Origin: Micrococcales bacterium
Lineage (GTDB): Bacteria > Actinomycetota > Actinomycetes > Actinomycetales > Microbacteriaceae
DNA: 64,000 nt
Reading direction: 5' to 3'
Assembly: GCA_947452985.1 (NCBI GenBank)
Contig: CANGEU010000001.1
Coordinates: forward strand, 1 to 64,000
This document shows positions 1-64,000 of the stretch, piece by piece (the stretch's first letter is position 1; each line of letters starts with the position of its first letter). The notes beneath the pieces were generated by a model that had not been told where the DNA came from, searched no databases, and saw only the letters and a program-made list of their open reading frames with translations. Made by a program: the position numbers and the translations under genes.

Positions 1-80
1 GTGAAGAACAGTTCGAAACTGCTCTTGGTGGCTGGGTCTCGCTCAATTCCTGCCTTGAAGTCTTCGAGGAAGTGAGCCAC
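1..80 (-). CDS. cysE: Serine O-acetyltransferase, N-terminal fragment
   Basis: Partial gene running off the left edge. From a GTG at 80 the minus strand reads VAHFLEDFKAGIERDPATKS and continues to the edge, resembling the N-terminal helical region of CysE (an acidic-aromatic start, then RDPA). CysE acetylates serine for cysteine synthesis and partners with CysK, which lies immediately upstream on the same strand. An AAGGA ribosome binding site 6 nt before the GTG overlaps the cysK stop codon, so translation is probably coupled. Only about 26 codons are visible, so the identification rests on this short match and on context. Confidence 0.7.
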   Translation of the reverse strand, partial: MAHFLEDFKAGIERDPATKSSFELFF

Positions 81-89
81 GTGCCATCC

Positions 90-1022
90 TTAGTTCTCTT
101 CGAGTAGGTCCTTATAAAGGATAGTCGAAAGGTAACGCTCACCGAACGATGGAATGATGACCACGATCTTCTTGCCAGCAAACTCTGGGCGCTTCGAGAT
201 TTCGTTAGCTCCCCAGATTGCTGCACCGGAAGAGATGCCACCGAGGATACCTTCTTCGGCACCGAGGCGACGTGACCAGGCCACAGCGTCGTCGGCCGTT
301 GCGTCCAAGACTTCGTCGTAGACGTTGGTGTCAAGGATCTCTGGAATGAAGTTGGCGCCAATTCCCTGAATTGGGTGACCGGCTGGGCTTCCACCGTTTA
401 GCAGTGGTGATGCAGCTGGCTCAACGGCGAAAATCTTGATGTCTGGGTTTAGGGCCTTTAGGGTCTGGCCAACACCGGTGATGGTACCGCCGGTGCCGAC
501 GCCTGCAACAACCGCTGCAACTTCACCGTTGGTGTCTTTCCAAATTTCCTGGGCGGTGGTGTTGCGGTGAATCTCTGGGTTGGCTGGGTTAGCGAACTGG
601 CGAACGGCTAGGGCGCCTTCGGTGGCTGCGATTTCCTCAGCCTTGGCAACTGCACCCTTCATGCCTTCGGCGGCTGGGGTGAGAACTAGGGTTGCGCCGT
701 AAGCGCGAAGCAGGGTGCGGCGCTCGCGGCTCATGGAGTCTGGCATGGTCAGGATGACCTTGTAACCGCGGGCGGCACCGGCCATGGCTAGCGCGATACC
801 AGTGTTACCAGAGGTTGCCTCGACGATTGAACCTCCAGGCTTTAGTTCACCGGAGCGTTCTGCGGCGTCGATCATGGCGATACCGATACGGTCTTTTACG
901 GTTGCACTCGGGTTGTAGAACTCAAGCTTGGCGAGGATCTCTGCCTTACCTTCGTTGATGCGGTTGATGCGCACTAGAGGAGTGTTTCCTACTACCTGGG
1001 TGATGTTGTCGTAAATGGCCAT
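90..1022 (-). CDS. cysK: Cysteine synthase A (O-acetylserine sulfhydrylase)
   Basis: Makes cysteine from O-acetylserine and sulfide using PLP, in the cytosol. The 310-residue product has the family hallmarks in order: the PLP-lysine region [11 protein letters not shown], the substrate loop [12 protein letters not shown], the phosphate-binding GTGGTITG, and GISSGAA near the C-terminus. The ATG at 1022 is preferred over an upstream in-frame ATG because it gives the usual start MAIYDNITQ and has AAGGA upstream. It is followed by cysE. A candidate promoter TTGACT-N16-TAACGA lies at 1086-1113, overlapping the -10 of the divergent mmsA; this is a weak guess. Confidence 0.97.
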
Positions 1023-1104
1023 GGTCGTCCTTGTCTTTGAAAGAATCTGGTTTAACACTAGGACTTTTGAGGTTTTGGTTTCACTTCGTTACAAATTGTT
1101 TCGC

Positions 1105-1110
1105 TAGAGT
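1105..1110 (+). promoter_or_regulatory. -10 element (TAGAGT) of mmsA, leaderless
   Basis: TAGAGT lies 7 nt before the mmsA ATG at 1118 and no Shine-Dalgarno sequence fits between them, so transcription probably begins at or next to the start codon. Confidence 0.5.
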
Positions 1111-1117
1111 CAAAGGT

Positions 1118-2608
1118 ATGAATCAAACGATTGGCCACTGGATTGGCGGAGCGGAAGTTGCCGGCAAATCTGGTCGTACCTCACCAGTTTTTGACCCGGC
1201 TTTGGGCGTTGTTACCAAGGATGTTGCACTAGCCGACACCGCCGAGATTAATGCCGCAATTGCTGCGGCTGCGAAGGCTTTCCCAGAGTGGCGAGACTAC
1301 TCACAGGCTCGCAAGCAGGGCATTCTTTTCAAGTTCCGCGAGCTTCTAAATGAGCGCAAGGGCGAGCTTGCCGAGATCATTACCGCTGAGCACGGCAAGG
1401 TGCTTTCAGACGCACTTGGCGAGATTACCCGCGGCCAAGAAGTGGTTGAGTTTGCCTGCGGCATGCCTCACCTGCTCAAAGGTTTTTACACCGAAAATGC
1501 ATCAACCGGAGTAGACGTTTACTCAACCCGCCAGGCTCTCGGCGTCGTTGGAATTATCAGCCCTTTCAACTTCCCCGCCATGGTTCCAATGTGGTTCTTC
1601 CCAATCGCGATTGCGACCGGTAACACCGTGGTTTTGAAGCCTTCCGAGAAAGACCCTACGGCGGCGCTGTGGCTGGCGAAGCTTTGGAAGGAAGCAGGGC
1701 TTCCAGATGGCGTTTTCAACGTTCTACAGGGCGACAAACTGGCTGTTGACGGCCTTTTGGAGCACCCAGACGTTCAGGCAATCTCGTTTGTGGGTTCAAC
1801 GCCGATTGCGAAGTATGTTTACGAGCAGGGAGCCAAGCATGGCAAGCGCGTTCAGGCTCTCGGTGGCGCTAAGAATCACATGCTCGTGCTGCCAGATGCC
1901 GACCTAGACCTAGTTGCCGACTCTGCTATCAACGCTGGCTTTGGCTCGGCGGGTGAACGCTGCATGGCAATCTCCGTGGTCGTTGCGGTTGAACCGGTTG
2001 CCGACCCTCTGATCGAAAAGATCGTTGAGCGCATGAACAAGCTCACGGTTGGCGATGGTCGTCGCAACTGCGACATGGGTCCACTGGTCACGCGAGAACA
2101 CCGCGACAAGGTTGCCTCATACATTGAGATTGCTAACCAGGACGGCGCGAAGGTGGTCGTTGATGGTCGTGGAATTAATGTGGACGGCGATGCAAACGGA
2201 TTCTGGCTCGGCCCAACTCTGATTGACAACGTGCTGACGTCGTCGAAGGTTTACACCGAAGAGATCTTTGGCCCAGTGCTTTCGATTGTTCGCGTGAAGT
2301 CTTACGACGAGGGTGTTGAGCTAATCAACAACGGCGCATTCGGAAACGGAACCGCAATTTTCACCAACGACGGTGGGGCAGCACGACGCTTCCAGAACGA
2401 GATTCAGGTTGGCATGATCGGCATCAATGTGCCAATCCCTGTTCCGGTGGCCTACTACTCATTCGGTGGTTGGAAGAACTCGGCGTTCGGCGACACCAAG
2501 GCGCACGGCGTTGAGGGAGTTCACTTCTACACTCGCGGTAAGGCAATTACCAGTCGCTGGTTAGACCCAAGCCACGGTGGTATCAACCTGGGCTTCCCGC
2601 AGAACTAA
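1118..2608 (+). CDS. mmsA: Methylmalonate-semialdehyde dehydrogenase (CoA-acylating)
   Basis: Aldehyde dehydrogenase superfamily enzyme of about 496 residues, the usual length for MmsA. The family converts methylmalonate or malonate semialdehyde to propionyl- or acetyl-CoA with NAD+ and CoA, in valine or inositol catabolism. Visible features are ISPFNFPAMVPMWFFP at the cofactor site, VGSTPIAKYVYEQGAKHGKR, the catalytic cysteine in FGSAGERCMAIS, and the C-terminal SFGGWKNSAFGD. The start at 1118 gives MNQTIGHWIGG, typical of the family, and follows a -10 box directly. No other valine or inositol genes are nearby, so the physiological substrate is uncertain. Its stop interlocks with hisN by 4 bp. 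Confidence 0.92.
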   Translation: MNQTIGHWIGGAEVAGKSGRTSPVFDPALGVVTKDVALADTAEINAAIAAAAKAFPEWRDYSQARKQGILFKFRELLNERKGELAEIITAEHGKVLSDALGEITRGQEVVEFACGMPHLLKGFYTENASTGVDVYSTRQALGVVGIISPFNFPAMVPMWFFPIAIATGNTVVLKPSEKDPTAALWLAKLWKEAGLPDGVFNVLQGDKLAVDGLLEHPDVQAISFVGSTPIAKYVYEQGAKHGKRVQALGGAKNHMLVLPDADLDLVADSAINAGFGSAGERCMAISVVVAVEPVADPLIEKIVERMNKLTVGDGRRNCDMGPLVTREHRDKVASYIEIANQDGAKVVVDGRGINVDGDANGFWLGPTLIDNVLTSSKVYTEEIFGPVLSIVRVKSYDEGVELINNGAFGNGTAIFTNDGGAARRFQNEIQVGMIGINVPIPVPVAYYSFGGWKNSAFGDTKAHGVEGVHFYTRGKAITSRWLDPSHGGINLGFPQN

Positions 2609-3378
2609 GAAAGTTCGCGAAGCAGAGTTTCGTGTAATTTGCCGTTAGTCGCCAGCACGCTGGTGGCTGCTTCGGTGAGTTCGCCATCGATGGCGCTGAA
2701 GGTTCCGCCGGCCTGTTCTACGATCGGAACCAGCGCGGCAATGTCGTAAAGCTTGAGGTCGTGTTCGGCAACGATGTCGAGTGAGCCTTCTGCTAAAAGC
2801 ATGTAGCTGTAGAAGTCGCCGTAGGCGCGAGTGCGCCAAACCTTGCGGCTGAGGTTAATCAGGCGATCCAGGTAGCCGTAGGAATCCCAAAGTTGCAGGT
2901 TGTTGTAACTCAAGGATGCGTTCTCAAGATCGGCAATTGCGCTTACTTTTAGGTCGCGAATCGATCCGTCGATGTCTGAAGTCTTGGCGATACCAGGCGC
3001 TGCCCACCAGCGGCGTCCGAGCGCAGGGGAGGAAACTACCGAGACCACCGCTTTGCCGTCGATGGAAAGCGCAATCAGAGTTGCCCAAACTGGAACGCCG
3101 CGCATGTAGTTGGCGGTGCCATCGATTGGGTCGATGATCCATTTGCGTGAGGCAGAACCCGAGTTGCCGAACTCTTCGCCAACGATGCCGTCTTCGGGGC
3201 GCTTGGCTGCAAGAACTTCCTTGATGGCAAGTTCAACCGCGCGGTCGGCGTCGGTTACCGGGCTGCGGTCTGGCTTGGTTTCAACATGAAGGTCTAGGGC
3301 GCGAAATCTTGCCAGCGAAATGGCGTCGGCAACTTCCGCTAGTTCGAGCGCCAGCGCGAGGTCTTCTTGATAGTTCAT
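2605..3378 (-). CDS. hisN: Histidinol-phosphatase, inositol-monophosphatase family
   Basis: Metal-dependent phosphatase of 257 residues. It has the inositol monophosphatase signature: GEE near residue 67, the metal site DPIDGTANY, and a C-terminal YDIAALVPIVEQAGG that replaces the common WD.AA with YD. The closest functional type is the actinobacterial HisN that removes phosphate from histidinol phosphate in histidine synthesis; a general inositol monophosphatase is the alternative. It is the last gene of the aroA-rsgA-hisN operon, starting 2 nt after the rsgA stop. Confidence 0.8.
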   Translation of the reverse strand: MNYQEDLALALELAEVADAISLARFRALDLHVETKPDRSPVTDADRAVELAIKEVLAAKRPEDGIVGEEFGNSGSASRKWIIDPIDGTANYMRGVPVWATLIALSIDGKAVVSVVSSPALGRRWWAAPGIAKTSDIDGSIRDLKVSAIADLENASLSYNNLQLWDSYGYLDRLINLSRKVWRTRAYGDFYSYMLLAEGSLDIVAEHDLKLYDIAALVPIVEQAGGTFSAIDGELTEAATSVLATNGKLHETLLRELS

Positions 3379-3380
3379 GT

Positions 3381-4388
3381 TTAACCTGCCAGTGAGGAGA
3401 TAAGGCGGCGAAGTGAGTCAACGCGGCCGGCGTTTAGTTTGCCTGCGGTTACGGCTTCGTCGAGGTCGCAGTCTGGTGCTCCGGCTTCGTGGCTGCAGTC
3501 GCGTGGACAATTCTTGGCAACTTCCCAAAGGTCGGAAAAGCTTTTGACCAGGTTGTCTGGGTCGATGTGACCGAGGCCGAAGGAGCGAACGCCAGGGGTG
3601 TCGATGATCCAGCCGTTACCTAGGTCGATTGCTCTTGCCGAAGACGACGTGTGACGACCGCGGCCGGTGACTTCATTCACCACACCAACCGCGCGATCGG
3701 CCTGCGGCGAAAGCTCATTTACCAGCGTCGACTTACCAACGCCGGAGTGCCCAACCGTGACCGTGACATGACCGGCTAGCAGCGCTCGCAATTCGTCGAG
3801 TTTTGGGGAATCCGAACGGGTTTGAATTACCGGAATGTCGAGCGAATCAAAGTTCGCGAGGAACTCGGCCGGGTCTTGGAGGTCGGTTTTTGTAATTACC
3901 AAAATCGGGGAGAGGCCGGCGTCGTAGGCGGCAGCCAGGTAGCGGTCAACTAATCGCGTGCGAGGTTCTGGATTCGCGGCGGCAATCACAATCGCCATCT
4001 GGTCGGCGTTGGCAACAATCACGCGCTCGACCACATCGGTGTCATCGGCGCTTCGACGGAGCAAGCTGGTGCGCTCTTCAACCCGAACGATTCGAGCCAG
4101 CGCGCCAACGGTTTCCGAGGTGTCTCCGCTGAGGGCCACGCGGTCGCCAACGACGGCTCCAGCCTTGCGAATCTCTTTACCCATGGTTGCCATAACAATG
4201 CGGTTTTCGCCCTCGAGCAGCACGTGGTAGCGGCTCTTGTCTACTCCAGTAACCATGCCGATTGGAGCGTTCTTGTATTCCGGACGGTTCTTGGTGCGTG
4301 GCTTATTGCCCTTCGGGTTCGGGCGAATGCGAATGTCGCTTTCATCCAAATCGTTTTGGCCAGGTTCCGGTTCGTAGAGCCAGCTCAC
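3381..4388 (-). CDS. rsgA: Ribosome small-subunit-dependent GTPase A
   Basis: Circularly permuted GTPase that assists late 30S subunit maturation. In order: an N-terminal OB-fold with a basic tail (KGNKPRTKNRPEYKN), G4 motif TKTDL, then the P-loop GHSGVGKST and G3 DTPGVRSFGL, and a C-terminal zinc-binding region with CPRDCSH and a further Cys. The 335-residue length is normal. The start is a GTG at 4388 whose first base is shared with the aroA TAG stop (TAGTG), so translation is likely coupled. This aroA-rsgA-hisN order is common in actinobacteria. Confidence 0.96.
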   Translation of the reverse strand: MSWLYEPEPGQNDLDESDIRIRPNPKGNKPRTKNRPEYKNAPIGMVTGVDKSRYHVLLEGENRIVMATMGKEIRKAGAVVGDRVALSGDTSETVGALARIVRVEERTSLLRRSADDTDVVERVIVANADQMAIVIAAANPEPRTRLVDRYLAAAYDAGLSPILVITKTDLQDPAEFLANFDSLDIPVIQTRSDSPKLDELRALLAGHVTVTVGHSGVGKSTLVNELSPQADRAVGVVNEVTGRGRHTSSSARAIDLGNGWIIDTPGVRSFGLGHIDPDNLVKSFSDLWEVAKNCPRDCSHEAGAPDCDLDEAVTAGKLNAGRVDSLRRLISSLAG

Positions 4389-5674
4389 TAGTTAGCCTCA
4401 AGCATTTCGGCCCACATGCCAGCAAAGTTCGGCATGGTCTTCGAAGTGGTTTCGATGTTCTCAACCTCAATGCCAGGAACGCGAAGACCAATGATTGCGC
4501 CGGCGGTTGCCATGCGGTGGTCTTCGTAGGTGTGCCAAAGTTCTGCGTGAAGATTCTCACTCGGGGTGATGATCCAGCCGTCCTCGGTTTCTTCGCAGTT
4601 ACCGCCGATACGATTGATCTCGGTTGCCATGGCAGCCAAGCGGTCGGTTTCGTGGCCGCGAATGTGAGCAATTCCTGTAATTCGAGAAGGGGAGTCGGCC
4701 AGCACGGCAAGCGCAGCGATGACCTGAGCCAATTCGCCACCAACCGATAGATCGATGTCGATTCCGTGAATCACGCCGGTGCCGGTGATGGTCAGTCCGC
4801 GCTCATCTCGAATAATTTCGGCACCCATCTGCTGCAGAATGCCATCGAAGTGATTGCCAACCTGAGTTGTGGTGTTAGGCCAGCCGGGGATGGTTACCGA
4901 ACCGCCAGCCACCATGGCGGCAGCTAGGAACGGACCGGCATTGGAAAGGTCAGGCTCAATCTGCTTGAAACCGCCGGCAACCGGGCCTGGCTCAACGCGC
5001 CAAACCGAAGCTTCCGGCGAAGAAACCGTTACACCTCGCTGGCGCAAGCATTCAAGTGTCATCTCAATGTGAGGAAGTGATGGCAGGTTCTCGCCCGAAT
5101 GACGAAGGGTCAAACCATTCTTGAAGCGAGGTGCAACCAACAGCAAGCCAGAAACAAACTGCGACGACGACGATGCGTCGATGGTAAGTTCGCCACCCTC
5201 AACCGAGCCGGTACCGACCACGGTGAACGGTAGCGAGTATTCATCGGCCTCAACCTTGACTCCAAGAGCCTTCAGCGAAGAAATGGTGGTTCCCATCGGC
5301 CGCCTGCGCGCACCCTCATCGCCGTCGAAGGTAATTCGTCCTGAGCTCAAGGTTGCCAAGGGTGGCACAAAGCGCATCACGGTACCAGCCAAGCCGCAGT
5401 CGACCTCAGCATCGCCAGAAAGCAAGGCGGGAGAAACGGTTGGGGAAGTGGTGCCAAGTCCAGAAACCGAAGAGCCAAGGGATACCAGAGCATCGAGCAT
5501 CAGCGAACTGTCGCGAGAAACTAAAGCGCCGGCAAAAGTGGTGGGCTCCGAAGCGATGGCTGCCAAAACCAACTCTCGGTTGGTGAGCGACTTAGAGCCT
5601 GGCAACTCCACAGTTGCACTGAGCGCGTTTGACGCTAAAGGTGCTGCCCAGCGGGAATAAATGTGATTTGCCAT
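4388..5674 (-). CDS. aroA: 3-phosphoshikimate 1-carboxyvinyltransferase (EPSP synthase)
   Basis: Joins shikimate-3-phosphate and phosphoenolpyruvate in aromatic amino acid synthesis. The 428-residue protein shows the substrate loop LPGSKSLTNRELVLAA, the PEP-binding stretch GDAEVDCGLAGTVMRF, the arginine-rich loop GDEGARRRPM, and the C-terminal YEDHRMATAGA. A -10-like TAACTT (minus strand, 5683-5688) sits 8 nt before the ATG. The first codons overlap the SigR-type promoter of the divergent sigR gene. Confidence 0.97.
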   Translation of the reverse strand: MANHIYSRWAAPLASNALSATVELPGSKSLTNRELVLAAIASEPTTFAGALVSRDSSLMLDALVSLGSSVSGLGTTSPTVSPALLSGDAEVDCGLAGTVMRFVPPLATLSSGRITFDGDEGARRRPMGTTISSLKALGVKVEADEYSLPFTVVGTGSVEGGELTIDASSSSQFVSGLLLVAPRFKNGLTLRHSGENLPSLPHIEMTLECLRQRGVTVSSPEASVWRVEPGPVAGGFKQIEPDLSNAGPFLAAAMVAGGSVTIPGWPNTTTQVGNHFDGILQQMGAEIIRDERGLTITGTGVIHGIDIDLSVGGELAQVIAALAVLADSPSRITGIAHIRGHETDRLAAMATEINRIGGNCEETEDGWIITPSENLHAELWHTYEDHRMATAGAIIGLRVPGIEVENIETTSKTMPNFAGMWAEMLEAN

Positions 5675-5679
5675 CTGTT
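5653..5679 (+). promoter_or_regulatory. SigR-type (ECF, thiol-stress) promoter of sigR
   Basis: GGGAAT at 5653-5658 and GTT at 5677-5679 are separated by exactly 18 nt, matching the Streptomyces SigR consensus GGGAAT-N18-GTT. It points toward sigR, the gene expected to be autoregulated by its own product. The -35 part lies inside the first codons of the divergent aroA. Confidence 0.75.
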
Positions 5680-5716
5680 TCTAAGTTACCACCGTCAAAA
5701 GTGGTCTTTCCCCGTC

Positions 5717-5722
5717 TAAACT
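5717..5722 (+). promoter_or_regulatory. Proximal -10 element (TAAACT) of sigR
   Basis: TAAACT lies 8 nt before the ATG at 5731, with no Shine-Dalgarno between. It would give a short or leaderless housekeeping transcript in addition to the upstream SigR-type promoter. Confidence 0.5.
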
Positions 5723-5730
5723 CAAAGACA

Positions 5731-6378
5731 ATGACTGCAAAGACACCACAACAGGACGCGGAAGCCCTCAAGCTTCTGCAGTTCGAACAGCAAGCGATTC
5801 CTCTGATGGACAAGATGTTCCCTCAGGCCATGAAGGAAAGCAACTACAACCGCACCGACGCCGAAGATCTGCTGCAGGAAACCTTCGCAAAGGCCTATCG
5901 CTACTGGCACACCTTCGAACAGGGTACCAACATCAATGCCTGGCTAGGCAAAATCCTTCACAACACCGCAATCAACCGCGGAATGAAAGAAGCCAAACAC
6001 TCCAAAGTTGGCGATTTGGACGAAATGAAGGACTATCAGGTTGGTGAAACCGGCCGCTCGGTAACCACCCGCGCAAACCTATCGGCTGAAGCCGAAGCCA
6101 TTGCCAGACTGGCCTCAAACGACGTTCAAGACGCCGTAGACAACCTGAAACCGGAATTCCAAGCGGTAGTGCAAATGGCCATCGTTGACGGCTATTCCTA
6201 TCAAGAAATCGCAGACATCCTGGACATCAAAATTGGCACAGTAATGTCTCGACTACATCGCGGGAAGAAATACCTGCGAGAAGCGCTTTATAACTACGCA
6301 GAACAAGAAGGTTACGACGTTTCGGCAGCTGCCAAGGAAGCAGTTCTAAAGGAAACGAAGAAGGGCAAGAAAAAGTGA
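5731..6378 (+). CDS. sigR: ECF sigma factor, SigR/SigH type (thiol-oxidative stress)
   Basis: RNA polymerase sigma factor of 215 residues. Region 2 contains DAEDLLQETFAKAYRYWHTF and TNINAWLGKILHNTAINR; region 4 contains the helix-turn-helix YQEIADILDIKIGTVMSRLHRGKKYL. It overlaps the next gene, a zinc anti-sigma factor, by 4 bp (GTGA), and has an exact SigR-type promoter upstream, which together identify the SigR/RsrA thiol-disulfide switch known from Streptomyces and mycobacteria (SigH/RshA). The ATG at 5731 is chosen for its -10 box. A longer form from GTG 5701 is possible, as for the long SigR isoform of Streptomyces. The Lys-rich tail of about 25 residues is unusual. Confidence 0.93.
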   Translation: MTAKTPQQDAEALKLLQFEQQAIPLMDKMFPQAMKESNYNRTDAEDLLQETFAKAYRYWHTFEQGTNINAWLGKILHNTAINRGMKEAKHSKVGDLDEMKDYQVGETGRSVTTRANLSAEAEAIARLASNDVQDAVDNLKPEFQAVVQMAIVDGYSYQEIADILDIKIGTVMSRLHRGKKYLREALYNYAEQEGYDVSAAAKEAVLKETKKGKKK

Positions 6379-6614
6379 CTATCGAACCAATCGATTGCGA
6401 AGAATGCCAAGAGCAGGTTCACGAATACCTCCAGCGCGAGGTTAGCGAAGACCTTGCCGTTGCCATTACCGCACACATTGCCAACTGCGACCACTGCGAA
6501 GAGATTTACAACACCGAAGACCAGCTAAACCAGGTCATCAAAAACGCTTGCCAGGTCGAAACTCCAGAGCAGGTAATTGCTCGAATTCGCCAGCACATCG
6601 CTGAACTCGGTTAG
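6375..6614 (+). CDS. rsrA: Zinc-binding anti-sigma factor, RsrA type
   Basis: Small cytosolic anti-sigma factor (79 residues) of the ZAS family. The diagnostic HxxxCxxC motif is visible as HIANCDHC, with further cysteines in IDCEECQEQ near the N-terminus. In the family these residues hold zinc while bound to sigma and form a disulfide on oxidation, releasing SigR. The GTG start at 6375 overlaps the sigR stop, so the two are likely translationally coupled. Its TAG stop interlocks with the convergent hydrolase gene. Confidence 0.92.
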   Translation: MTIEPIDCEECQEQVHEYLQREVSEDLAVAITAHIANCDHCEEIYNTEDQLNQVIKNACQVETPEQVIARIRQHIAELG

Positions 6615-7483
6615 TTCAAGTACCCCAAAGCGTTCGCGATAATCGCAGCACGCTGGTTCTCACCCAAAGAAATGTGACCCTCGCCAGGCACGAAGTGAAG
6701 CTTGGCGGTAGGGATGTTCTTCTCTAGCCAATAACCGTGTGCGTGAGGAACCATGAAGTCATCGTTTCCCTGCCAAAGTTCAACCGGCTTGGTGATCGAT
6801 GCCAGGTCGAAGCCCCAAGGCTCAACAAACGCTAGGTCGTCGTCCATCCAACCGTAGTAGCCGGTTTCCATGGCTTGACGCATGGCTTTAGCGGTTCCCT
6901 CGGCAGCACCATCGTTTAGCGCCTTCTTGTCGGCGTCGCCGATGAGTCCGCCGAATGCTTCAATGACGTCGTCGCCGGAAACAGTACCCAGACCACCGGA
7001 ATTGCGTTGCATCCAGTCTTCGATGGCTTCAGGGCCTTTCATGGCTTCGCCAAATTCGTCGTGGTTCTCTTCGCCCATGCCTTCTAGGAAGTCGAGGTCG
7101 CTGGCACCGAAAGGGCCAACGCCAGCGATGCTGATGGCAGCAACGTTCTGGAACAGGGTGGTGTCGGCTAGACAGTGAGGGCCACCGCCAGACCAACCAA
7201 TGGAAACACACATTGAAATGCCTAAGTGCTTCAAGATCTCTTCGATGTCTGCAGAATTGTCGATAACGGTTCGACCCTCGTGACGATCGCTTTGACCATA
7301 GCCAGGACGCGAGTAGGAGAAGGCGAAGCCGCCCTGCTTCTCAACCTCGGTTAGCCAAGCTTCCCAAGTGGTTGTGCCACCAGGCGTGCCGTGGTGAAAG
7401 ACCACTGCCTCAGCCTTAGGTGTTCCGGCTACAAGTAGTTCAACTTTGCGGCCATCGGCCAGCGTGAAAAATGTTTGCTCCAT
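6611..7483 (-). CDS. Alpha/beta hydrolase
   Basis: Cytosolic alpha/beta-fold hydrolase of 290 residues; substrate not predictable. Visible elements are the oxyanion-hole HGTPGG, the nucleophile elbow GWSGGG, a cap region with acidic insertions (about residues 130-215), the acid region WQGNDDFMVP and the catalytic histidine in PGEGHISL. It lies 24 bp downstream of the giant repeat gene on the same strand but has its own TTTACT -10 at 7490-7495, 6 nt before the ATG, so it may be transcribed separately and leaderless. Confidence 0.85.
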   Translation of the reverse strand: MEQTFFTLADGRKVELLVAGTPKAEAVVFHHGTPGGTTTWEAWLTEVEKQGGFAFSYSRPGYGQSDRHEGRTVIDNSADIEEILKHLGISMCVSIGWSGGGPHCLADTTLFQNVAAISIAGVGPFGASDLDFLEGMGEENHDEFGEAMKGPEAIEDWMQRNSGGLGTVSGDDVIEAFGGLIGDADKKALNDGAAEGTAKAMRQAMETGYYGWMDDDLAFVEPWGFDLASITKPVELWQGNDDFMVPHAHGYWLEKNIPTAKLHFVPGEGHISLGENQRAAIIANALGYLN

Positions 7484-7489
7484 AAAGCA

Positions 7490-7495
7490 AGTAAA
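7490..7495 (-). promoter_or_regulatory. -10 element (TTTACT) of the alpha/beta hydrolase
   Basis: TTTACT on the minus strand, 6 nt before the ATG at 7483, inside the 24-bp gap after the giant gene. No Shine-Dalgarno is present. Confidence 0.4.
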
Positions 7496-7507
7496 CCAGC
7501 CAAATGG

Positions 7508-10500
7508 TTATCCGATATCCAAATTCCACACAACGGTGGTTGGGTAAATCGGAGTGCCGTTTGGTTTCGCACGCTTGTAAGTGGTTGGCCAACGACGGTC
7601 ACGAACTACCACAGCCTTAGCTGAGATAACTCCACCGGCCTTGAAGAATGCGAATGCTTCAGGGTTCAGAGTGCAACTTGCCGAGTTGGTGAACACCTTA
7701 GAGTCAAGGTAGCCGGCTTTGCCTCCAGTCTTGTACTTCGGCATGGCCAAGTAAGGCTTGGTAACAGCCTTTACTGAGGCAGGGGTCTCCTTAGCGACGT
7801 CAAGAATCAACTTGCCCTTGGTGTCCTTCGCAACAATTCCGAAGCCAGTGAAGCAAGATTGAGACTTGGCTACGCCGTCCTTCTGGTAGGTAATGATGAT
7901 ATCTGCCGTAATTGGGCCAATGTAAAGGCCACCGGATTGCGGCTTAACGACGAAGGTTTTCGAAGTGATGCCAACGTTGAAGCTGATACCGCCCTTGGTT
8001 ACCTTTCCACCGGTACGTGGAAGACCCATTTTCACAGCAGGCTCAGTCATCACGCCTCCAGGTGGTGCTGTTTCCACATCAGGTTTTAGGGCGCGAATCG
8101 ACTTGACCTGCTCCGGAACCGCGTCGTAGGAAGCGTTACCCGGGTGGGAAATTCCGACACGGCAAGTGTCCTGAGCTGGGGTGGCAGAAAGATCGCCATT
8201 CCAGGTAACGGTACCGTCGTCTTCAACGGTGCAGATGTCAGGGTCAAGTGAGCGATAAACCGGTTCCAAACCTGAACTTAGCGTTGCCGACAACTTGAAG
8301 CCAGTCGCATCGGCGATGGCGTCTTCCGCCTTTACCAGCGGGTCACTACCCAAGATTGTGTTTCCAGGCATTGTGAAAGTGAGAGTCTGGCTACTCTTGG
8401 TTACCTTGAAGGTGCGAGTAGCGCTAACGCTCGTAACGTGATCCTGGTCACCAGAACTTGCGGTGATTGAACAGGTGCCAACTGAAGCAAGGTGAAGCAT
8501 GCCATCGGAGTCCACCCAACAAACATTTGCATCCGCCGTGGTGTAGGAAACATCAAGGCTCGCGCTAGATTCGCCAAGCAATTCGATGAGGTCATCGGTG
8601 ATGGTAATTGCCCGAGGTTCGGTTTCCGAAACACCGGTTGGGAACGGCAAGGTCGTAACGTTTGCTTCGGCGGTAAACGAAGTCGTGAACGGGGCTGCAG
8701 CTAGCGCGTTGTAGGCACCAATCGCTGAGCCTGCCACGGTGTAGTTACAGGTGCCAGCCTTCAATCCATGAAGTTTTCCGGCGACCACCGAACACACTGC
8801 AGTGCTATCTGGCTTCACCGTGATCACTGGAATTGCTCCAGAAGAAAGCACCGCGTTGAGTGTCACGTCGTCGGCAGCCAAAGAGGTTGCCGGTGGGGCA
8901 GTGTGAGTAAGAGTCTGGCTCAGTTTAGTTCCAATGATTTGGAAAGTCTTAGTTAGGTCTGGGGCCGCATTGTAGAGCGCAGTTCCCGCAGCTGAGACGA
9001 CCAAGGTGCATGCTCCAAGCGCCTTAGGGGTAATGGCATTTCCAACCACTGTGCAAGTGGCAGGAGTGCTGGAAACGTAAATTATCGACGCGGTGGCAAG
9101 CGACGACTTGGCATCTCCAACAAATTTTCCGGCACTTAGAAGTCGGTTGACCGTAACGAAAGTGATGATTTGGTCACCCTTGACGATTGTGAAATCAACC
9201 ACATTCGAAACAACTGCAGCGTAAAGGTCGTCGGCTGCCTTCGTGGCGTAAACGCTGCAAGCACCAATTGTCTTTGGAGTAATTTCTCCTGTGACAAGGT
9301 TCACAGAACAGTTCGCCTTTGTGGAATCGCTCACCACATAGGTAATTTGACCAGTGCCCGATCCGCTTTCTTCGCCGTTTAGCGGCGCTTCGATTAGACC
9401 TGTTTGACCAAATGCGATGGTGTTTTCATCGGTGGTAGCGACTAGGTCGTCCTGGGTTGCCTTGGTAATTGAAATCAAAACGGGTTCAGATACGGCTGAC
9501 TTGTACTGCGAATCCGCAGCCTTAAAGGCGGTAATCGAGCAACTGCCAAGGATCACCGGGTTGGCAATTGTGACTTCGCCAGTTGAGGAATCGACAATAC
9601 AAATATTCGTTGTATTTGAGCGGTAGGTGACTTCACCAGTGCCCGAACCTTGGCCGGCGCCGAAGGTTGGCACAGTTGCGGTAATGGTTCCAGGGTCCTT
9701 CCATGACACGCTGGCCTTGTTTGCTGCGAGGGTTAGCGGAGCCTGCGTTGCCAAGTTGATCACGACTGAAATGTCATCCGAGATCGGTTCGTAGGTGGCA
9801 TCTTCTGCTCGCGTAGCAACGATGAGGCAGTTGCCAGCGGCGAGAGTTGTAACCACTCCGGTAGTTGAGTTGACCGAACAAACCTGGGCACTCGATGAGT
9901 CAACTGTATAGGTGACCAAACCGGTTCCGGAACCACCGCCAGGTAGCCCAGCTGCCGGAACTGTTAAGGTGACCGTTCCGTTTGGTGCGTACGTGGCAGG
10001 GCTTGGAGTAGCGGTAACGGTCAATGTTGCCTGCAGTGCTTTGGTGAAAGACACGGTGACGTTGTTCGAGGTGGCTACGTTGTAGTTCACGTCGGCAGCC
10101 TTCGTGGCAGTGACCACGCAGTCTGGGTGGTCGGTTGCCGTTAGAACTCCGGTGGTCGCATTTATGGCACAACCGGTTCCGGTCACCGAGTAGGTCACGG
10201 CTCCAGTTCCAGATCCCGAGCCAGCGCCTGATACAGGAACACTCATGGTTACCGCAGCGCCAGGTAGGTTCACAATGGTGAGGATAGATGCACTCAAGGT
10301 TAGAGGCGACTGGGTTCCCTTGGTGATGGTGATAGAAACCGCGGTTGAACTCACCGCGTTGTAGTTTGCGTCTGCGGCGCGGGTTGCAATTACCTTACAA
10401 ACCGAACCCGAGGTCAATGACAGTGGCGTCACAACGCCGGTCGCCGGATTTACTGAACAGACTGACGAGGTGGTTGGGTCAATCGCAAAGGAAAGCGCGC

Positions 10501-13500
10501 CAGTTCCCTTACCGCCATTAACTTCCCCTGAAGCAGGGGTGGTCACGGTTGCAGACGAGCTAAACGCGATCGAGGATGGGTTAGCGGAAGCCACGAGAGT
10601 TCCTTGGGAACCCTTAGTGACGGTTACCGTTACCGGTGCCGAGGTGCTTTCCGCATAGTTAGCATCGGAGGCCTTGGTTACGGTAAAGCGGCAGTCGCCT
10701 GCTGCAAGCAAGGTGAGAGCTCCGGTTGTGGCTTCGATTGAACACACCGTCGGGGTGCTGGTTGCGAAAGTCTTCGCTCCCGTTCCAGAACCAGCGTTTA
10801 CACCGCTGGCTGGAACTGTTACGGTTGGGGCGACACCGGTTAGAGCTACCGATGTTCCGGTTACCGGAGCGGTGATGGCTAGCGCTGCTTGAAGGGCTTT
10901 GGTGATTGCAACGGTAACCGTATTAGAGATTGCTGGTGCATAGGTTGCATCACCGGCGCGAGTTGCCGTGATGGCACAACTTCCAACCGTCACCGGCGTA
11001 ATCAAGCCGGTGGCCGACACAGTACAGATTGCCGTGTTCGCGCTGGCATAGGTCAGGGCTCCAGTGGCAGCTCCGGTGGTCGCGGCTTGAACCGTGACAC
11101 CAAACGGGGTGGTGGTTACCGGGGTCGTGAGGGTGAGGGTAGCCTGAGCTTTCTTCACGGTTACGGTAACGGTGTTAGAAGACAGTTTGTCTAGGTAAGC
11201 GCCATCGCCAGCGCGAGTAGCGGTCACTGCACAGGTTCCACCGTAAACCAGTGGGGTTACCACACCGGTAGTCGCGTTTACCGAACAGCCGGCTCCGGTT
11301 GATGTGAAGGTCACTGCACCGGTTCCGTTACCTCCGCCAGCGACCCCAGCGGTTCCAACAGTTAGCTTCACGGTAGTGGCTGCGTTAAGGCCGTCTAGTA
11401 GACCAATCGTTGCACTTGCCGGGCTGATGGTGAGGGCAAGTGGCTGAGCAGCCTTGGCAATGGTTACGGTTGCTTCGGCCGAGGTGATCGGGTTGAAGTA
11501 ATCGGTACCGGCTCGGGTGGCAGTCACTTTACAGGTACCGGCAATTACCGGAGTGATAACGCCGGTGGTTGCGTCAACCGTGCAAATGGTAGGAGTGGTG
11601 CTGGCAAAGGTGACCGCACCGGTTCCGTTTCCGCCGTTGGTGGTTCCAGTTGCTGGAACGCTTGCCGTGACGGTGGTTGGGAAGGTAGTGGTGGCCGCGC
11701 TTAGGGTAACTGCCAGTGGGTCCTGGGCGCCCTTAACCACGTTCACAGTCACCGAGTTGGAGGTGACCGGAAGCACAGCTGCTGTGCCTGCCTTGGAGGC
11801 TTGAATGGTACAGGTTCCAGCTTTGACTGGAGTGACAATACCGGTGGTCGCATCGACCACACAGAAGTCAGTTCCAGTGGCAACGGCGTAAGTTATTGCT
11901 CCAGCGCCGGTACCTCCGGTTGCTGCTGAATCGATATAGTCACCGAAGTTCAAGGTTGCAGTGACGCCCAAACTTACTGCAGGGGTTGCAGTCGTGGTGA
12001 GCTCAAGAGTCAAGGCAGCCTGAGCAGGTCGGTTGATGGTAAGTACCACTGCCGCAGAAGTTTGTGCAAGGTACAGGGTGTCGGTTGCCTTGGTCGCGGT
12101 GAGTGAACACTGACCGTAAGCCACGACGGTGATAACCCCGGTGGTCGCATTGACAGTACAAATTAGTGGGGTGCTCGAAGCGTATGAGATTGCTCCAGTT
12201 CCGGAACCAGAACCGGTGCCGGTTGCAGGGGCAGACACCGTGATGGCATCGGCCGAACCAAGGAGAGTGGTGGACTTGCTCAGGCTTGCCACCAACGCTG
12301 CCTGGTCTCCCTTGGTGATGGTTAGGTTTACGTTTGCCGAAGTTACCGGGTTGTAAAGGTCTGACCCAGCCTTGGTGGCGTTTAAGGTACAGGTTCCCAC
12401 CAGAATTGGGGTGACAACACCGGTGCTCGCGTTCACCGAACAGATGGTTGGAGTGGTGGTTGCAAAGGTAACGGCGCCGGTTGTCGAACCAGATCCGGTG
12501 CCAGTGTCGGGAGTGTCAACGGTCGCCGTTGCGGTCAGTTTCACGCCGGTTGGAGTGACGGTTGCTGTGAGGGCAGCTTGGTACGCCTTAGCGATTACCA
12601 AAGTCTCTTCCGGCGAAGTTGCTGCCAAGTAGGAATCTGTGGCAGCGCGAGTGGCACTGACCTTACAGTCCCCGGAAGTTATCGGGGTAACCACACCTGT
12701 GGTTGCGTTCACCGAACAGATCAAAGGCGTCGACGTTGCAAAACTTACAACGCCGGTGCCAGTGCCGCCGCCGGCGACACCCGCAGCAGGCAAAGTTGCG
12801 GTGGTGGTTGTTGGATAAGTAACGGTCGTTGCTAGGCCGATGTTTAGGGGAGCAGCTTGGGCTCCTTTAGAAACCACGATGGTTACCGAGTTAGAAACCA
12901 CGGGAATGTAGTTGGCATCAGCCGCTTTGGTTGCGGTAATCACACAGTTGCCCGCTTTGATTGGAGTCACTACACCGGTGGTGGCGACCACGGTACAAAT
13001 TGTGGTGTCGGCAGCTGCATAGGTAATTGCGCCGGTTCCAGAGCCGCCGGTCGCAGTTTCGGTAACGGTAGTTGGAACTGTCGCGACCTGAGGACCAGCC
13101 AATACCAGTGCGGCTTGAACGTCGGTCTTGATTGTCACGTTGACCGCTGCTGAAGTAACCGCGTTGTACTGGCTGTCGGCTGCCTTGGTAGCCGTGATGG
13201 TACAGATTGTTTGCGCGCCACCGGCGGCAATCAAAACAGGAGTGATAACGCCGGTTGTGGCGTTAATCGCACAAGTGGCTGGCGTAGAAGTTGCAAAGGT
13301 AACAGCACCAGAACCAGATCCACCGGTAGTGGTGACGTTGTCGGTCACGTTTACATCGACAATCAGAGCCAAAGTTGGTAGAGCAACAAGAGCGGTCTGG
13401 GCAGCCTTATTGATGACCAAAATTTCCTCTGGGGAAGTTGCACCTAGGTAAGCATCACTCGCCGCGCGGGTGGCGCTAACGCTGCAGTTGCCTGCTGACA

Positions 13501-15910
13501 ATGGGGTGATTACGCCGGTGGTGGCGTTGACAGAACAAATAAGTGGTGTCGAGGTTGCAAAGGTAACTGCACCGGTTCCCGTTCCACCGCCAACTGCGCC
13601 TGCAGCTGGAAGAGACGCGGTAGCTGTGGTTGGGAAGGTAACGCTCGCGGCCAAACCAATGTTCAGTGGAGAAGCCTGGGTTCCCTTAGAGATGACGATA
13701 TCAATTGGGGTGGAAACTTCAGGAGCCCAAGTTGCATCACCAGCGCGGGTTGCAACGATCTGGCAGGTTCCAGCGATCAATGGAGTAACAATTCCAGTGC
13801 CGGCGGCAACCGAACAAATGGTTGGGGTCAGGCTAGCGAAAGTTACCGCGCCAGTACCGTTTCCTCCACCCACGGTTCCAGTGGCTGGTACTGAGACCGT
13901 CACGGTGGTTGGAACTGTTGTAGTCGAGGAGGTTACCGCTTCAATCAGGGCGGCCTGATCTTCGGTGCGAATGACCACGTTGATAGCTGCGGAGGTAGCC
14001 GCATTGAAGTTAGCATCGGCTGCCTTGGTTGCGGTGATGGTACAGGTTGTCTGCGCTGCTGCCGGAGCAATGGCCACCGGGGTGATGACGCCGGTGGTGG
14101 AGTTGACCGAACAGGTTACCGGAGTGGTGGTGGCGTAGGTCACGGCACCAGTTCCCGAACCTCCGGTTGCACTGACCTTATCGGTTAGGTTGCTGTCCGA
14201 AATTACCGCAAGATCCGCGGCGGCCACCAAAGTGGTTTGGGTTGCCTTATTAATGGTCAGCGTGACTGCTGCCGAAGTTGCCAAAGTGTATTTGGCATCC
14301 GAAGCCTTGGTAACGGTGAACACGCAGGTGCCGGTTGTGATTGGCGTGATAACTCTTGTTACCTGGTCGATCGAACAAATCGTCGGCGTTGAAATTGTGT
14401 AGGTGTTTGCTCCGGTTCCCAGGCCGGCAGTGACGTTCGCAGTCGCCGTTGCGGTAAAGGCAATTGCGGTTGGTGCAACTGAGCCGGTGATGGTCTGGGT
14501 GGCCTTGTTGATAAGAATATCAACGGTGTCGGTGGCTGGCGAGGTGTAGTTGCCATCGGCAGCTTTGGTTGCCAGAATTTGGCAGGTTCCAGCAGTTACA
14601 TCGGTAACCACACCGCTGCTTGCGTTCACAGTACATACAGCTGGGGTGTTGCTCGAGTAGGTCACAGCGCCGGTTCCGCTTCCTCCGGTAACGGTTACAG
14701 TTGTACCGGTTGGGTAGGTGACGTTAAACGCGGCAGCATTGGCGACCAAAGCCGCCTGGTCGTTTTGACCAATCACAATTGTGGTGCTGGCAGTTGCAGC
14801 ATCGTATTTCAAATCGGCTGCTTTAGTTGCGGTAACCACACAGTTGCCAGCGGTCAATGCGGTTACCACACCAGTGGTTGCGTTTACGGAACAGATTGCG
14901 GAGGTTGAAGTCGCATAGGTAACGGCTCCGGTTGACTGTCCACCTGTGGTGGATACCGTGGTGCCAGCACCCGATGCAGGAAGATAGGTCAACGTTGAAG
15001 CAGCAGCGGTTTCGGTGAAGCCAGTCTGAGCAATCTTGGTCCAGGTGAAGGTAATTCCACCGTGACCGGCGCGCATGGTTCTGACCGCTCCCGCAGGGTA
15101 TTTTGAAAGACCGGTGTTACCAACAGTTCCGGTTCGCTCACCACCGTTGGCATAAACGATTCCGCCGAGACCACCAACGAGACCGCCACCGCCACCGCCG
15201 GCGCCACCGCCGTCACCGATCTGCGTAGCACCTACTTTTCCAGCAGAAATTGCGTCGTTTCGGTATCCCTGCATGGCTCCCGGGGTAGCCGACGCTGCAA
15301 CGTTTCCACCAACGCCACCGCCACCGCCACCGGCAATGTAGGTTGTTGTGGTTCCAAGCTTCAAAACAGTGGCTGCACCGCCACCACCACCGGCACCAGA
15401 CCATCCACCTGGACCTGCTGGACCACCTTGGCCACCATTAAAAGTTGTGAAATAGTTTTGACCAGCACCACCTCCGCCGTTACCGGTTGCGTCGGTTGCT
15501 CCTCCGCCACCCGCTCCACCAGGGGCGGCCGTAATCTTTGAGCCATCGGTAGTTAGTGGGAAAGCTAGTTGCTCAGAACCGTATCCGCCGGAACCACCGC
15601 GCACACCACAACCACCATTCGCGTCGCACCAGTGGTCGGTATCTGATCCACCGCCACCACCGGCGCCACCCCACATGGTTACGGTCATGTCAATACCGGC
15701 TGGCGGCGTCCACTCGTAGGCATCTGCCGCACTGTACGCGAAAGTTTCGGTACAGGTCGTTACACCGCTGGCGGTTGTACAAACCGGGGTAGGTGCGGCC
15801 GCTAGTGCATAAAGCGCCGAAGCTGGTGAGGCTGGAATGACCAGTCCAACGAATACTACGACGGCTGCCAGCGATGCGACAAGGTAACGGCGAATTGTGG
15901 TTTTAAGCAT
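7508..15910 (-). CDS. Giant secreted Ig-like repeat protein with glycine-rich N-terminus
   Basis: A 2,800-residue protein. A Sec signal peptide of about 33 residues ends SPASA. Residues about 70-290 form a glycine-rich domain with WGGAGGGGGS and long poly-Gly tracts. Residues about 300-2605 hold about 25 tandem beta-sandwich-like repeats of 85-100 residues, built on GGSGTGAVTYAT..T..IC(S/T)V(N/D)ATTGV(I/V)TP....G.C.(V)TATKA.D..Y...TS...V.I.K.(T/A)Q. Each has two conserved cysteines about 18 residues apart. The last four repeats are more diverged. The C-terminal 195 residues form a different domain with two cysteines. LPRTG occurs about 165 residues before the end, but no C-terminal membrane anchor follows, so it is not a standard sortase substrate. 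Likely an extracellular adhesin or matrix protein; function is inferred from architecture only. Confidence 0.85.
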   Translation of the reverse strand: MLKTTIRRYLVASLAAVVVFVGLVIPASPASALYALAAAPTPVCTTASGVTTCTETFAYSAADAYEWTPPAGIDMTVTMWGGAGGGGGSDTDHWCDANGGCGVRGGSGGYGSEQLAFPLTTDGSKITAAPGGAGGGGATDATGNGGGGAGQNYFTTFNGGQGGPAGPGGWSGAGGGGGAATVLKLGTTTTYIAGGGGGGVGGNVAASATPGAMQGYRNDAISAGKVGATQIGDGGGAGGGGGGLVGGLGGIVYANGGERTGTVGNTGLSKYPAGAVRTMRAGHGGITFTWTKIAQTGFTETAAASTLTYLPASGAGTTVSTTGGQSTGAVTYATSTSAICSVNATTGVVTALTAGNCVVTATKAADLKYDAATASTTIVIGQNDQAALVANAAAFNVTYPTGTTVTVTGGSGTGAVTYSSNTPAVCTVNASSGVVTDVTAGTCQILATKAADGNYTSPATDTVDILINKATQTITGSVAPTAIAFTATATANVTAGLGTGANTYTISTPTICSIDQVTRVITPITTGTCVFTVTKASDAKYTLATSAAVTLTINKATQTTLVAAADLAVISDSNLTDKVSATGGSGTGAVTYATTTPVTCSVNSTTGVITPVAIAPAAAQTTCTITATKAADANFNAATSAAINVVIRTEDQAALIEAVTSSTTTVPTTVTVSVPATGTVGGGNGTGAVTFASLTPTICSVAAGTGIVTPLIAGTCQIVATRAGDATWAPEVSTPIDIVISKGTQASPLNIGLAASVTFPTTATASLPAAGAVGGGTGTGAVTFATSTPLICSVNATTGVITPLSAGNCSVSATRAASDAYLGATSPEEILVINKAAQTALVALPTLALIVDVNVTDNVTTTGGSGSGAVTFATSTPATCAINATTGVITPVLIAAGGAQTICTITATKAADSQYNAVTSAAVNVTIKTDVQAALVLAGPQVATVPTTVTETATGGSGTGAITYAAADTTICTVVATTGVVTPIKAGNCVITATKAADANYIPVVSNSVTIVVSKGAQAAPLNIGLATTVTYPTTTTATLPAAGVAGGGTGTGVVSFATSTPLICSVNATTGVVTPITSGDCKVSATRAATDSYLAATSPEETLVIAKAYQAALTATVTPTGVKLTATATVDTPDTGTGSGSTTGAVTFATTTPTICSVNASTGVVTPILVGTCTLNATKAGSDLYNPVTSANVNLTITKGDQAALVASLSKSTTLLGSADAITVSAPATGTGSGSGTGAISYASSTPLICTVNATTGVITVVAYGQCSLTATKATDTLYLAQTSAAVVLTINRPAQAALTLELTTTATPAVSLGVTATLNFGDYIDSAATGGTGAGAITYAVATGTDFCVVDATTGIVTPVKAGTCTIQASKAGTAAVLPVTSNSVTVNVVKGAQDPLAVTLSAATTTFPTTVTASVPATGTTNGGNGTGAVTFASTTPTICTVDATTGVITPVIAGTCKVTATRAGTDYFNPITSAEATVTIAKAAQPLALTISPASATIGLLDGLNAATTVKLTVGTAGVAGGGNGTGAVTFTSTGAGCSVNATTGVVTPLVYGGTCAVTATRAGDGAYLDKLSSNTVTVTVKKAQATLTLTTPVTTTPFGVTVQAATTGAATGALTYASANTAICTVSATGLITPVTVGSCAITATRAGDATYAPAISNTVTVAITKALQAALAITAPVTGTSVALTGVAPTVTVPASGVNAGSGTGAKTFATSTPTVCSIEATTGALTLLAAGDCRFTVTKASDANYAESTSAPVTVTVTKGSQGTLVASANPSSIAFSSSATVTTPASGEVNGGKGTGALSFAIDPTTSSVCSVNPATGVVTPLSLTSGSVCKVIATRAADANYNAVSSTAVSITITKGTQSPLTLSASILTIVNLPGAAVTMSVPVSGAGSGSGTGAVTYSVTGTGCAINATTGVLTATDHPDCVVTATKAADVNYNVATSNNVTVSFTKALQATLTVTATPSPATYAPNGTVTLTVPAAGLPGGGSGTGLVTYTVDSSSAQVCSVNSTTGVVTTLAAGNCLIVATRAEDATYEPISDDISVVINLATQAPLTLAANKASVSWKDPGTITATVPTFGAGQGSGTGEVTYRSNTTNICIVDSSTGEVTIANPVILGSCSITAFKAADSQYKSAVSEPVLISITKATQDDLVATTDENTIAFGQTGLIEAPLNGEESGSGTGQITYVVSDSTKANCSVNLVTGEITPKTIGACSVYATKAADDLYAAVVSNVVDFTIVKGDQIITFVTVNRLLSAGKFVGDAKSSLATASIIYVSSTPATCTVVGNAITPKALGACTLVVSAAGTALYNAAPDLTKTFQIIGTKLSQTLTHTAPPATSLAADDVTLNAVLSSGAIPVITVKPDSTAVCSVVAGKLHGLKAGTCNYTVAGSAIGAYNALAAAPFTTSFTAEANVTTLPFPTGVSETEPRAITITDDLIELLGESSASLDVSYTTADANVCWVDSDGMLHLASVGTCSITASSGDQDHVTSVSATRTFKVTKSSQTLTFTMPGNTILGSDPLVKAEDAIADATGFKLSATLSSGLEPVYRSLDPDICTVEDDGTVTWNGDLSATPAQDTCRVGISHPGNASYDAVPEQVKSIRALKPDVETAPPGGVMTEPAVKMGLPRTGGKVTKGGISFNVGITSKTFVVKPQSGGLYIGPITADIIITYQKDGVAKSQSCFTGFGIVAKDTKGKLILDVAKETPASVKAVTKPYLAMPKYKTGGKAGYLDSKVFTNSASCTLNPEAFAFFKAGGVISAKAVVVRDRRWPTTYKRAKPNGTPIYPTTVVWNLDIG
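8088..15008 (-). repeat. About 25 tandem coding repeats (255-300 bp each)
   Basis: The repeat block of the giant gene. Units begin with (T/A)Q or similar after a lysine-ended strand and are diverged at DNA level. The first 21 in reading order are canonical, the last 4 degenerate. Units 4-6 (13406-14246) and 7-9 (12585-13405) form a higher-order pair in which unit 4 matches 7 and unit 6 matches 9. Confidence 0.85.
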
Positions 15911-15916
15911 GTATTA

Positions 15917-15922
15917 ATGCTA
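15917..15922 (-). promoter_or_regulatory. -10 element (TAGCAT) of the giant repeat gene
   Basis: TAGCAT on the minus strand, exactly 6 nt before the ATG at 15910, with no ribosome binding site: a leaderless arrangement. Confidence 0.5.
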
Positions 15923-15968
15923 GAAATCGAGACAAAGTGCCTCACCTAAAGGTTCGCTTTACAGAACT

Positions 15969-16577
15969 TTATTCGGCTTCTTCCACACCAAGCCAAGAAT
16001 TCCAGCCGCGATTTAGAACCAGCCAGGCAATTAGTCCGTAACCCACTTGTCCTGGTAGTCCCGAAGGGGAGTTTTGAAGTTCCTGATTCCAGCCTTCGTG
16101 GCCGAGCAGCGGGTGGAAGCAGTCGACGAATGGAACATTGCGACGGGCGCAAACATCTTCGAAGCCCCAGGACAATTGTTCGACATCGGTGTTTAGTGCC
16201 GACTCCTTGTGAGGCACTGGGCCGATTACGAAAGGCTCAAGACCGTACTTCATTGCTTCGTCTAGGACGGTCGCCAGATTCAGTCGACTTCTTGAGGTGG
16301 AGAGTCCGGCACGAATGTCGTGGTTTCCAAGTGCGATTGCCACCTGCGTGCGTCCAAGCTGATTTTGTCTCGGCTGCACTTCGGCCAGCCAACGTTTGTT
16401 TAGCGTTAGCGACGTGTCGTCTGGGTATGCGAGGGTGATTAGTTCGATGCTCGGATCAACCTGAGGGGTGCGAGCCTGAACTCTGCCAACCCAACCCATG
16501 CCCTTGGGGTCACCGCTCGCGGTCACGAGTTGGTCTCCCAAAACGATTACGCGAAGCGATGATTCAAGCTGCTGCAA
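15969..16577 (-). CDS. SGNH/GDSL-hydrolase-like protein with altered nucleophile motif
   Basis: About 202 residues. The N-terminal block reads VLGDQLVTASGDPKGMGWVGRV, which fits block I of an SGNH hydrolase except that the usual nucleophile serine of GDS is glutamine. Block III appears as GNHD. The C-terminal D..HP block is poorly kept (SGLPGQVGYG). It may be a non-catalytic relative or use another residue. Translation starts at TTG 16577, preceded by AAGGG; it lies 8 bp after kgd on the same strand and is probably cotranscribed with it. Confidence 0.65.
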   Translation of the reverse strand: MQQLESSLRVIVLGDQLVTASGDPKGMGWVGRVQARTPQVDPSIELITLAYPDDTSLTLNKRWLAEVQPRQNQLGRTQVAIALGNHDIRAGLSTSRSRLNLATVLDEAMKYGLEPFVIGPVPHKESALNTDVEQLSWGFEDVCARRNVPFVDCFHPLLGHEGWNQELQNSPSGLPGQVGYGLIAWLVLNRGWNSWLGVEEAE

Positions 16578-16585
16578 GAGGTCCC

Positions 16586-19500
16586 TTAGGCGTCGAATGC
16601 GCGCTGAACGAGGTCAGCCTGTTCGGCGGCGTGAGCCTTGCTGGAACCGGTAGCTGGGCTTGCGCTCGCTGGGCGAGACACAAGCTTGGCAACCTTGCCA
16701 TCCATGTATTTAGGCAGGAATAGACCAATGTAGGTCCATGGTCCCTGGTTGGCTGGTTCGTCCTGAACCCAAACCAGTTCGGCGTTTGGATACTGGGCAT
16801 AGGCTGCCTTGATCTCGTCGACCGGGGTTGGGTAAAGTTGCTCAACGCGAACAATCGCGGTGGTGCGGTCGCCGCGCTTTTCAGCTTCAGCCAAAAGATC
16901 CCAGTAGACCTTGCCTGAACATAGGATGACGCGGTTTACCTGTGACGCATCGAGGCCACGTTCGTCGCCGATTACCGGACGGAAGGTTCCGTTGGTGAAG
17001 TCTTCAACCGAAGACGAAGCTGCCTTGAGGCGAAGCATCGACTTAGGGGAGAAGACGATTAGCGGACGACGTGGTGAAGAGTAAGCCTGGCGACGTAGCA
17101 GGTGGAAGTGCGATGCTGGGGTCGAAGGCTGAGCCACGGTCATGTTGTTCTGAGCACAGAGCTGTAGGTAACGCTCGATACGTGCCGACGAGTGGTCAGG
17201 GCCCTGACCTTCATAGCCGTGTGGCAGTAGCAGAACAACGCCAGAGTACTGGCCCCACTTCTGTTCTGCCGAGGAAATGAATTCGTCGATGATGGTCTGG
17301 GCGCCGTTGGCGAAGTCGCCAAACTGAGCTTCCCAAAGCACTAGCGATTCCTTGGCTTCAACCGAGTAACCGTATTCGAAGCCCATGGCTGCGTACTCGC
17401 TGAGTAGCGAGTCGTAGATGTAGAACTTCGCCTGGCCAGCACCTAGGTTTCGAAGTGGCATCCACTCTTGACCGTTAACGCGGTCGTGGAAGACTGCGTG
17501 GCGCTGAACGAAGGTTCCGCGACGGCTGTCCTGGCCCGCCATACGAACTGGCTTGCCTTCCAGTAGTAGTGATCCGAACGCTAGCAGCTCTCCAAAGCCC
17601 CAGTCGATGCCACCGGTTCGGCTCATCTCTTGGCGCTTGGTTAGCAGTTGCTGAAGCTTCGGGTGAACCGAGAAACCTTCTGGCTGGTTTAGGTGAGCGT
17701 CACCGATCAGCTCAACAACTTCTTTCGAAATTGCGGTCTGGTGCGAAATGGTTGAACGCTCGCTGGCGGTGGTGCCGATGCCAACTGGGCGTGGAACCAA
17801 CTCAACCGGCTTGCTCATGGCTTCGTGAACTTCCGAGAAGGTGTTCTCAAGCTTCGACTGGAAACCGGCGTTGGCTGCTTCGAATTCTTCGGTGGTGATG
17901 TCGCCGCGACCAACCAAAGACTCTAGGTACAGGGTGCGTACCGAACGCTTGGCTTCGATCAGGTTGTACATCAGTGGCTGGGTCATTGAAGGGTCATCGC
18001 CTTCGTTGTGTCCGCGACGACGGTAGCAAACCATGTCGATGACGACGTCCTTGTTGAATTCTTCGCGGAATTCGAATGCCAGCTCAGCAACGCGAACTAC
18101 GGCCTCAGGGTCGTCTCCGTTTACGTGGAAAATCGGTGCTTGGATTCCCTTGGCGATGTCGGTTGAGTAAACCATCGAACGCGATTCTCCCGGGGGTGTG
18201 GTGAAACCAACCTGGTTGTTGATGACGATGTTGATGGTTCCGCCAACCTTGTAGCCGCGAAGCTGCGACATGTTGAGAACTTCAGGAACAACGCCCTGAC
18301 CAGCAAATGCTGCGTCACCGTGGATCACGATTGGAAGGTAAGGGTAGTAACCTTCGGCAGAACCGTTGACCGAGTCAACCTTGGCGCGAACGATACCTTC
18401 GAGAACTGGGTTTACCGCTTCAAGGTGTGAAGGGTTGGCAGCTAGCGAAACGTTGATCTGCGCGCCGTCTGGGCCGGTGAAAACGCTCTCGGTACCGAGG
18501 TGGTACTTCACGTCTCCAGAACCCTGAACGGTTGAGGTGTCGGTGTTGCCTTCGAACTCCTTGAAGACCTGGCCGTAAGCCTTGCCAGCCACGTTGGTTA
18601 GAACGTTTAGGCGGCCACGGTGTGCCATACCAATGGCAACTTCCTTGAGGCCGGCGGTAGCAGCGTTTCGAAGAATGGCATCGAGTGCTGGAATTACCGA
18701 CTCGCCACCCTCAAGTGAGAAGCGCTTCTGGCCTACGAACTTGGTCTGAAGGAAGGTTTCGAAAGCTTCGGCTTCGTTCAACTTCTCCAAGATGCGAGTC
18801 TGAACAGCCTTGTCAGGCTTGGCGTAAGGGTGCTCTAGTTTGTCCTGGAACCACTTGCGCTCGGCAGGGTTCTGGATGTGCATGTATTCAACACCAACGG
18901 TGCGGCAGTAAGAGTCGCGCAAAATCTTGTAGATATCGCGGAACTGTGCCTTCGACTTGCCACCAAAACCACCGGTCTTGAAGGTGCGGTCTAGGTCCCA
19001 GAGGCTTAGGCCGTGGTTCAAGATGTCAAGGTCTGGGTGCGAGCGCTGACGGTATTCCAGCGGGTCGATGTCGGCCATCAGGTGACCACGAACGCGGTAA
19101 GCGTTGATTAGCTCCTGAATTCGGGTGGCCTTGCTGCGGTCGTCGTTGTCGTCGGTGTTGAAATCGACTACCCAGCGAACTGGCTCGTAAGGAATGCGTA
19201 GGTCGGCAAAAATTTCGTCGTAGAAACCGCGAGCGCCTAGCAGTAGCTCGTGGATCTTCTTTAGGAACTCACCGGAACCGGCACCCTGAATTACACGGTG
19301 GTCGTAGGTTGAGGTCAGGTTGATTACCTTGCTCACGCCGACCTTGGTTAGGTGCTCTTCGCTCATGCCCTGGAACTCGGCAGGGTAGTCGAGTGCGCCA
19401 GCGCCAACAATGCAGCCCTGGCCGCGGGTTAGGCGAGGAACCGAGTGAACGGTTCCAATTCCACCGGGGTTGGTAAGCGAAACGGTGGTGCCAGCGTAGT

Positions 19501-20293
19501 CGGAACCCTCAAGTTTGTTATCGCGAGCCTTCTTGACTACTGCTTCGTAGGCCGAAACGAATTCGGCGAAGTTCATCTTTTCGGCGCGCTTGATGTTTGG
19601 CACAACTAGAGCACGGGTGCCATCTTCCTTTGGAAGGTCGATAGCAATACCGAGGTTGATGTTCGGTGGAACAACTACCGATGGCTTGTCGTCAATGATG
19701 TCGTAGTAGACATTCTGGCTAGGGAACTCTTTTAGAGTCTTGATGATTGCCCAGGCCAAAATGTGGGTGAACGAAATCTTGCCGCCGCGGGTGCGGTTTA
19801 GGTGAGAGTTGATGACAATACGGTTGTCGATCAAAAGTTTCGCTGGCACGGTGCGAACCGATGTTGCGGTTGGAACGGTCAGCGATGCGTCCATGTTGGC
19901 GGCGATGGCCTTGCTCATACCCTTTAGTGCGGTAACCACGGGCTCGGTAACTTCAGACTCATCGATGGTGCTGATGGTTCCCGTAACCGGTGCCTGAGCT
20001 GGAATTGGGGCTTCTTTTGCCTCGATGCGGGTGGTCTTGGCCACTACCTGAGTAGGGATCTCAATCGGTGCAGCCACTGGTGCTGCCACAGGAGCTGGTG
20101 CTGGGGTTGCGGCTGCTGCCACATCGCCACCTGGGAGTCCGTGCTGCATGCGCTCAAGGATTGGCCACCAGGCCTTATCCACCGAATCAGGGTTTTCCTT
20201 GTACTTCTCGTACATCTCTTCGACTAGCCATTCATTGGCGCCGAATTCTCCATCTGTCTGCGAATTTTCGCTTGAATCTGACAGCGTAACCAC
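16586..20293 (-). CDS. kgd: Multifunctional 2-oxoglutarate decarboxylase/dehydrogenase (E2-E1 fusion)
   Basis: A 1,235-residue actinobacterial-type fusion (Kgd/OdhA/SucA) acting in the TCA cycle. Order: a short N-terminal E1-type helix segment (EMYEKYKENPDSVDKAWW), an Ala/Pro-rich linker (about residues 55-110), a dihydrolipoyl succinyltransferase catalytic core ending in DHRVIQGAGSGEF near residue 334, then the thiamine-diphosphate E1 part from about 370 with MAHRGRLNVL, GDAAFAGQG, INNQVGFTT and CYRRRGHNEGDDP. There is no lipoyl domain, as expected for this class, which borrows lipoyl groups from pyruvate dehydrogenase E2. The start is GTG at 20293. Confidence 0.96.
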   Translation of the reverse strand: MVTLSDSSENSQTDGEFGANEWLVEEMYEKYKENPDSVDKAWWPILERMQHGLPGGDVAAAATPAPAPVAAPVAAPIEIPTQVVAKTTRIEAKEAPIPAQAPVTGTISTIDESEVTEPVVTALKGMSKAIAANMDASLTVPTATSVRTVPAKLLIDNRIVINSHLNRTRGGKISFTHILAWAIIKTLKEFPSQNVYYDIIDDKPSVVVPPNINLGIAIDLPKEDGTRALVVPNIKRAEKMNFAEFVSAYEAVVKKARDNKLEGSDYAGTTVSLTNPGGIGTVHSVPRLTRGQGCIVGAGALDYPAEFQGMSEEHLTKVGVSKVINLTSTYDHRVIQGAGSGEFLKKIHELLLGARGFYDEIFADLRIPYEPVRWVVDFNTDDNDDRSKATRIQELINAYRVRGHLMADIDPLEYRQRSHPDLDILNHGLSLWDLDRTFKTGGFGGKSKAQFRDIYKILRDSYCRTVGVEYMHIQNPAERKWFQDKLEHPYAKPDKAVQTRILEKLNEAEAFETFLQTKFVGQKRFSLEGGESVIPALDAILRNAATAGLKEVAIGMAHRGRLNVLTNVAGKAYGQVFKEFEGNTDTSTVQGSGDVKYHLGTESVFTGPDGAQINVSLAANPSHLEAVNPVLEGIVRAKVDSVNGSAEGYYPYLPIVIHGDAAFAGQGVVPEVLNMSQLRGYKVGGTINIVINNQVGFTTPPGESRSMVYSTDIAKGIQAPIFHVNGDDPEAVVRVAELAFEFREEFNKDVVIDMVCYRRRGHNEGDDPSMTQPLMYNLIEAKRSVRTLYLESLVGRGDITTEEFEAANAGFQSKLENTFSEVHEAMSKPVELVPRPVGIGTTASERSTISHQTAISKEVVELIGDAHLNQPEGFSVHPKLQQLLTKRQEMSRTGGIDWGFGELLAFGSLLLEGKPVRMAGQDSRRGTFVQRHAVFHDRVNGQEWMPLRNLGAGQAKFYIYDSLLSEYAAMGFEYGYSVEAKESLVLWEAQFGDFANGAQTIIDEFISSAEQKWGQYSGVVLLLPHGYEGQGPDHSSARIERYLQLCAQNNMTVAQPSTPASHFHLLRRQAYSSPRRPLIVFSPKSMLRLKAASSSVEDFTNGTFRPVIGDERGLDASQVNRVILCSGKVYWDLLAEAEKRGDRTTAIVRVEQLYPTPVDEIKAAYAQYPNAELVWVQDEPANQGPWTYIGLFLPKYMDGKVAKLVSRPASASPATGSSKAHAAEQADLVQRAFDA

Positions 20294-20341
20294 CTCTTCG
20301 TCGTGACGTTAGACCCTACTAGCCTAGTGCCAAAGCGAGGG

Positions 20342-20347
20342 TATGCT
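20342..20347 (+). promoter_or_regulatory. -10 element (TATGCT) of the corC-like pair
   Basis: TATGCT lies 11 nt before the ATG at 20359, so a short-leader or near-leaderless transcript is likely. A TTG at 20347 in frame is a less likely start. Confidence 0.4.
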
Positions 20348-20358
20348 TGGCTTTACAT

Positions 20359-21669
20359 ATGAATGATTGGCTGATGCTCGGCGTGGGGTTTCTACTCACC
20401 GTAGGTACAGGCATTTTCGTAGCCAGCGAGTTCTCGATGATCAACCTCGAGCGCAATGAACTTGAAGCCAGAGCTTCGCGCGGCGAAAAGAACCTAGGCC
20501 CAACCATTCGCGCCCTTCGCAAAACCAGCACCCACCTTTCTGGAGCGCAGCTCGGCATTACCCTAACCACGATGCTGACCGGTTTTCTGGCGGAGCCTGC
20601 GCTAACGCACCTTTTTGCGCCAGTTTTGGTGAAGCTTGGCATTGCTGAGAACGTGGTCGAGGGCTTTGCGCTCGCGGTGGGAATGTTTATCGCCACGCTG
20701 TTCTCGACACTCATCGGTGAACTGGTTCCAAAGAAGCTCGCACTAACTCTTCCGCTTGAAACCAACAAGTTTGTGGTCCGTATTCAAATTGCCTTCACCT
20801 GGATTACCGGTTGGATGTTGGTCTTACTAAACACCGTTGGCAATGGAATCGTTCGCATGTTTGGTATCGAACCGAAAGAGGAGCTCAGTTCTTCTCGCAC
20901 CGCAGACGAACTGTCTTCGTTGGTTCGCCGCTCGGCCATGATGGGCGCGCTGGATGCCCACACGGCAACCCTGCTGACCAAGACTCTGGCACTCAGCCAG
21001 CTCACCGCCGCCGACGTAATGACTCCGCGTCCGCGCATGTTCACCGTGGACCGCGACCAGACCGTTGAAGACCTTGTGGCCTTGACCAACAAGACCGGCC
21101 ACTCTCGTTTCCCGGTTATCGACGGCGACAGCGACAGCGTTCTCGGCATTGCCCACGTAAAGCAGGCGGCTTCCGTTCCCCGCGAAAAGCGCTCCGAAGT
21201 TCCGGTCGGTGCAATCTTGGTTGAGGCAATGCGAGTTCCAGAGACCATGGGTCTTGAGGCGTTGATGGTTGAACTTCGCGCTAAGGGCTTGCAGTTGGCA
21301 ATCGTCGTCGACGAATACGGTGGCACCGCAGGTTTGGTTACCCTCGAAGACCTAGTCGAAGAATTGGTTGGCGAGCTCGCCGACGAGCATGACCGCGCCA
21401 AGGCCGGAATTATTCGCGGAGTGAACGAATCGGTTTTGTTCCCCGGCATGACCCGCCCAGACGAACTAGCCGAGATGGCGATTAAGGTGCCCGACGACGG
21501 CGCCTACGAAACCGTCGGTGGCTTCATCATGAGTGAACTAGGACGAATTCCGCTGCGAGGCGATGAGATTCGAATCGAAAATGGTGTGCTCAAGGTCGAA
21601 CGCATGGACGGACGCCGAGTTGACCGAGTTCGTTTCACCCCAGACGAGTTGGAGGTGAGCGATGACTGA
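20359..21669 (+). CDS. CNNM/CBS-domain membrane protein (HlyC/CorC family), long form
   Basis: Membrane protein of 436 residues with three parts: an N-terminal CNNM/DUF21 domain with about four membrane segments (from MNDWLMLGVGFLLTVGTGIF) and the motif GELVPKKLAL, two CBS domains (DVMTPRPRMFTVDR and following), and a C-terminal CorC_HlyC domain (DGAYETVGGFIMSELGRIP). CNNM/CorC proteins are linked to magnesium or cobalt efflux and homeostasis. The EYGGTAGLVTLEDLVEELVGE stretch is diagnostic. It overlaps the next, shorter paralogue by 8 bp. Confidence 0.92.
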   Translation: MNDWLMLGVGFLLTVGTGIFVASEFSMINLERNELEARASRGEKNLGPTIRALRKTSTHLSGAQLGITLTTMLTGFLAEPALTHLFAPVLVKLGIAENVVEGFALAVGMFIATLFSTLIGELVPKKLALTLPLETNKFVVRIQIAFTWITGWMLVLLNTVGNGIVRMFGIEPKEELSSSRTADELSSLVRRSAMMGALDAHTATLLTKTLALSQLTAADVMTPRPRMFTVDRDQTVEDLVALTNKTGHSRFPVIDGDSDSVLGIAHVKQAASVPREKRSEVPVGAILVEAMRVPETMGLEALMVELRAKGLQLAIVVDEYGGTAGLVTLEDLVEELVGELADEHDRAKAGIIRGVNESVLFPGMTRPDELAEMAIKVPDDGAYETVGGFIMSELGRIPLRGDEIRIENGVLKVERMDGRRVDRVRFTPDELEVSDD

Positions 21670-22702
21670 TCCAATTGGCGGTCTTTGGGCCTTCCTGTTT
21701 CTACTTCTAGGCAACGGCTTTTTCGTGGCATCCGAGTTCGCACTAATCTCGGCTAAACGTGCTCAGATTGAGCCACGCGCCGAGGCTGGTTCCAGACCCG
21801 CGCAGCTGACCATCAAGGGCATGGAGCGAGTCTCACTACTTCTGGCAACCGCTCAACTTGGTGTCACCATTTGTTCGCTACTTATCCTGCTAATCGTTGA
21901 ACCGAGCATTCACAGCTTGCTGGAGCCGGTTCTGCACTCCACCGGTCTCTCCGAAAACGGTGTGGCTTCGGTCGCGTTCGCAATCACTTTGGTCTTCGTT
22001 TCGTTCCTGCACGTCGTCATTGGTGAAATGGTTCCCAAGAACATTTCGTTCTCGATTCCAGAGCGCGCAGCGCTGGTGCTAGTTCCAATGCTTTACGGCC
22101 TGGCACTTTTGGTGAAGCCAATCGTGATTGCTTTAAACGCAACGGCAAACGGCATTCTGCGAGTCTTTGGTGTTCGCGCGAAGGACGAGGCGAACAGTGC
22201 CTACACCCTCGATCAGGTTGAAGACATAGTTGAGCACTCGACCCGCGAAGGTGTGCTGAGCGACGCCTCCGGAACCATTAGCAATACCTTCGAGTTCACC
22301 GAAAAGAAGGTTCGCGACGTTGCGGTCAAACTCAGCGACGTAATCTCGTTCCCTGAAACCGTGACCCCGCGTGAGATTGAAGTAGCGGTCTCGAAGGTTG
22401 GCTACTCGCGTTACCCGCTGACCGACGAAGATGGCGACCTCGCCGGTTACCTGCACCTCAAAGACGTGCTCGATTTAGACCTCGACGAAATGGACTTGCC
22501 GGTACCAACTAAGCGAATCCGTTCCATGATTTCGCTTCCAGCAACCATGGAATTGGAAGATGCACTTGCCAGCATGCGTCGAGTAGATGCCCACCTAGCG
22601 CGCGTATTCAACCGCGGTGGAAAAGTTGTCGGAGTTTTGTTCCTAGAGGACATTCTTGAAGAGCTAGTTGGCGAAGTTCAAGACGCCACCAAGCGCGACT
22701 AA
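21662..22702 (+). CDS. CNNM/CBS-domain membrane protein, short paralogue lacking the CorC_HlyC domain
   Basis: Second member of a tandem pair (346 residues). The CNNM membrane domain carries GEMVPKNISFSIPE and is followed by two CBS domains that end in VLFLEDILEELVGEVQD. The C-terminal CorC_HlyC domain of its neighbour is absent. Such long/short pairs are common in actinobacteria and may form heterodimers; ion specificity is unknown. Its TAA stop interlocks with the convergent oxidoreductase gene. Confidence 0.9.
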   Translation: MTDPIGGLWAFLFLLLGNGFFVASEFALISAKRAQIEPRAEAGSRPAQLTIKGMERVSLLLATAQLGVTICSLLILLIVEPSIHSLLEPVLHSTGLSENGVASVAFAITLVFVSFLHVVIGEMVPKNISFSIPERAALVLVPMLYGLALLVKPIVIALNATANGILRVFGVRAKDEANSAYTLDQVEDIVEHSTREGVLSDASGTISNTFEFTEKKVRDVAVKLSDVISFPETVTPREIEVAVSKVGYSRYPLTDEDGDLAGYLHLKDVLDLDLDEMDLPVPTKRIRSMISLPATMELEDALASMRRVDAHLARVFNRGGKVVGVLFLEDILEELVGEVQDATKRD

Positions 22703-23769
22703 AAAATAGCGCGTAGGTAACGCTTCGGCACGTAGTCGATAGCCTGCCCAAGTTCCTGGGCAGCACGAATTGGCCAGAATGGGTCGCCCAAAGCAGCGCG
22801 ACCAATCATCACGACATCAACGATTCCCTTTTGCAGTATCGCTTCAGCCTGGGTGCCGGTGGTGATCATTCCAACCGCGGCAACCGGGGCATCAACCTTT
22901 TCGCCAACAAACTCGGCGTAAGGAACCTGGAAGCCAGGGCCAACCACGATTTTCTGAGCGGTCGAAAGTCCGGCGGTCGAGATGTCGAACAAATCGGCTC
23001 CGGCATCCACGCACCACTTGGCAACCGTCGCGGTGTCGGCCTCGGTCCAGCCGCCTTCAATCCAGTCGGTGGCCGAAAAGCGAACGGCTAGCGGAAGGTC
23101 GTCGCCGATTGCTGCCCGAATTGCAATCACAATTTCCACGAGGAGGCGGGCACGGTTTTCCAGGGAACCACCGTAAATGTCGGTGCGAGTGTTCGACAGC
23201 GGCGATAGGAATTGGTGCAATAGGTATCCGTGTGCGGCATGAATCTCTAGCAGGTCAAAGCCGGCAGTTACCGAACGCTTGGCAGCTTCAACGAATTCGC
23301 TTTTGATGCCTTCTAGTTCTTCAAGTGCTAGAGCGCGAGGTGCTGCATAGCCCTCAAAGGCTATGTCTGAAGCTGAAACGGTTTCCCAACCACCCTCAGC
23401 AATAGCCACCGATCCCGAGCCGGTCCACCCCGCGTGCGTTGAAGCTTTACGGCCAGCGTGAGCCAGCTGAATGCCAATTTTTCCGCCATTGAGGTGAACC
23501 GAATCCACCACTGCTTCCCAAGCAATCTGCTGCTCATCGTTCCAAATCCCCGCGCAAAGAGGAGTGATTCTTCCAATCGGGCTCACCGCGGTAGCCTCGG
23601 CAATAATTAGCCCTGCGCCGCCTTTGGCAAACGATGTGTAGTGAACCAGTGCCCAGTTGCCAACCACGCCGTCTTGTTCATCGCAGGAATATTGGCACAT
23701 AGGAGGAATCCAAATTCGGTTGCGGGTGGTTAGGTTACGAACGGTGATTGGCTCAAAAAGCAGGGTCAT
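22699..23769 (-). CDS. NADH:flavin oxidoreductase, old yellow enzyme (YqjM type)
   Basis: FMN-dependent TIM-barrel ene-reductase of 356 residues. Visible: the N-terminal FEPITVRNLTTRNRIWIPPMCQYS, whose Cys fits the redox-sensing cysteine of YqjM-type enzymes; QLAHAGRKAS; the substrate/FMN histidine pair HAAHGYLLHQFLSP; RVRFS-like VRFSATDW; and the C-terminal GRAALGDPFWP. The physiological substrate is not evident; reduction of electrophilic enones or nitro compounds is typical. The ATG lies 6 nt after a TAGGCT -10 shared with nnrD. Confidence 0.93.
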   Translation of the reverse strand: MTLLFEPITVRNLTTRNRIWIPPMCQYSCDEQDGVVGNWALVHYTSFAKGGAGLIIAEATAVSPIGRITPLCAGIWNDEQQIAWEAVVDSVHLNGGKIGIQLAHAGRKASTHAGWTGSGSVAIAEGGWETVSASDIAFEGYAAPRALALEELEGIKSEFVEAAKRSVTAGFDLLEIHAAHGYLLHQFLSPLSNTRTDIYGGSLENRARLLVEIVIAIRAAIGDDLPLAVRFSATDWIEGGWTEADTATVAKWCVDAGADLFDISTAGLSTAQKIVVGPGFQVPYAEFVGEKVDAPVAAVGMITTGTQAEAILQKGIVDVVMIGRAALGDPFWPIRAAQELGQAIDYVPKRYLRAIF

Positions 23770-23774
23770 ACCAA

Positions 23775-23781
23775 TAGCCTA
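23775..23781. promoter_or_regulatory. Symmetric divergent promoter core TAGCCTA
   Basis: One 7-bp sequence supplies a -10 on each strand: TAGCCT (plus, 23775-23780) for nnrD and TAGGCT (minus, 23781-23776) for the oxidoreductase. Each -10 is exactly 6 nt from its start codon (GTG 23787, ATG 23769). The symmetry centre is base 23778. Confidence 0.65.
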
Positions 23782-23786
23782 GAACC

Positions 23787-24578
23787 GTGCTCCCAAATCG
23801 CCTGCAGAAGTACCTTCAGCTTCCAAAATCAACCGACGACAAATACTCGCGCGGTGTCGTTGGTTTCATCACCGGCTCCGACGCCTATCCGGGCGCTGCA
23901 CTGCTCGGTGTAACCGCTGCGATTCGCACGGGCATTGGCATGGTTCGTTACTTCGGGCCTGAGGCTGTTAAGAGTCTCGTGTTGGAAGCAAGACCGGAAG
24001 TGGTTTGCGAACCTGGTCGAGTTTCGGCTTGGGTGCTCGGTTCGGGCCTGACCGCAGCAGACGCCGAAAGACTAAGCGTTGCATTTGAGGGTCCCGAGCC
24101 CAAAATCATCGACGCCGGAGCCCTAGAAATTTGTAATTTCGAAACGCTCGAAGGGCGGGCAATTCTGACTCCGCACGCTGGCGAAGCGGCAGCCTTGGTT
24201 TCTAGGCTCGACACACACATAGATCGCGCAGCCGTTGAGGCAGAACCCGAAATCATCGCTCGCCAGCTGGCCATGCTCACCGGTCAAACCGTTTGCCTAA
24301 AGGGAAACGTAACCGTCATTGCCAACCCTGACTTCGAAACTGTCTCGGTTGGTCCGAATCCGGCCGACCTAGCAACTGCTGGCACCGGCGATGTCCTTGC
24401 TGGAATTATGGGCGCCATTTTGGCGGCTCATCACGATGATTTCGATGCCCTCGATGTGGCTCAGACCGCGGTTCTGCTTCACGCTGATGCGGCGCGCAGG
24501 CTTTCCGAAGCAGGGCCGATTGCGGCTTTGGATTTGGCAGAAGAGGTTCGGCACGTGGTTGCCGAATGGAGAACCTAA
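23787..24578 (+). CDS. nnrD: ADP-dependent (S)-NAD(P)H-hydrate dehydratase
   Basis: Repairs hydrated NADH and NADPH. The 263-residue protein belongs to the YjeF C-terminal (carbohydrate kinase-like) family: DKYSRGVVGFITGSDAYPGAA, RTGIGMVRYFGP, LTPHAGEAAAL, KGNVTVIA and the catalytic/ADP-binding stretch LATAGTGDVLAGIMGA are all visible. The epimerase (YjeF N-terminal) domain is absent, so this is the stand-alone dehydratase. GTG at 23787 is the likely start because the -10 places the transcript start there. Confidence 0.93.
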   Translation: MLPNRLQKYLQLPKSTDDKYSRGVVGFITGSDAYPGAALLGVTAAIRTGIGMVRYFGPEAVKSLVLEARPEVVCEPGRVSAWVLGSGLTAADAERLSVAFEGPEPKIIDAGALEICNFETLEGRAILTPHAGEAAALVSRLDTHIDRAAVEAEPEIIARQLAMLTGQTVCLKGNVTVIANPDFETVSVGPNPADLATAGTGDVLAGIMGAILAAHHDDFDALDVAQTAVLLHADAARRLSEAGPIAALDLAEEVRHVVAEWRT

Positions 24579-25780
24579 GAGTTCAGAAGCTGTTCGAGCA
24601 GAGGTCCCACGATGTCCATCTCAATTAGGAAACCGTCGTGACCGAATTCGCTGTCGATAACGTGAATTTTTCCGCCAATAAGTTCGCCACCGATGTGCTC
24701 GGCAATTAGCTGCTGACCACTGAGTGGGAACAGGCGGTCGGTGGAAATACCAACCACCAGCGACTTGGCCGTGATCGATTTCAAAGCCTCTTCAACGCTG
24801 CCGCGGTCGCGACCGACGTCGTGGGAATTCATCGCGTTCACCAGGGTGATGTAGCTGTTGGCATCGAAACGACGGGTGAATTTGTTTCCATGGAAATCTA
24901 GGTAACTCTCAACCGCGAAGCGGCCACCATCGCCAAGCGGGCTCTTGCCGCTCTGCCAAGAACGTTCGAAACGCTCGTTTAGTTCGTGAGGGGAGCGGTA
25001 GTTGAGCAGAGCCATGCGGCGAGCTAGGGCAAGACCTCTGTGGGGGCCAAAGCCAGGTTTGGCGTCGTAGTAATCGCCGTCGGCAAAAGCAGGATCGGTT
25101 TTGATGGCTTCAACCTGAACTGAGTTCAAGGCAATCTGGTCGGCAGTGGCCACCGGCGGAGCAGCAATAATCGCAACGCGGTCAACGAGTTCTGGAAACA
25201 TAATCGCAAACTCTAGGGTGTGCATTCCACCCATGGAACCACCAATGATGCTGTGCCACTTTTTGATGCTGATGGCGTCGGTGAAGTGTTTCAAAGCCTG
25301 TGCCTGATCACGAATGGTCAGGTAAGGAAAACGTGGACCATATTCGCGACCATTTTTGTCTAGGGTTGCCGGTCCGGTTGAGCCCTGGCATCCGCCGAGC
25401 ATATTTGGCGCGACAACATAGAAACGATCGGTGTCGATGGCAAGGCCTGGGCCGATGATGCCATTCCACCAACCTTCGGTTGGGTGCTGCTTCGAGGCAG
25501 GGCCGGTTGCGTGAGAGTCGCCGGTGAGTGCGTGCATTATTAGCACCGCGTTGTCGCCGGCTTCGTTTAGCTGACCCCAGGTTTCGAAGGCGAGCTTGGC
25601 ATTAACTAGTTCGCGCCCACTACCCGTTTTGAACGAAGGTAGGGGCGCAAATTCGCGGTCACCCGCTGGGTCTCCGTCGCGCCAGGCACCAGAGGCTGGT
25701 GGCCTGCCAACAAGTTGCCGGCTTTGCTCATCGGTGATGAACGCAGACGGGACGGAGTCCTCAGAGGATTGAAATTCCAA
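24575..25780 (-). CDS. metX: Homoserine O-acetyltransferase
   Basis: First committed step of methionine synthesis: homoserine plus acetyl-CoA gives O-acetylhomoserine. The 401-residue alpha/beta-fold protein shows HALTGDSHATGP, NMLGGCQGSTGP, the nucleophile elbow GGSMGGMHTLEFA, DRLFPLSGQQ and the catalytic histidine in SEFGHDGFLIE. The frame begins with TTG at 25780, directly abutting the metY TAG stop, with AAGAAG upstream; no better start exists. It follows metY in an operon, so the acetylated product passes to the next enzyme. Confidence 0.95.
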   Translation of the reverse strand: MEFQSSEDSVPSAFITDEQSRQLVGRPPASGAWRDGDPAGDREFAPLPSFKTGSGRELVNAKLAFETWGQLNEAGDNAVLIMHALTGDSHATGPASKQHPTEGWWNGIIGPGLAIDTDRFYVVAPNMLGGCQGSTGPATLDKNGREYGPRFPYLTIRDQAQALKHFTDAISIKKWHSIIGGSMGGMHTLEFAIMFPELVDRVAIIAAPPVATADQIALNSVQVEAIKTDPAFADGDYYDAKPGFGPHRGLALARRMALLNYRSPHELNERFERSWQSGKSPLGDGGRFAVESYLDFHGNKFTRRFDANSYITLVNAMNSHDVGRDRGSVEEALKSITAKSLVVGISTDRLFPLSGQQLIAEHIGGELIGGKIHVIDSEFGHDGFLIEMDIVGPLLEQLLNS

Positions 25781-27082
25781 CTACTTCTTAGCCGCCTCGA
25801 AACCGGTTTTTAGATCGGCAATAAGGTCATCTACCGACTCTAGGCCGACCGAAAGACGGACGAGACCTGGAGTTACACCGGTAGTCAACTGCTGCTCAGG
25901 GGTGAGCTGCGAGTGAGTGGTGCTGGCTGGGTGGATGACGAGTGAACGCACATCTCCGATGTTAGCAACGTGGCTGAACAGTTCGAGTGAATCAACGAAC
26001 TTTGAACCCGCGGCTACGCCACCCTTGATCTCGAACGAGACAATCGCGCCAGCTCCCTTTGGTGCATACTTCTTGGCAGCCTTGTGCCACTTCGAAGACT
26101 TGAGGCCGGCATAGTTCACCGACTCAACCTGTGGGTGCTTGTCTAGCCACTCGGCCAACTTCTGAGCGTTCTCAACATGGCGCTCAACGCGAAGGCTCAG
26201 GGTTTCGATGCCCTGAATCAGTTGCCATGCGCTGGCTGGAGCAATTGCTGCTCCTAGGTCGCGAAGACCCTGAACACGTGCCTTGATAATGTACGCAATG
26301 GCGTCGCCAAGGGCAGCTGTGTAAACCACGCCGTGGTACGAAGGGTCTGGTTCGGTGAGGCCTGGGAACTTGTCGCTCTTCGACCACTCGAACTTACCGC
26401 CGTCGACAATTGCACCGGCAACCACGGTTCCGTGACCACCGAGGAATTTGGTCGCAGAGTGGACCACGATGTCGGCGCCGTGCTTAAGCGGCTGAACCAG
26501 GTAAGGGGTGGCAACGGTGTTGTCCACGATAAGTGGCACGCCGTTCTTGTGAGCCACATCGGCAACGCCTTCGATGTCAAGAATGCTGACCTTCGGGTTT
26601 CCGATGGTCTCGGCAAAGAACAACTTGGTGTTTGGCTGAACTGCTGCAGCCCAGGCCTTCAGGTCGTCCTGGTCTTCAACAAAGGTGGTTTCAATTCCAA
26701 GCTTTGGAAGGGTGTACTTGAACAGGTTGTAGGTTCCGCCGTAGATGGTTGACGAAGCAACGATGTGATCACCAGCCTGAGCAATGTTCAAGATGGCAAG
26801 CGTTTCAGCAGCCTGACCGGAAGCAAGCAATAGGGCAGCAGTTCCACCTTCGAGGGCGGCAATGCGCTTCTCGGCAACATCTTGGGTTGGGTTCATGATT
26901 CGGGTGTAAATGTTGCCGAATTCGGCCAAGCCGAACAGTTTTGCGGCATGCTCGCTCGAGTTGAAGGTATACGCGGTGGTCTGGTAAATCGGAGTTGCGC
27001 GTGAGTTGGTGGTTGGGTCTGGTGCTGCACCGGCGTGAATCTGCGCGGTCTCAAAGCCCCACTTTGCTGGATCGTTGCTCAT
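25781..27082 (-). CDS. metY: O-acetylhomoserine sulfhydrylase
   Basis: PLP enzyme of 433 residues making homocysteine directly from O-acetylhomoserine and sulfide. Family features: FETAQIHAGAAPDPTTN at the start, the PLP-lysine in HSATKFLGGHGT, and a C-terminal region with HPASTTHSQLTPEQQ. The 430-residue length and the long insertion before the C-terminal domain separate it from cystathionine gamma-synthase. It is cotranscribed with metX. The 102-bp upstream region contains candidate promoter elements but no recognisable S-adenosylmethionine riboswitch. Confidence 0.95.
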   Translation of the reverse strand: MSNDPAKWGFETAQIHAGAAPDPTTNSRATPIYQTTAYTFNSSEHAAKLFGLAEFGNIYTRIMNPTQDVAEKRIAALEGGTAALLLASGQAAETLAILNIAQAGDHIVASSTIYGGTYNLFKYTLPKLGIETTFVEDQDDLKAWAAAVQPNTKLFFAETIGNPKVSILDIEGVADVAHKNGVPLIVDNTVATPYLVQPLKHGADIVVHSATKFLGGHGTVVAGAIVDGGKFEWSKSDKFPGLTEPDPSYHGVVYTAALGDAIAYIIKARVQGLRDLGAAIAPASAWQLIQGIETLSLRVERHVENAQKLAEWLDKHPQVESVNYAGLKSSKWHKAAKKYAPKGAGAIVSFEIKGGVAAGSKFVDSLELFSHVANIGDVRSLVIHPASTTHSQLTPEQQLTTGVTPGLVRLSVGLESVDDLIADLKTGFEAAKK

Positions 27083-27184
27083 CTTTTTGTTCTCTCTCTA
27101 GGGTGTGCAGGTTTATACAAAGGTATGAGTAAGCAACACCTCGGGCAACATTGCCTGAAATGGTTCGTAATAAAAGAGCTTTAG

Positions 27185-28384
27185 TTACTGATCGTTCAAC
27201 GTGTCAAAAGCCATGGCGGCTAGGAACGCGGCGCCGAGCGGAAGCACGTCGTCGTCGAAGACTGCCTTGTTGCTGTGGTTACTCGGAGCCGTTCTTGGGT
27301 CAACGCCGTCTGGTGCTGCTCCCATGAAAATGAACGCTCCGGGAATTTCTTCGAGAACCGAGGCGAAGTCTTCGCCACCAGGAATTGGGTTCGGCATGTC
27401 CCAGTAACGACCCTCACCGAATAGTTCGCCAATCACCTTGCGGCTGCGAAGTACTGCATCGGCGTCGTTCATCAGGACCTTGCTAGCCGGCATCCATTCG
27501 ATTTCTACCTGAACCCCAAAAGCCTTGGCCTGGCCCTCGAGTACGTCGGCTACGACGGAGCGAATCAGGTTGCTGTGGTTCTCGCTGAAGGTTCGAACCG
27601 TGGCACCAAAACTGGCCGTTTCTGGAATTACATTTTCGGTGTGGTCGTCGCCGGCTTTGACCCAACCAACATTCACCACAACGTCGTCGAAGACATCGAG
27701 GCGCTTATTGATTGCGGTCTGCAGGGTTGCAATCGATTGAATCATCGGTGAGATTGGGTCTTTCGAAAGCCAAGGCATAGAGCCGTGCCCGCCGGCACCC
27801 TTGAAGGTTGCAACGAAACCGCCGGCAGCAGCCATCAGCGGCCCAGGGCGAGCGCCAAACATACCCTTCGGATAAACACTAAAAACATGGACGCCATAGG
27901 CGGCTATCGGCTTCGAACCTGAGACCAGGTGCATTTTCTGCTCCAGCATCCGGTCGGCTCCAGCCAAACCCTCTTCGCCTGGTTGGAACCAAATCACAAC
28001 ATCACCTTGAAGTTCATCGCGGCGCGCGTGAATCAGTCTGGCTGCCCCGATACCCATAGCAATGTGAAGGTCGTGACCACAGGCGTGCATGTAGCCGTTG
28101 GTCGACGAGTATTCAAGACCGGTGTCTTCGATTACCGCCAGTGCGTCCATGTCGGCGCGGAGCAACACAGTAGGTCCAGGCTTGCCACCCTTGATTAGTA
28201 GGGCAGCTGCGGTCATGCCTTCTCCGAAGGTCAACTCGCCAAGGCCCTCAACTTCGCTGACCACTCGGGCCAACGTGAGCGGGAGGTCTAGACCAAACTC
28301 TGGGTTCTTGTGGAGGTCACGACGAATCGTGCGCAAATCTTCGGAAAGCGCTCCAGCGCCAGCAACTAATTCATGTAAATTCAC
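27185..28384 (-). CDS. M20-family amidohydrolase
   Basis: Metal-dependent amidohydrolase or carboxypeptidase of 399 residues, in the family of N-acyl-amino-acid and IAA-amino-acid hydrolases. Metal-site motifs are HACGHDLHIA, WFQPGEEG with the catalytic Glu pair, the dimerisation-domain GGHGSMP, and the final metal histidine in APSNHSNKAVFDD. The substrate cannot be told from sequence. The start is GTG 28384 with an AAGGG-type ribosome site. It precedes metY-metX on the same strand with a 102-bp gap. Confidence 0.88.
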   Translation of the reverse strand: MNLHELVAGAGALSEDLRTIRRDLHKNPEFGLDLPLTLARVVSEVEGLGELTFGEGMTAAALLIKGGKPGPTVLLRADMDALAVIEDTGLEYSSTNGYMHACGHDLHIAMGIGAARLIHARRDELQGDVVIWFQPGEEGLAGADRMLEQKMHLVSGSKPIAAYGVHVFSVYPKGMFGARPGPLMAAAGGFVATFKGAGGHGSMPWLSKDPISPMIQSIATLQTAINKRLDVFDDVVVNVGWVKAGDDHTENVIPETASFGATVRTFSENHSNLIRSVVADVLEGQAKAFGVQVEIEWMPASKVLMNDADAVLRSRKVIGELFGEGRYWDMPNPIPGGEDFASVLEEIPGAFIFMGAAPDGVDPRTAPSNHSNKAVFDDDVLPLGAAFLAAMAFDTLNDQ

Positions 28385-28429
28385 GGTAAAACCTGCCCTT
28401 CACCAGACAGCATACAGCCGTAACTTGGT

Positions 28430-28435
28430 TAGGCT
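28430..28435 (+). promoter_or_regulatory. -10 element (TAGGCT) of ung, leaderless
   Basis: TAGGCT ends exactly 6 nt before the GTG at 28442; there is no Shine-Dalgarno. Confidence 0.5.
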
Positions 28436-28441
28436 TAGGCT

Positions 28442-29101
28442 GTGTTCTTCGAGCAAATGCACCCCACCTGGCAATACGCCTTAGGCGACTGCCGCGACCT
28501 GCTTTTGCTCATGGAGGTAAAGCTCGCCGGTGATTCTCGGCCTTACATGCCAATCGATCAGAGAATCATGCGTGCATTCGAAACCAGCCTCAACGACGTC
28601 AAGGTTCTACTGATTGGTCAAGACCCTTACCCAACCGAAAACGTTGCCATCGGGCTATCGTTTGCCGTTGACCTCGAAGTTTCCGAAACCCTGCCGCGCA
28701 GCCTCCAGAACATCCTCAAAGAGGTGAATGACGACCTGGGTTCCAAAGTGAAGACCGGCGGAGACCTCACCAAATGGGCTGATCAAGGCGTTATGCTCCT
28801 AAACCGACACCTCACGGTACCAATCGGCGATGCCAGTGGTCACGACGACCTTGGCTGGAGCCGGTTCACCGACAAGGTGGTATCAGCGCTCGCGGCACAC
28901 CACGGCGACAAGCTGGTGGCAATTCTCTGGGGTAAGCAGGCGGCCGAAGTTGAGCCGCTACTGGGTTCCGCTCAAGTCATAAAGTCGGCGCATCCGAGCC
29001 CACTTTCGGCAGCCAGAGGTTTCTTCGGCTCAAAACCTTTCAGTAAAACCAATGAAGCGCTCAAAAAGGTTGGGCGCAAACCAGTGAAGTGGGATAGCTA
29101 A
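28442..29101 (+). CDS. ung: Uracil-DNA glycosylase, family 1
   Basis: Removes uracil from DNA as the first step of base excision repair. The 219-residue protein has the water-activating loop GQDPYPTENVAIGLSFA, the WADQGVMLLN segment, LWGKQA, and the minor-groove intercalation loop HPSPLSAARGFFGSKPFS, all family 1 signatures. It starts with GTG 28442. The stop shares a base with the ATG of the following acetyltransferase gene. Confidence 0.97.
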   Translation: MFFEQMHPTWQYALGDCRDLLLLMEVKLAGDSRPYMPIDQRIMRAFETSLNDVKVLLIGQDPYPTENVAIGLSFAVDLEVSETLPRSLQNILKEVNDDLGSKVKTGGDLTKWADQGVMLLNRHLTVPIGDASGHDDLGWSRFTDKVVSALAAHHGDKLVAILWGKQAAEVEPLLGSAQVIKSAHPSPLSAARGFFGSKPFSKTNEALKKVGRKPVKWDS

Positions 29102-29670
29102 TGGCACTTGATTCAGAATCGCGCTGGCGTTTAGTTCGCAAGCTCAAGGCGCAACCGGTTGAACCAGAAACCGAAAACATTGTCCGTGAGGCTACCGTAG
29201 CCGACCTCGCCGAGGTTACCGAAATTTACAACTACTACATCCTCAACAGTGTGATTACTTTCGATGTCGAAGCCATGAAGCTGGACGAATGGAAATCGAA
29301 GTTCGAATACCTGCAAGGACTCAAGCTTCCTTTTATCGTGGCTCAGAGCCCATCCGGTCAGATTCTCGGTTTTGCCTATCTTGCACCTTGGCGCCAGAAA
29401 GCCGCCTATCGCAGAACTGCCGAGAACTCGATTTACCTAAAGCCTTCGGCCAGGGGCAAGCACATTGGTACGCAATTACTTAAAGATCTTCTCGCTAGAG
29501 GCAAAAAGGCCGGCCTTCGCGAAGTCGTCGCAGTGATTTCAGACCGTGGAACCGAAGCGTCGATCGCAATGCACAAGAAGTTTGGTTTCGAAGAACACGG
29601 CCGCCTGGCCAAGGTCGGGTTCAAACTCGGCAAATGGGTTGGCGTCGTTATGCTCCAGAAGTCCCTGTAA
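29101..29670 (+). CDS. GNAT acetyltransferase, phosphinothricin-acetyltransferase-like
   Basis: Acetyl-CoA-dependent N-acetyltransferase of 189 residues. After an atypical basic N-terminal extension of about 27 residues it shows VREATVADLAEVTEIYNYYI, the central YRRTAENSIYLKPSARGKHIGTQLL (acetyl-CoA loop R/GxxxG) and KFGFEEHGRLAKVGFKLGKW. This pattern fits the PAT/Bar or methionine-sulfoximine acetyltransferase group. The natural substrate is unknown. It is translationally coupled to ung (TAATG). Confidence 0.82.
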   Translation: MALDSESRWRLVRKLKAQPVEPETENIVREATVADLAEVTEIYNYYILNSVITFDVEAMKLDEWKSKFEYLQGLKLPFIVAQSPSGQILGFAYLAPWRQKAAYRRTAENSIYLKPSARGKHIGTQLLKDLLARGKKAGLREVVAVISDRGTEASIAMHKKFGFEEHGRLAKVGFKLGKWVGVVMLQKSL

Positions 29671-29696
29671 CCCAGAGAATTCACAGCAAAGAGACA

Positions 29697-29702
29697 TAAC
29701 CT
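29697..29702 (+). promoter_or_regulatory. -10 element (TAACCT) of the subtilase gene
   Basis: TAACCT followed by exactly 6 nt and the ATG at 29709; leaderless arrangement. Confidence 0.5.
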
Positions 29703-29708
29703 TATTTC

Positions 29709-31874
29709 ATGAAACTTCGGGGAATTACGCTTTTGGCGATGACTGCCGTCTTGGTCAGTTCGCTGAGCGTGACTTCAGCGGAAGCCCGAATGACACCGAA
29801 CACTTCGTCTACCGAAACCACAAACCCGGCCGTTGGTCTGATTGTGAAATACAAGGCCGCGGTTAGTCCAATTGCTCCGAACGGTGAGCCAACCGGTGAA
29901 AACTTCGCCGGGGTCGATCTGGAGAATTCGCTCGATCTTGGTAATGGCTTTAAGTTCGTTGATTTTGCCGAAGATTTAAACTCGGACCAAGTTGCCCAAG
30001 CGGTCGAACGTATTTCCCAGGACCCAAGAGTCGAATCAGCTAGCCCAAATCAGGTAGTTGAAATTGCGAACTACGCCGCCCAGCCAATTGCGTCTGGAAT
30101 CCTTCCCAATAACGATCCGATCGACCTTCCAATCGTGATTCGAAGCGCCGTGAAGGTAGCGGCCGCACCCGCAGCCTCTGCCACCGACGTCTGGCGGGCG
30201 CCTAATCAAGTTGCCGTCAAAGTTTCTTGGACGAAACCAACAACCAAAATCTCGGGCAAGATTGCTGGCTACAAGGTTCAGCTTTATTCCGGGGGCGTTT
30301 GGCTTACTTTAGTGTCGCGCACATCGTCGACGGCACGTTCTTACACCACCACAAACAGCCACTTGCAAGCAGGTGTCCAAGCGAGACTCCGGATCGCTGC
30401 GGTAAACCTTTATTCAGGTCGTTACTACACCGGCGCATATCGCACTGTTTATGCCACCCCGACAGCGCTTCCGAAGCCAAACACGCAAATTCAAATTGAG
30501 AACGCAGCGAGCGAAGTTCGTTTCTCCTGGAACGCACTCACGGATGCCACCGATGTCGGAGGCATGCAGGTTAGCTATCAGTTAGCCGTTTTGAAAAACG
30601 ACACCGTTGCCCAGACTTGCTCCACCTCAACTTCGACCACCTGCGCCATCAACCCGGCCACGGTTGGCGCCAAGTACACCGCCACCTTGACTATTACTAA
30701 CGATCACGGTTCAGTGACCGTTGGTCCAGTTTCTGGAACCTATTCTTTAGCAACAGCGGTCACCACCAATGACAGCGGATTTTCCAACCAGTGGCATCTC
30801 AAGTCAGACAACGCAAACCCTTATGGAATGAAGGTGACCAACGCTTGGCTAACTGAGACCGGTTCGCCAGACGTGTACGTTGCAGTCTTGGACACTGGAA
30901 TCACCACACACCCAGATTTGGATGCCAACGTTGTGCCCGGTTATGACATGGTTTCAGACTCCACAAAATCGAACGACGGTGACGGCCGCGATTCCAATCC
31001 AACCGATTCCGGCGACTGGGATAACTCGGTAAACCCTCACCAAAAATCTTCTTGGCATGGCACCCACGTGGCCGGGATTATCGCGGCGATAGACAACAAT
31101 TTTGGGGTTCTTGGTGTTGCGCCGAACGTGAAGCTAATCCCAGTTCGAGTCTTGGCAACCGGCGGCGGAACCGAAGCCGACATCGTTGCCGGGCTGAACT
31201 GGGCTGCCGGTATTCCAATCAGTGGCATCCCAGCGAACCCTCACCCTGCGAACATCATCAACATGTCGATTGGTGGAGAGGGCACATGTCTGAGTGGTTC
31301 ACCAACGCAGTCTGCGCTAGCCGCAATTAGGGCCAAAGGGATTACCGTAATCACGGCATCTGGTAACGACAGCGGGGAAGGGCTTTCAAGTTACCCAGGT
31401 AACTGCTACCCAACCATTAACGTTGCAGCCACTGGCAAAACCGGTAAACCTACTTTTTACAGCAACTTCGGTAACGCGGTAGACATCGCAGCACCCGGCG
31501 GAGATTACTGCTATGCGATTGGCTCGCAGCAGGCGTCTGGTCAGATTTATTCAACTCTCAATGACGGCACCACGGTTCCGGGTAACGCAACTTACGGCTA
31601 TGAGCTGGGAACATCAATGGCTTCGCCGAACGTGGCTGGAGTGGTAGCGCTGATGTATTCGGCTCTGCTGAGAAAAACACCCACGATTGCGAGGAACGGT
31701 GATTTGGTCACCAAGATCTGGACTGCCCTGAGCACCACGGTCACGCCGTTCGCCGCTACGGCTCCGCCAGCAGCGCCATTGGGTGGAGTTTGTGGCCCAA
31801 GCGGGGCCTCCTCGCAGAGCTACGGCGCCGGCATTGTGAATGCCGAAGCTGCAGTTGCAGCGGCACTTCAGTAG
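29709..31874 (+). CDS. Secreted subtilisin-like serine protease (S8) with inserted beta-sandwich domains
   Basis: A 721-residue secreted protease. Signal peptide about residues 1-26 (ends SAEA). Residues about 43-118 resemble an I9-type inhibitor propeptide (IVKYKAAV, QDPRVESASPNQVVEI). Residues about 145-345 look like two fibronectin-III-like domains (VAVKVSWTKPTTKISGKIAG; SEVRFSWNALTDATDVGG). The S8 catalytic domain follows with the complete triad: Asp395 in AVLDTGI, His450 in SWHGTHVAG and Ser636 in GTSMASPNVAG. There is no C-terminal anchor. It is probably released to digest proteins outside the cell. The bidirectional terminator follows at once. Confidence 0.92.
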   Translation: MKLRGITLLAMTAVLVSSLSVTSAEARMTPNTSSTETTNPAVGLIVKYKAAVSPIAPNGEPTGENFAGVDLENSLDLGNGFKFVDFAEDLNSDQVAQAVERISQDPRVESASPNQVVEIANYAAQPIASGILPNNDPIDLPIVIRSAVKVAAAPAASATDVWRAPNQVAVKVSWTKPTTKISGKIAGYKVQLYSGGVWLTLVSRTSSTARSYTTTNSHLQAGVQARLRIAAVNLYSGRYYTGAYRTVYATPTALPKPNTQIQIENAASEVRFSWNALTDATDVGGMQVSYQLAVLKNDTVAQTCSTSTSTTCAINPATVGAKYTATLTITNDHGSVTVGPVSGTYSLATAVTTNDSGFSNQWHLKSDNANPYGMKVTNAWLTETGSPDVYVAVLDTGITTHPDLDANVVPGYDMVSDSTKSNDGDGRDSNPTDSGDWDNSVNPHQKSSWHGTHVAGIIAAIDNNFGVLGVAPNVKLIPVRVLATGGGTEADIVAGLNWAAGIPISGIPANPHPANIINMSIGGEGTCLSGSPTQSALAAIRAKGITVITASGNDSGEGLSSYPGNCYPTINVAATGKTGKPTFYSNFGNAVDIAAPGGDYCYAIGSQQASGQIYSTLNDGTTVPGNATYGYELGTSMASPNVAGVVALMYSALLRKTPTIARNGDLVTKIWTALSTTVTPFAATAPPAAPLGGVCGPSGASSQSYGAGIVNAEAAVAAALQ

Positions 31875-31881
31875 TTAAAGC

Positions 31882-31910
31882 AAAAGACCGAAGGAAACCT
31901 TCGGTCTTTT
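31882..31910. terminator. Bidirectional intrinsic terminator
   Basis: A perfect 13-bp stem, AAAAGACCGAAGG, with an AAA loop. Its A-rich left and T-rich right flanks let it terminate both the subtilase gene (plus) and tRNA-Leu (minus). Confidence 0.92.
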
Positions 31911-31915
31911 CTGTC

Positions 31916-32001
31916 TGGTGCGGAAGGTGGGACTTGAACCCACACGCCTATTAAGCGCTAGAACCTAAATCTAGTGCGTCTGCCAATTTCGCCACTCCCG
32001 C
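31916..32001 (-). tRNA. tRNA-Leu (anticodon UAG)
   Basis: 86-nt class II tRNA on the minus strand. The acceptor stem GCGGGAG pairs with CTTCCGC (one G-T). The anticodon stem CTAGA/TCTAG encloses loop TTTAGGT, giving anticodon TAG, which reads CUA and by wobble other CUN codons. A variable arm and the TTCAAGTCC T-arm are visible, and CCA is encoded. Confidence 0.95.
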
Positions 32002-32065
32002 GGACCTTCTTATTGTAGCAATACTTCGCTGTGGAAAACTTCCGAGATTGAAAACTTTTTGTAAG

Positions 32066-32071
32066 TACCTT
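32066..32071 (+). promoter_or_regulatory. -10 element (TACCTT) of the Tad operon
   Basis: TACCTT lies exactly 6 nt before the tadA ATG at 32078; no Shine-Dalgarno is present. Confidence 0.45.
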
Positions 32072-32077
32072 TTGCCT

Positions 32078-33133
32078 ATGGCTGTTCAGGGAGATTTACT
32101 TGCTAAAGAAGCACGAGATGTCGCGATTGACCTCGTCCTGGATTCAAAAGCAGAACGAGAAGGTTTATCTCCAATCGACGAGCAGCTCCTTCGAAAAGAT
32201 TTGCACACACGTTTGACCGGCTTTGGATTTTTGCAAGACTACCTCGACGACGAAACCATCGAAGAAGTGTGGGTGAATCAACCGGGTGAACTTTGGTTCG
32301 CAAAATCCGGTCAGCATTTTCGCGAAACGGTGAATTTCAGCGCCGACGAACTCCTAACGCTGGTTGAGCGCATGATTCGCGTTAGTGGTCGCCGGCTAGA
32401 TCGTTCGTCACCGTTTATCGATGCTCAACTAGAAAGTGGTTTTCGTTTACATGCAGTAATTCCAGATGTCACTAGAAGGCATCTGAGCCTGAACATCAGA
32501 AAATTTTCAAATCGGGTGCTGACCCTTGATTCCTTGGTAACCATGGGTGTGCTTTCGAAACCTGCTGCAGATTTTTTGGTGACCGAACTGAAGGCAGGTG
32601 CAAACCTGATGATTTCCGGAGCAACTCAGGCGGGGAAGACCACACTACTCACAGCATTGTTGAGTTCCTTAGATGTAACCGAACGGGTGGTTTCCGTGGA
32701 AGACACCTTTGAGCTTCGCTGCTTATTGCCCGATTGGGTTGCATTGCAGACCCGGCCGGAGAGCATCGAGGGGAAGTACGGCATCGATCTCAGAAGGTTG
32801 GTGCGCGAGGCGCTGCGAATGCGCCCGACCCGAATGGTTGTGGGAGAAGTACGCGGGGCGGAGGCATTGGACATGCTGATTGCCATGAACTCAGGTATTC
32901 CTGCGATGTGTACGGTTCATGCGAACTCCAGTGACGAAGCTCTGAACAAGTTGCTAACGCTTCCGCTATTAGCCGGTGGGAATATCTCAAACGAATTTCT
33001 GGCCGAGTTAATTCGCTCATCGATGAAGCTTTTCGTGCACTGTTCGAGAGCTGCAAACGGTTTGCGCAGCGTGACCTCGATAAAGCGGATGGCGGATGGC
33101 AAGCAACTTCAATTGGAGGAGGTGTCTCTGTGA
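32078..33133 (+). CDS. tadA: Tad/type IVc pilus assembly ATPase (CpaF/TadA)
   Basis: Secretion hexamer ATPase of 351 residues, VirB11/CpaF family, powering pilus assembly at the inner face of the membrane. The N-terminal domain has FLQDYLDDETIEEVWVNQPG. Walker A is GATQAGKTT, followed by the Asp box SVEDTFEL, Walker B RMVVGEVRG, and the His box TVHANSS. The ATG at 32078 is chosen because it has a -10 box and no strong upstream alternative. It heads a seven-gene operon. The usual actinobacterial upstream partner ssd (CpaE-like) is absent. Confidence 0.93.
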   Translation: MAVQGDLLAKEARDVAIDLVLDSKAEREGLSPIDEQLLRKDLHTRLTGFGFLQDYLDDETIEEVWVNQPGELWFAKSGQHFRETVNFSADELLTLVERMIRVSGRRLDRSSPFIDAQLESGFRLHAVIPDVTRRHLSLNIRKFSNRVLTLDSLVTMGVLSKPAADFLVTELKAGANLMISGATQAGKTTLLTALLSSLDVTERVVSVEDTFELRCLLPDWVALQTRPESIEGKYGIDLRRLVREALRMRPTRMVVGEVRGAEALDMLIAMNSGIPAMCTVHANSSDEALNKLLTLPLLAGGNISNEFLAELIRSSMKLFVHCSRAANGLRSVTSIKRMADGKQLQLEEVSL

Positions 33134-33780
33134 ACTGGGCGGTACTCCTCATCTCATTTGGCGCCTTTGGGTTCGCTTGGAGGGAAGTCCTAGTGATTCG
33201 TCGCGATAATTCCAAACTCCAGCGAGAGCGTGCGTGGCCACAATTTGAGGAAGTCTTCATCTCAGGACTGCAGTCGGGAATTTCGGTAGCCGACACTTTT
33301 TCGTTTGCAAACGATTTCGACCTTCCGGAGTTGAAGAAGCCAATTGCTGAAATGGTTTCGAATCTCGATCGGGGCCAGCCACTGATAAAGGCAATCGAAC
33401 GTTTTCGCCAAAACGTGGATTTGCCGCACGCCGATGTATTCGTGGCAATAGTCGGTTTGGCGCATCGAACGGGAGGTCAGAATTTGATGCAGGCTTTAGC
33501 AATTCATGCGGCCTCCGTCCGGTTTGAACTTGCAGCTAGGGGAGACGTTCGAGCCAGACAAAATGCGATCCTCAGCGTTTCCAAACTTGGCCTATTGGCC
33601 CCATGGATTCTCGTTGGAGTTTTGAGTGCGAATGAGCAAACGAGAAATTCGTTCAATTCAACTTTGGGGCAATCGCTGCTAGTTGCAGGTTTTGCGATCT
33701 CCTTTCTTGCCTATCGATTGGTCGTCGCAGCAGGAAGAATTACTTCGTTCTCCAGAGTGTTCAGGGCCATTCATGGCTAA
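33130..33780 (+). CDS. tadB: Tad inner-membrane platform protein, TadB-like
   Basis: About 216 residues, type II secretion F-domain family. One membrane segment lies at the N-terminus (VLLISFGAFGFAWREVLV) and two near the C-terminus (LGLLAPWILVGVLSA; LLVAGFAISFLAYRLVV), flanking the cytosolic helical F domain (GLQSGISVADTFSFA). It starts with GTG 33130, overlapping tadA by 4 bp. It forms the pilus platform with TadC. Confidence 0.85.
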   Translation: MNWAVLLISFGAFGFAWREVLVIRRDNSKLQRERAWPQFEEVFISGLQSGISVADTFSFANDFDLPELKKPIAEMVSNLDRGQPLIKAIERFRQNVDLPHADVFVAIVGLAHRTGGQNLMQALAIHAASVRFELAARGDVRARQNAILSVSKLGLLAPWILVGVLSANEQTRNSFNSTLGQSLLVAGFAISFLAYRLVVAAGRITSFSRVFRAIHG

Positions 33781-34231
33781 AGAGAATTTGGATGAAACCA
33801 ATCAGGTAGCGCAATTGAGCTTGGTCCTGGCAGTCGCGTTGGATTCTGGTTTGAGTTTGGTTGGCGCCATTTACGAAACATTCTCAAGTGCCCAGGGGAT
33901 GGTTGCCAAAAAATTTCAGAGACTTCTCGCCTCGCTGGAATTGGGTGGAAATCTCTACGACGAATTGTCGCTAATTAGAACGCAATCGGCTGGTGGTGCG
34001 ATTGGAGACCTCGTAATCAAACTGCAGGTTTCTCTTCAGTTCGGTTCGCCACTTTCAGAGCAACTCTTGGCCTTTGCGCAAAGTTTGCGTCAGCACATTG
34101 CCCAAGTGCAGTTAACGCAGTCAACCAAGAAAGAAAATCTGATGCTAATGCCTTTGGTTTTCCTAATCCTGCCCGTCACGGTTCTTTTCGCAGTTTTTCC
34201 AGCCATGCAATACCTCAACATCCCCTACTGA
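33773..34231 (+). CDS. tadC: Tad inner-membrane platform protein, TadC-like (short)
   Basis: Second F-domain protein of the platform, 152 residues, shorter than typical TadC. It has the helical F-domain region (ALDSGLSLVGAIYETFSSAQ, LELGGNLYDELSLI) and one C-terminal membrane segment (LMLMPLVFLILPVTVLFAV). The ATG at 33773 overlaps tadB by 8 bp. The reduced length suggests loss of the N-terminal membrane segments. Confidence 0.8.
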   Translation: MAKENLDETNQVAQLSLVLAVALDSGLSLVGAIYETFSSAQGMVAKKFQRLLASLELGGNLYDELSLIRTQSAGGAIGDLVIKLQVSLQFGSPLSEQLLAFAQSLRQHIAQVQLTQSTKKENLMLMPLVFLILPVTVLFAVFPAMQYLNIPY

Positions 34232-34241
34232 AAGGAACCAA

Positions 34242-34394
34242 ATGAAAAAGATTATGAACGAACGCGGAGATGTTCCGGGTTGGGTCTTGATAACGCTAAT
34301 GACTGCAGGTTTGGTGGTCGTACTTTGGTCGGTTGCGACTCCGGCACTTAGTGGAATTCTGAACCAATCATTGAACAAAGTTGCGAACTTCTGA
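34242..34394 (+). CDS. Small pilin-like protein of the Tad locus
   Basis: A 50-residue protein with AAAGGA upstream of the ATG. After a short basic leader ending NERG it reads DVPGWVLITLMTAGLVVVLW, a single hydrophobic helix, then SGILNQSLNKVANF. Position after tadC and before tadE is that of the Flp pilin in actinobacterial loci. The Glu at +5 of canonical Flp pilins is missing (Trp there). It is probably the major pilin or a pilin-like companion; the assignment rests on position and size. Confidence 0.75.
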   Translation: MKKIMNERGDVPGWVLITLMTAGLVVVLWSVATPALSGILNQSLNKVANF

Positions 34395-34740
34395 TCGAGG
34401 CTCAGCAGTGGTTGAATTTCTTTTTCTGACTCTTCCGTTGCTTACTCTTGCCAGCGCCACGCTGGGCGTTACGTGGTACTCGTTTGCTAAGGCCCAAGTA
34501 ACTCAAATCGCGTATGAGGCAGCTTTGCAGGCTGCTGAGCCTGATTCAATAAGTTCAGAAGTCATTGACGGCGTTAGATCGAAGTTAGCGCATCGACTCG
34601 GGCTCGATGCCTTCTCTGTGACCTCTTCAGTAAACGCTGGTATGAGTTTGGCAATGGTTGAAGTGCCAGCCAGTTTGGGTCCGGTCTCCTTGATTTTTCC
34701 GAACCTTAATGTGGTGAGCTATGTTCCTGTCGAAGGCTAG
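34381..34740 (+). CDS. tadE: TadE-like pseudopilin
   Basis: A 119-residue minor pilin-like protein. After RTSDRG comes SAVVEFLFLTLPLLTL, the prepilin motif G-xxxxEF with a hydrophobic helix, followed by a small periplasmic/extracellular domain. The only start that keeps this motif is TTG 34381, which lies 14 nt inside the end of the preceding gene in another frame, implying tight coupling. Cleavage would need a prepilin peptidase encoded elsewhere. Confidence 0.8.
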   Translation: MRTSDRGSAVVEFLFLTLPLLTLASATLGVTWYSFAKAQVTQIAYEAALQAAEPDSISSEVIDGVRSKLAHRLGLDAFSVTSSVNAGMSLAMVEVPASLGPVSLIFPNLNVVSYVPVEG

Positions 34741-35014
34741 AGAGCAGCTTGGCTCGGCAATTCTCGAATTTGTAATCTTCGTGATTCTGGGTCAGTTGCT
34801 GGTGTTCGGCGGTTCGATTGCGTTATCGACTTTGCTCACCTCAAAGGTGGAACTACAAATTCTCGCCGCAAATGCAACCAGAAGCATCGCACTAAAGGTT
34901 GACCCTGAGCTTCCAGCAGGAGTACAGATGGTTCGAGATGCCTGCTCACCTCCCTTGGTTTGCGTTACTTTGCAGCGAGGTTCAACCAGTGTTTCTGCGG
35001 TTGGATTTCAATGA
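34721..35014 (+). CDS. TadE/TadF-like pseudopilin
   Basis: A 97-residue protein with a second prepilin-type motif, G-SAILEFVIFVILGQLL, and a short C-terminal part with two cysteines (DACSPPLVC) that could form a disulfide outside the membrane. The ATG at 34721 overlaps tadE by 20 bp. Confidence 0.75.
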   Translation: MFLSKAREQLGSAILEFVIFVILGQLLVFGGSIALSTLLTSKVELQILAANATRSIALKVDPELPAGVQMVRDACSPPLVCVTLQRGSTSVSAVGFQ

Positions 35015-35409
35015 AGCGAAGCGAATCTGGTTCAATCATTCCTCTCGGTATCGGAATCATCACTCTCTCGGCCATCTTCGCATTGGTAATGGTCGAACTA
35101 ATCGGAGTGCAACTTCAGACACTTCAAAATAAGCAACTTGCAGACGTCCTGGCCTTGAAAGTCGCTACCGATTTGCAAAGAGACCAAATCGCTCCGGTGC
35201 AGAACCTCGACTACCTGCCAGTGGTCAAAGACCTTGTAACCGAGGCTGCTTTGCAACTCAAAATCAACCCGATGGAAATTTCGGTGATGAGTGCCGATGG
35301 CAGGACAATTTCGGCAACCGTTTGTACGAACTGGAAATCGATCACCGGAATTACTCTTGGTCAGCTGGGTCGAGTTTGCGCCCAAGCGAAGGCTCGGGCT
35401 ATTTCTTAG
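35011..35409 (+). CDS. Tad-associated pseudopilin-like protein (Rv3655c/TadG-like)
   Basis: 132 residues. It starts MKRSESGSIIPLGIGIITLS, a membrane helix behind a G-S boundary, followed by a domain that probably lies outside (LADVLALKVATDLQRDQIAP) and has two cysteines. Actinobacterial Tad loci usually end with such a protein (helicase/secretion neighbourhood TadE-like). The ATG overlaps the previous stop (ATGA). Its end overlaps the convergent MFS gene by 11 bp. Confidence 0.7.
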   Translation: MKRSESGSIIPLGIGIITLSAIFALVMVELIGVQLQTLQNKQLADVLALKVATDLQRDQIAPVQNLDYLPVVKDLVTEAALQLKINPMEISVMSADGRTISATVCTNWKSITGITLGQLGRVCAQAKARAIS

Positions 35410-36583
35410 GAGCGGTGATGAACTTTGGGATGTGCTTCCACATGATCCACGCGCCACTTAGTGATAAGACTCCGAAGAACCCAAACCCAAAGCCAAGACC
35501 AATCGTGACCGCGGCGAGTGAAAGTATCGGTGCTGTGATTGCAGTTGAGCCGTCAATCATTAGGCGGAAGGCTGCTAAGAATTCACCGCGGGCATCGGCA
35601 GGGGCGAGATCGGCCCCAAGAGTCATGATTAGCCCTGAGCCTAGACCGTTAGCCAGTGACATTGCCAAGCCAACCAGCAGCAGGGTGTTGAAGTCGTGGC
35701 TAAGTGGCACTAGAAACATCGTGATACCAAGCAGCGCCATGGTTGGAACGGCAGCCGCGCGCCGACCCCAGCGATCCATGACCTGACCCGAGGTGTAAAA
35801 GAGCATCACATCTAGGGTTGCCGCAAGCCCAACTAGGAGAGCTGTGCTGGCAGCATCCAGCCCAATGAAAAGAGCCCAAATAGGCAAGCCGATCATCCTG
35901 GCGGTTCTGGCAATTGATAGAAATGTGGCGGCCACACCAATCGTCGAAAGTTTGTTCCACTCCCGTTTGGTGATGTGCCATGTAGTGAGTTTGGTCAGGT
36001 TAGCTGCGTCGGCTTTCACATCTTTCTTAGTGAACCAAACTAAGGCTCCGGCGCCAAGACACAGGATGAGCGCAGCCCAGTAGATCAGATGAAAATCTCT
36101 AAAAGTAAGCAGCCCAGCACCAAGCAGCGGCCCGAGTAGGCTTCCGGCACGGAACACGCCACCCAAAGTTGACAGCGCTCTAGCTCTGAATTCGTATGGC
36201 ACATCGGCGGCAATGTAAGTATGGCGGGCCAGAGCGAAGACTGATGCTCCCATTCCCACTAAAAGCACACCGAAAGACATGACCCAGAGGTTAGTTGCAA
36301 AGACCGTGATTACCAGCCCGAATGCAGCAGAGATCGCTGAGTAAATCATTCCCAGGCGTTCACCGATCACGCGAATTACTTTCGCTGCCGGCACATCGGC
36401 AACCAGAGTTCCGAACAGGATCGTTCCAGCAATAAGGGAAGCCGTACTCAGATTTGCTCCGAGGCGTTCAGCACCCGCAGGGATTAGGGGAATTAGCAGA
36501 TTCTCGCCAATTGAGAAAGTTAGCGACGGCAAAAAGACGGGCAGAAGAAGTTCACGAAGAACATTGCCTTTAGTTTTTGCCAC
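35399..36583 (-). CDS. MFS transporter
   Basis: Twelve-helix major facilitator of 394 residues. It contains an MFS motif A-like loop after helix 2 ([18 protein letters not shown]) and a second-half counterpart ([15 protein letters not shown]). No substrate can be inferred; the fold resembles sugar or drug efflux members. The start is GTG 36583, divergent from prfB with only 32 bp between start codons. Confidence 0.85.
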
Positions 36584-36602
36584 CTGCTAATTATCGGTTA
36601 CC

Positions 36603-36608
36603 TAGACT
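36603..36608 (+). promoter_or_regulatory. -10 element (TAGACT) of prfB
   Basis: TAGACT lies 7 nt before the prfB ATG at 36616. There is no ribosome binding site, so the gene is probably leaderless. Confidence 0.5.
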
Positions 36609-36615
36609 AGAGGCG

Positions 36616-37716
36616 ATGGCTGAGATTGACCTTTCTAAAGAAATCCACGAACTCAAGGACACTTTTTCGAGTATTCGTGTGGTCGTCGACCCTGCCAAAC
36701 TCGAATCTGAAATAGCCGTTCTAAAGGAACTGGCCGCAGATCCAAATCTCTGGGACGACACCGCGAAAGCCCAGTCGGTTACCAGCAAGCTAAGTCGCGC
36801 CCAGTCGCAAATCACCAAACTAGATTCAATCGAGAGCCGCCTAGACGACCTCGAGGTGTTGGTGGAACTGGCCAATGATGCCAATGACTCCGAAAGTCAA
36901 AACGAAGCCAAGTCAGAACTAGAAGCTCTTTCAAAAGACATCGGCGAACTTGAGATTCAAACCCTTTTGAACGGCGAATACGACGCCCGTGGAGCGGTTA
37001 TTACCATTCGCGCCGGTGCAGGCGGCGACGACGCAACCGACTTTGCCGAAATGCTGATGCGCATGTATTTGCGTTACGCCGAGAAAAAGAAGATGCCGGT
37101 TTCGGTTCTCGACATCAGCTACGCCGAAGGCGCTGGAATCAAATCCTCGACGTTTGAGATTGACTACCCTTACGCGTTCGGAACCCTATCGGTTGAGGGC
37201 GGAACTCACCGCTTGGTGCGAATGAGCCCGTTCAACTCAGCCGGTAAGCGTCAAACTTCTTTCGCGGCCGTGGAGGTTGTTCCACTGATTGAAATGACCG
37301 ACGTCATTGAGATTCCTGAAAACGACATCCGAATCGACGTATTCCGTTCGTCGGGTCCCGGTGGCCAGTCGGTAAACACCACCGATTCCGCCGTTCGAAT
37401 CACTCACATTCCAACCGGAACCGTGGTCAGTTGCCAGAACGAGAAGTCACAGATTCAAAACAAAGCTGCCGCCATGCGCGTTCTGCAGTCCCGCCTTTTG
37501 GAAATCAAGCGACGTGAGGAAGAGGCTCAGAAGAAGCAACTTGCCGGCGACGTGAAGGCCAGTTGGGGAGAGCAGATGCGTTCTTACGTGATGGCTCCCT
37601 ACCAAATGGTCAAAGATCTTCGAACCGAGTATGAAGTGAACAACCCAGGCGCTGTATTTGATGGCGATTTGGACGGATTTATTTCGGCCGGTATTCGGTG
37701 GCGTAAACAGGCTTAA
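36616..37716 (+). CDS. prfB: Peptide chain release factor 2
   Basis: Terminates translation at UGA and UAA. The 366-residue protein has the codon-reading SPF motif ([19 protein letters not shown]) and the peptidyl-tRNA hydrolysis motif GGQ ([17 protein letters not shown]). The reading frame is continuous, with no programmed frameshift, as is usual in actinobacteria. It begins the prfB-ftsE-ftsX-smpB-ssrA block conserved in this phylum. Confidence 0.98.
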
Positions 37717-37745
37717 AGCCTTTGTCCGCCTAGGCTGGAAACGCA

Positions 37746-38444
37746 ATGATTTCTATCGAAAAAGTTTCTAAGACCTATAAGGGCGCGAGTCGTCCGGCGC
37801 TCGACACTGTCTCGATTGAAATTGAAAAAGGCGACTTTGTATTTCTCGTTGGCGCATCTGGCTCTGGCAAGTCATCGCTGCTTCGCATGATGCTTCGCGA
37901 GGATGTTCCAAGCAAAGGAAGCATCTTTGTTTTGGGCGAAAACCTAATCAGCATCCCGGCTCGTCGCGTGCCTTACTTCCGCCGCAACATTGGAATGGTT
38001 TTCCAAGACTTCCGCCTTCTTCCAAACAAGACCGTTGCCCAGAACGTGGCGTTCTGCCTCGAGGTAATCGGCAAGTCTCCGGCCTTTATTGCCGAGGCAG
38101 TGCCCGCAGTGCTCAAACTGGTTGGCCTCGAAGGCAAGCAAGAGCGCTACCCAAACGAACTTTCCGGTGGTGAGCAGCAGCGTGTAGCGCTCGCCCGCGC
38201 AATCGTGAACAAGCCCCAACTCCTTCTTGCCGATGAACCGACCGGTAACCTCGACCCAGCAACTAGCCAGGACATCGTGAATCTTCTGGAACGCATTAGC
38301 GCCGCCGGTACCACCATCGTCATGGCAACTCACGATCGCGGCATCGTTGACCGACTAAAGCGTCGTGTGGTTGTTTTGAAGGACGGCCAAATTGTTAGCG
38401 ACAGCCGTGGTGTTGGTTACGAAGCTGCCGAGGTAAATCGATGA
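37746..38444 (+). CDS. ftsE: Cell division ATP-binding protein
   Basis: ABC ATPase of 232 residues that with FtsX couples divisome state to peptidoglycan hydrolases. Walker [11 protein letters not shown]-loop [10 protein letters not shown], signature [14 protein letters not shown], Walker [12 protein letters not shown] and the His switch MATHD are all present. A TAGGCT -10 at 37731-37736 lies 9 nt before the ATG. Confidence 0.97.
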
Positions 38445-39355
38445 AACTCGGATACGTCTTTGGTGAAGTAGCCCAGGGTCTAAAGCGCAACCTAAGCATG
38501 GTCGTTTCGATTGTCCTAGTGACTTTCCTTTCCCTCACCTTTGTGGGAACCGCTGCACTTCTTCAGCTTCAAATCGGCGAGATGAAGAATTACTGGTACG
38601 ACCGCGCGCAGGTTGCGGTCTATCTCTGTTCTTCATACTCGCCAGCCGAGGCTTGCCCACAAGGTGAAGCCAGCGCCGACGTAAAAACCTCGATTGAAGC
38701 GAAACTAAAAGACAACACCCTTTCGCCTTATGTCGAGAAGTACTTCTTCCTCGACCACAATCAGGCCTACGCGCAGTTCAAGCAAGAATTCGCAAGCAAC
38801 ACCATCACCAAGTACGTAACCGCCGACCAGCTAAACGAAACTTTCTGGGTGAAGCTGAAGAACCCTGCCGACGGCGCAATCATCACCCAAAGTTTCAGTG
38901 GTGTTGCAGGTGTTGAAGAGGTGCGCGACCAACGTTCCTACCTCGATCAAATCTTCAGCATTCTGAACGCTGCCAGCCTGGCCGCAGTTGGTATTGCTTC
39001 GGTCATGCTGTTCTCGGCAATCTTGCTGATCTCAACAACCATCCGCCAGTCGGCTTTCTCTCGCAGACGTGAACTTGGAATCATGCGACTAGTTGGTGCT
39101 TCTAACTTCTACATCCAACTTCCATTCGTAATCGAGGGAGTGGTCGCTGCCGCTATCGGTTCGATACTTGCCGGTGCTGCCGTCCTAGCGATCGTCCAAT
39201 TCTTTGTTCAGGGCTATCTTGCAACGGCACTTCCGTTCACCAACTTTGTCGGGCTTTCAACCGGTCTTGTCCTGGTACCAATCTTGTTCGGTCTCGGTGT
39301 CCTTCTCGCAGGCTTCGCCTCAATCATCGCCATCAAGCGCTACCTTCGCGCCTAG
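38441..39355 (+). CDS. ftsX: Cell division ABC-family membrane protein
   Basis: 304-residue membrane partner of FtsE: one N-terminal membrane helix, an extracellular domain (about residues 45-165, with a CSSYSPAEAC cysteine pair), and three C-terminal helices of FtsX type (LAAVGIASVMLFSAILLIST; RRRELGIMRLVGAS). The extracellular domain is the usual contact for peptidoglycan hydrolase activators. Overlaps ftsE by 4 bp (ATGA). Confidence 0.96.
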   Translation: MKLGYVFGEVAQGLKRNLSMVVSIVLVTFLSLTFVGTAALLQLQIGEMKNYWYDRAQVAVYLCSSYSPAEACPQGEASADVKTSIEAKLKDNTLSPYVEKYFFLDHNQAYAQFKQEFASNTITKYVTADQLNETFWVKLKNPADGAIITQSFSGVAGVEEVRDQRSYLDQIFSILNAASLAAVGIASVMLFSAILLISTTIRQSAFSRRRELGIMRLVGASNFYIQLPFVIEGVVAAAIGSILAGAAVLAIVQFFVQGYLATALPFTNFVGLSTGLVLVPILFGLGVLLAGFASIIAIKRYLRA

Positions 39356-39421
39356 TAATAGCGCACCCCTGATTGGTAAACTGATTGGCTGACCACAAGG
39401 GTCAAAACATTGGAGTGAATC

Positions 39422-39895
39422 GTGCCTAGGGAAAAAGGCGAAAAGCTGGTTGCCAGCAATCGCAAAGCACGCCACGACTACCACATCGAAGACACCTACG
39501 AGGCCGGAATGGTCTTGAGCGGAACCGAAGTTAAGTCGTTGCGTGCCGGTCACGCATCCCTTGTAGATGGCTATGCCAGCGTCGAAAACGGTGAAGCCTG
39601 GCTCGAAAACGTTCACATTCCTGAATACACCCAAGGCACCTGGAACAACCACTCCTCAAGGCGCAAGCGCAAGCTCCTGCTCAACCGCCACGAGATTGAA
39701 AAGCTGCTCCAGAAGATCAAAGAGTCTGGCTACACCCTTGTTCCTCTAAAGATTTATTTCAAGGACGGGCGCGCAAAGGTCGAAATCGCGGTCGCCCGCG
39801 GTAAGAAAGACTACGACAAGCGCCACGCCCTCAAGGAAGCGCAAGACAAGCGCGAAGCCGCCAGAGCTATGTCTACCAAGGGTAAAGATTGGTAG
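39422..39895 (+). CDS. smpB: SsrA-binding protein
   Basis: 157-residue partner of tmRNA in ribosome rescue. Family features are [34 protein letters not shown] (N-terminal barrel), HIPEY, RKRKLLL and the basic tail [24 protein letters not shown]. It starts with GTG 39422 after GGAGTG. The ssrA gene follows about 600 bp downstream. Confidence 0.98.
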
Positions 39896-40425
39896 ACATT
39901 CGTCCGCTTTCGCCAGAAACCCTAAACCAATTCTTGGAGTTCATGGAAGGCCCAGCTTTCGAATCGGTCCCTCGTTGGGCTGGCTGCTATTGCCAGCACT
40001 ACCTAAACACCGAGGAACAAAATTCTTCAAAAGACAACAACCGAGCCCTCACTTGCGAACGAGTTGAGAACGGCAAAATGACCGGCTATCTTGCCTTCGA
40101 TGGCGAGGAAGTAATTGGTTGGGTTGCGGCTAACCGAGGCAACAACTTCATTCAACTTCCACCAACCAACAACGAAGCTGCTCGAATCCTCTGCTTCGTG
40201 GTTGCGCCAAACTTTCAGGGTAAAGGTGTCTCGACCGAGCTACTCCAATTCGCTCTCAAAGACCTCAAAGCGCTTGGCTACACTTCGGTTGAAGCAGCCC
40301 CTCGGTCTGGCGATGAATTCGATGTAACTGCCTATCGAGGCAAGTTGAGCACGTTCCTGAAGCACGGTTTCGAAGTGGTACAGCAATTCGACGAACGCAG
40401 CGTCCTGGTTCACAGGGAACTCTAA
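39889..40425 (+). CDS. GNAT acetyltransferase
   Basis: 178-residue N-acetyltransferase. The acetyl-CoA binding region is [25 protein letters not shown] cysteine-rich stretch [11 protein letters not shown] near residue 30 is typical of a GNAT subgroup sometimes encoded near smpB. It starts with TTG 39889 (AAGGG 6 nt upstream), overlapping smpB by 7 bp. The substrate is unknown. Confidence 0.78.
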
Positions 40426-40492
40426 GACTATTTGTCTGAGCAAAGAGTTACTATTGAACTCCTGAGCAATCAGGAATTTGAAAACTACATAT

Positions 40493-40862
40493 GGGGATGA
40501 TCGGTTTCGACAGTGCACCAGTGCCTGAATGAAGCGGGTCGAGGATGCAGAGTTATCTCGTAAACGCTCTTTGCAAACTATAGGTGCCAAAGCTAATCGC
40601 ACCGACTTCGCCCTAGCTGCCTAAGCGCAACTAGCCTGAAGTCCGACAGTCCGGATTTGATCTCGTTCCGGGTCCTGTCGTTATCTAGAGATCTTGCTGC
40701 TTAGTTACGCCTTAGGGCTTCGCGGGACTTTCACTCAGGCTGGGTTTGTTGGTCAACTTGTTTCAGGGTATGGCCAGGACCGAGTAAAGCGATACTGAAA
40801 CTACACCCGTAGAAGAATCAGAATCTTTGTTCTGGACGGGGGTTCAATTCCCCCCATCTCCA
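40493..40862 (+). ncRNA. ssrA: tmRNA
   Basis: Transfer-messenger RNA for rescue of stalled ribosomes. The 5' end GGGGATGATCGGTTTCGAC is diagnostic. The acceptor stem GGGGATG pairs with CATCTCC at 40855-40861, and the T-arm GGGGGTTCAATTCCCCC is present. The tag reading frame at 40586-40624 encodes AKANRTDFALAA followed by TAA, ending in the LAA degron. CCA is not encoded after the discriminator A at 40862. Confidence 0.97.
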
Positions 40863-40881
40863 CAAGATATATCCCATATGG

Positions 40882-40911
40882 AAAAAGCCCCCTAGAAATA
40901 GGGGGCTTTTT
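40882..40911. terminator. Intrinsic terminator after ssrA, bidirectional
   Basis: A perfect 13-bp stem (AAAAAGCCCCCTA) with loop GAAA, flanked by A5 and T5 tracts, so it can serve ssrA and the minus-strand LAxTG gene. Confidence 0.93.
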
Positions 40912-40925
40912 CATTTAATACTTCT

Positions 40926-41237
40926 TTAGCGTCGAACCTTGCGTCGACGCAGAGTTGCAACCATCGCATAACCAATGGCAACTAGGCCGCCAGCACCAGC
41001 CAATAGGGTTGCGCTGTCTGAGCCAGTATTGGCCAAGTCGGAACCTCTGGTGGTAGGTGCAGCAGTTCCTTCATTGCGCTGGACGATGAAAACACGCTCA
41101 GAGTTTTCGTTGTTTGCATCAACGAGTCGGATATCGACGCCGAAATAAATCGCCCAAAGAAGCGTGGCCGGATTTAGTTCGCAACGGAAACCAGACATCG
41201 AAATTGATGCGTTTGGAACCGTCAATCCACATATCAA
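40926..41237 (-). pseudogene. Remnant or small gene with LAxTG sortase anchor
   Basis: A 103-codon frame from TTG 41237, immediately after an in-frame TAG. The C-terminus is a textbook cell-wall sorting signal: LANTG, a hydrophobic helix (ATLLAGAGGLVAIGYAMVA) and RRRKVRR. LAxTG is the motif used by class E sortases. There is no signal peptide and the first 65 residues match nothing I recognise, so this is most likely the 3' remnant of a larger surface protein gene. A genuine short gene is less likely. Confidence 0.55.
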
Positions 41238-41242
41238 CTAAT

Positions 41243-41248
41243 TAGTAT
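41243..41248 (+). promoter_or_regulatory. -10 element (TAGTAT) of the hypothetical pair
   Basis: TAGTAT lies exactly 6 nt before the ATG at 41255, leaderless arrangement. Confidence 0.45.
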
Positions 41249-41254
41249 TTAGGC

Positions 41255-41524
41255 ATGGGTAAACAGGGGGCTCCGCAGCCGAGCAATCGAGAAATTGTTG
41301 ATGCAATGCGCTTGTTCGCTCAGACTCCCGTAGAGCTTGGGTTTTGGGGAGAGGTAGAACTCCCCAAGAGCGACCAGAAAGCTAAATTAGTCAACCAGCC
41401 TGTGTGGAGTAAGGCGATAACCTGGATTTTCGGCATACTCGCCTTCGTTTTGTTCAACCTTTTAGTGCCAAGACACGGAGATCCGCCCGAACCGCTGAAA
41501 AGCAACCTTGGGCTTTTTGGCTGA
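41255..41524 (+). CDS. Hypothetical protein with one membrane segment
   Basis: 89 residues, not recognised. It has a polar N-terminal half (REIVDAMRLFAQTPVELGFWG) and a single predicted membrane helix near residues 53-68 (ITWIFGILAFVLFNLLV), then a Pro-rich tail. It is coupled to the next gene by TGATG, and the two hydrophobic segments together could form one membrane module. Confidence 0.6.
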   Translation: MGKQGAPQPSNREIVDAMRLFAQTPVELGFWGEVELPKSDQKAKLVNQPVWSKAITWIFGILAFVLFNLLVPRHGDPPEPLKSNLGLFG

Positions 41525-42126
41525 TGTTCGCAGGCTTAATCGCGATTCTTATTTATCTGGGGTCGGTCGCAGGAAAATATGCAGAGCGCCGGGAGACACT
41601 TTTTTGCCAAGCAAATGGATTTGTCGAAATTGAAATGGGCACGAAACTTTCAGGAGACCTGCGCAAAGATGGTGCAATCGAAGTTGGATATTCGCTTGCC
41701 TCGGTAGCTGGCGAGAAAGTTTATTTTGGTGTAATCCGGGGTTGGTTCGACAAAGATCACAAAGCACCTAAGGTTTACGGGCGTTACGGATCAAGCGAGG
41801 AGGAACTTCGGCTGTTCGTATCCGTGGACGCGAGGGACCTGGAGCAGGAGGTTGCTTACTTCAGCCCAGATCGACCTGTCGTTAGAGATCAAGTTCCGAT
41901 GATGAACATTCAGGCTTTGCAAGCGTTAAGTGAACTTGCTCGCAAATACGCTGTCGTGGTGGGTGCAGGGTCAATAACTGTTAGTGCAGCAGGAGGTTCA
42001 CTGAATTCGGCCTCGGAGAGCATGCAGTTTATTGACTTGTCTCAGGACATGGCCTGGAAGTTAATCCAGAGAATTATTGGGGAAAAACTTGCCACAGTCG
42101 TTGAGGGGCTTGGCACAGAATACTGA
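41524..42126 (+). CDS. Hypothetical membrane-anchored protein
   Basis: 200 residues, not recognised. An N-terminal membrane helix (MFAGLIAILIYLGSVAG) is followed by a soluble domain that looks mixed alpha/beta (FVEIEMGTKLSGDLRKDG; ELRLFVSVDARDLEQEV; YAVVVGAGSITVSAAGG). The ATG overlaps the previous stop (TGATG). Lower GC by eye than the flanking housekeeping genes; no mobile-element genes are seen nearby. Confidence 0.6.
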   Translation: MFAGLIAILIYLGSVAGKYAERRETLFCQANGFVEIEMGTKLSGDLRKDGAIEVGYSLASVAGEKVYFGVIRGWFDKDHKAPKVYGRYGSSEEELRLFVSVDARDLEQEVAYFSPDRPVVRDQVPMMNIQALQALSELARKYAVVVGAGSITVSAAGGSLNSASESMQFIDLSQDMAWKLIQRIIGEKLATVVEGLGTEY

Positions 42127-42243
42127 TTCCCATGAGATAACGAACCAAATACTTGGTAATGAATGTCATACGTTTTGATGGACCTCTACGTAGTATTTAT
42201 CTTGGAATTCACAAAGAGTTTCAAAAAACATAAGGGGAAATAA

Positions 42244-42621
42244 ATGTCATTTGTTGACGCAATCAAGTCTTATTTCAAGAACTACGCAACTTTCACCGGC
42301 CGCGCACGACGCAGCGAATATTGGTACGCCGCATTGTTCACCACCTTAGTGAGCACAATCTTGTCAGTTATTTTTCCTGGATCGGTTATGCAAGTTGGAG
42401 ATCTTCAGGTCATGCAGAACTCACCAATCGTGAGCCTTTGGTCGATTGCTACTCTTGTTCCTTCGCTGGCAGTCACTTGGAGACGCCTGCACGATGTAAG
42501 CAAGGGCGGGCCTTACGTTTTCTTCGCCTTGATTCCGATTGTTGGTTGGATCATGGTTCTAATTCAGTTGGTCAAGGACAGCACTGCTGGAGCGAACTCG
42601 TTCGGAAACCCAGTCAAGTAA
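42244..42621 (+). CDS. DUF805 family membrane protein
   Basis: 125-residue membrane protein. The DUF805 hallmarks are FTGRARRSEYWYAALF, WRRLHDVSKGG and the final DSTAGANSFG. Three to four membrane segments are visible. The function is unknown. A good ribosome binding site (AAGGGG, 7 nt spacing) precedes the ATG, and an intrinsic terminator follows. Confidence 0.88.
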   Translation: MSFVDAIKSYFKNYATFTGRARRSEYWYAALFTTLVSTILSVIFPGSVMQVGDLQVMQNSPIVSLWSIATLVPSLAVTWRRLHDVSKGGPYVFFALIPIVGWIMVLIQLVKDSTAGANSFGNPVK

Positions 42622-42636
42622 TTCTTGCAATGAGAG

Positions 42637-42665
42637 ATGCCTCCTGGAAACAGGGGGCATTTTCT
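42637..42665 (+). terminator. Intrinsic terminator after the DUF805 gene
   Basis: Stem ATGCCTCCTG with loop GAAA and CAGGGGGCAT (one T-G pair), followed by TTTTC. Confidence 0.85.
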
Positions 42666-42675
42666 TTTGTTTGGG

Positions 42676-42681
42676 TAGCAT
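42676..42681 (+). promoter_or_regulatory. -10 element (TAGCAT) of the isochorismatase-like gene
   Basis: TAGCAT lies exactly 6 nt before the ATG at 42688, with no ribosome site. Confidence 0.5.
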
Positions 42682-42687
42682 TCAGGT

Positions 42688-43242
42688 ATGACTACTCTTA
42701 CTGGCCGCGACAAGTCGGCTCTATTGGTTATCGATGTTCAGAACGGCGTTGTTGAGGGCGCCTACAACCTGGAGTCGGTTGTTTCGAACATCAACCTTGC
42801 GGTTGAGAAGGCTCGTGCTGCTGGAATTCCAGTTGTTTGGGTTCAGCACTCAGACGAAGAGTTAGTGCTTGAGTCGGAACGCTGGCAGATCGTGCCAGAG
42901 CTTTCACCAGCTGCTGGGGAGTCAAAGGTTCGCAAGCTTTACCGAAGCTCGTTTGAAGCGACCGACCTTGAGTCGATCCTTGCTGGTCTCAATGTCGGGC
43001 ACATTTATGTGACCGGCATGCAGACCGACAACTGCGTTCGTCACACCACGCACGCGGCGCAGGAGCGTGGCTATGACATCACTGTTCTTGCCGATGCACA
43101 CTCAACCACCGGATACGAGTGGGATGGGCATGTTGTGGATGCCAAGGCTGTGGTTGATCAGTTCAATGACAACTTCTATGGCTCAGAATTACCAGGACGA
43201 TTTACTCGCGCGATCTTGACCAAAGATTTGTCGTTATCATAA
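42688..43242 (+). CDS. Cysteine hydrolase, isochorismatase family
   Basis: 184 residues. The Asp-Lys-Cys triad of the family is visible: LLVIDVQNGVV, KLYRSSFEATD (with the Lys before it) and the nucleophile in MQTDNCVRHTTHAA. Members hydrolyse amides (nicotinamidase, ureidoacrylate or biuret hydrolase); the specific substrate cannot be told. It is followed directly by an acetyltransferase gene (TAAATG), forming a three-gene unit. Confidence 0.88.
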   Translation: MTTLTGRDKSALLVIDVQNGVVEGAYNLESVVSNINLAVEKARAAGIPVVWVQHSDEELVLESERWQIVPELSPAAGESKVRKLYRSSFEATDLESILAGLNVGHIYVTGMQTDNCVRHTTHAAQERGYDITVLADAHSTTGYEWDGHVVDAKAVVDQFNDNFYGSELPGRFTRAILTKDLSLS

Positions 43243-43683
43243 ATGATTTTTCGCGAGATTCGACCTTCGGACAGGGCAGCTTGGGAGCCACTTTGGGCGG
43301 GATATCTAGAGTTCTATAAACACTCGCTTTCCGCTGAGCAGACTGAGTTGACTTGGAATCGCTTTTTCGACAACGCGGTTCGTCTGCACGGTTTCGTGGC
43401 TGAGCTTGATGGGGTAGTGGTTGGGTTCGCTCACTGCTGGTTTAATCACACGACCTGGTTAGATAAGGCCGATCTTTATTTAGAAGATTTGTTTGTTTCG
43501 CCGGACTATCGTCGTCGGGGTCTTGGTGAGTTTTTGATTCAGGGTTGTGCTGATTTTGCTCACTCGTCTGGCGCTTCGCGGCTTTATTGGCAGACCCAGC
43601 GTTCAAATGTGTCGGCACAAAAGCTTTATTACAAAGTTGCGGCCCTCAGCGAATACATTATTTTCGAGAAGGTGCTTGCGTGA
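43243..43683 (+). CDS. GNAT acetyltransferase
   Basis: 146 residues with the acetyl-CoA motif LEDLFVSPDYRRRGLGEFLIQG and a C-terminal NVSAQKLYYKV. The ATG directly abuts the upstream stop, so it is in an operon with the cysteine hydrolase. The substrate is unknown. Confidence 0.85.
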   Translation: MIFREIRPSDRAAWEPLWAGYLEFYKHSLSAEQTELTWNRFFDNAVRLHGFVAELDGVVVGFAHCWFNHTTWLDKADLYLEDLFVSPDYRRRGLGEFLIQGCADFAHSSGASRLYWQTQRSNVSAQKLYYKVAALSEYIIFEKVLA

Positions 43684-44000
43684 TTAGCTGTTCATTCATT
43701 TTTAGTCCTGGCGTTTACGATGACGAGTTTCACGCTCTTGATGGCCGAATTGAGGAGTTTGCAACTGCGCTGCCGGGGTTTGTTGGCGTGGATCGTTGGG
43801 TTTCGGAAGATGGCAAATCTCGTAATTCGATTTACTACTTTGACGGCATGGATTCAGTGAAGCAGCTTTCTCGCTATCCAGAGCATCTGGTTGCGAAAGA
43901 GAACTACAAGAAGTGGTACTTGGGCTATCAGATTGTGGTTTCCGAAGTTGTTGGCTCTTATGGCGACGGGTATTTCGCTCATCCAAGTCAATCCCTCTGA
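43680..44000 (+). CDS. Antibiotic-biosynthesis-monooxygenase-like (dimeric alpha-beta barrel) protein
   Basis: 106 residues. GTG 43680 overlaps the preceding stop by 4 bp (GTGA). FSPGVYDDEFHALDGRIEEFATALPGF and FDGMDSVKQLSRYPEHLVAKENYKKW fit the ABM/EthD-type small barrel family, often involved in heme or quinone chemistry or simply of unknown role. The assignment is by fold pattern only. Confidence 0.65.
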   Translation: MISCSFIFSPGVYDDEFHALDGRIEEFATALPGFVGVDRWVSEDGKSRNSIYYFDGMDSVKQLSRYPEHLVAKENYKKWYLGYQIVVSEVVGSYGDGYFAHPSQSL

Positions 44001-44019
44001 TAACTAAACTGGGGGCATA

Positions 44020-45522
44020 GTGAATAAGCATCAATTCAAGCTACCGGGGACTGTGGGCCCTTGGTTTAGTTATTGGATTGAGTATGTCCCTGAAGAAAAT
44101 CTCGGACGCGATCGTAAAAAGTGGTTTCGTGAGTCCATACAAAAAATCATGTTGGGCAATCCTTTCGGTCGCCGAGAACTGTCTTCCATTTCTGTTTCCG
44201 ATTTAACGAATTTCCTTGAAGGTTTCGTCTATTCAGAATTCAGAAGAGACGAAGCGGCAATGCTTCGCGCCTACTTCCATTCGGCCATGCGGGTGGCTCA
44301 CCGTTTCGGGGGAGCGCCTGAGTACACTGCAAAAAATTACTTCACTCCCAGTCGGTTGATTGCTAGGAACCTTGCGTTTTCGGCCTTGGCAATCACAGTG
44401 GTGTTTGGCGTTTATGTGAGTTCCATGTCTTTAGATCGAGTGCTTCGCAAACAAGAGGATTTGATGACTGCTTCGGCAACGGTACTTCGCGAATCTGGTT
44501 TTGGTGTTGCGGTGGCTTTTGCTGAAGACGTTTATTACAACTATCTGAATCCGCCCAAAATTGGCGGAGTTCCTGCGACTGGCCCGAACGCGGATGACCT
44601 AAATGTTGATGGCCAGTTAAATGATTTGCTCGCGGCGCAGGTTGCTAACAATCCAAGTTGGGGTGTGGCCAACAAGCCGAGCCTTTTGCCTGACCGCCTT
44701 AAGTCGCCGGTTGCTCCACTGGAAGGCGAGGGTGAGTGGAAGCCGACCAAGATTTTGGTAAACGGAACTACCGCAATCTGGGTTTCACGCATTCGCCCCG
44801 ACGACGTTCACACATCTTATTGGGCGACGGTTACCTGGTTTGACCCGAGTTTGGTGGCATTCGCTCAGGTGCCAGGAACCAAGGTGCCCGAGGTTTCTGG
44901 TTTGACCGAGCGAACCGGTTTGGTGCCAGAAAAGCTTCGTCCGTTTTATGTTGCAGGTCTGAATGGCGGCTTCTTAATGCGCGATAGTCAGGGAGGTTAT
45001 GCCTTCGACGGCGTTGAGTACCGAAAGCTTTTGAAAGGCAAGGCATCATTGGTTACCTACAACGATGGCTCGTTCGACGTAGTTCAGTGGGGGCGCGACA
45101 AGGTGCGTTCCGAGGTTCAGTCGGTTCGCCAGAATATGGAATTGATTGTTGACGGGGGTGTTAGCCAGGTTACCAGCGAAGATCAGTCGAAGTGGGGCTG
45201 GGTTTGGCAAGGTGTTGGTTCCGGTAAGAATTTGGTTTGGAGAAGCGCCATCGGGATTCGCGCCGACGGCACCATGGTTTATGTGATTGGCGAGGCCATG
45301 AGCGCGAAGTCGCTTGGTGATGTTCTGGTTCGTGCGGGAGCTCAGCGCGCTATTTTGCTTGACATGAATGCCGCCTACGCAAACGGTTTCTTGTATGGGC
45401 CTTATAAAGGTGGAAAGAAGCTTGACTCTGCTAGCACCCGCTCGCCTGAGCGTTTCTGGGCTCCGAGCGAACGCGACTTTATTGCTGTGTATGCAAAGTC
45501 TCCAGCTAGTCGTCCAGATTAG
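44020..45522 (+). CDS. Membrane protein with phosphodiester glycosidase (NAGPA-like) domain
   Basis: 500 residues. An N-terminal cytosolic part of about 115 residues precedes one membrane helix (NLAFSALAITVVFGVYVSSM), and the large remainder is extracellular. Its C-terminal half contains the NAGPA/DUF2233 pattern: RSAIGIRADGTMVYVIGEAM and GAQRAILLDMNAAYANGFLY. In the family this domain cleaves phosphodiester-linked sugars, and it is often tied to exopolysaccharide. The start is GTG 44020 with TAAACT (44005-44010) 9 nt upstream. Its stop interlocks with the HicB-like gene. Confidence 0.8.
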   Translation: MNKHQFKLPGTVGPWFSYWIEYVPEENLGRDRKKWFRESIQKIMLGNPFGRRELSSISVSDLTNFLEGFVYSEFRRDEAAMLRAYFHSAMRVAHRFGGAPEYTAKNYFTPSRLIARNLAFSALAITVVFGVYVSSMSLDRVLRKQEDLMTASATVLRESGFGVAVAFAEDVYYNYLNPPKIGGVPATGPNADDLNVDGQLNDLLAAQVANNPSWGVANKPSLLPDRLKSPVAPLEGEGEWKPTKILVNGTTAIWVSRIRPDDVHTSYWATVTWFDPSLVAFAQVPGTKVPEVSGLTERTGLVPEKLRPFYVAGLNGGFLMRDSQGGYAFDGVEYRKLLKGKASLVTYNDGSFDVVQWGRDKVRSEVQSVRQNMELIVDGGVSQVTSEDQSKWGWVWQGVGSGKNLVWRSAIGIRADGTMVYVIGEAMSAKSLGDVLVRAGAQRAILLDMNAAYANGFLYGPYKGGKKLDSASTRSPERFWAPSERDFIAVYAKSPASRPD

Positions 45523-45893
45523 TCGCAGGGAGCGAGCTGGGCAACGCGCTGAGGAGTTACTCCAAGTAGTACTGCGATGTCGCGCATGGTGAGCCCCTGG
45601 TCGCGCATCTTTTTTACTACTTCACGAATTTCTTGCGACGCTTCTTCTTGAAGCTTGGAAGCCTGCTTCATTTTCTCTTGAGCCGCTTCCATGTCGCAGA
45701 TAATTCCAGGCATGCTGGCAATCACCTTGATGACCACATCGCAGCTGTCGGTAACTCCGTAGTTCTTGGCAGCCTCTTTCACCATTGCTTCAACCTTGTC
45801 GAGGCGCTTGGCGTTTAGGTGGAGGTTCTTGAATTCTGGGATCTCAACGGCCCAGCCGTCGGCTTCGCGTTCGCAGAGTGCTTTGACTTCCAT
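45519..45893 (-). CDS. HicB-like protein with C-terminal helix-turn-helix, no HicA partner
   Basis: 124 residues. The N-terminal half (MEVKALCEREADGWAVEIPEF, LNAKRLDKVEAMVKEA) resembles the HicB antitoxin fold; the C-terminal GLTMRDIAVLLGVTPQRVAQL is a helix-turn-helix; a coiled-coil-like Gln/Glu-rich helix joins them. No HicA toxin gene is adjacent, so this may be an orphan regulator. It has a GGGAG ribosome site and is divergent from the DoxX-like gene across a perfectly symmetric promoter. Confidence 0.72.
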   Translation of the reverse strand: MEVKALCEREADGWAVEIPEFKNLHLNAKRLDKVEAMVKEAAKNYGVTDSCDVVIKVIASMPGIICDMEAAQEKMKQASKLQEEASQEIREVVKKMRDQGLTMRDIAVLLGVTPQRVAQLAPCD

Positions 45894-45911
45894 GCGACAC
45901 TCCCATCATTT

Positions 45912-45954
45912 AGTAAAGAGGGGCTTGACTTATTTAGTCAACCCGTGCTTTACT
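45912..45954. promoter_or_regulatory. Perfectly symmetric divergent promoter (TTGACT-N18-TTTACT on both strands)
   Basis: Plus strand: -35 TTGACT 45925-45930 and -10 TTTACT 45949-45954, spacer 18. Minus strand: -35 TTGACT 45941-45936 and -10 TTTACT 45917-45912, spacer 18. The two promoters share the symmetry centre 45933 and interpenetrate, each -35 lying in the other's spacer. It serves the HicB-like gene (minus) and the DoxX-like gene (plus), and the same palindrome could be an operator. Confidence 0.7.
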
Positions 45955-45999
45955 TACTAGCGTAAACCTCAAACTTAAGAAATACAAGGAAAGAGAATC

Positions 46000-46410
46000 A
46001 TGCACATCGTTCTACAAATCGTTGGTTGGGCTCTAGTGGTGCCACTAGTTCTAGGTCTAGGAAAAGCCGGTCTATGGAAGCTAACCAGCCCAATCGAAAC
46101 CCTAGCCGCAGCAGGTCTAGCTTGGACCAAAGAGATCCCAGCGTTCCTAGTTCGCCTAATTGCCCTTCTTGAAATCCTTGGCGTTGCCGGCATCATCTTG
46201 GCACCAGCCGCCGACCAGTTCCTGGGCTTCAAGTGGGCTGCCATCTGGGGCGTTCTAGCCGCAGCTGGTCTAGCGCTAACCATGGTTGTTGCCGCTCTAA
46301 TGCACATCGTTCGCGGTGAGTTCAAGTACACCTGGAAGGCAAACCTAAGCCTCTTGGGTTACGCTGCCGTACTAACCGGAGTTCTAGCCGCGCTTCCAAG
46401 CGTCGCCTAA
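46000..46410 (+). CDS. DoxX-like small membrane protein
   Basis: 136 residues with four membrane segments. GLGKAGLWKLTSPIETLAAAGL, FLVRLIALLEILGVAGIILA and ALTMVVAALMHIVRGE match the DoxX/DoxX-like family, whose roles include redox or membrane-integrity functions in some bacteria. Leucine codons are extremely skewed to CTA (18 of 26 by my count), unlike its neighbours. Its stop interlocks with the convergent S-component gene. Confidence 0.78.
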   Translation: MHIVLQIVGWALVVPLVLGLGKAGLWKLTSPIETLAAAGLAWTKEIPAFLVRLIALLEILGVAGIILAPAADQFLGFKWAAIWGVLAAAGLALTMVVAALMHIVRGEFKYTWKANLSLLGYAAVLTGVLAALPSVA

Positions 46411-46988
46411 GCGTCTTCGTAGTTAGCCCTGGTGGCTGCCCTTTCGAGGGTGGTCATCAGGGCTTTTCCAATTAACAGGATCAATGCGATTGTGGTGATG
46501 GCTCGTCCGGTATCCCAAATAAGGCCGCCGCTAACCAGTTCGAATTGCAGGAATCTCCATAGGTTTTCTAGGGGACCAACCGCCGACGAGTACGACAGTG
46601 ACGTTCCCGCGCCGACAAAAAGCGGCCAGGTCCAGGAGGTGAGCAGAGCTCCATAAACGTAGGACGAAACAGCCGCATAGATCGAGAGCGTCGCTAACTT
46701 CCCTTTTGCGGACTTCGGTTTCGGCAGAGCTCCAGCACCGAGGCCAATTAAGGCTGTGGCGATCATTTGGAATGGAAGCCACGGACCAACTCCACCGCCC
46801 ATGAGTGAGCTAGCCAGGATAGTCAGTGCGCCCAGTGCTATTCCAAAGCGTGACCCAAAAACATAGGCAGCCAAAATAATCAGTGCGAAAGCCGTTTCAA
46901 TTCCGGCAAAGCCAGCACCCATGAGTCTCACTACAGAATTCACGGCGGCGAGAACCCCGAGTAGGGCTAGGCGCCTGCTATCTAGCAT
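46407..46988 (-). CDS. ECF transporter substrate-binding (S) component, probably cobalamin
   Basis: 193-residue integral membrane protein with about five to six helices (LALLGVLAAVNSVVRLMGAG, ETAFALIILAAYVFG, ALGALTILASSLMGGG). Placement after a fused ECF energizer and under a cobalamin riboswitch indicates it is the B12-specific S component (CbrT/CblS-like). Specificity is inferred from regulation, not from residues. It overlaps the energizer gene by 11 bp. Confidence 0.8.
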   Translation of the reverse strand: MLDSRRLALLGVLAAVNSVVRLMGAGFAGIETAFALIILAAYVFGSRFGIALGALTILASSLMGGGVGPWLPFQMIATALIGLGAGALPKPKSAKGKLATLSIYAAVSSYVYGALLTSWTWPLFVGAGTSLSYSSAVGPLENLWRFLQFELVSGGLIWDTGRAITTIALILLIGKALMTTLERAATRANYEDA

Positions 46989-48528
46989 TCTGGGACACCT
47001 GCTCGATGCTTATAGTTTCAGTGGCGATTGCACCGGCAAATTCACGGTCGTGAGTTGCCACGATTACTTCGACACCGCTCTCGGCAATTTGCCTTATGGT
47101 GTCGGCAAGAATTTGGCGACTGGTTAGGTCGAAGCCAAGGGTTGGCTCATCGAGCAGTAATAGGTCGGTGGTTTTTGCGAGTTGAACGCAAAGCGCGAGC
47201 GTGAGTTTTTGACCCTCCGAGAGGTCTCTTGGATTTTGGTTTGGTTCAAACTCGAGGGCGAACTTTTTAGCGATTGCGGCCGTAGTTCCGTCTGGTTTCT
47301 TCGCATCGAGATCGGCTTGTTTGAATTCTTCCTCAACCGAATCTAAGAACAATAGGTCGCTGGCCGGCTGAGGTATCAACGCTCCCGAACGTTTTGCAAG
47401 TCGCTTGAGATAAGTTGTTTTTCCGCTGCCGTTTGGGCCAAATAAGACGGTCACATTCCCGCTGTTCGGAATCATGTGATCGAGGTTTTGGATTTCTAGC
47501 TCGGATTCAGTTAGCGAACCATCCCGTATTTGTAGAACACGATCTGCCAAACCTGTCAGGAGATTTACACGGTGTTCAGCCACGACGATTGTTGTGCCAC
47601 TTGCCTTCAAATCGGAGAGAGTTGAGATCAGTTCGCTGGTGCCGGAATCGTCGAGAGCCGAAAAGGGCTCGTCGAGAATTAAAACTTTTGAACCGGCGGT
47701 TAGGGCTGCGGCAATCGCCACCCGCTGTTGCCAACCAGCCGATAGCTCCAGCGGGTTAGCTTCAAGGTCGAGGCCAAAAGTTGTGGCCACCTCGGAAACG
47801 CGGTCGGTGATTGCCGCATTACTGCTACCTCGTTGTCTCAGTGAGAATGCGAGCTCGGCAAAAACGGTGTCGGCAACAAAGGTTTGCCTTGGAAGCTGAC
47901 CAACAAAACCCACGCCCGGGTTCTTTGCTTGAATCACTTTGAGAAGAGTGCTCTTTCCGCTGCCCGTGTTACCAGTTACCACGGTGAACGAACCCAGTTC
48001 CAGCTTCAGAGACACATCGCGAAGGACTTCTCGACCCGATGGGTAGGTGAAGTTGAGCTTAGCGAGTTTGATTTCTCCACTTGGAGAAGGAAGTTTCTTA
48101 CCAAAGCCACGAGCCTGCATTGAGTCGGCAAGTTCGATTGCCTGATCGATGGCACCAGACAGCATCGGCGTGAGCACCGAACGAATCAATCGGATACCTC
48201 GGCGATTTGCGCGAAGCTTTGAGTTCTCGCGAATGCGATTCAGGCTATTGGCCAATTCAGGGGTGAGGCTCAGGGCAATACCAAGCGGCACTGAAAGCCC
48301 GCGCCAAGACCTTGGTAAGCGACTCAGTAGTTTTCGAAAATCAACGACGACATTCAGCAGCCCAAAACCAAGCACCCAGACGGCCAGCTTGAAACCATCG
48401 ATGCCGGCCTGCAGGATTCCTTCGAAACTTCGGTCACCGAAGATGAAGCGGAAAATCACGCGCACCAAGACCACAAACAATGCCATCAATAGGTATTGCT
48501 TGAAAATTGTGATCTTGGCGCGCGTCAC
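46978..48528 (-). CDS. ECF transporter energizer: fused T-A-A' protein
   Basis: 516 residues in one chain. Residues 1-145 form a short EcfT part with two or three membrane segments and the coupling helices (LTPELANSLNRIRENSKLRA and ELADSMQARGFG). Then two ABC ATPase domains: the first with Walker A TGNTGSGKST, signature LSAGWQQRVAIAAA and Walker B LILDEPFSALD; the second with FGPNGSGKTT, signature DLSEGQKLTLALC and LLLDEPTLGFD. Together with the S component this would energise vitamin uptake. The T part lacks the usual first membrane segments. It starts with GTG 48528, 6 bp after the lipoprotein gene. Confidence 0.88.
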   Translation of the reverse strand: MTRAKITIFKQYLLMALFVVLVRVIFRFIFGDRSFEGILQAGIDGFKLAVWVLGFGLLNVVVDFRKLLSRLPRSWRGLSVPLGIALSLTPELANSLNRIRENSKLRANRRGIRLIRSVLTPMLSGAIDQAIELADSMQARGFGKKLPSPSGEIKLAKLNFTYPSGREVLRDVSLKLELGSFTVVTGNTGSGKSTLLKVIQAKNPGVGFVGQLPRQTFVADTVFAELAFSLRQRGSSNAAITDRVSEVATTFGLDLEANPLELSAGWQQRVAIAAALTAGSKVLILDEPFSALDDSGTSELISTLSDLKASGTTIVVAEHRVNLLTGLADRVLQIRDGSLTESELEIQNLDHMIPNSGNVTVLFGPNGSGKTTYLKRLAKRSGALIPQPASDLLFLDSVEEEFKQADLDAKKPDGTTAAIAKKFALEFEPNQNPRDLSEGQKLTLALCVQLAKTTDLLLLDEPTLGFDLTSRQILADTIRQIAESGVEVIVATHDREFAGAIATETISIEQVSQNAR

Positions 48529-48534
48529 GTCGTC

Positions 48535-49020
48535 CTAGTTACAAATGAATTCGGCCGGTGCGGGCAGGTGCAGTTCGGTCTTTTCGGTTTGCATGTAAAC
48601 CCAACCCTCATGCGTGCCGCAGGAAGAGTTGTGGTCTGAAGCTCCGGTAGTGGCGTAGTCCCACTTTCCGTTCGAAGCAAGGTAATAACCCCAGTAAGCA
48701 CCCGAACTTTCTGTGTCGTCGCACTTGGTCGCCTTTGGGTTGCCATCGATTTTGCAGGCAAAAGCGGTTGGGTATTTGGCTGTACCTTGAACCTCAAAGC
48801 CGGCGGCCTGAAACAGGTTCCAGCCATTGCCGCTGTATGCCAGAGCGCAGTGGGTGGTGACCGCGCCAAGGTAATCGATTGAAAGAGTCACACCAGGCTG
48901 TTCTTTACTGCAGGCACCCTCGGCCCAGCTGGTAGCAGGCGCAACCGTACTTGAGGTGCACCCCGAAACCGCGAGCACGGCAAGTGCTAGCCCGAAGACT
49001 GTGAGCTTTTTGTAATTCAT
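48535..49020 (-). CDS. DUF4430 (transcobalamin-like) lipoprotein
   Basis: 161 residues. Lipoprotein signal peptide with lipobox AVSGC, so it is tethered to the outer face of the membrane. The mature domain (WNLFQAAGFEVQGTAKYP; YWGYYLASNGKWDYATTGAS; SCGTHEGWVYMQ) fits the DUF4430 fold found in the C-terminal domain of animal transcobalamin and intrinsic factor. Six cysteines besides the lipobox may form disulfides. As the first gene after the cobalamin riboswitch it is likely a surface B12- or corrinoid-binding protein feeding the ECF transporter. Confidence 0.82.
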   Translation of the reverse strand: MNYKKLTVFGLALAVLAVSGCTSSTVAPATSWAEGACSKEQPGVTLSIDYLGAVTTHCALAYSGNGWNLFQAAGFEVQGTAKYPTAFACKIDGNPKATKCDDTESSGAYWGYYLASNGKWDYATTGASDHNSSCGTHEGWVYMQTEKTELHLPAPAEFICN

Positions 49021-49028
49021 TTATTCGC

Positions 49029-49059
49029 CTTCGCGTATTTCGAATGTGCGAATGCGAAG
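49029..49059 (-). promoter_or_regulatory. RBS-sequestering hairpin of the cobalamin riboswitch
   Basis: CTTCGC at 49054-49059 and GCGAAG at 49029-49034 (read on the minus strand) can pair. The second arm contains the GAAGG ribosome binding site of the lipoprotein gene, 8 nt before its ATG. This is a plausible translational expression platform. Confidence 0.6.
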
Positions 49060-49206
49060 ACAGGCGTGAGTGAATACACCTGACTCTGCATCCGTAGTCC
49101 TCGACGGGTGATTGAGAGTACTAGCTCTAAGCAGGCAATCCGACTTCTGGTTGCCCAGTTACGGTTGCGGGTCAGCGCCGGATTCACACCGGCTTTCCCT
49201 GCGTAA
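49060..49206 (-). ncRNA. Cobalamin riboswitch
   Basis: On the minus strand the RNA contains GGGAA, the B12-type stem CCGGTGTGAATCCGG (49178-49192), the conserved CCCGCAACCGTAA, and distally GCAGAGTCAGGTG with a second half (CGCCTGTCTTCG) typical of actinobacterial cobalamin riboswitches. It lies in the leader of the lipoprotein-ECF operon and should repress it when B12 is abundant. Confidence 0.93.
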
Positions 49207-49218
49207 AGTTAAGTGTTT

Positions 49219-49956
49219 TTAGTTTAAGGGCAACCAGTGGGTAGCCCAGGCGTAGCCAACAAAAACCACTGCGTCGATCAGGAAGTGTGCGAATAGCAGA
49301 GGAATCAGCTTTCCGGTTCGCTTGTACCAGTAGCCAAAAATTAACCCCATGACGATGTTGCCAACGAAACCGCCAACACCCTGGTACAGGTGGTAGCTTC
49401 CACGAACCACTGCGCTAAACCAAATGATTTTGGTATCAGTCATGCCGCGCTCGCGGAGTCTTTGAAAGAGGTAACCGACCATGATGCCCTCTTCGAGCAA
49501 ACTGGCCGTGGCAGCCGATAGGAGAAGCAGGGGAGTGGTCCACCAATACTGGTTAACGTCGGTAGCCACAACCTTTGCAGCAAGCCCGAGCGACCTGGCT
49601 GCCAAATAGAGCCCTAGCCCTGGGATTCCAATTCCGGCTGCGAGTCCAAATCCAATCGCCAGTTGGCGTCCTAGTTTGGTTCCACTAATTCCAAACTTCT
49701 CAAGCGCTCCGCGGCCAACCAAGAATAATGTCAAGGCAACCGGTACTAGCTGGAAGGAAAGGCCAACCAACTGGTAACTGAAATCTAGCCATTGGCGCGG
49801 GTCAACGCTCTCGTTGATTGTGGTAGACGATCCGCCGAGACCTGCTGGAGTGGTGAGCATCGACACAAAAGCCAAAACCGAGTAGATGGCCGACTTGCCA
49901 AGGCTTAGGCCGAAGACCAGCCAAAGTTCTAAATCGATACGACGCTTTAGCTCCAT
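49219..49956 (-). CDS. CPBP family intramembrane metalloprotease
   Basis: 245-residue membrane protein with about six to seven helices. The CPBP (Abi/Rce1-type) motifs are LEEGIMVGYLFQRL, a His in VRGSYHLYQGVGG, and the third motif FAHFLIDAVVFVG. Roles in the family range from prenyl-protein-type cleavage to bacteriocin immunity; not specified here. It overlaps the upstream LysE-family gene by 10 bp. Confidence 0.83.
   Translation of the reverse strand: MELKRRIDLELWLVFGLSLGKSAIYSVLAFVSMLTTPAGLGGSSTTINESVDPRQWLDFSYQLVGLSFQLVPVALTLFLVGRGALEKFGISGTKLGRQLAIGFGLAAGIGIPGLGLYLAARSLGLAAKVVATDVNQYWWTTPLLLLSAATASLLEEGIMVGYLFQRLRERGMTDTKIIWFSAVVRGSYHLYQGVGGFVGNIVMGLIFGYWYKRTGKLIPLLFAHFLIDAVVFVGYAWATHWLPLN
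49221..49226 (-). promoter_or_regulatory. -10 element (TAAACT) of the B12 operon
   Basis: TAAACT on the minus strand, inside the last codons and stop of the upstream CPBP gene (TTA AAC TAA), positions transcription to begin just before the riboswitch. Confidence 0.45.
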
Positions 49957-50585
49957 ACCGCTCGAACTCCAATCGAGATGGCTAACGCCACAATGAGAAC
50001 TCCACCCAAAAGACCAATCCAGGCTCTAAAGCGGTTGGTGGTGATGCCTCTAATGGCTAGGCCGGTGAAAACCAAGGCTTCCTGCCAAATCAGTGAACCG
50101 AAAAATACCGACACCACAAAGACGGATACATTCACTGCGGTAAGTGAATAACCCATGTTCGCTACGTTTGGGGCAATAGCCAGAAAGTAGAGAGCGGTAG
50201 GCGCATTTACTGCGGTTGCTGCCACGAAGGTTCCGAAGGTCTTGCAAACTGAACCACTTTCGGCGGTTCGACCGGTTAGCGCTTCTTGGGAGCGCAATAA
50301 CTTGAGATTCTTGAATGCCGTTTGGAATCCCAAAACGAGCAGGATGGCAGCCCCAACTAAACCGAAGATAACTTTTAGGGAAGTGAGTAAAGATGCAATC
50401 AAACCACCGACCACGAAAACCGCTAGGGCATAAGCGCCGTCGACGGTTGCCATGCCGAGAGCTCCAACCACGCCGTGACGTAGGCCTCTAGAGATGGTTG
50501 TGTTGATCAGCATGATTGCCATGGGTCCAACCGGAATGGCAAGTGCCAAGCCTGCCATGAAGCCGATCGTAGTGAGTTCCCACAT
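49947..50585 (-). CDS. LysE family exporter
   Basis: 212 residues from ATG 50585 (start MWELTTIGF). Six helices with the family's N-terminal LALAIPVGPMAIMLINTTISRGLRHG and a mid-region ATAVNAPTALYFLAI. LysE-type proteins export amino acids or related compounds. A GGAG 9 nt before ATG 50585 favours this start over a GTG 5 codons upstream. Confidence 0.85.
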   Translation of the reverse strand: MWELTTIGFMAGLALAIPVGPMAIMLINTTISRGLRHGVVGALGMATVDGAYALAVFVVGGLIASLLTSLKVIFGLVGAAILLVLGFQTAFKNLKLLRSQEALTGRTAESGSVCKTFGTFVAATAVNAPTALYFLAIAPNVANMGYSLTAVNVSVFVVSVFFGSLIWQEALVFTGLAIRGITTNRFRAWIGLLGGVLIVALAISIGVRAVWS

Positions 50586-50623
50586 AGAACCATTCTCCAC
50601 TAAGGGTTCTCACAGCAAAGCAA

Positions 50624-50644
50624 GGTAACCTATTGGTAGTTACC
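50624..50644. promoter_or_regulatory. Interrupted palindrome between LysE and peptide-binding lipoprotein genes
   Basis: GGTAAC at 50624-50629 and GTTACC at 50639-50644, spacing 9. The left arm contains a plus-strand TAACCT that could be the -10 of the lipoprotein gene, so the palindrome may be an operator. Confidence 0.35.
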
Positions 50645-50657
50645 CGTTTGGAGTGTT

Positions 50658-52370
50658 TTGAAGCGCCTAATTTCACTTGCAGCAGTATCAACTCTTGCCG
50701 CAATTTCACTAACCGCATGTTCGAGCACCAACACTGTGGTTCCAAACTCTCACGTAACCATTGCTGAGGTTGGGTCGCTAACTTCCCTTAACGCCGACGT
50801 CATCTCGGCTTCGTCGAACAAAATTGCCTGCGACATCAGCGTTCTCACCACCCAAAATTTTTATGAGGTCGACAAAAACGGCGAACTCATTGCCAACCCG
50901 AGTTTTGGCACAGTAAAGGTCGTCAAAGATGCTCCGTTCACCGTCACCTACACCTTCGGGAAAGCGGCTGTCTGGAGCGATGGCTCGAAGTTGGATTCAA
51001 CCGATCTCGCGCTCGCGGTGACCGCAGCGAAAAACTCAGAATTCAACTCGATTCACTATGGTTCAAGCCTGACCGGTGCCAGCATCGTTGGAACCCCAAA
51101 CGCAGGCGACAGCTCGATCACCCTTCAGTTTGAAAAGCCAATTGCCGACTGGAAGACGGCTTTGGACGTAACGGTTCCAGCGCACATTGTTGGTAAGTTC
51201 GCCGAAATTGGTGGAAACGTGGCAGCCGTGCGTGCGGGGGTAATCTCGGCCATTGTCGAAAAAAAGGCAGACGTTCTCGCCAAACTTGCAACCGGCTACA
51301 CCGAAGCGTTCAAGCCTTCAGCCTCTCCCGAAAACTTCCTAGCCAATGGTGCCTATGCTTTCACCGATGTGAGCGCCACGAAATTGGTTCTAAAAGCTCA
51401 ACGTGATTACCGTGGACTGCACTCTGGAATCGCAGAAACTGTAAACGTTTTGACTTTCGAAGATAACGCGAGCGCTTATAAGACCGTCGGCGCTGGCAAA
51501 GCAGACGTCTTTGCTCCACAGGTAACCCTGAACGAACCACAAGCAGACCTGGTTTCGCAATCCCAGGGGTTAAGCACGAAGGCCATCACCGTCCTGGCTC
51601 CTGGAAGCTCCCTCTCTGAACAGTTCGTGTTGAACCTCGGAGCGGGAAACTTTGCCGACTCAAGTTATAGCGATCCCAAAATCGCATTGACCCTTCGTCA
51701 GGCGTTCCTAAACGTAGTTCCTAAAGCACGAGCAATCGATTTTGCGTCGATGACTCAAACCGTATCGAAATCAGACTCTTTTGTTTACTCGTCCTCGTCG
51801 AAGAATTATTCGGCAGTAGCATCGTCCAACGGTAGTTCGAACTTCATACTGCAGGATGCCGAAAAGGCGAGCGAGTTAGTAGCCGGACTCAAGCTTTCAA
51901 AAACTCCAACGATTCGTGTGCTCTTCGATTCAGACAACCCGGCGGCGGTGGCCGAGTGGACCCTGCTTTCAGATCACGCTGCAAGTTCAGGTTTCCGCCT
52001 AAGCAATGTGTCAACCCCAGATCCTTCGGTAAAGCTTGCCACCGGAGAATATGAGGTTTACCTGGGGCCGCTTCCATTACTTGGCGTTGGAACCGGTTCG
52101 GTACAGGCGCTCGCTAATGGCCCTGCGAAGATGCCAGAAAGCACCTTCAATGCACTTACCAAAGAAGTTTTTTCGGCCACAGACAAGAACCTAGGTTCTT
52201 CGCTTCAGACGCTAGACAAGCAACTTTTTGAGCTCGGCTACGGACTTCCGATGTATCAGTTGCCAACACTTTTGGTTTACAACAACCGCATTCAGGGTTT
52301 CAGCGCCGACCCGTTCGGAAACAACTCAACCTGGGGTTATTGGACCTGGCACGTTTCCACCGACAAATAA
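50658..52370 (+). CDS. Peptide/nickel-type ABC transporter substrate-binding lipoprotein (SBP_bac_5), orphan
   Basis: 570-residue extracytoplasmic binding protein. The signal peptide ends with lipobox LTAC. Family features include VTYTFGKAAVWSDGSKLDSTDLALAV and FENDASAY-like TFEDNASAYKTVGAGKADVF, and the C-terminal QLFELGYGLPMYQLPTLLVYNN. It starts with TTG 50658, preceded by GGAG. No permease or ATPase genes are adjacent, so it must work with a transporter encoded elsewhere. Confidence 0.88.
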   Translation: MKRLISLAAVSTLAAISLTACSSTNTVVPNSHVTIAEVGSLTSLNADVISASSNKIACDISVLTTQNFYEVDKNGELIANPSFGTVKVVKDAPFTVTYTFGKAAVWSDGSKLDSTDLALAVTAAKNSEFNSIHYGSSLTGASIVGTPNAGDSSITLQFEKPIADWKTALDVTVPAHIVGKFAEIGGNVAAVRAGVISAIVEKKADVLAKLATGYTEAFKPSASPENFLANGAYAFTDVSATKLVLKAQRDYRGLHSGIAETVNVLTFEDNASAYKTVGAGKADVFAPQVTLNEPQADLVSQSQGLSTKAITVLAPGSSLSEQFVLNLGAGNFADSSYSDPKIALTLRQAFLNVVPKARAIDFASMTQTVSKSDSFVYSSSSKNYSAVASSNGSSNFILQDAEKASELVAGLKLSKTPTIRVLFDSDNPAAVAEWTLLSDHAASSGFRLSNVSTPDPSVKLATGEYEVYLGPLPLLGVGTGSVQALANGPAKMPESTFNALTKEVFSATDKNLGSSLQTLDKQLFELGYGLPMYQLPTLLVYNNRIQGFSADPFGNNSTWGYWTWHVSTDK

Positions 52371-52451
52371 CGCCAAATCGCAGTTAGACTGGACAAAACC
52401 GACTTTTCATGAGCGTGGCTTTCCCGCGCCCAAATCTCAAGGATGTTCCCT

Positions 52452-54365
52452 ATGGCTCAGGCCAAACGCGAAGAATTAAGAAACGTAGCAATTGTTGCTC
52501 ACGTAGACCACGGCAAGACCACCCTGGTAGACGCCATGTTGCGCCAAACCGGCTCGTTCACCTCACACGGTGACGTTAGCGAGCGAGTCATGGACTCGGG
52601 CGATCTTGAAAAGGAAAAGGGAATTACCATCCTTGCCAAGAACACTGCCATTGCCTACAAGGGCACCCACTCGGGCGGCAAGGAAATTACCATCAACGTG
52701 ATTGACACACCAGGCCACGCCGACTTCGGTGGCGAGGTTGAGCGCGGTCTATCAATGGTTGATGGCGTTGTACTTCTAGTAGACGCATCGGAAGGTCCAC
52801 TTCCTCAGACCCGTTTCGTTCTTCGTAAGGCGCTTGAGTCGAAGCTTCCTGTAATCCTTTTGGTGAACAAGACCGACCGCCCAGATGCTCGTATCGACGA
52901 AGTTGTTGAAGAGACCCACGACCTGCTTCTAGGTCTAGCCTCAGACCTTCACGACACCGTTCCAGACCTCGACATCGACGGCATCCTCGAGTTGCCAATC
53001 ATCTATGCATCGGGCCGTGCCGGTATCGCTTCGCTAAACAAGCCAGCCGACGGCACCATGCCTGAGGGTGAAGACCTTGAGCCGCTGTTTGGCGCGATCA
53101 TGAAGTACATCCCGGCTCCGGTTTACGACGACGAAGCTCCGCTTCAAGCTCACGTAACCAACCTGGACGCCAGCCCATTCCTCGGTCGTCTAGCTTTGCT
53201 TCGTATCTTCAACGGCACCCTACGTAAGGGTCAGCAGGTTGCTTGGGTTCGCCAGGATGGCACCACCCAAACCGTGAAGATCACCGAACTTCTAAAGACC
53301 AAGGCGCTTGAGCGCTTCCCAACCGAAGAAGCCAACCCTGGCGACATCGTGGCTGTTGCCGGTATCGACGAGATCACCATTGGTGAAACCCTTGCCGACC
53401 CGAACGACGTGCGTCCGCTTCCAATGATCACCGTTGACGACCCAGCCATCTCGATGACCATCGGTATCAACACCTCACCTATGGCAGGCCGCGTCAAGGG
53501 CGCCAAGGTCACCGCTCGTTTGGTGAAGGACCGCCTAGACAAAGAACTGATCGGTAACGTATCAATCAAGGTTCTACCTACCGAGCGTCCAGATGCTTGG
53601 GAAGTTCAGGGTCGTGGAGAGCTCGCTCTAGCCATCTTGGTTGAGCAGATGCGTCGCGAAGGTTACGAACTAACCGTTGGTAAGCCTCAGGTAGTTACCA
53701 AGCGCGTCGACGGCAAGCTTCACGAGCCAGTTGAAGACATCACCATCGACGTTCCAGAAGAGTTCCTAGGCTCAATCACCCAGCTAATGGCAGCCCGTAA
53801 GGGTCGCATGAAGAACATGCAGAACAACGCTGCTGGCTGGACCCGCATGGAGTTCCTAGTTCCTTCGCGTGGACTAATTGGTTTCCGCACCGAATTCCTA
53901 ACCACCACCAAGGGAACCGGTATTGCCAACGCAATCTCGGCTGGCTACGAGCCTTGGGCTGGCGAAATCGTAACCCGTCAAAACGGTTCGATGGTTGCCG
54001 ACCGCGCTGGTGTGGCAACTCCGTTTGCCATGATCGCACTTCAGGAGCGCGGTTCGTTCTTCGTTGAGCCAACCACCGAGGTTTATGGCGGCATGGTCGT
54101 GGGCGAGAACTCTCGCGCCGACGATATGGAAGTAAACATCACCAAGGAAAAGAAGCTCACCAACATGCGTGCATCTTCTTCTGATGAATTCCAGTCACTA
54201 ACCCCACCAAAGAAGCTCAGCCTCGAAGAGTGTCTAGAGTTCGCTCGTGAAGACGAGTGCGTGGAGGTTACCCCGGAAGCCGTTCGAATCCGCAAGGTTG
54301 AACTTGACCCGAACGTTCGAGCTCGTGCAGTTTCGGCTCGCAAGAACGCTTCAAAGACTTCCTAA
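52452..54365 (+). CDS. typA: Ribosome-binding GTPase TypA/BipA
   Basis: 637-residue translational GTPase with roles in ribosome assembly and stress or cold adaptation. Motifs: G1 AHVDHGKTT, the effector region RVMDSGDLEKEKGITILAKN, G3 DTPGHADFGGEVER, G4 NKTDRPDAR, and the TypA-type C-terminal domain. ATG 52452 is preferred to ATG 52443 because only the former has a spaced AAGG site. An intrinsic terminator follows. Confidence 0.97.
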   Translation: MAQAKREELRNVAIVAHVDHGKTTLVDAMLRQTGSFTSHGDVSERVMDSGDLEKEKGITILAKNTAIAYKGTHSGGKEITINVIDTPGHADFGGEVERGLSMVDGVVLLVDASEGPLPQTRFVLRKALESKLPVILLVNKTDRPDARIDEVVEETHDLLLGLASDLHDTVPDLDIDGILELPIIYASGRAGIASLNKPADGTMPEGEDLEPLFGAIMKYIPAPVYDDEAPLQAHVTNLDASPFLGRLALLRIFNGTLRKGQQVAWVRQDGTTQTVKITELLKTKALERFPTEEANPGDIVAVAGIDEITIGETLADPNDVRPLPMITVDDPAISMTIGINTSPMAGRVKGAKVTARLVKDRLDKELIGNVSIKVLPTERPDAWEVQGRGELALAILVEQMRREGYELTVGKPQVVTKRVDGKLHEPVEDITIDVPEEFLGSITQLMAARKGRMKNMQNNAAGWTRMEFLVPSRGLIGFRTEFLTTTKGTGIANAISAGYEPWAGEIVTRQNGSMVADRAGVATPFAMIALQERGSFFVEPTTEVYGGMVVGENSRADDMEVNITKEKKLTNMRASSSDEFQSLTPPKKLSLEECLEFAREDECVEVTPEAVRIRKVELDPNVRARAVSARKNASKTS

Positions 54366-54384
54366 ACCGTTCTTCAAGAATTTG

Positions 54385-54414
54385 TGGGCCTTCCTTTTGG
54401 GAGGCCCATTTTTC
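54385..54414 (+). terminator. Intrinsic terminator after typA
   Basis: Stem TGGGCCT/AGGCCCA around TCCTTTTGGG, followed by a five-T run. Confidence 0.85.
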
Positions 54415-54514
54415 TTACCCGAAATCTAATCGTTACCAATTCGCGACCTGATTTGGGTGAATTTTTGGTTTTCAAAATCATCCACGGTGTTACTTTGGTT
54501 TTACATTTCATCGG

Positions 54515-54530
54515 CATTCAAAGATGAATG
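54515..54530. promoter_or_regulatory. 16-bp palindrome upstream of the CBM41-type gene
   Basis: CATTCA-AAGA-TGAATG, a perfect inverted repeat 23 bp upstream of the ATG at 54554. It could be a regulator site or a leader hairpin; no family can be named. Confidence 0.4.
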
Positions 54531-54553
54531 TGAAACCTACTACGGAGGAATAC

Positions 54554-55849
54554 ATGATTAACAAGAAGCTATCGCGCGCAGTTGCCGCGACCGCTGGTGT
54601 TGGTTTGGCGTTCGCTAGCTTGGTTGGCATTGCCGCCCCAGCTGCAACCGCTGCTGACGCTACCACCCACTTCAAGATTCACTTGAACGTACCTGCCGAA
54701 GTTGCAGCCCAGTGGAACATCTGGTACTGGAACACCGGTCTTGCTGGCGTTGACCCTAAGGACAACACCATCGGTACCTCAACCCAGACCGTCAACGGCG
54801 CTGCTGTTGTTAAGGACTGGACCCCAAACTTCAGCAACGACGACGCTTACGGCTCGTACGCTGAGTTCGACCTTCCAGTTGCAATCACCGCGCTAAACAA
54901 CGTTATGCGTACCACTGAGTCATGGGATGGCCAGGACGCTGCTGCTGCAGTTGTTGACGATGTTGCTACTCCAGACGTAGACGAGACCGCAGCTGCAAAG
55001 CCTGCTATCGACGCAGCTGACAAGCCATTCGGTGGTGACAACATCTTCCCAGCTGGTGAAAGCTGGTGGAACGTTAACACCCAGAAGCGCGAGTACCCAC
55101 TAAAGGACGTAGTTTCGATCAAGGTTCACCTAAACGCGAAGCTAGCTACCCTTCAGAGCCAGGGTTGGAACCTATACAGCTGGGGCACCACTGTAGACGC
55201 TCCAAAGCTATCCACCATCAAGGCTTACAAGGGCAAGGTTGACGCTAACCTAACCGGTTGGGGCTTCTCTGGTTCAGACAAGTACGGTTCATTCGCAATT
55301 GTGAAGACTGCACGCGTTTACGCAGGTAACACCGGTCTAGTTCTTCGCCGCTCAGGCAAGATTGGTTCGGGAACCATTCCTGCCAACGGTTGGGGTGGCC
55401 CACAGTCGGGTGACTTCAAGAACACCGACGGCAACACCAACGGTTTCAAGGACGGCGTTCTTGAGTACTGGATGGCTACCGGTTCATCTGACCTACTAAC
55501 CAAGGCACCAACCTTCGTTGGCCGCTACGGCGCAACCGCAACCTGGGCTGCCGGTACTCTTACCGTTACCCCAGTTCGCCCAGCCGCAGCTTCGCTAAAG
55601 GGTCTTCAGGCTGACAAGATCGTTGTCACCGTGAAGAAGGGTGCTACCAGTAAGACCTGTACCATCGAAAACACCGCCTACGCACTAACCAGCCCAGCAT
55701 GGAACACTCCTGCTAGCTGTGACATTGCTGTAGCTGCTGGTGCAGAGGCCGCTACCTGGGACGTCTTCGTTCAGGGTTCAGCAACCAGCCTTGGTACTGC
55801 TCTAATTGGTCCAAACCGTTCGGCTAAGGTACTAGTACCAATCGCCTAA
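54554..55849 (+). CDS. Secreted CBM41-type (pullulanase-associated) starch-binding protein
   Basis: 431 residues. Strong GGAGGA ribosome site. Signal peptide ends TAADA. Two copies of a pullulanase-associated (CBM41-like) pattern are seen: near the N-terminus FKIHLNVPAEVAAQWNIWYW and about residue 190 SIKVHLNAKLATLQSQGWNL. Between them lies a low-complexity Ala/Asp-rich linker, and a C-terminal beta-rich domain follows with one Cys pair. There is no catalytic domain and no membrane anchor. Probable extracellular alpha-glucan-binding protein working with the adjacent pullulanase. Codon use (many CTA Leu) suggests high expression. Confidence 0.78.
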   Translation: MINKKLSRAVAATAGVGLAFASLVGIAAPAATAADATTHFKIHLNVPAEVAAQWNIWYWNTGLAGVDPKDNTIGTSTQTVNGAAVVKDWTPNFSNDDAYGSYAEFDLPVAITALNNVMRTTESWDGQDAAAAVVDDVATPDVDETAAAKPAIDAADKPFGGDNIFPAGESWWNVNTQKREYPLKDVVSIKVHLNAKLATLQSQGWNLYSWGTTVDAPKLSTIKAYKGKVDANLTGWGFSGSDKYGSFAIVKTARVYAGNTGLVLRRSGKIGSGTIPANGWGGPQSGDFKNTDGNTNGFKDGVLEYWMATGSSDLLTKAPTFVGRYGATATWAAGTLTVTPVRPAAASLKGLQADKIVVTVKKGATSKTCTIENTAYALTSPAWNTPASCDIAVAAGAEAATWDVFVQGSATSLGTALIGPNRSAKVLVPIA

Positions 55850-55859
55850 TAACGGACTG

Positions 55860-55896
55860 AAAAGTGGGTCTCGGCTTTTAGCCGAGGCCCACTTTT
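55860..55896 (+). terminator. Intrinsic terminator after the CBM41-type gene
   Basis: Long stem AAAAGTGGG-T-CTCGGCT with a TTT loop and AGCCGAG-G-CCCACTTTT, followed by CTTTTA. Confidence 0.9.
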
Positions 55897-55995
55897 CTTT
55901 TATCTCTTTTAGGTAACGAACGAAGCTCTATTTAAATCAAAAATTGGTTGAAAATGTAGGTTAGAAAGACAATCACCTTTTGAAAGTAGATCTTT

Positions 55996-58656
55996 GTGCG
56001 AAGCCTCAACTTGCGAACCAAACTAACCGCCCTGTTCACCGCAATTGGAATTGTTTTTTCGGTTTTCACTGTTACACCACCGGCTCAAGCAGCTGGAACC
56101 TGCGCCACCGCGCAGTGTGCTCACCTTGTTGTGCACTACAAGCGCACCAGTGGAAACATCAACGAGTGGGGCCTTTGGCTTTGGGCACTTAAGGGTTCGG
56201 GGCTTCCTGAAACCGCTGTAACCCCATTCACCGCGGCTAGAGATGCCGATGGTTTTGGAATCATCGACACCCAAGTTCCGATCAGCGCTGGCGTTACCCA
56301 GCTTGGAATGATTCCGCGCCTTCAGAGTGGTTGGACCAAAGACGTTGATCTAGACCGCGTGGTCGACCTAGATTCAAATAAGAGTGCCGAAATCTGGCTA
56401 AAGCAGGGCGATGGTTACATCTACCGCGACCGCACTTTCACAATCCCAGCCGAAATGTGGGGAGCGAGCATTGAATCGCTTCGCACCATCAAGGTTGTTC
56501 TTAGCAAGGCGAATGGAACCGCAGGTCCTGGTTTCTCGCTAACTGGTGCTGGCGCACCAAATATTGTCAGCGCAACTAAGATTCTCGACCTAAACACTGG
56601 AACCACAGCAAGCAACAAGCAGTGGTTACTAACCACCGATGCCGACATTCCACTTGGCTCACCGATCACGGTAAACCACACCGATGCCGACCCAACTCGT
56701 GCATTCGGAACCCGAGTTGCTGTTCCAGCTGGTGTCTTCACCAGCGCGGCCTTCATCGACCAGTACACCTACACCGGAGAAGACCTTGGCTCGACGTACA
56801 GTTCAGCCAAGACCGACTTCCGAGTTTGGGCACCAACCGCATCTGCAGTGAACCTGGTTACCTACACTTCGGCTACCCAGTTGGCAGCCGATGCCACCGT
56901 GATTCCTATGACCTCAGATGTTAAGGGAACCTGGATTGCGCATGTCGACGGGAACCAGCACGGCCTGATCTACAACTACCGAGTAACTGTCGGTGGAAAC
57001 ACCGAAGAAGCCGTTGACCCTTATGCTCGCTCGGTAACCATCAACGGTAACCGCAGCGTCGTAATCGATTTTGCCCAAACCAACCCAACCGGTTGGGCTA
57101 CCCAAGCCAAGCCAGCGTTCAGCGGTAAGTTGACCGATGCTGTTATGTATGAACTACACGTCCGTGATGCATCTAAGGACCCATCGAGCGGTGTTACTCC
57201 GGCAAACCGTGGCAAGTTCCTAGGCCTTGCCGAGCTTGGCACTTCGATCAAAGTTGGAAAGGTAACTGCCCCAACTGGTCTAAGCGCTATCAAAGACTTG
57301 GGTGTAACCCACGTTCAGCTTCTTCCGTTCTACGACTACGCATCTGGTGGTCTAGAAGACAACCCAACCTTCAACTGGGGTTATGACCCTAAGAACTACA
57401 ACGCTCCTGAAGGTCAGTATTCAAGCGACCCAACTAACCCGGTCAAGCGAATCTCTGAGCTAAAGACTGCGATCCAGGCCATGCACAAGAACGGTCTTCG
57501 TGTAACCATGGACGTCGTTTACGGTCACGTGGCTTCGGCAACCGAGTTCAGCGAGCAGCTAATTGTTCCTGGCTACTGGTTCCGTCGTGACGCAGCCGGC
57601 AACCTCACTAACGGTTCTGGTTGTGGAAATGACGTTGCTACCGAGCGTCCGATGGTTCGCAAGTTCATTGTTGACTCAATGAAGTACTGGACTCGCGAAT
57701 ACAAGCTTGATGGCTTCCGAATTGACCAGATGGGTCTTTGGGATGTCACCACCCTAAACCAGGTGCGCGCAGGCGTTTCTTCAGTTGAACCAGCCGCAAC
57801 CATTATTGGTGAGGCCTGGAGCATGGGCCCAGGTATCGGTGTGGCTCAGGGAACCCAGAGCCAGCTTGTAAACATGCCTGGTATCGGCGCTTTCAACGAC
57901 GGCATTCGTAACGGCGTCAAGGGTAGTCCAGACGGCTCGTCAGACGGAGGTTATGTAAACGGTAACCCTGCGGGAACTCTAAGCGCGGTCAAGGCTGGAA
58001 TTATTGGTAACACCAGCGCCGACAAGATCGTGGTTCCTTGGCTAACCATCGATGCTGGGCAGGCTGTGAACTACGCTGAGGCCCACGACAACATGACCCT
58101 ATTCGACAAGCTTTGGGCTGTGAACAACGGAGCATCCCGTCCCGTAGTTGCTAAGCAGTCTCGTCAGATTGCGTCCCTGGTGATCTTGGCTGAGGGAACT
58201 CCGTTCATCCAGGCCGGTCAGGAATTCCTGCGTAGCAAGGGCGGCGAGCCAAACAGCTACAACCTGTCCGACGACGTGAACAACCTGAAGTGGGGCCTAC
58301 GAGCCACCGAGGCCACAACCGTGGCCTACTACAAGGGTCTAATCGCCCTTCGTAAGGCCCACAAGGGTTTCCGCATGAACACTCCAGCAGCGATCTCGGC
58401 GAACATCAAGTTCCTGAATGCTCCTAGCGAAGTTCTGGCTTACTCAATCAATGGCAAGGCAGCCGGCGACAGCTGGTCGACCATCGTCGTGATTAGCAAC
58501 CCTAACGCTTCGGCCAAGAAGGTTACCCTGCCAGTCTCTGGCAACTGGGTAGCCACCGTTTTGGGCGACAAGGCTGGCGTTGCCACCTTGGCAACCTACA
58601 AGGGAACCAAATCGGTAACCGTGGCAGCAAACAGCACCCTGGTGCTTCACAAATAA
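55996..58656 (+). CDS. pulA: Secreted type I pullulanase (GH13)
   Basis: 886-residue starch-debranching enzyme. Signal peptide about 1-32 (ends AQAA). CBM41 about 37-145 (HLVVHYKRTSGNINEWGLWLW). A central beta domain, then CBM48 about 265-360 (TDFRVWAPTASAVNLVTY), and the GH13 catalytic barrel with the type I pullulanase motif NWGYDPKNYNAPEGQYS. The triad is complete: nucleophile Asp577 (GFRIDQMG), acid/base Glu606 (IIGEAW) and Asp698 (EAHDNM). It cuts alpha-1,6 links in pullulan, amylopectin or dextrins outside the cell. The start is GTG 55996. Confidence 0.96.
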   Translation: MRSLNLRTKLTALFTAIGIVFSVFTVTPPAQAAGTCATAQCAHLVVHYKRTSGNINEWGLWLWALKGSGLPETAVTPFTAARDADGFGIIDTQVPISAGVTQLGMIPRLQSGWTKDVDLDRVVDLDSNKSAEIWLKQGDGYIYRDRTFTIPAEMWGASIESLRTIKVVLSKANGTAGPGFSLTGAGAPNIVSATKILDLNTGTTASNKQWLLTTDADIPLGSPITVNHTDADPTRAFGTRVAVPAGVFTSAAFIDQYTYTGEDLGSTYSSAKTDFRVWAPTASAVNLVTYTSATQLAADATVIPMTSDVKGTWIAHVDGNQHGLIYNYRVTVGGNTEEAVDPYARSVTINGNRSVVIDFAQTNPTGWATQAKPAFSGKLTDAVMYELHVRDASKDPSSGVTPANRGKFLGLAELGTSIKVGKVTAPTGLSAIKDLGVTHVQLLPFYDYASGGLEDNPTFNWGYDPKNYNAPEGQYSSDPTNPVKRISELKTAIQAMHKNGLRVTMDVVYGHVASATEFSEQLIVPGYWFRRDAAGNLTNGSGCGNDVATERPMVRKFIVDSMKYWTREYKLDGFRIDQMGLWDVTTLNQVRAGVSSVEPAATIIGEAWSMGPGIGVAQGTQSQLVNMPGIGAFNDGIRNGVKGSPDGSSDGGYVNGNPAGTLSAVKAGIIGNTSADKIVVPWLTIDAGQAVNYAEAHDNMTLFDKLWAVNNGASRPVVAKQSRQIASLVILAEGTPFIQAGQEFLRSKGGEPNSYNLSDDVNNLKWGLRATEATTVAYYKGLIALRKAHKGFRMNTPAAISANIKFLNAPSEVLAYSINGKAAGDSWSTIVVISNPNASAKKVTLPVSGNWVATVLGDKAGVATLATYKGTKSVTVAANSTLVLHK

Positions 58657-58669
58657 AAAAGTAACCATT

Positions 58670-58715
58670 CCGTTATCGTCTGGCGACGAATTTCGACTCT
58701 TCGCCAGACGAACGG
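58670..58715 (+). terminator. Large hairpin after pulA
   Basis: CGTCTGGCGA (58677-58686) pairs with TCGCCAGACG (58701-58710), extended by CCGTT/AACGG. No T-run follows, so it may be a terminator without a U-tract or a 3'-end stabilising structure. Confidence 0.55.
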
Positions 58716-58743
58716 TTGGATGATAGTAAATAGCATTTATAAA
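58716..58743 (+). promoter_or_regulatory. Promoter of malE (TTGGAT-N16-TATAAA)
   Basis: -35 TTGGAT at 58716-58721 and -10 TATAAA at 58738-58743; the malE ATG is at 58764 with AAGGA upstream. Confidence 0.5.
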
Positions 58744-58763
58744 CCTATGTGCGAAGGATAAAA

Positions 58764-59999
58764 ATGAAACTAGGAAAGATTGCGGCCGTAGCGGTTGCAT
58801 CAGCATTGGCAGTTAGCACCTTCTCGGTAGCTAGCCCGGCCTCGGCAGTTCAGAACATTGTTGTATGGGCTGACAAGGGAACCATCGACACCATCAAGAC
58901 CAAAGTTCAGGCCTGGGACACCGCTAACGCGGATTACACCGTGACCCTAGTTCAGAAGGACTTCTCTACCGTCCGCGACGCACTGAAGGTCGCAGTACCT
59001 AAGGGTCAGGGTCCAGACATCCTTGCCGGTGCGGCTCACGACTGGGTAGGAAACCTGGTTAAGGCAAACGTATTGCTTCCGATTGACGCTCAGCTTCCTG
59101 CCAACTTCAAGGACGACTTCGTTGGCGGCGCGCTGCAGGCTATGAAGTACAACGGCCACTACTACGGTGTTCCAGGATGGACCGAAAACATTGCCTTCCT
59201 TCGCAACGTAAAGAAGGCTCCAACTCGCGTAACTAGCATCAACCAGGTGAAGAACGGTGAGATCGGCATCAACTACTCGGCCACCACTTCTGACCCTTAC
59301 CACTTCTACCCATTCCAGACCATGTTCGATGCACCAGTGTTCACTACTGACAGCGGTGGCGACTGGACTGAGACCGTTGGTATGGGTGGCACCAAGGGTG
59401 CAAACTTCGCCAAGTGGCTGAAGAGCAAGGGAACCGCATTCTTCGGTAAGCCTGCCGATGCCAAGATTCTTTGTAACTTCCTAAACGGAAAGATCAAGTA
59501 CTGGGTTACCGGTGCGTGGAACATCAACGCAATCGAATCTGGTGCCGGTGGTTGCAAAACCGGTCTAAAGATCGGTACCGGCTACTCGATCGACCCATTC
59601 CCTAAGGGCCCAACCGGAATCACTCCTAAGCAGTTCTTGGGTATCCGCGGCTACCTAATGGTGGCATCTGGTCCAGGTAACACCACCAACGTAGCTGGAG
59701 CAACTCTGTTGATGCGCTACATGTCTTCGGAAGCTGTTCAGTACAGCCTTTACGACAACTTTAACAAGACCCCTGCAAACAAGGCTGCTCTAAACCGCGC
59801 CAAGGACAACCCGGTAATCAAGGGCTTTGCAGACGCAGCTAACACCGTTCCAATGCCTAACAGCCCTGCTATGGATGCTGCCTGGGTTATCTGGGGTAAG
59901 GCTCAGACCCGCATCATCCAGGGCAAAGAAGCAAAACCTGACGTAGCTTGGACTAACATGACCAAAGCACTTCAGACTGCTATTAACAAGCTCAACTAG
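58764..59999 (+). CDS. malE: Maltose/maltodextrin-binding protein without lipobox
   Basis: 411-residue substrate-binding protein, SBP family 1. The mature protein begins near VQNIVVWADKGT, and MalE-like segments include VPKGQGPDILAGAAHDWVGNL, YYGVPGWTENIAFLRN and YWVTGAWNINAIESG. The signal peptide ends SPASA with no cysteine, so it is processed by signal peptidase I, not lipidated. It belongs with malF and malG; the ATPase (MsiK/MalK) is not in the window. Codon use suggests high expression. Start chosen at ATG 58764 for its AAGGA site. Confidence 0.93.
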   Translation: MKLGKIAAVAVASALAVSTFSVASPASAVQNIVVWADKGTIDTIKTKVQAWDTANADYTVTLVQKDFSTVRDALKVAVPKGQGPDILAGAAHDWVGNLVKANVLLPIDAQLPANFKDDFVGGALQAMKYNGHYYGVPGWTENIAFLRNVKKAPTRVTSINQVKNGEIGINYSATTSDPYHFYPFQTMFDAPVFTTDSGGDWTETVGMGGTKGANFAKWLKSKGTAFFGKPADAKILCNFLNGKIKYWVTGAWNINAIESGAGGCKTGLKIGTGYSIDPFPKGPTGITPKQFLGIRGYLMVASGPGNTTNVAGATLLMRYMSSEAVQYSLYDNFNKTPANKAALNRAKDNPVIKGFADAANTVPMPNSPAMDAAWVIWGKAQTRIIQGKEAKPDVAWTNMTKALQTAINKLN

Positions 60000-60014
60000 G
60001 TAAGTTATTTGATG

Positions 60015-60048
60015 CCAACGAGCGCTACCAAAAAGTAGCGCTCGTTGG
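60015..60048 (+). other. Strong hairpin between malE and malF
   Basis: A perfect 14-bp stem CCAACGAGCGCTAC with a 6-nt loop, followed by only TTTC. Likely a partial terminator or 3'-end protector that lets malE mRNA exceed malFG mRNA, as hairpins do between malE and malF in Escherichia coli. Confidence 0.75.
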
Positions 60049-60076
60049 TTTCATAAGTTTTAAATGAGAGGCAGAA

Positions 60077-61774
60077 ATGGCTGCTAAAAAGCAAGTTGAA
60101 AAAACCAAAGAAAAGAAGGTAAAACCGGTTTATCCGGTTAGTCTCTCCGGAATTATCTGGAAGATTGCCACCCTTGGTCTAGTCGACGCCGTAGTGCTTT
60201 TCATGATCATGGTGATGGTTGCACAAGAGCGCATCACCGAGTCCGTTGTCGCAGCCATTGTGGCGGGTATTATCAACTGGATTTACCTTCGTCGCGGCGG
60301 CCTTCCAGCTAAGTATCTGGCTCCGGGTGTTCTATTCCTGATTGTCTTCCAGGTATACGTTTTGGTTTTCAGCGGTTACACCGCCTTCACAAACTACGGC
60401 TCGGCTCACAACGGTGACCAGAACCTCGCAATTCAAACCATCAAGAATGCCGCATACCGCGTGGTTGACGGGGGAGAAGACTTCGTTGTGGTTCCTGGTA
60501 CCGACAACAAAGATGGTAAGCCTGCGCTGCTCCTTACCAGCAACGTGGACAACAAGGTTTACATCGGTAAAGACGGCCAGCAGAAGATTGAGGTTCCTGA
60601 GGGTAAGTTCACTCTTAGCGCCAACTGCGCCGACCCTTATGCTGAAGACACCACCACCTGTGCCCACGCAGCTAAGACCGCGGTTGGGTTCACTCCGGTA
60701 AAGATCTCTGACCTGACGCCTTACCAAATCAGAAAATACTACTCACTACGTGTGGTAATTGACCCTAAGGATGACACCCTAGGCATCAAGACTGCGGACC
60801 TCGCGATTGCTTCCGAAATTCAGGCAACTCTTTCGTTCGATGAAAAGACCAAGTTCTTTACCGCTCTGGAAGACGATGAAAACGGAAAGTTTGTAAAGGG
60901 TGACGTTTTCAAACCTGCCGAAAATGGTTACTACCACGTTGACGGCAAGATCAAGAATGCCCACCTAGACGCCGGTTGGCGCGTCGAAGTTGGTCTAAAG
61001 AACTTCGTGACCATCTTCACCGACGAACAGCTTCGTGCTCCGCTTTTCAAGGTGATTATCTGGACCTTCGTATTCGCCTTTGCTACCGTGGGCAGCACCT
61101 TCCTGGTTGGTATGGCAATTGCGTTCTTGTTCAACCACGAGAAGCTCAAGGGTAAGCGTTTCTACCGCTCGATCATGATCTTGCCTTACGCCTTCCCAGC
61201 CTTCCTTTCCGCATACGTTTGGGTTGGTCTACTGAATAAGGAGCACGGTTTTGTGAACACCGTGCTACTTGGTCAGCCGGCCGATGGCGATAACAACATC
61301 GGTTGGCTTACCGAAGAAGGTCCGGCTCGCTGGGCAGTGCTTCTGGTGAACCTATGGCTCGGTTTCCCTTACATGTTCCTCATCGTGACCGGTGCATTGC
61401 AGTCGATTCCGGGCGAACTTACCGAGGCCGCTCGTATCGATGGAGCTAGCCCTTGGCAGAGTTTCCGTCTAATCAAGTTGCCGTTGCTCTTGGTTTCGAT
61501 TGCCCCGCTGTTGATTTCGTCGTTCGCGTTCAACTTCAACAACTTCACGATTATCTATCTGCTCACCAAGGGTGGTCCGAACGATTCTGGTGTAACCGAC
61601 TACGACGTGGGTGGAACAGACATTCTGATTACCTTCGTTTACAAGATTGCGTTCTCGGGAACCGGTCAGAACTACGGTTTGGCTAGCGCCTTCTCGATTC
61701 TGATCTTCCTAGTAATTGGAACGCTCTCACTAATCAGCTTCCGCCGCACCAGAACCCTGGAGGACATCAACTAA
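60077..61774 (+). CDS. malF: Maltodextrin ABC transporter permease
   Basis: 565-residue membrane protein. N-terminal helices (LVDAVVLFMIMVMVA; YLAPGVLFLIVFQVYVLVFSG), a large extracytoplasmic loop of about 200 residues (about 105-310) typical of MalF, then the permease core with the EAA motif EAARIDGASPWQSFRLIKLP. It pairs with MalG to form the channel. The ATG has GAGGCAG upstream; its last base is shared with the malG start (TAATG). Confidence 0.94.
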   Translation: MAAKKQVEKTKEKKVKPVYPVSLSGIIWKIATLGLVDAVVLFMIMVMVAQERITESVVAAIVAGIINWIYLRRGGLPAKYLAPGVLFLIVFQVYVLVFSGYTAFTNYGSAHNGDQNLAIQTIKNAAYRVVDGGEDFVVVPGTDNKDGKPALLLTSNVDNKVYIGKDGQQKIEVPEGKFTLSANCADPYAEDTTTCAHAAKTAVGFTPVKISDLTPYQIRKYYSLRVVIDPKDDTLGIKTADLAIASEIQATLSFDEKTKFFTALEDDENGKFVKGDVFKPAENGYYHVDGKIKNAHLDAGWRVEVGLKNFVTIFTDEQLRAPLFKVIIWTFVFAFATVGSTFLVGMAIAFLFNHEKLKGKRFYRSIMILPYAFPAFLSAYVWVGLLNKEHGFVNTVLLGQPADGDNNIGWLTEEGPARWAVLLVNLWLGFPYMFLIVTGALQSIPGELTEAARIDGASPWQSFRLIKLPLLLVSIAPLLISSFAFNFNNFTIIYLLTKGGPNDSGVTDYDVGGTDILITFVYKIAFSGTGQNYGLASAFSILIFLVIGTLSLISFRRTRTLEDIN

Positions 61775-62688
61775 TGGCTGACATCGCTGCAAAAATTCCT
61801 AATTTCAAGACGAACGTTCGTCGTCGCAGTTTCTTGAAGTGGTTGTTCACTACTGGTTGGCGTCACGTTTTGGGTCTTGCGATCTGTGTTTACGCAATCT
61901 TCCCAATTCTTTACATTCTGTCTACTTCGCTTTACCCAAACAACGACATCAATAACACCACCACTTTGTTTGCTGATGTTTCTTGGGATAACTACGATGC
62001 ATTGCTCGCCAACGAGGACGGCAACCGCCCATTCCTGACCTGGTATGCAAACACTGTAATCATCGGTCTTCTAACCTCCGTTGGCTCTGTGTTCCTGTCC
62101 GCCTTAGCGGCTTACTCTTTCTCACGCCTGCGTTTTAGGGGTCGTCGCGGCGGTCTGATGTCGCTAATTCTGATGCAGATGTTCCCATCTATCCTCGGAT
62201 TGGTAGCGATCTTCTCGTTGATGAGCGATATCGGCCAGGTCTTCCCGCAGCTCGGTTTGAACAGCCAGCTTGGTTTGGTCATGGTTTACATGGGTGGCGC
62301 GTTAGGTGGTGGAACCTACCTGATGTACGGATTCTTTAACACCGTGCCAAAGGAAATCGATGAAGCTGCCAAGATCGATGGTGCTAGCCACGCTCGAATC
62401 TTCTTCACCATCACACTGCGATTGGTTGCGCCGGTTTTGGCTGTGCAGATGCTGCTTAGCTACATTGGTGTCACCAGCGACTACGTTCTGGCCTCAATCT
62501 TGCTAAGCGACCCTGAGAAGTTGACTCTTGCGACTGGTCTTCAGACTCTGATCAACGACCCTTACTCAAAGGACTGGTCGATGTTTACCGCTGGAGCAAT
62601 CCTGTCGGCGCTTCCTACGGTGATTATCTTCCTGATCCTTCAGAGATACATCACTTCGGGTCTAACCGCTGGAGCAACTAAGGGCTAA
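61774..62688 (+). CDS. malG: Maltodextrin ABC transporter permease
   Basis: 304-residue permease with six helices and the EAA motif EAAKIDGASHARIFFTITLRL, partner of MalF. It ends the mal operon and interlocks its TAA stop with the convergent cotH-like gene. Confidence 0.94.
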   Translation: MADIAAKIPNFKTNVRRRSFLKWLFTTGWRHVLGLAICVYAIFPILYILSTSLYPNNDINNTTTLFADVSWDNYDALLANEDGNRPFLTWYANTVIIGLLTSVGSVFLSALAAYSFSRLRFRGRRGGLMSLILMQMFPSILGLVAIFSLMSDIGQVFPQLGLNSQLGLVMVYMGGALGGGTYLMYGFFNTVPKEIDEAAKIDGASHARIFFTITLRLVAPVLAVQMLLSYIGVTSDYVLASILLSDPEKLTLATGLQTLINDPYSKDWSMFTAGAILSALPTVIIFLILQRYITSGLTAGATKG

Positions 62689-63956
62689 CCAATCTTGTTA
62701 GCTTTCAGCACTGCGGTAACGCGTGCTTGCTGCTTTCCAACCCACTGCTGCACTCGGGTCTGCTCGTTTTTTACGTCCTGTGGGCTGTAGCTTGCAATCA
62801 CGGTTGAAGCCGATTTTAACGAAGCCACAAATTTGGCGCTGGTGATCTTGGCCGAGACAGCCTTTAGCTTCTGCAGGTAGGCGGTTTTACAAACCGTGTA
62901 GGCAAGGCATTTTGAAAAGAGCAGCCCTCGCGGCATGGCGTCTTTGTGGAAAGCCTGCTGAACCCAAGGAAAGCCAGCGGTTGGCTTGTCAAGCGGCATG
63001 AAGTAGTCGTCTAGCAAGGCTTGCGTTTGGCGATTCTCGCCGAAGGTCTGATCGGTTCCCCAGGGGATCATCGTGAATTTGTTTTGCTGGTTACTTCTTA
63101 GGAAGTGGTTGTTCTGTAACGGACCTGAATAGCCGTCCCAGTGCCCGAGGAAGTTCTCTACGGCAAACATGCCCATTAGTTCGTTTCGGTCGGCCACCGT
63201 GCCGAGTTTGGCCCACCATTTAGCGCCAGAAGAGTAATTTGCGGCAGCAATTAGCCTTCCAAGATCATTCTTGTTTTTGGCGGTGCCCTTCCAGCCTTCC
63301 TTTACAAGGTAGTGTCCAGTCAGTTCTGTGCCGTCATTGTTTCCAGGTTTGAGGTCGTTTAGGGCGATTCCTTCGTAGAGGTGCTGGGTGATATCGCGGT
63401 ATCGGCTGGCTAGGAGGATGTCGTCGACCGACTCAATAGAGATGTAGAGCCCTTTGGAAACTCCATTGATTTTTAGTTCGGCCCAGCCAGTTCTTGAGGC
63501 TGGCACACCCATGAGGTTGAAAAGCTTGTAGGCGCCGAATTCGTGGAGTTTTGAGCCATCTTGGGTCATGGCGTTGAGGGTTAGGTTCTTTAGGCCAAGG
63601 AAGCGATTACCCTTCAAAAGTTTCCAGTTGAATGCAATCTTGAAGGATGGGTGGGCGTCGATCATTTCCAGCGAGGTGCTGCCCTTTAGGCGAATGCCGG
63701 TTTGAATCGGCCCAATGCTTTGGCCGCCAGAGCGGAAGGTGAACGATGCAGCGGTGTACTGTTTTGCAGTGTTCGAGTTGCTAAGCGCGGCATGGCTAGC
63801 ATCCGGAACGTTGAGCTCAATGACGTTGACCAAGGCGGGGTTGAACAGTGTCGCCTGGTTTAGTGCTGCTGCACTGGCAGGTGTGGTTGGAATTGTGAAC
63901 GATGACAAGACGAACACCAATGCGGTAAACCTACCGATGAACGATTTAGCCTTCAT
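62685..63956 (-). CDS. Secreted CotH-family kinase-like protein
   Basis: 423 residues with a signal peptide ending PASAA. CotH (atypical secretory kinase) motifs: RLKGSTSLEM, the ATP-lysine region HPSFKIAFN, GLYISIESVDD, FLGHWDGYSGPLQNNHFLR and the metal-binding PWGTDQTFG. CotH proteins phosphorylate surface or secreted proteins in spore formers, but are found in many non-sporulating bacteria. Its target here is unknown. TAGACT at 63963-63968 lies 6 nt before the ATG. Confidence 0.85.
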   Translation of the reverse strand: MKAKSFIGRFTALVFVLSSFTIPTTPASAAALNQATLFNPALVNVIELNVPDASHAALSNSNTAKQYTAASFTFRSGGQSIGPIQTGIRLKGSTSLEMIDAHPSFKIAFNWKLLKGNRFLGLKNLTLNAMTQDGSKLHEFGAYKLFNLMGVPASRTGWAELKINGVSKGLYISIESVDDILLASRYRDITQHLYEGIALNDLKPGNNDGTELTGHYLVKEGWKGTAKNKNDLGRLIAAANYSSGAKWWAKLGTVADRNELMGMFAVENFLGHWDGYSGPLQNNHFLRSNQQNKFTMIPWGTDQTFGENRQTQALLDDYFMPLDKPTAGFPWVQQAFHKDAMPRGLLFSKCLAYTVCKTAYLQKLKAVSAKITSAKFVASLKSASTVIASYSPQDVKNEQTRVQQWVGKQQARVTAVLKANKIG

Positions 63957-63962
63957 TGGCTA

Positions 63963-63968
63963 AGTCTA
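63963..63968 (-). promoter_or_regulatory. -10 element (TAGACT) of the CotH-like gene
   Basis: TAGACT on the minus strand, exactly 6 nt before the ATG at 63956; leaderless arrangement. Confidence 0.5.
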
Positions 63969-64000
63969 TGGCGTTACCTTCTTGCCAGCCCAAGGAAGTC

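Follow-up and report, generated by a model that had tools for sequence, protein, structure and literature searches.

A predicted B12-scavenging operon with a transcobalamin-fold lipoprotein and a dedicated ECF importer in a Microbacteriaceae genome

The 64,000-nucleotide stretch of actinobacterial DNA analysed here (the window) contains a three-gene operon which, with a probability of about 0.7, encodes a B12-scavenging system where a corrinoid-capturing lipoprotein of the transcobalamin fold feeds the S component of an ECF importer. The operon would serve an auxotrophic host. At low cellular cobalamin the riboswitch would permit expression, and the membrane-anchored lipoprotein would capture a corrinoid on the outside of the membrane, acting by itself in the window and with a toroid partner in many relatives. 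It would then deliver the ligand to the S component, energised by the T-A-A′ chain, and the imported cobalamin would be used by MetH and presumably, once converted by the PduO adenosyltransferase, by an AdoCbl enzyme. The evidence computed in the present study comprises the riboswitch, the operon layout, the domain assignments, a fold match, the exclusive linkage of lipoprotein and importer, and the lack of both BtuC and a single biosynthesis marker, CbiC. The features are listed below.

49125..49215, minus strand: AdoCbl-II cobalamin riboswitch aptamer, RF01689 (cmscan)
49083..49119, minus strand: probable expression-platform hairpin (alignment with 16 related leaders, RNAalifold)
49028..49059, minus strand: possible arms sequestering the ribosome site (complementarity read from the sequence)
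48535..49020, minus strand: lipoprotein, 161 aa, with the predicted fold of a transcobalamin beta domain, DUF4430-type (lipobox, AF2 model, VIA-align, linkage)
46978..48528, minus strand: fused ECF T-A-A′ energizer, 516 aa (ABC_tran twice, ECF ATPase NCBIfam model, motifs)
46407..46988, minus strand: ECF S component, 193 aa, predicted cobalamin specificity and CbrT-like role (PF12822, tree, genome association)

On the minus strand, the riboswitch is followed by the genes of the lipoprotein, the T-A-A′ chain and the S component, all with intact reading frames. Six nucleotides separate the lipoprotein stop from the T-A-A′ start, and the T-A-A′ and S genes overlap by 11 nt. The operon is flanked upstream by a CPBP-type protease gene (49219-49956) and downstream by a DoxX-like gene (46000-46410), and these flanks are common to the window and same-genus relatives. 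Further along (45519-45893) lies a gene for a 124-aa protein with a helix-turn-helix-like C-terminal part, which looks HicB-like; similar genes occur beyond the operon in two other loci (L016, L017). The source genome, which is 92% complete, amounts to 1.42 Mb in 39 contigs. Its nearest named relatives are Rhodoluna and other Microbacteriaceae MAGs, from which its genus is deduced and which suggest that the host is probably a small freshwater actinobacterium.

The cmscan search matched the full RF01689 model (positions 1-81 of 81) at 41.1 bits, above the gathering score of 36.5 (E = 2.1e-6), which, together with the tight gene spacing, confirms the original prediction of a cobalamin riboswitch heading three closely packed genes; its end at 49215 lies nine bases past the one first proposed. 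In relatives the operon is headed by a cobalamin riboswitch too. The aligned leaders of 16 close relatives have in common, besides the aptamer, a hairpin that lies downstream of it, GACTCC...CCGTCGAGGTCTACGG...GGAGTC, which is present in the RNAalifold consensus. The window leader contains a diverged form of it, ACTCT...AGAGT around CCCGTCGAGGACTACGG, and, judging from the sequence, this hairpin is the probable expression platform. Just 5′ of the lipoprotein start, the complementary arms CTTCGC and GCGAAGG may possibly mask the ribosome site; they are not favoured in the free-energy fold of the leader. The riboswitch may act as a translational off-switch. Since the genome encodes PduO, a reading of the AdoCbl-II switch as serving methylcobalamin alone was abandoned.

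The second gene was originally read as a one-chain T-A-A′ energizer and the third as its S component, and both assignments held. Pfam detected two ABC_tran stretches in the T-A-A′ chain, and its best NCBIfam match was an ECF ATPase model. Two each of the Walker A, signature, Walker B and H-loop motifs are present and intact, the T coupling motifs RANRRG and QARG are found within residues 1-145, and T proteins orthologous to that of the window were found in relatives. The S component matched PF12822 above the cut-off (E = 3.8e-9). With two intact ATPases, T coupling motifs and an S component encoded together with its own module, the importer has the features of a Group I ECF transporter. The T part of the window is short, with about two membrane helices, and the S component is without the N-terminal segment of its relatives. 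The S tree grouped the window with same-genus S components (support 100/99). The A-A′ tree placed it beside a MetH-linked type of the importer on a very long, flagged branch, which indicates that the operon could be under relaxed selection. We did not follow a reading in which the importer derives from the MetH-linked type, since the S tree, the riboswitch and the flanking genes all connect it with its own genus.

The substrate was approached by a survey of 150 genomes of the family, with MetH scored by its activation domain. The S component was found in 29 of them and MetH in 26, all within these 29, and no S-negative genome encodes MetH (Fisher p = 4e-26, shared ancestry uncorrected). A 30th S match (E = 4e-4, 54 residues) was treated as spurious and left out. 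MetH adjoins the operon in most S-positive genomes that encode it. The three S-positive genomes without MetH (G064, G075 and G138) all have both riboswitch and PduO; in G064 and G138 (loci L021 and L022) the S gene is followed by one for a class II ribonucleotide reductase, and none was found at the G075 locus. Among 16 genomes tested, PduO was present in all six bearing the riboswitch and in none of the ten of the MetH type without it. The window's genome encodes a full-length MetH and PduO; it contains no BtuC-type permease, its sole FecCD match being an ABC-3 metal permease. Such a genomic association with B12 enzymes and the riboswitch is that of a CbrT-type S component, and on these genomic grounds cobalamin is almost certainly the substrate. 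The proposal of a dedicated, cobalamin-regulated ECF cobalamin importer is strongly supported: across genomes the S component goes together with MetH or a class II ribonucleotide reductase, and BtuC is missing here. CbrT of L. delbrueckii also transports cobinamide (PMC5997447), and the importer might likewise carry another corrinoid or a precursor instead of, or besides, complete cobalamin. However, CbiC is absent from all 29 S-positive genomes, completing a precursor would require salvage enzymes, and MetH requires the complete cofactor, which makes this alternative improbable.

The importer resembles CbrTUV (CbrUVT), to which a genome survey gave a role in cobalamin uptake (PMC6593275), and ECF-CbrT in being an ECF system assigned to cobalamin; moreover, the L. 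delbrueckii cluster has nrdJ and pduO as neighbours, as do some relatives here (PMC5997447, PMC6593275). Unlike ECF-CbrT, the window encodes a dedicated one-chain T-A-A′ module. No sequence relationship to L. delbrueckii CbrT could be recognised for its S component: a search of the S profile against the PDB, including CbrT (6fnp), returned only folate-type S components (E = 0.037 and 0.3). A further difference from both systems is the transcobalamin-fold lipoprotein, which is always present here and is not mentioned in PMC5997447 or PMC6593275.

The lipoprotein carries the lipobox LAVSGC and shares no more than 24-33% identity with its orthologues. It matched no Pfam model at the cut-off. The DUF4430 model PF14478 gave no lipoprotein match at E ≤ 1 and none in the whole genome at E ≤ 10, Cobalamin_bind gave no sequence match above its cut-off, and the lipoprotein profile found nothing at E ≤ 1 among PDB sequences. 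Assignment to these families by profile was consequently dropped. By sequence the protein comes closest to the SCO2322 family (NF040672), but it scores only 23.6 bits against a curated cut-off of 85, too few for membership. An AlphaFold2 model built from 15 orthologues (mean pLDDT 82) was then compared with known structures. The top 19 Foldseek matches in the PDB were all chains of R. gnavus DUF4430, transcobalamin, intrinsic factor or haptocorrin (probability 0.97-1.00, with modest E-values of 0.004-0.08). In VIA-align, the model superimposed on 3u7z with Z 10.4 (2.8 Å, 94 residues) and on the human transcobalamin beta domain with Z 9.8 in the apo form (5no0) and 9.6 in the cyanocobalamin-bound form (5np4). 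The DUF4430/transcobalamin/intrinsic factor group reached Z 9.2-10.4 over 93-104 residues, the best of all PDB entries. The lower-ranked matches include ubiquitin-like and Ras-binding domains, as they would if the similarity reflected a generic beta-grasp arrangement that says nothing of B12. Against this, the group stands at least 3 Z units above all other folds, the next unrelated one having Z 6.0, and the gene sits in cobalamin operons; a merely generic resemblance is very improbable. The predicted structure is thus that of a transcobalamin beta domain, or DUF4430 fold, and the name DUF4430 given to the lipoprotein originally is right by fold and not by profile.

The lipoprotein is linked to the importer at every complete locus. 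Among 121 loci with a T component in Actinomycetota, it adjoins T in all 116 with upstream sequence, a count that includes many close relatives; the remaining five are contig ends. Failure to co-occur in related genomes had been set beforehand as grounds for rejecting the proposal, and this adjacency leaves it standing. All 29 S-positive family genomes contain the lipoprotein, which lies on a different contig from S in one of them (G099). Upstream regions totalling 470 kb contain 80 occurrences of the riboswitch pattern, vs 17 in 3.06 Mb elsewhere. Two arrangements prevail: 57 loci have the riboswitch and a gene for an alpha toroid protein, and 32 are MetH-linked with neither. The arrangement of the window, a riboswitch without the toroid, is rare (10 loci). 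By the pattern, 17 loci have no marker; Rfam adds two riboswitches among nine of these, and several others end early. In one 16 kb locus from a 7.0 Mb genome (L063), Rfam identifies four cobalamin riboswitches, and two toroids and two lipoprotein homologues are also encoded there. The record names of the MAG contigs L118 and L101 (Bifidobacterium breve and Auritidibacter) look doubtful.

According to its entry title, 5np4 is the isolated human transcobalamin beta domain crystallised with cyanocobalamin, which indicates that a beta-only protein can hold the ligand. From the predicted fold it can be suggested that the lipoprotein binds a corrinoid and hands it to the S component. The protein might instead act in cobalamin uptake without binding, as a lid, docking or assembly factor for S or for the toroid, the latter being the real binder. 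A separate toroid protein precedes the lipoprotein in many relatives, and CbrT alone achieves nanomolar affinity for cobalamin and needs no partner protein for its transport (PMC5997447). Yet about 32 loci and the window are without a toroid and keep the beta protein without exception, and the human crystal structure again speaks for binding. A non-binding role appears unlikely, if a serious alternative, and corrinoid capture by the lipoprotein is preferred.

The toroid, which the original prediction had missed, adds a second transcobalamin-like half in many relatives. Between the riboswitch and the lipoprotein, same-genus relatives encode a secreted protein of about 330 aa, which is close to the SCO2321 family and belongs to the alpha6/alpha6 toroids. 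At five loci (L111, L112, L122, L141 and L145) such a toroid and the beta domain form one chain in this order, which is that of transcobalamin, with a C-terminal membrane anchor. The nine best Foldseek matches of the L111 model (pLDDT 78.5) were transcobalamin and intrinsic factor (E about 1e-8, about 480 columns). The global TM-score to them was low, so the domains are not predicted in a closed arrangement. The toroid alone matched terpene cyclases (Z 24) and was not accepted as evidence of transcobalamin, being inseparable from these enzymes by fold or sequence; only the combination of toroid and beta domain points to transcobalamin. Relatives such as L111 are predicted to possess both domains, and the window encodes the beta domain only. 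Other architectures were also observed near cobalamin ECF operons: toroid and beta domain with cell-wall-binding (CWB2) repeats (L069:5608-7884, L070:5129-7576) or with S-layer (SLH) domains (L076:2-1837). In L150:2-2053 and L168:92-2299 the beta domain precedes the toroid, the reverse of the transcobalamin order.

No toroid was found in the window's genome (G000) by the same search that detected it in G010 and G092; as the genome is 92% complete, its absence is likely and not certain. The system of the window thus seems to be a reduced version. The missing toroid, the long A-A′ branch and the shortened T and S would also suit a decaying relic with a functionless lipoprotein. Such decay is at odds with the intact reading frames and ATPase motifs, the riboswitch score above the cut-off, and the presence of MetH and PduO in a genome where no BtuC-type B12 importer was found, and it is quite improbable. 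A working, reduced scavenging system remains the preferred reading.

It may be, as a tentative extension, that Actinomycetota possess a surface transcobalamin, either fused or as a pair of toroid and beta proteins, which clamps the corrinoid, feeds a dedicated ECF importer and shares ancestry with the animal carriers, the window having a minimal, beta-only form. The common ancestry is suggested by predicted folds. The likeness to animal transcobalamin, intrinsic factor and haptocorrin lies in the predicted beta-domain fold, to which relatives add the toroid, some fused in the same order. The animal carriers, in contrast, are soluble and have an endocytic receptor, whereas the bacterial protein is surface-anchored, has only the beta half in the window and shows no significant sequence match to them. 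The best sequence families, SCO2322 for the beta domain and SCO2321 for the toroid, have names that give no function. Bacteroides BtuG and BtuH (DUF4465) are likewise surface lipoproteins capturing B12 for an importer, but their domains are unrelated by name and they work with the outer-membrane BtuB. One btuH homologue lies near an ECF-like cobamide transporter in Eubacterium siraeum (PMC8941943). BtuFCD also combines an extracytoplasmic protein with ATP-driven B12 import, and differs in its BtuC-type permease.

To our knowledge, ECF transporters normally use no separate extracytoplasmic binding protein, and a transcobalamin-fold protein always linked to the importer would, if the proposed role is correct, change this view for cobalamin. 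It would also give a function to two widespread families, SCO2321 and SCO2322, provide a bacterial counterpart of the animal B12 carriers and explain B12 scavenging by many auxotrophic actinobacteria, including freshwater ones with small genomes. No description of DUF4430, SCO2322 or transcobalamin-like ECF lipoproteins in such a role was found in the literature covered, which leaves out most subscription journals, and no publication naming SCO2322 was found; the earlier remark that a B12 role of DUF4430 lipoproteins is little characterised therefore stands.

Work on ECF-CbrT showed release of the S component from the module and its return, but did not find this cycle to be essential (PMC12075633). 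Natural T-A-A′-S fusions could serve to test this point. Genes encoding T, A, A′ and S as a single chain of about 970-1130 aa were observed in Microbacterium and relatives, several of them in near-complete genomes:

L062:4605-7625, four-part ECF fusion
L064:4614-7811, four-part ECF fusion
L065:5034-8060, four-part ECF fusion
L067:4339-7743, four-part ECF fusion
L136:5718-8642, four-part ECF fusion
L170:5411-8398, four-part ECF fusion
L175:5003-8269, four-part ECF fusion
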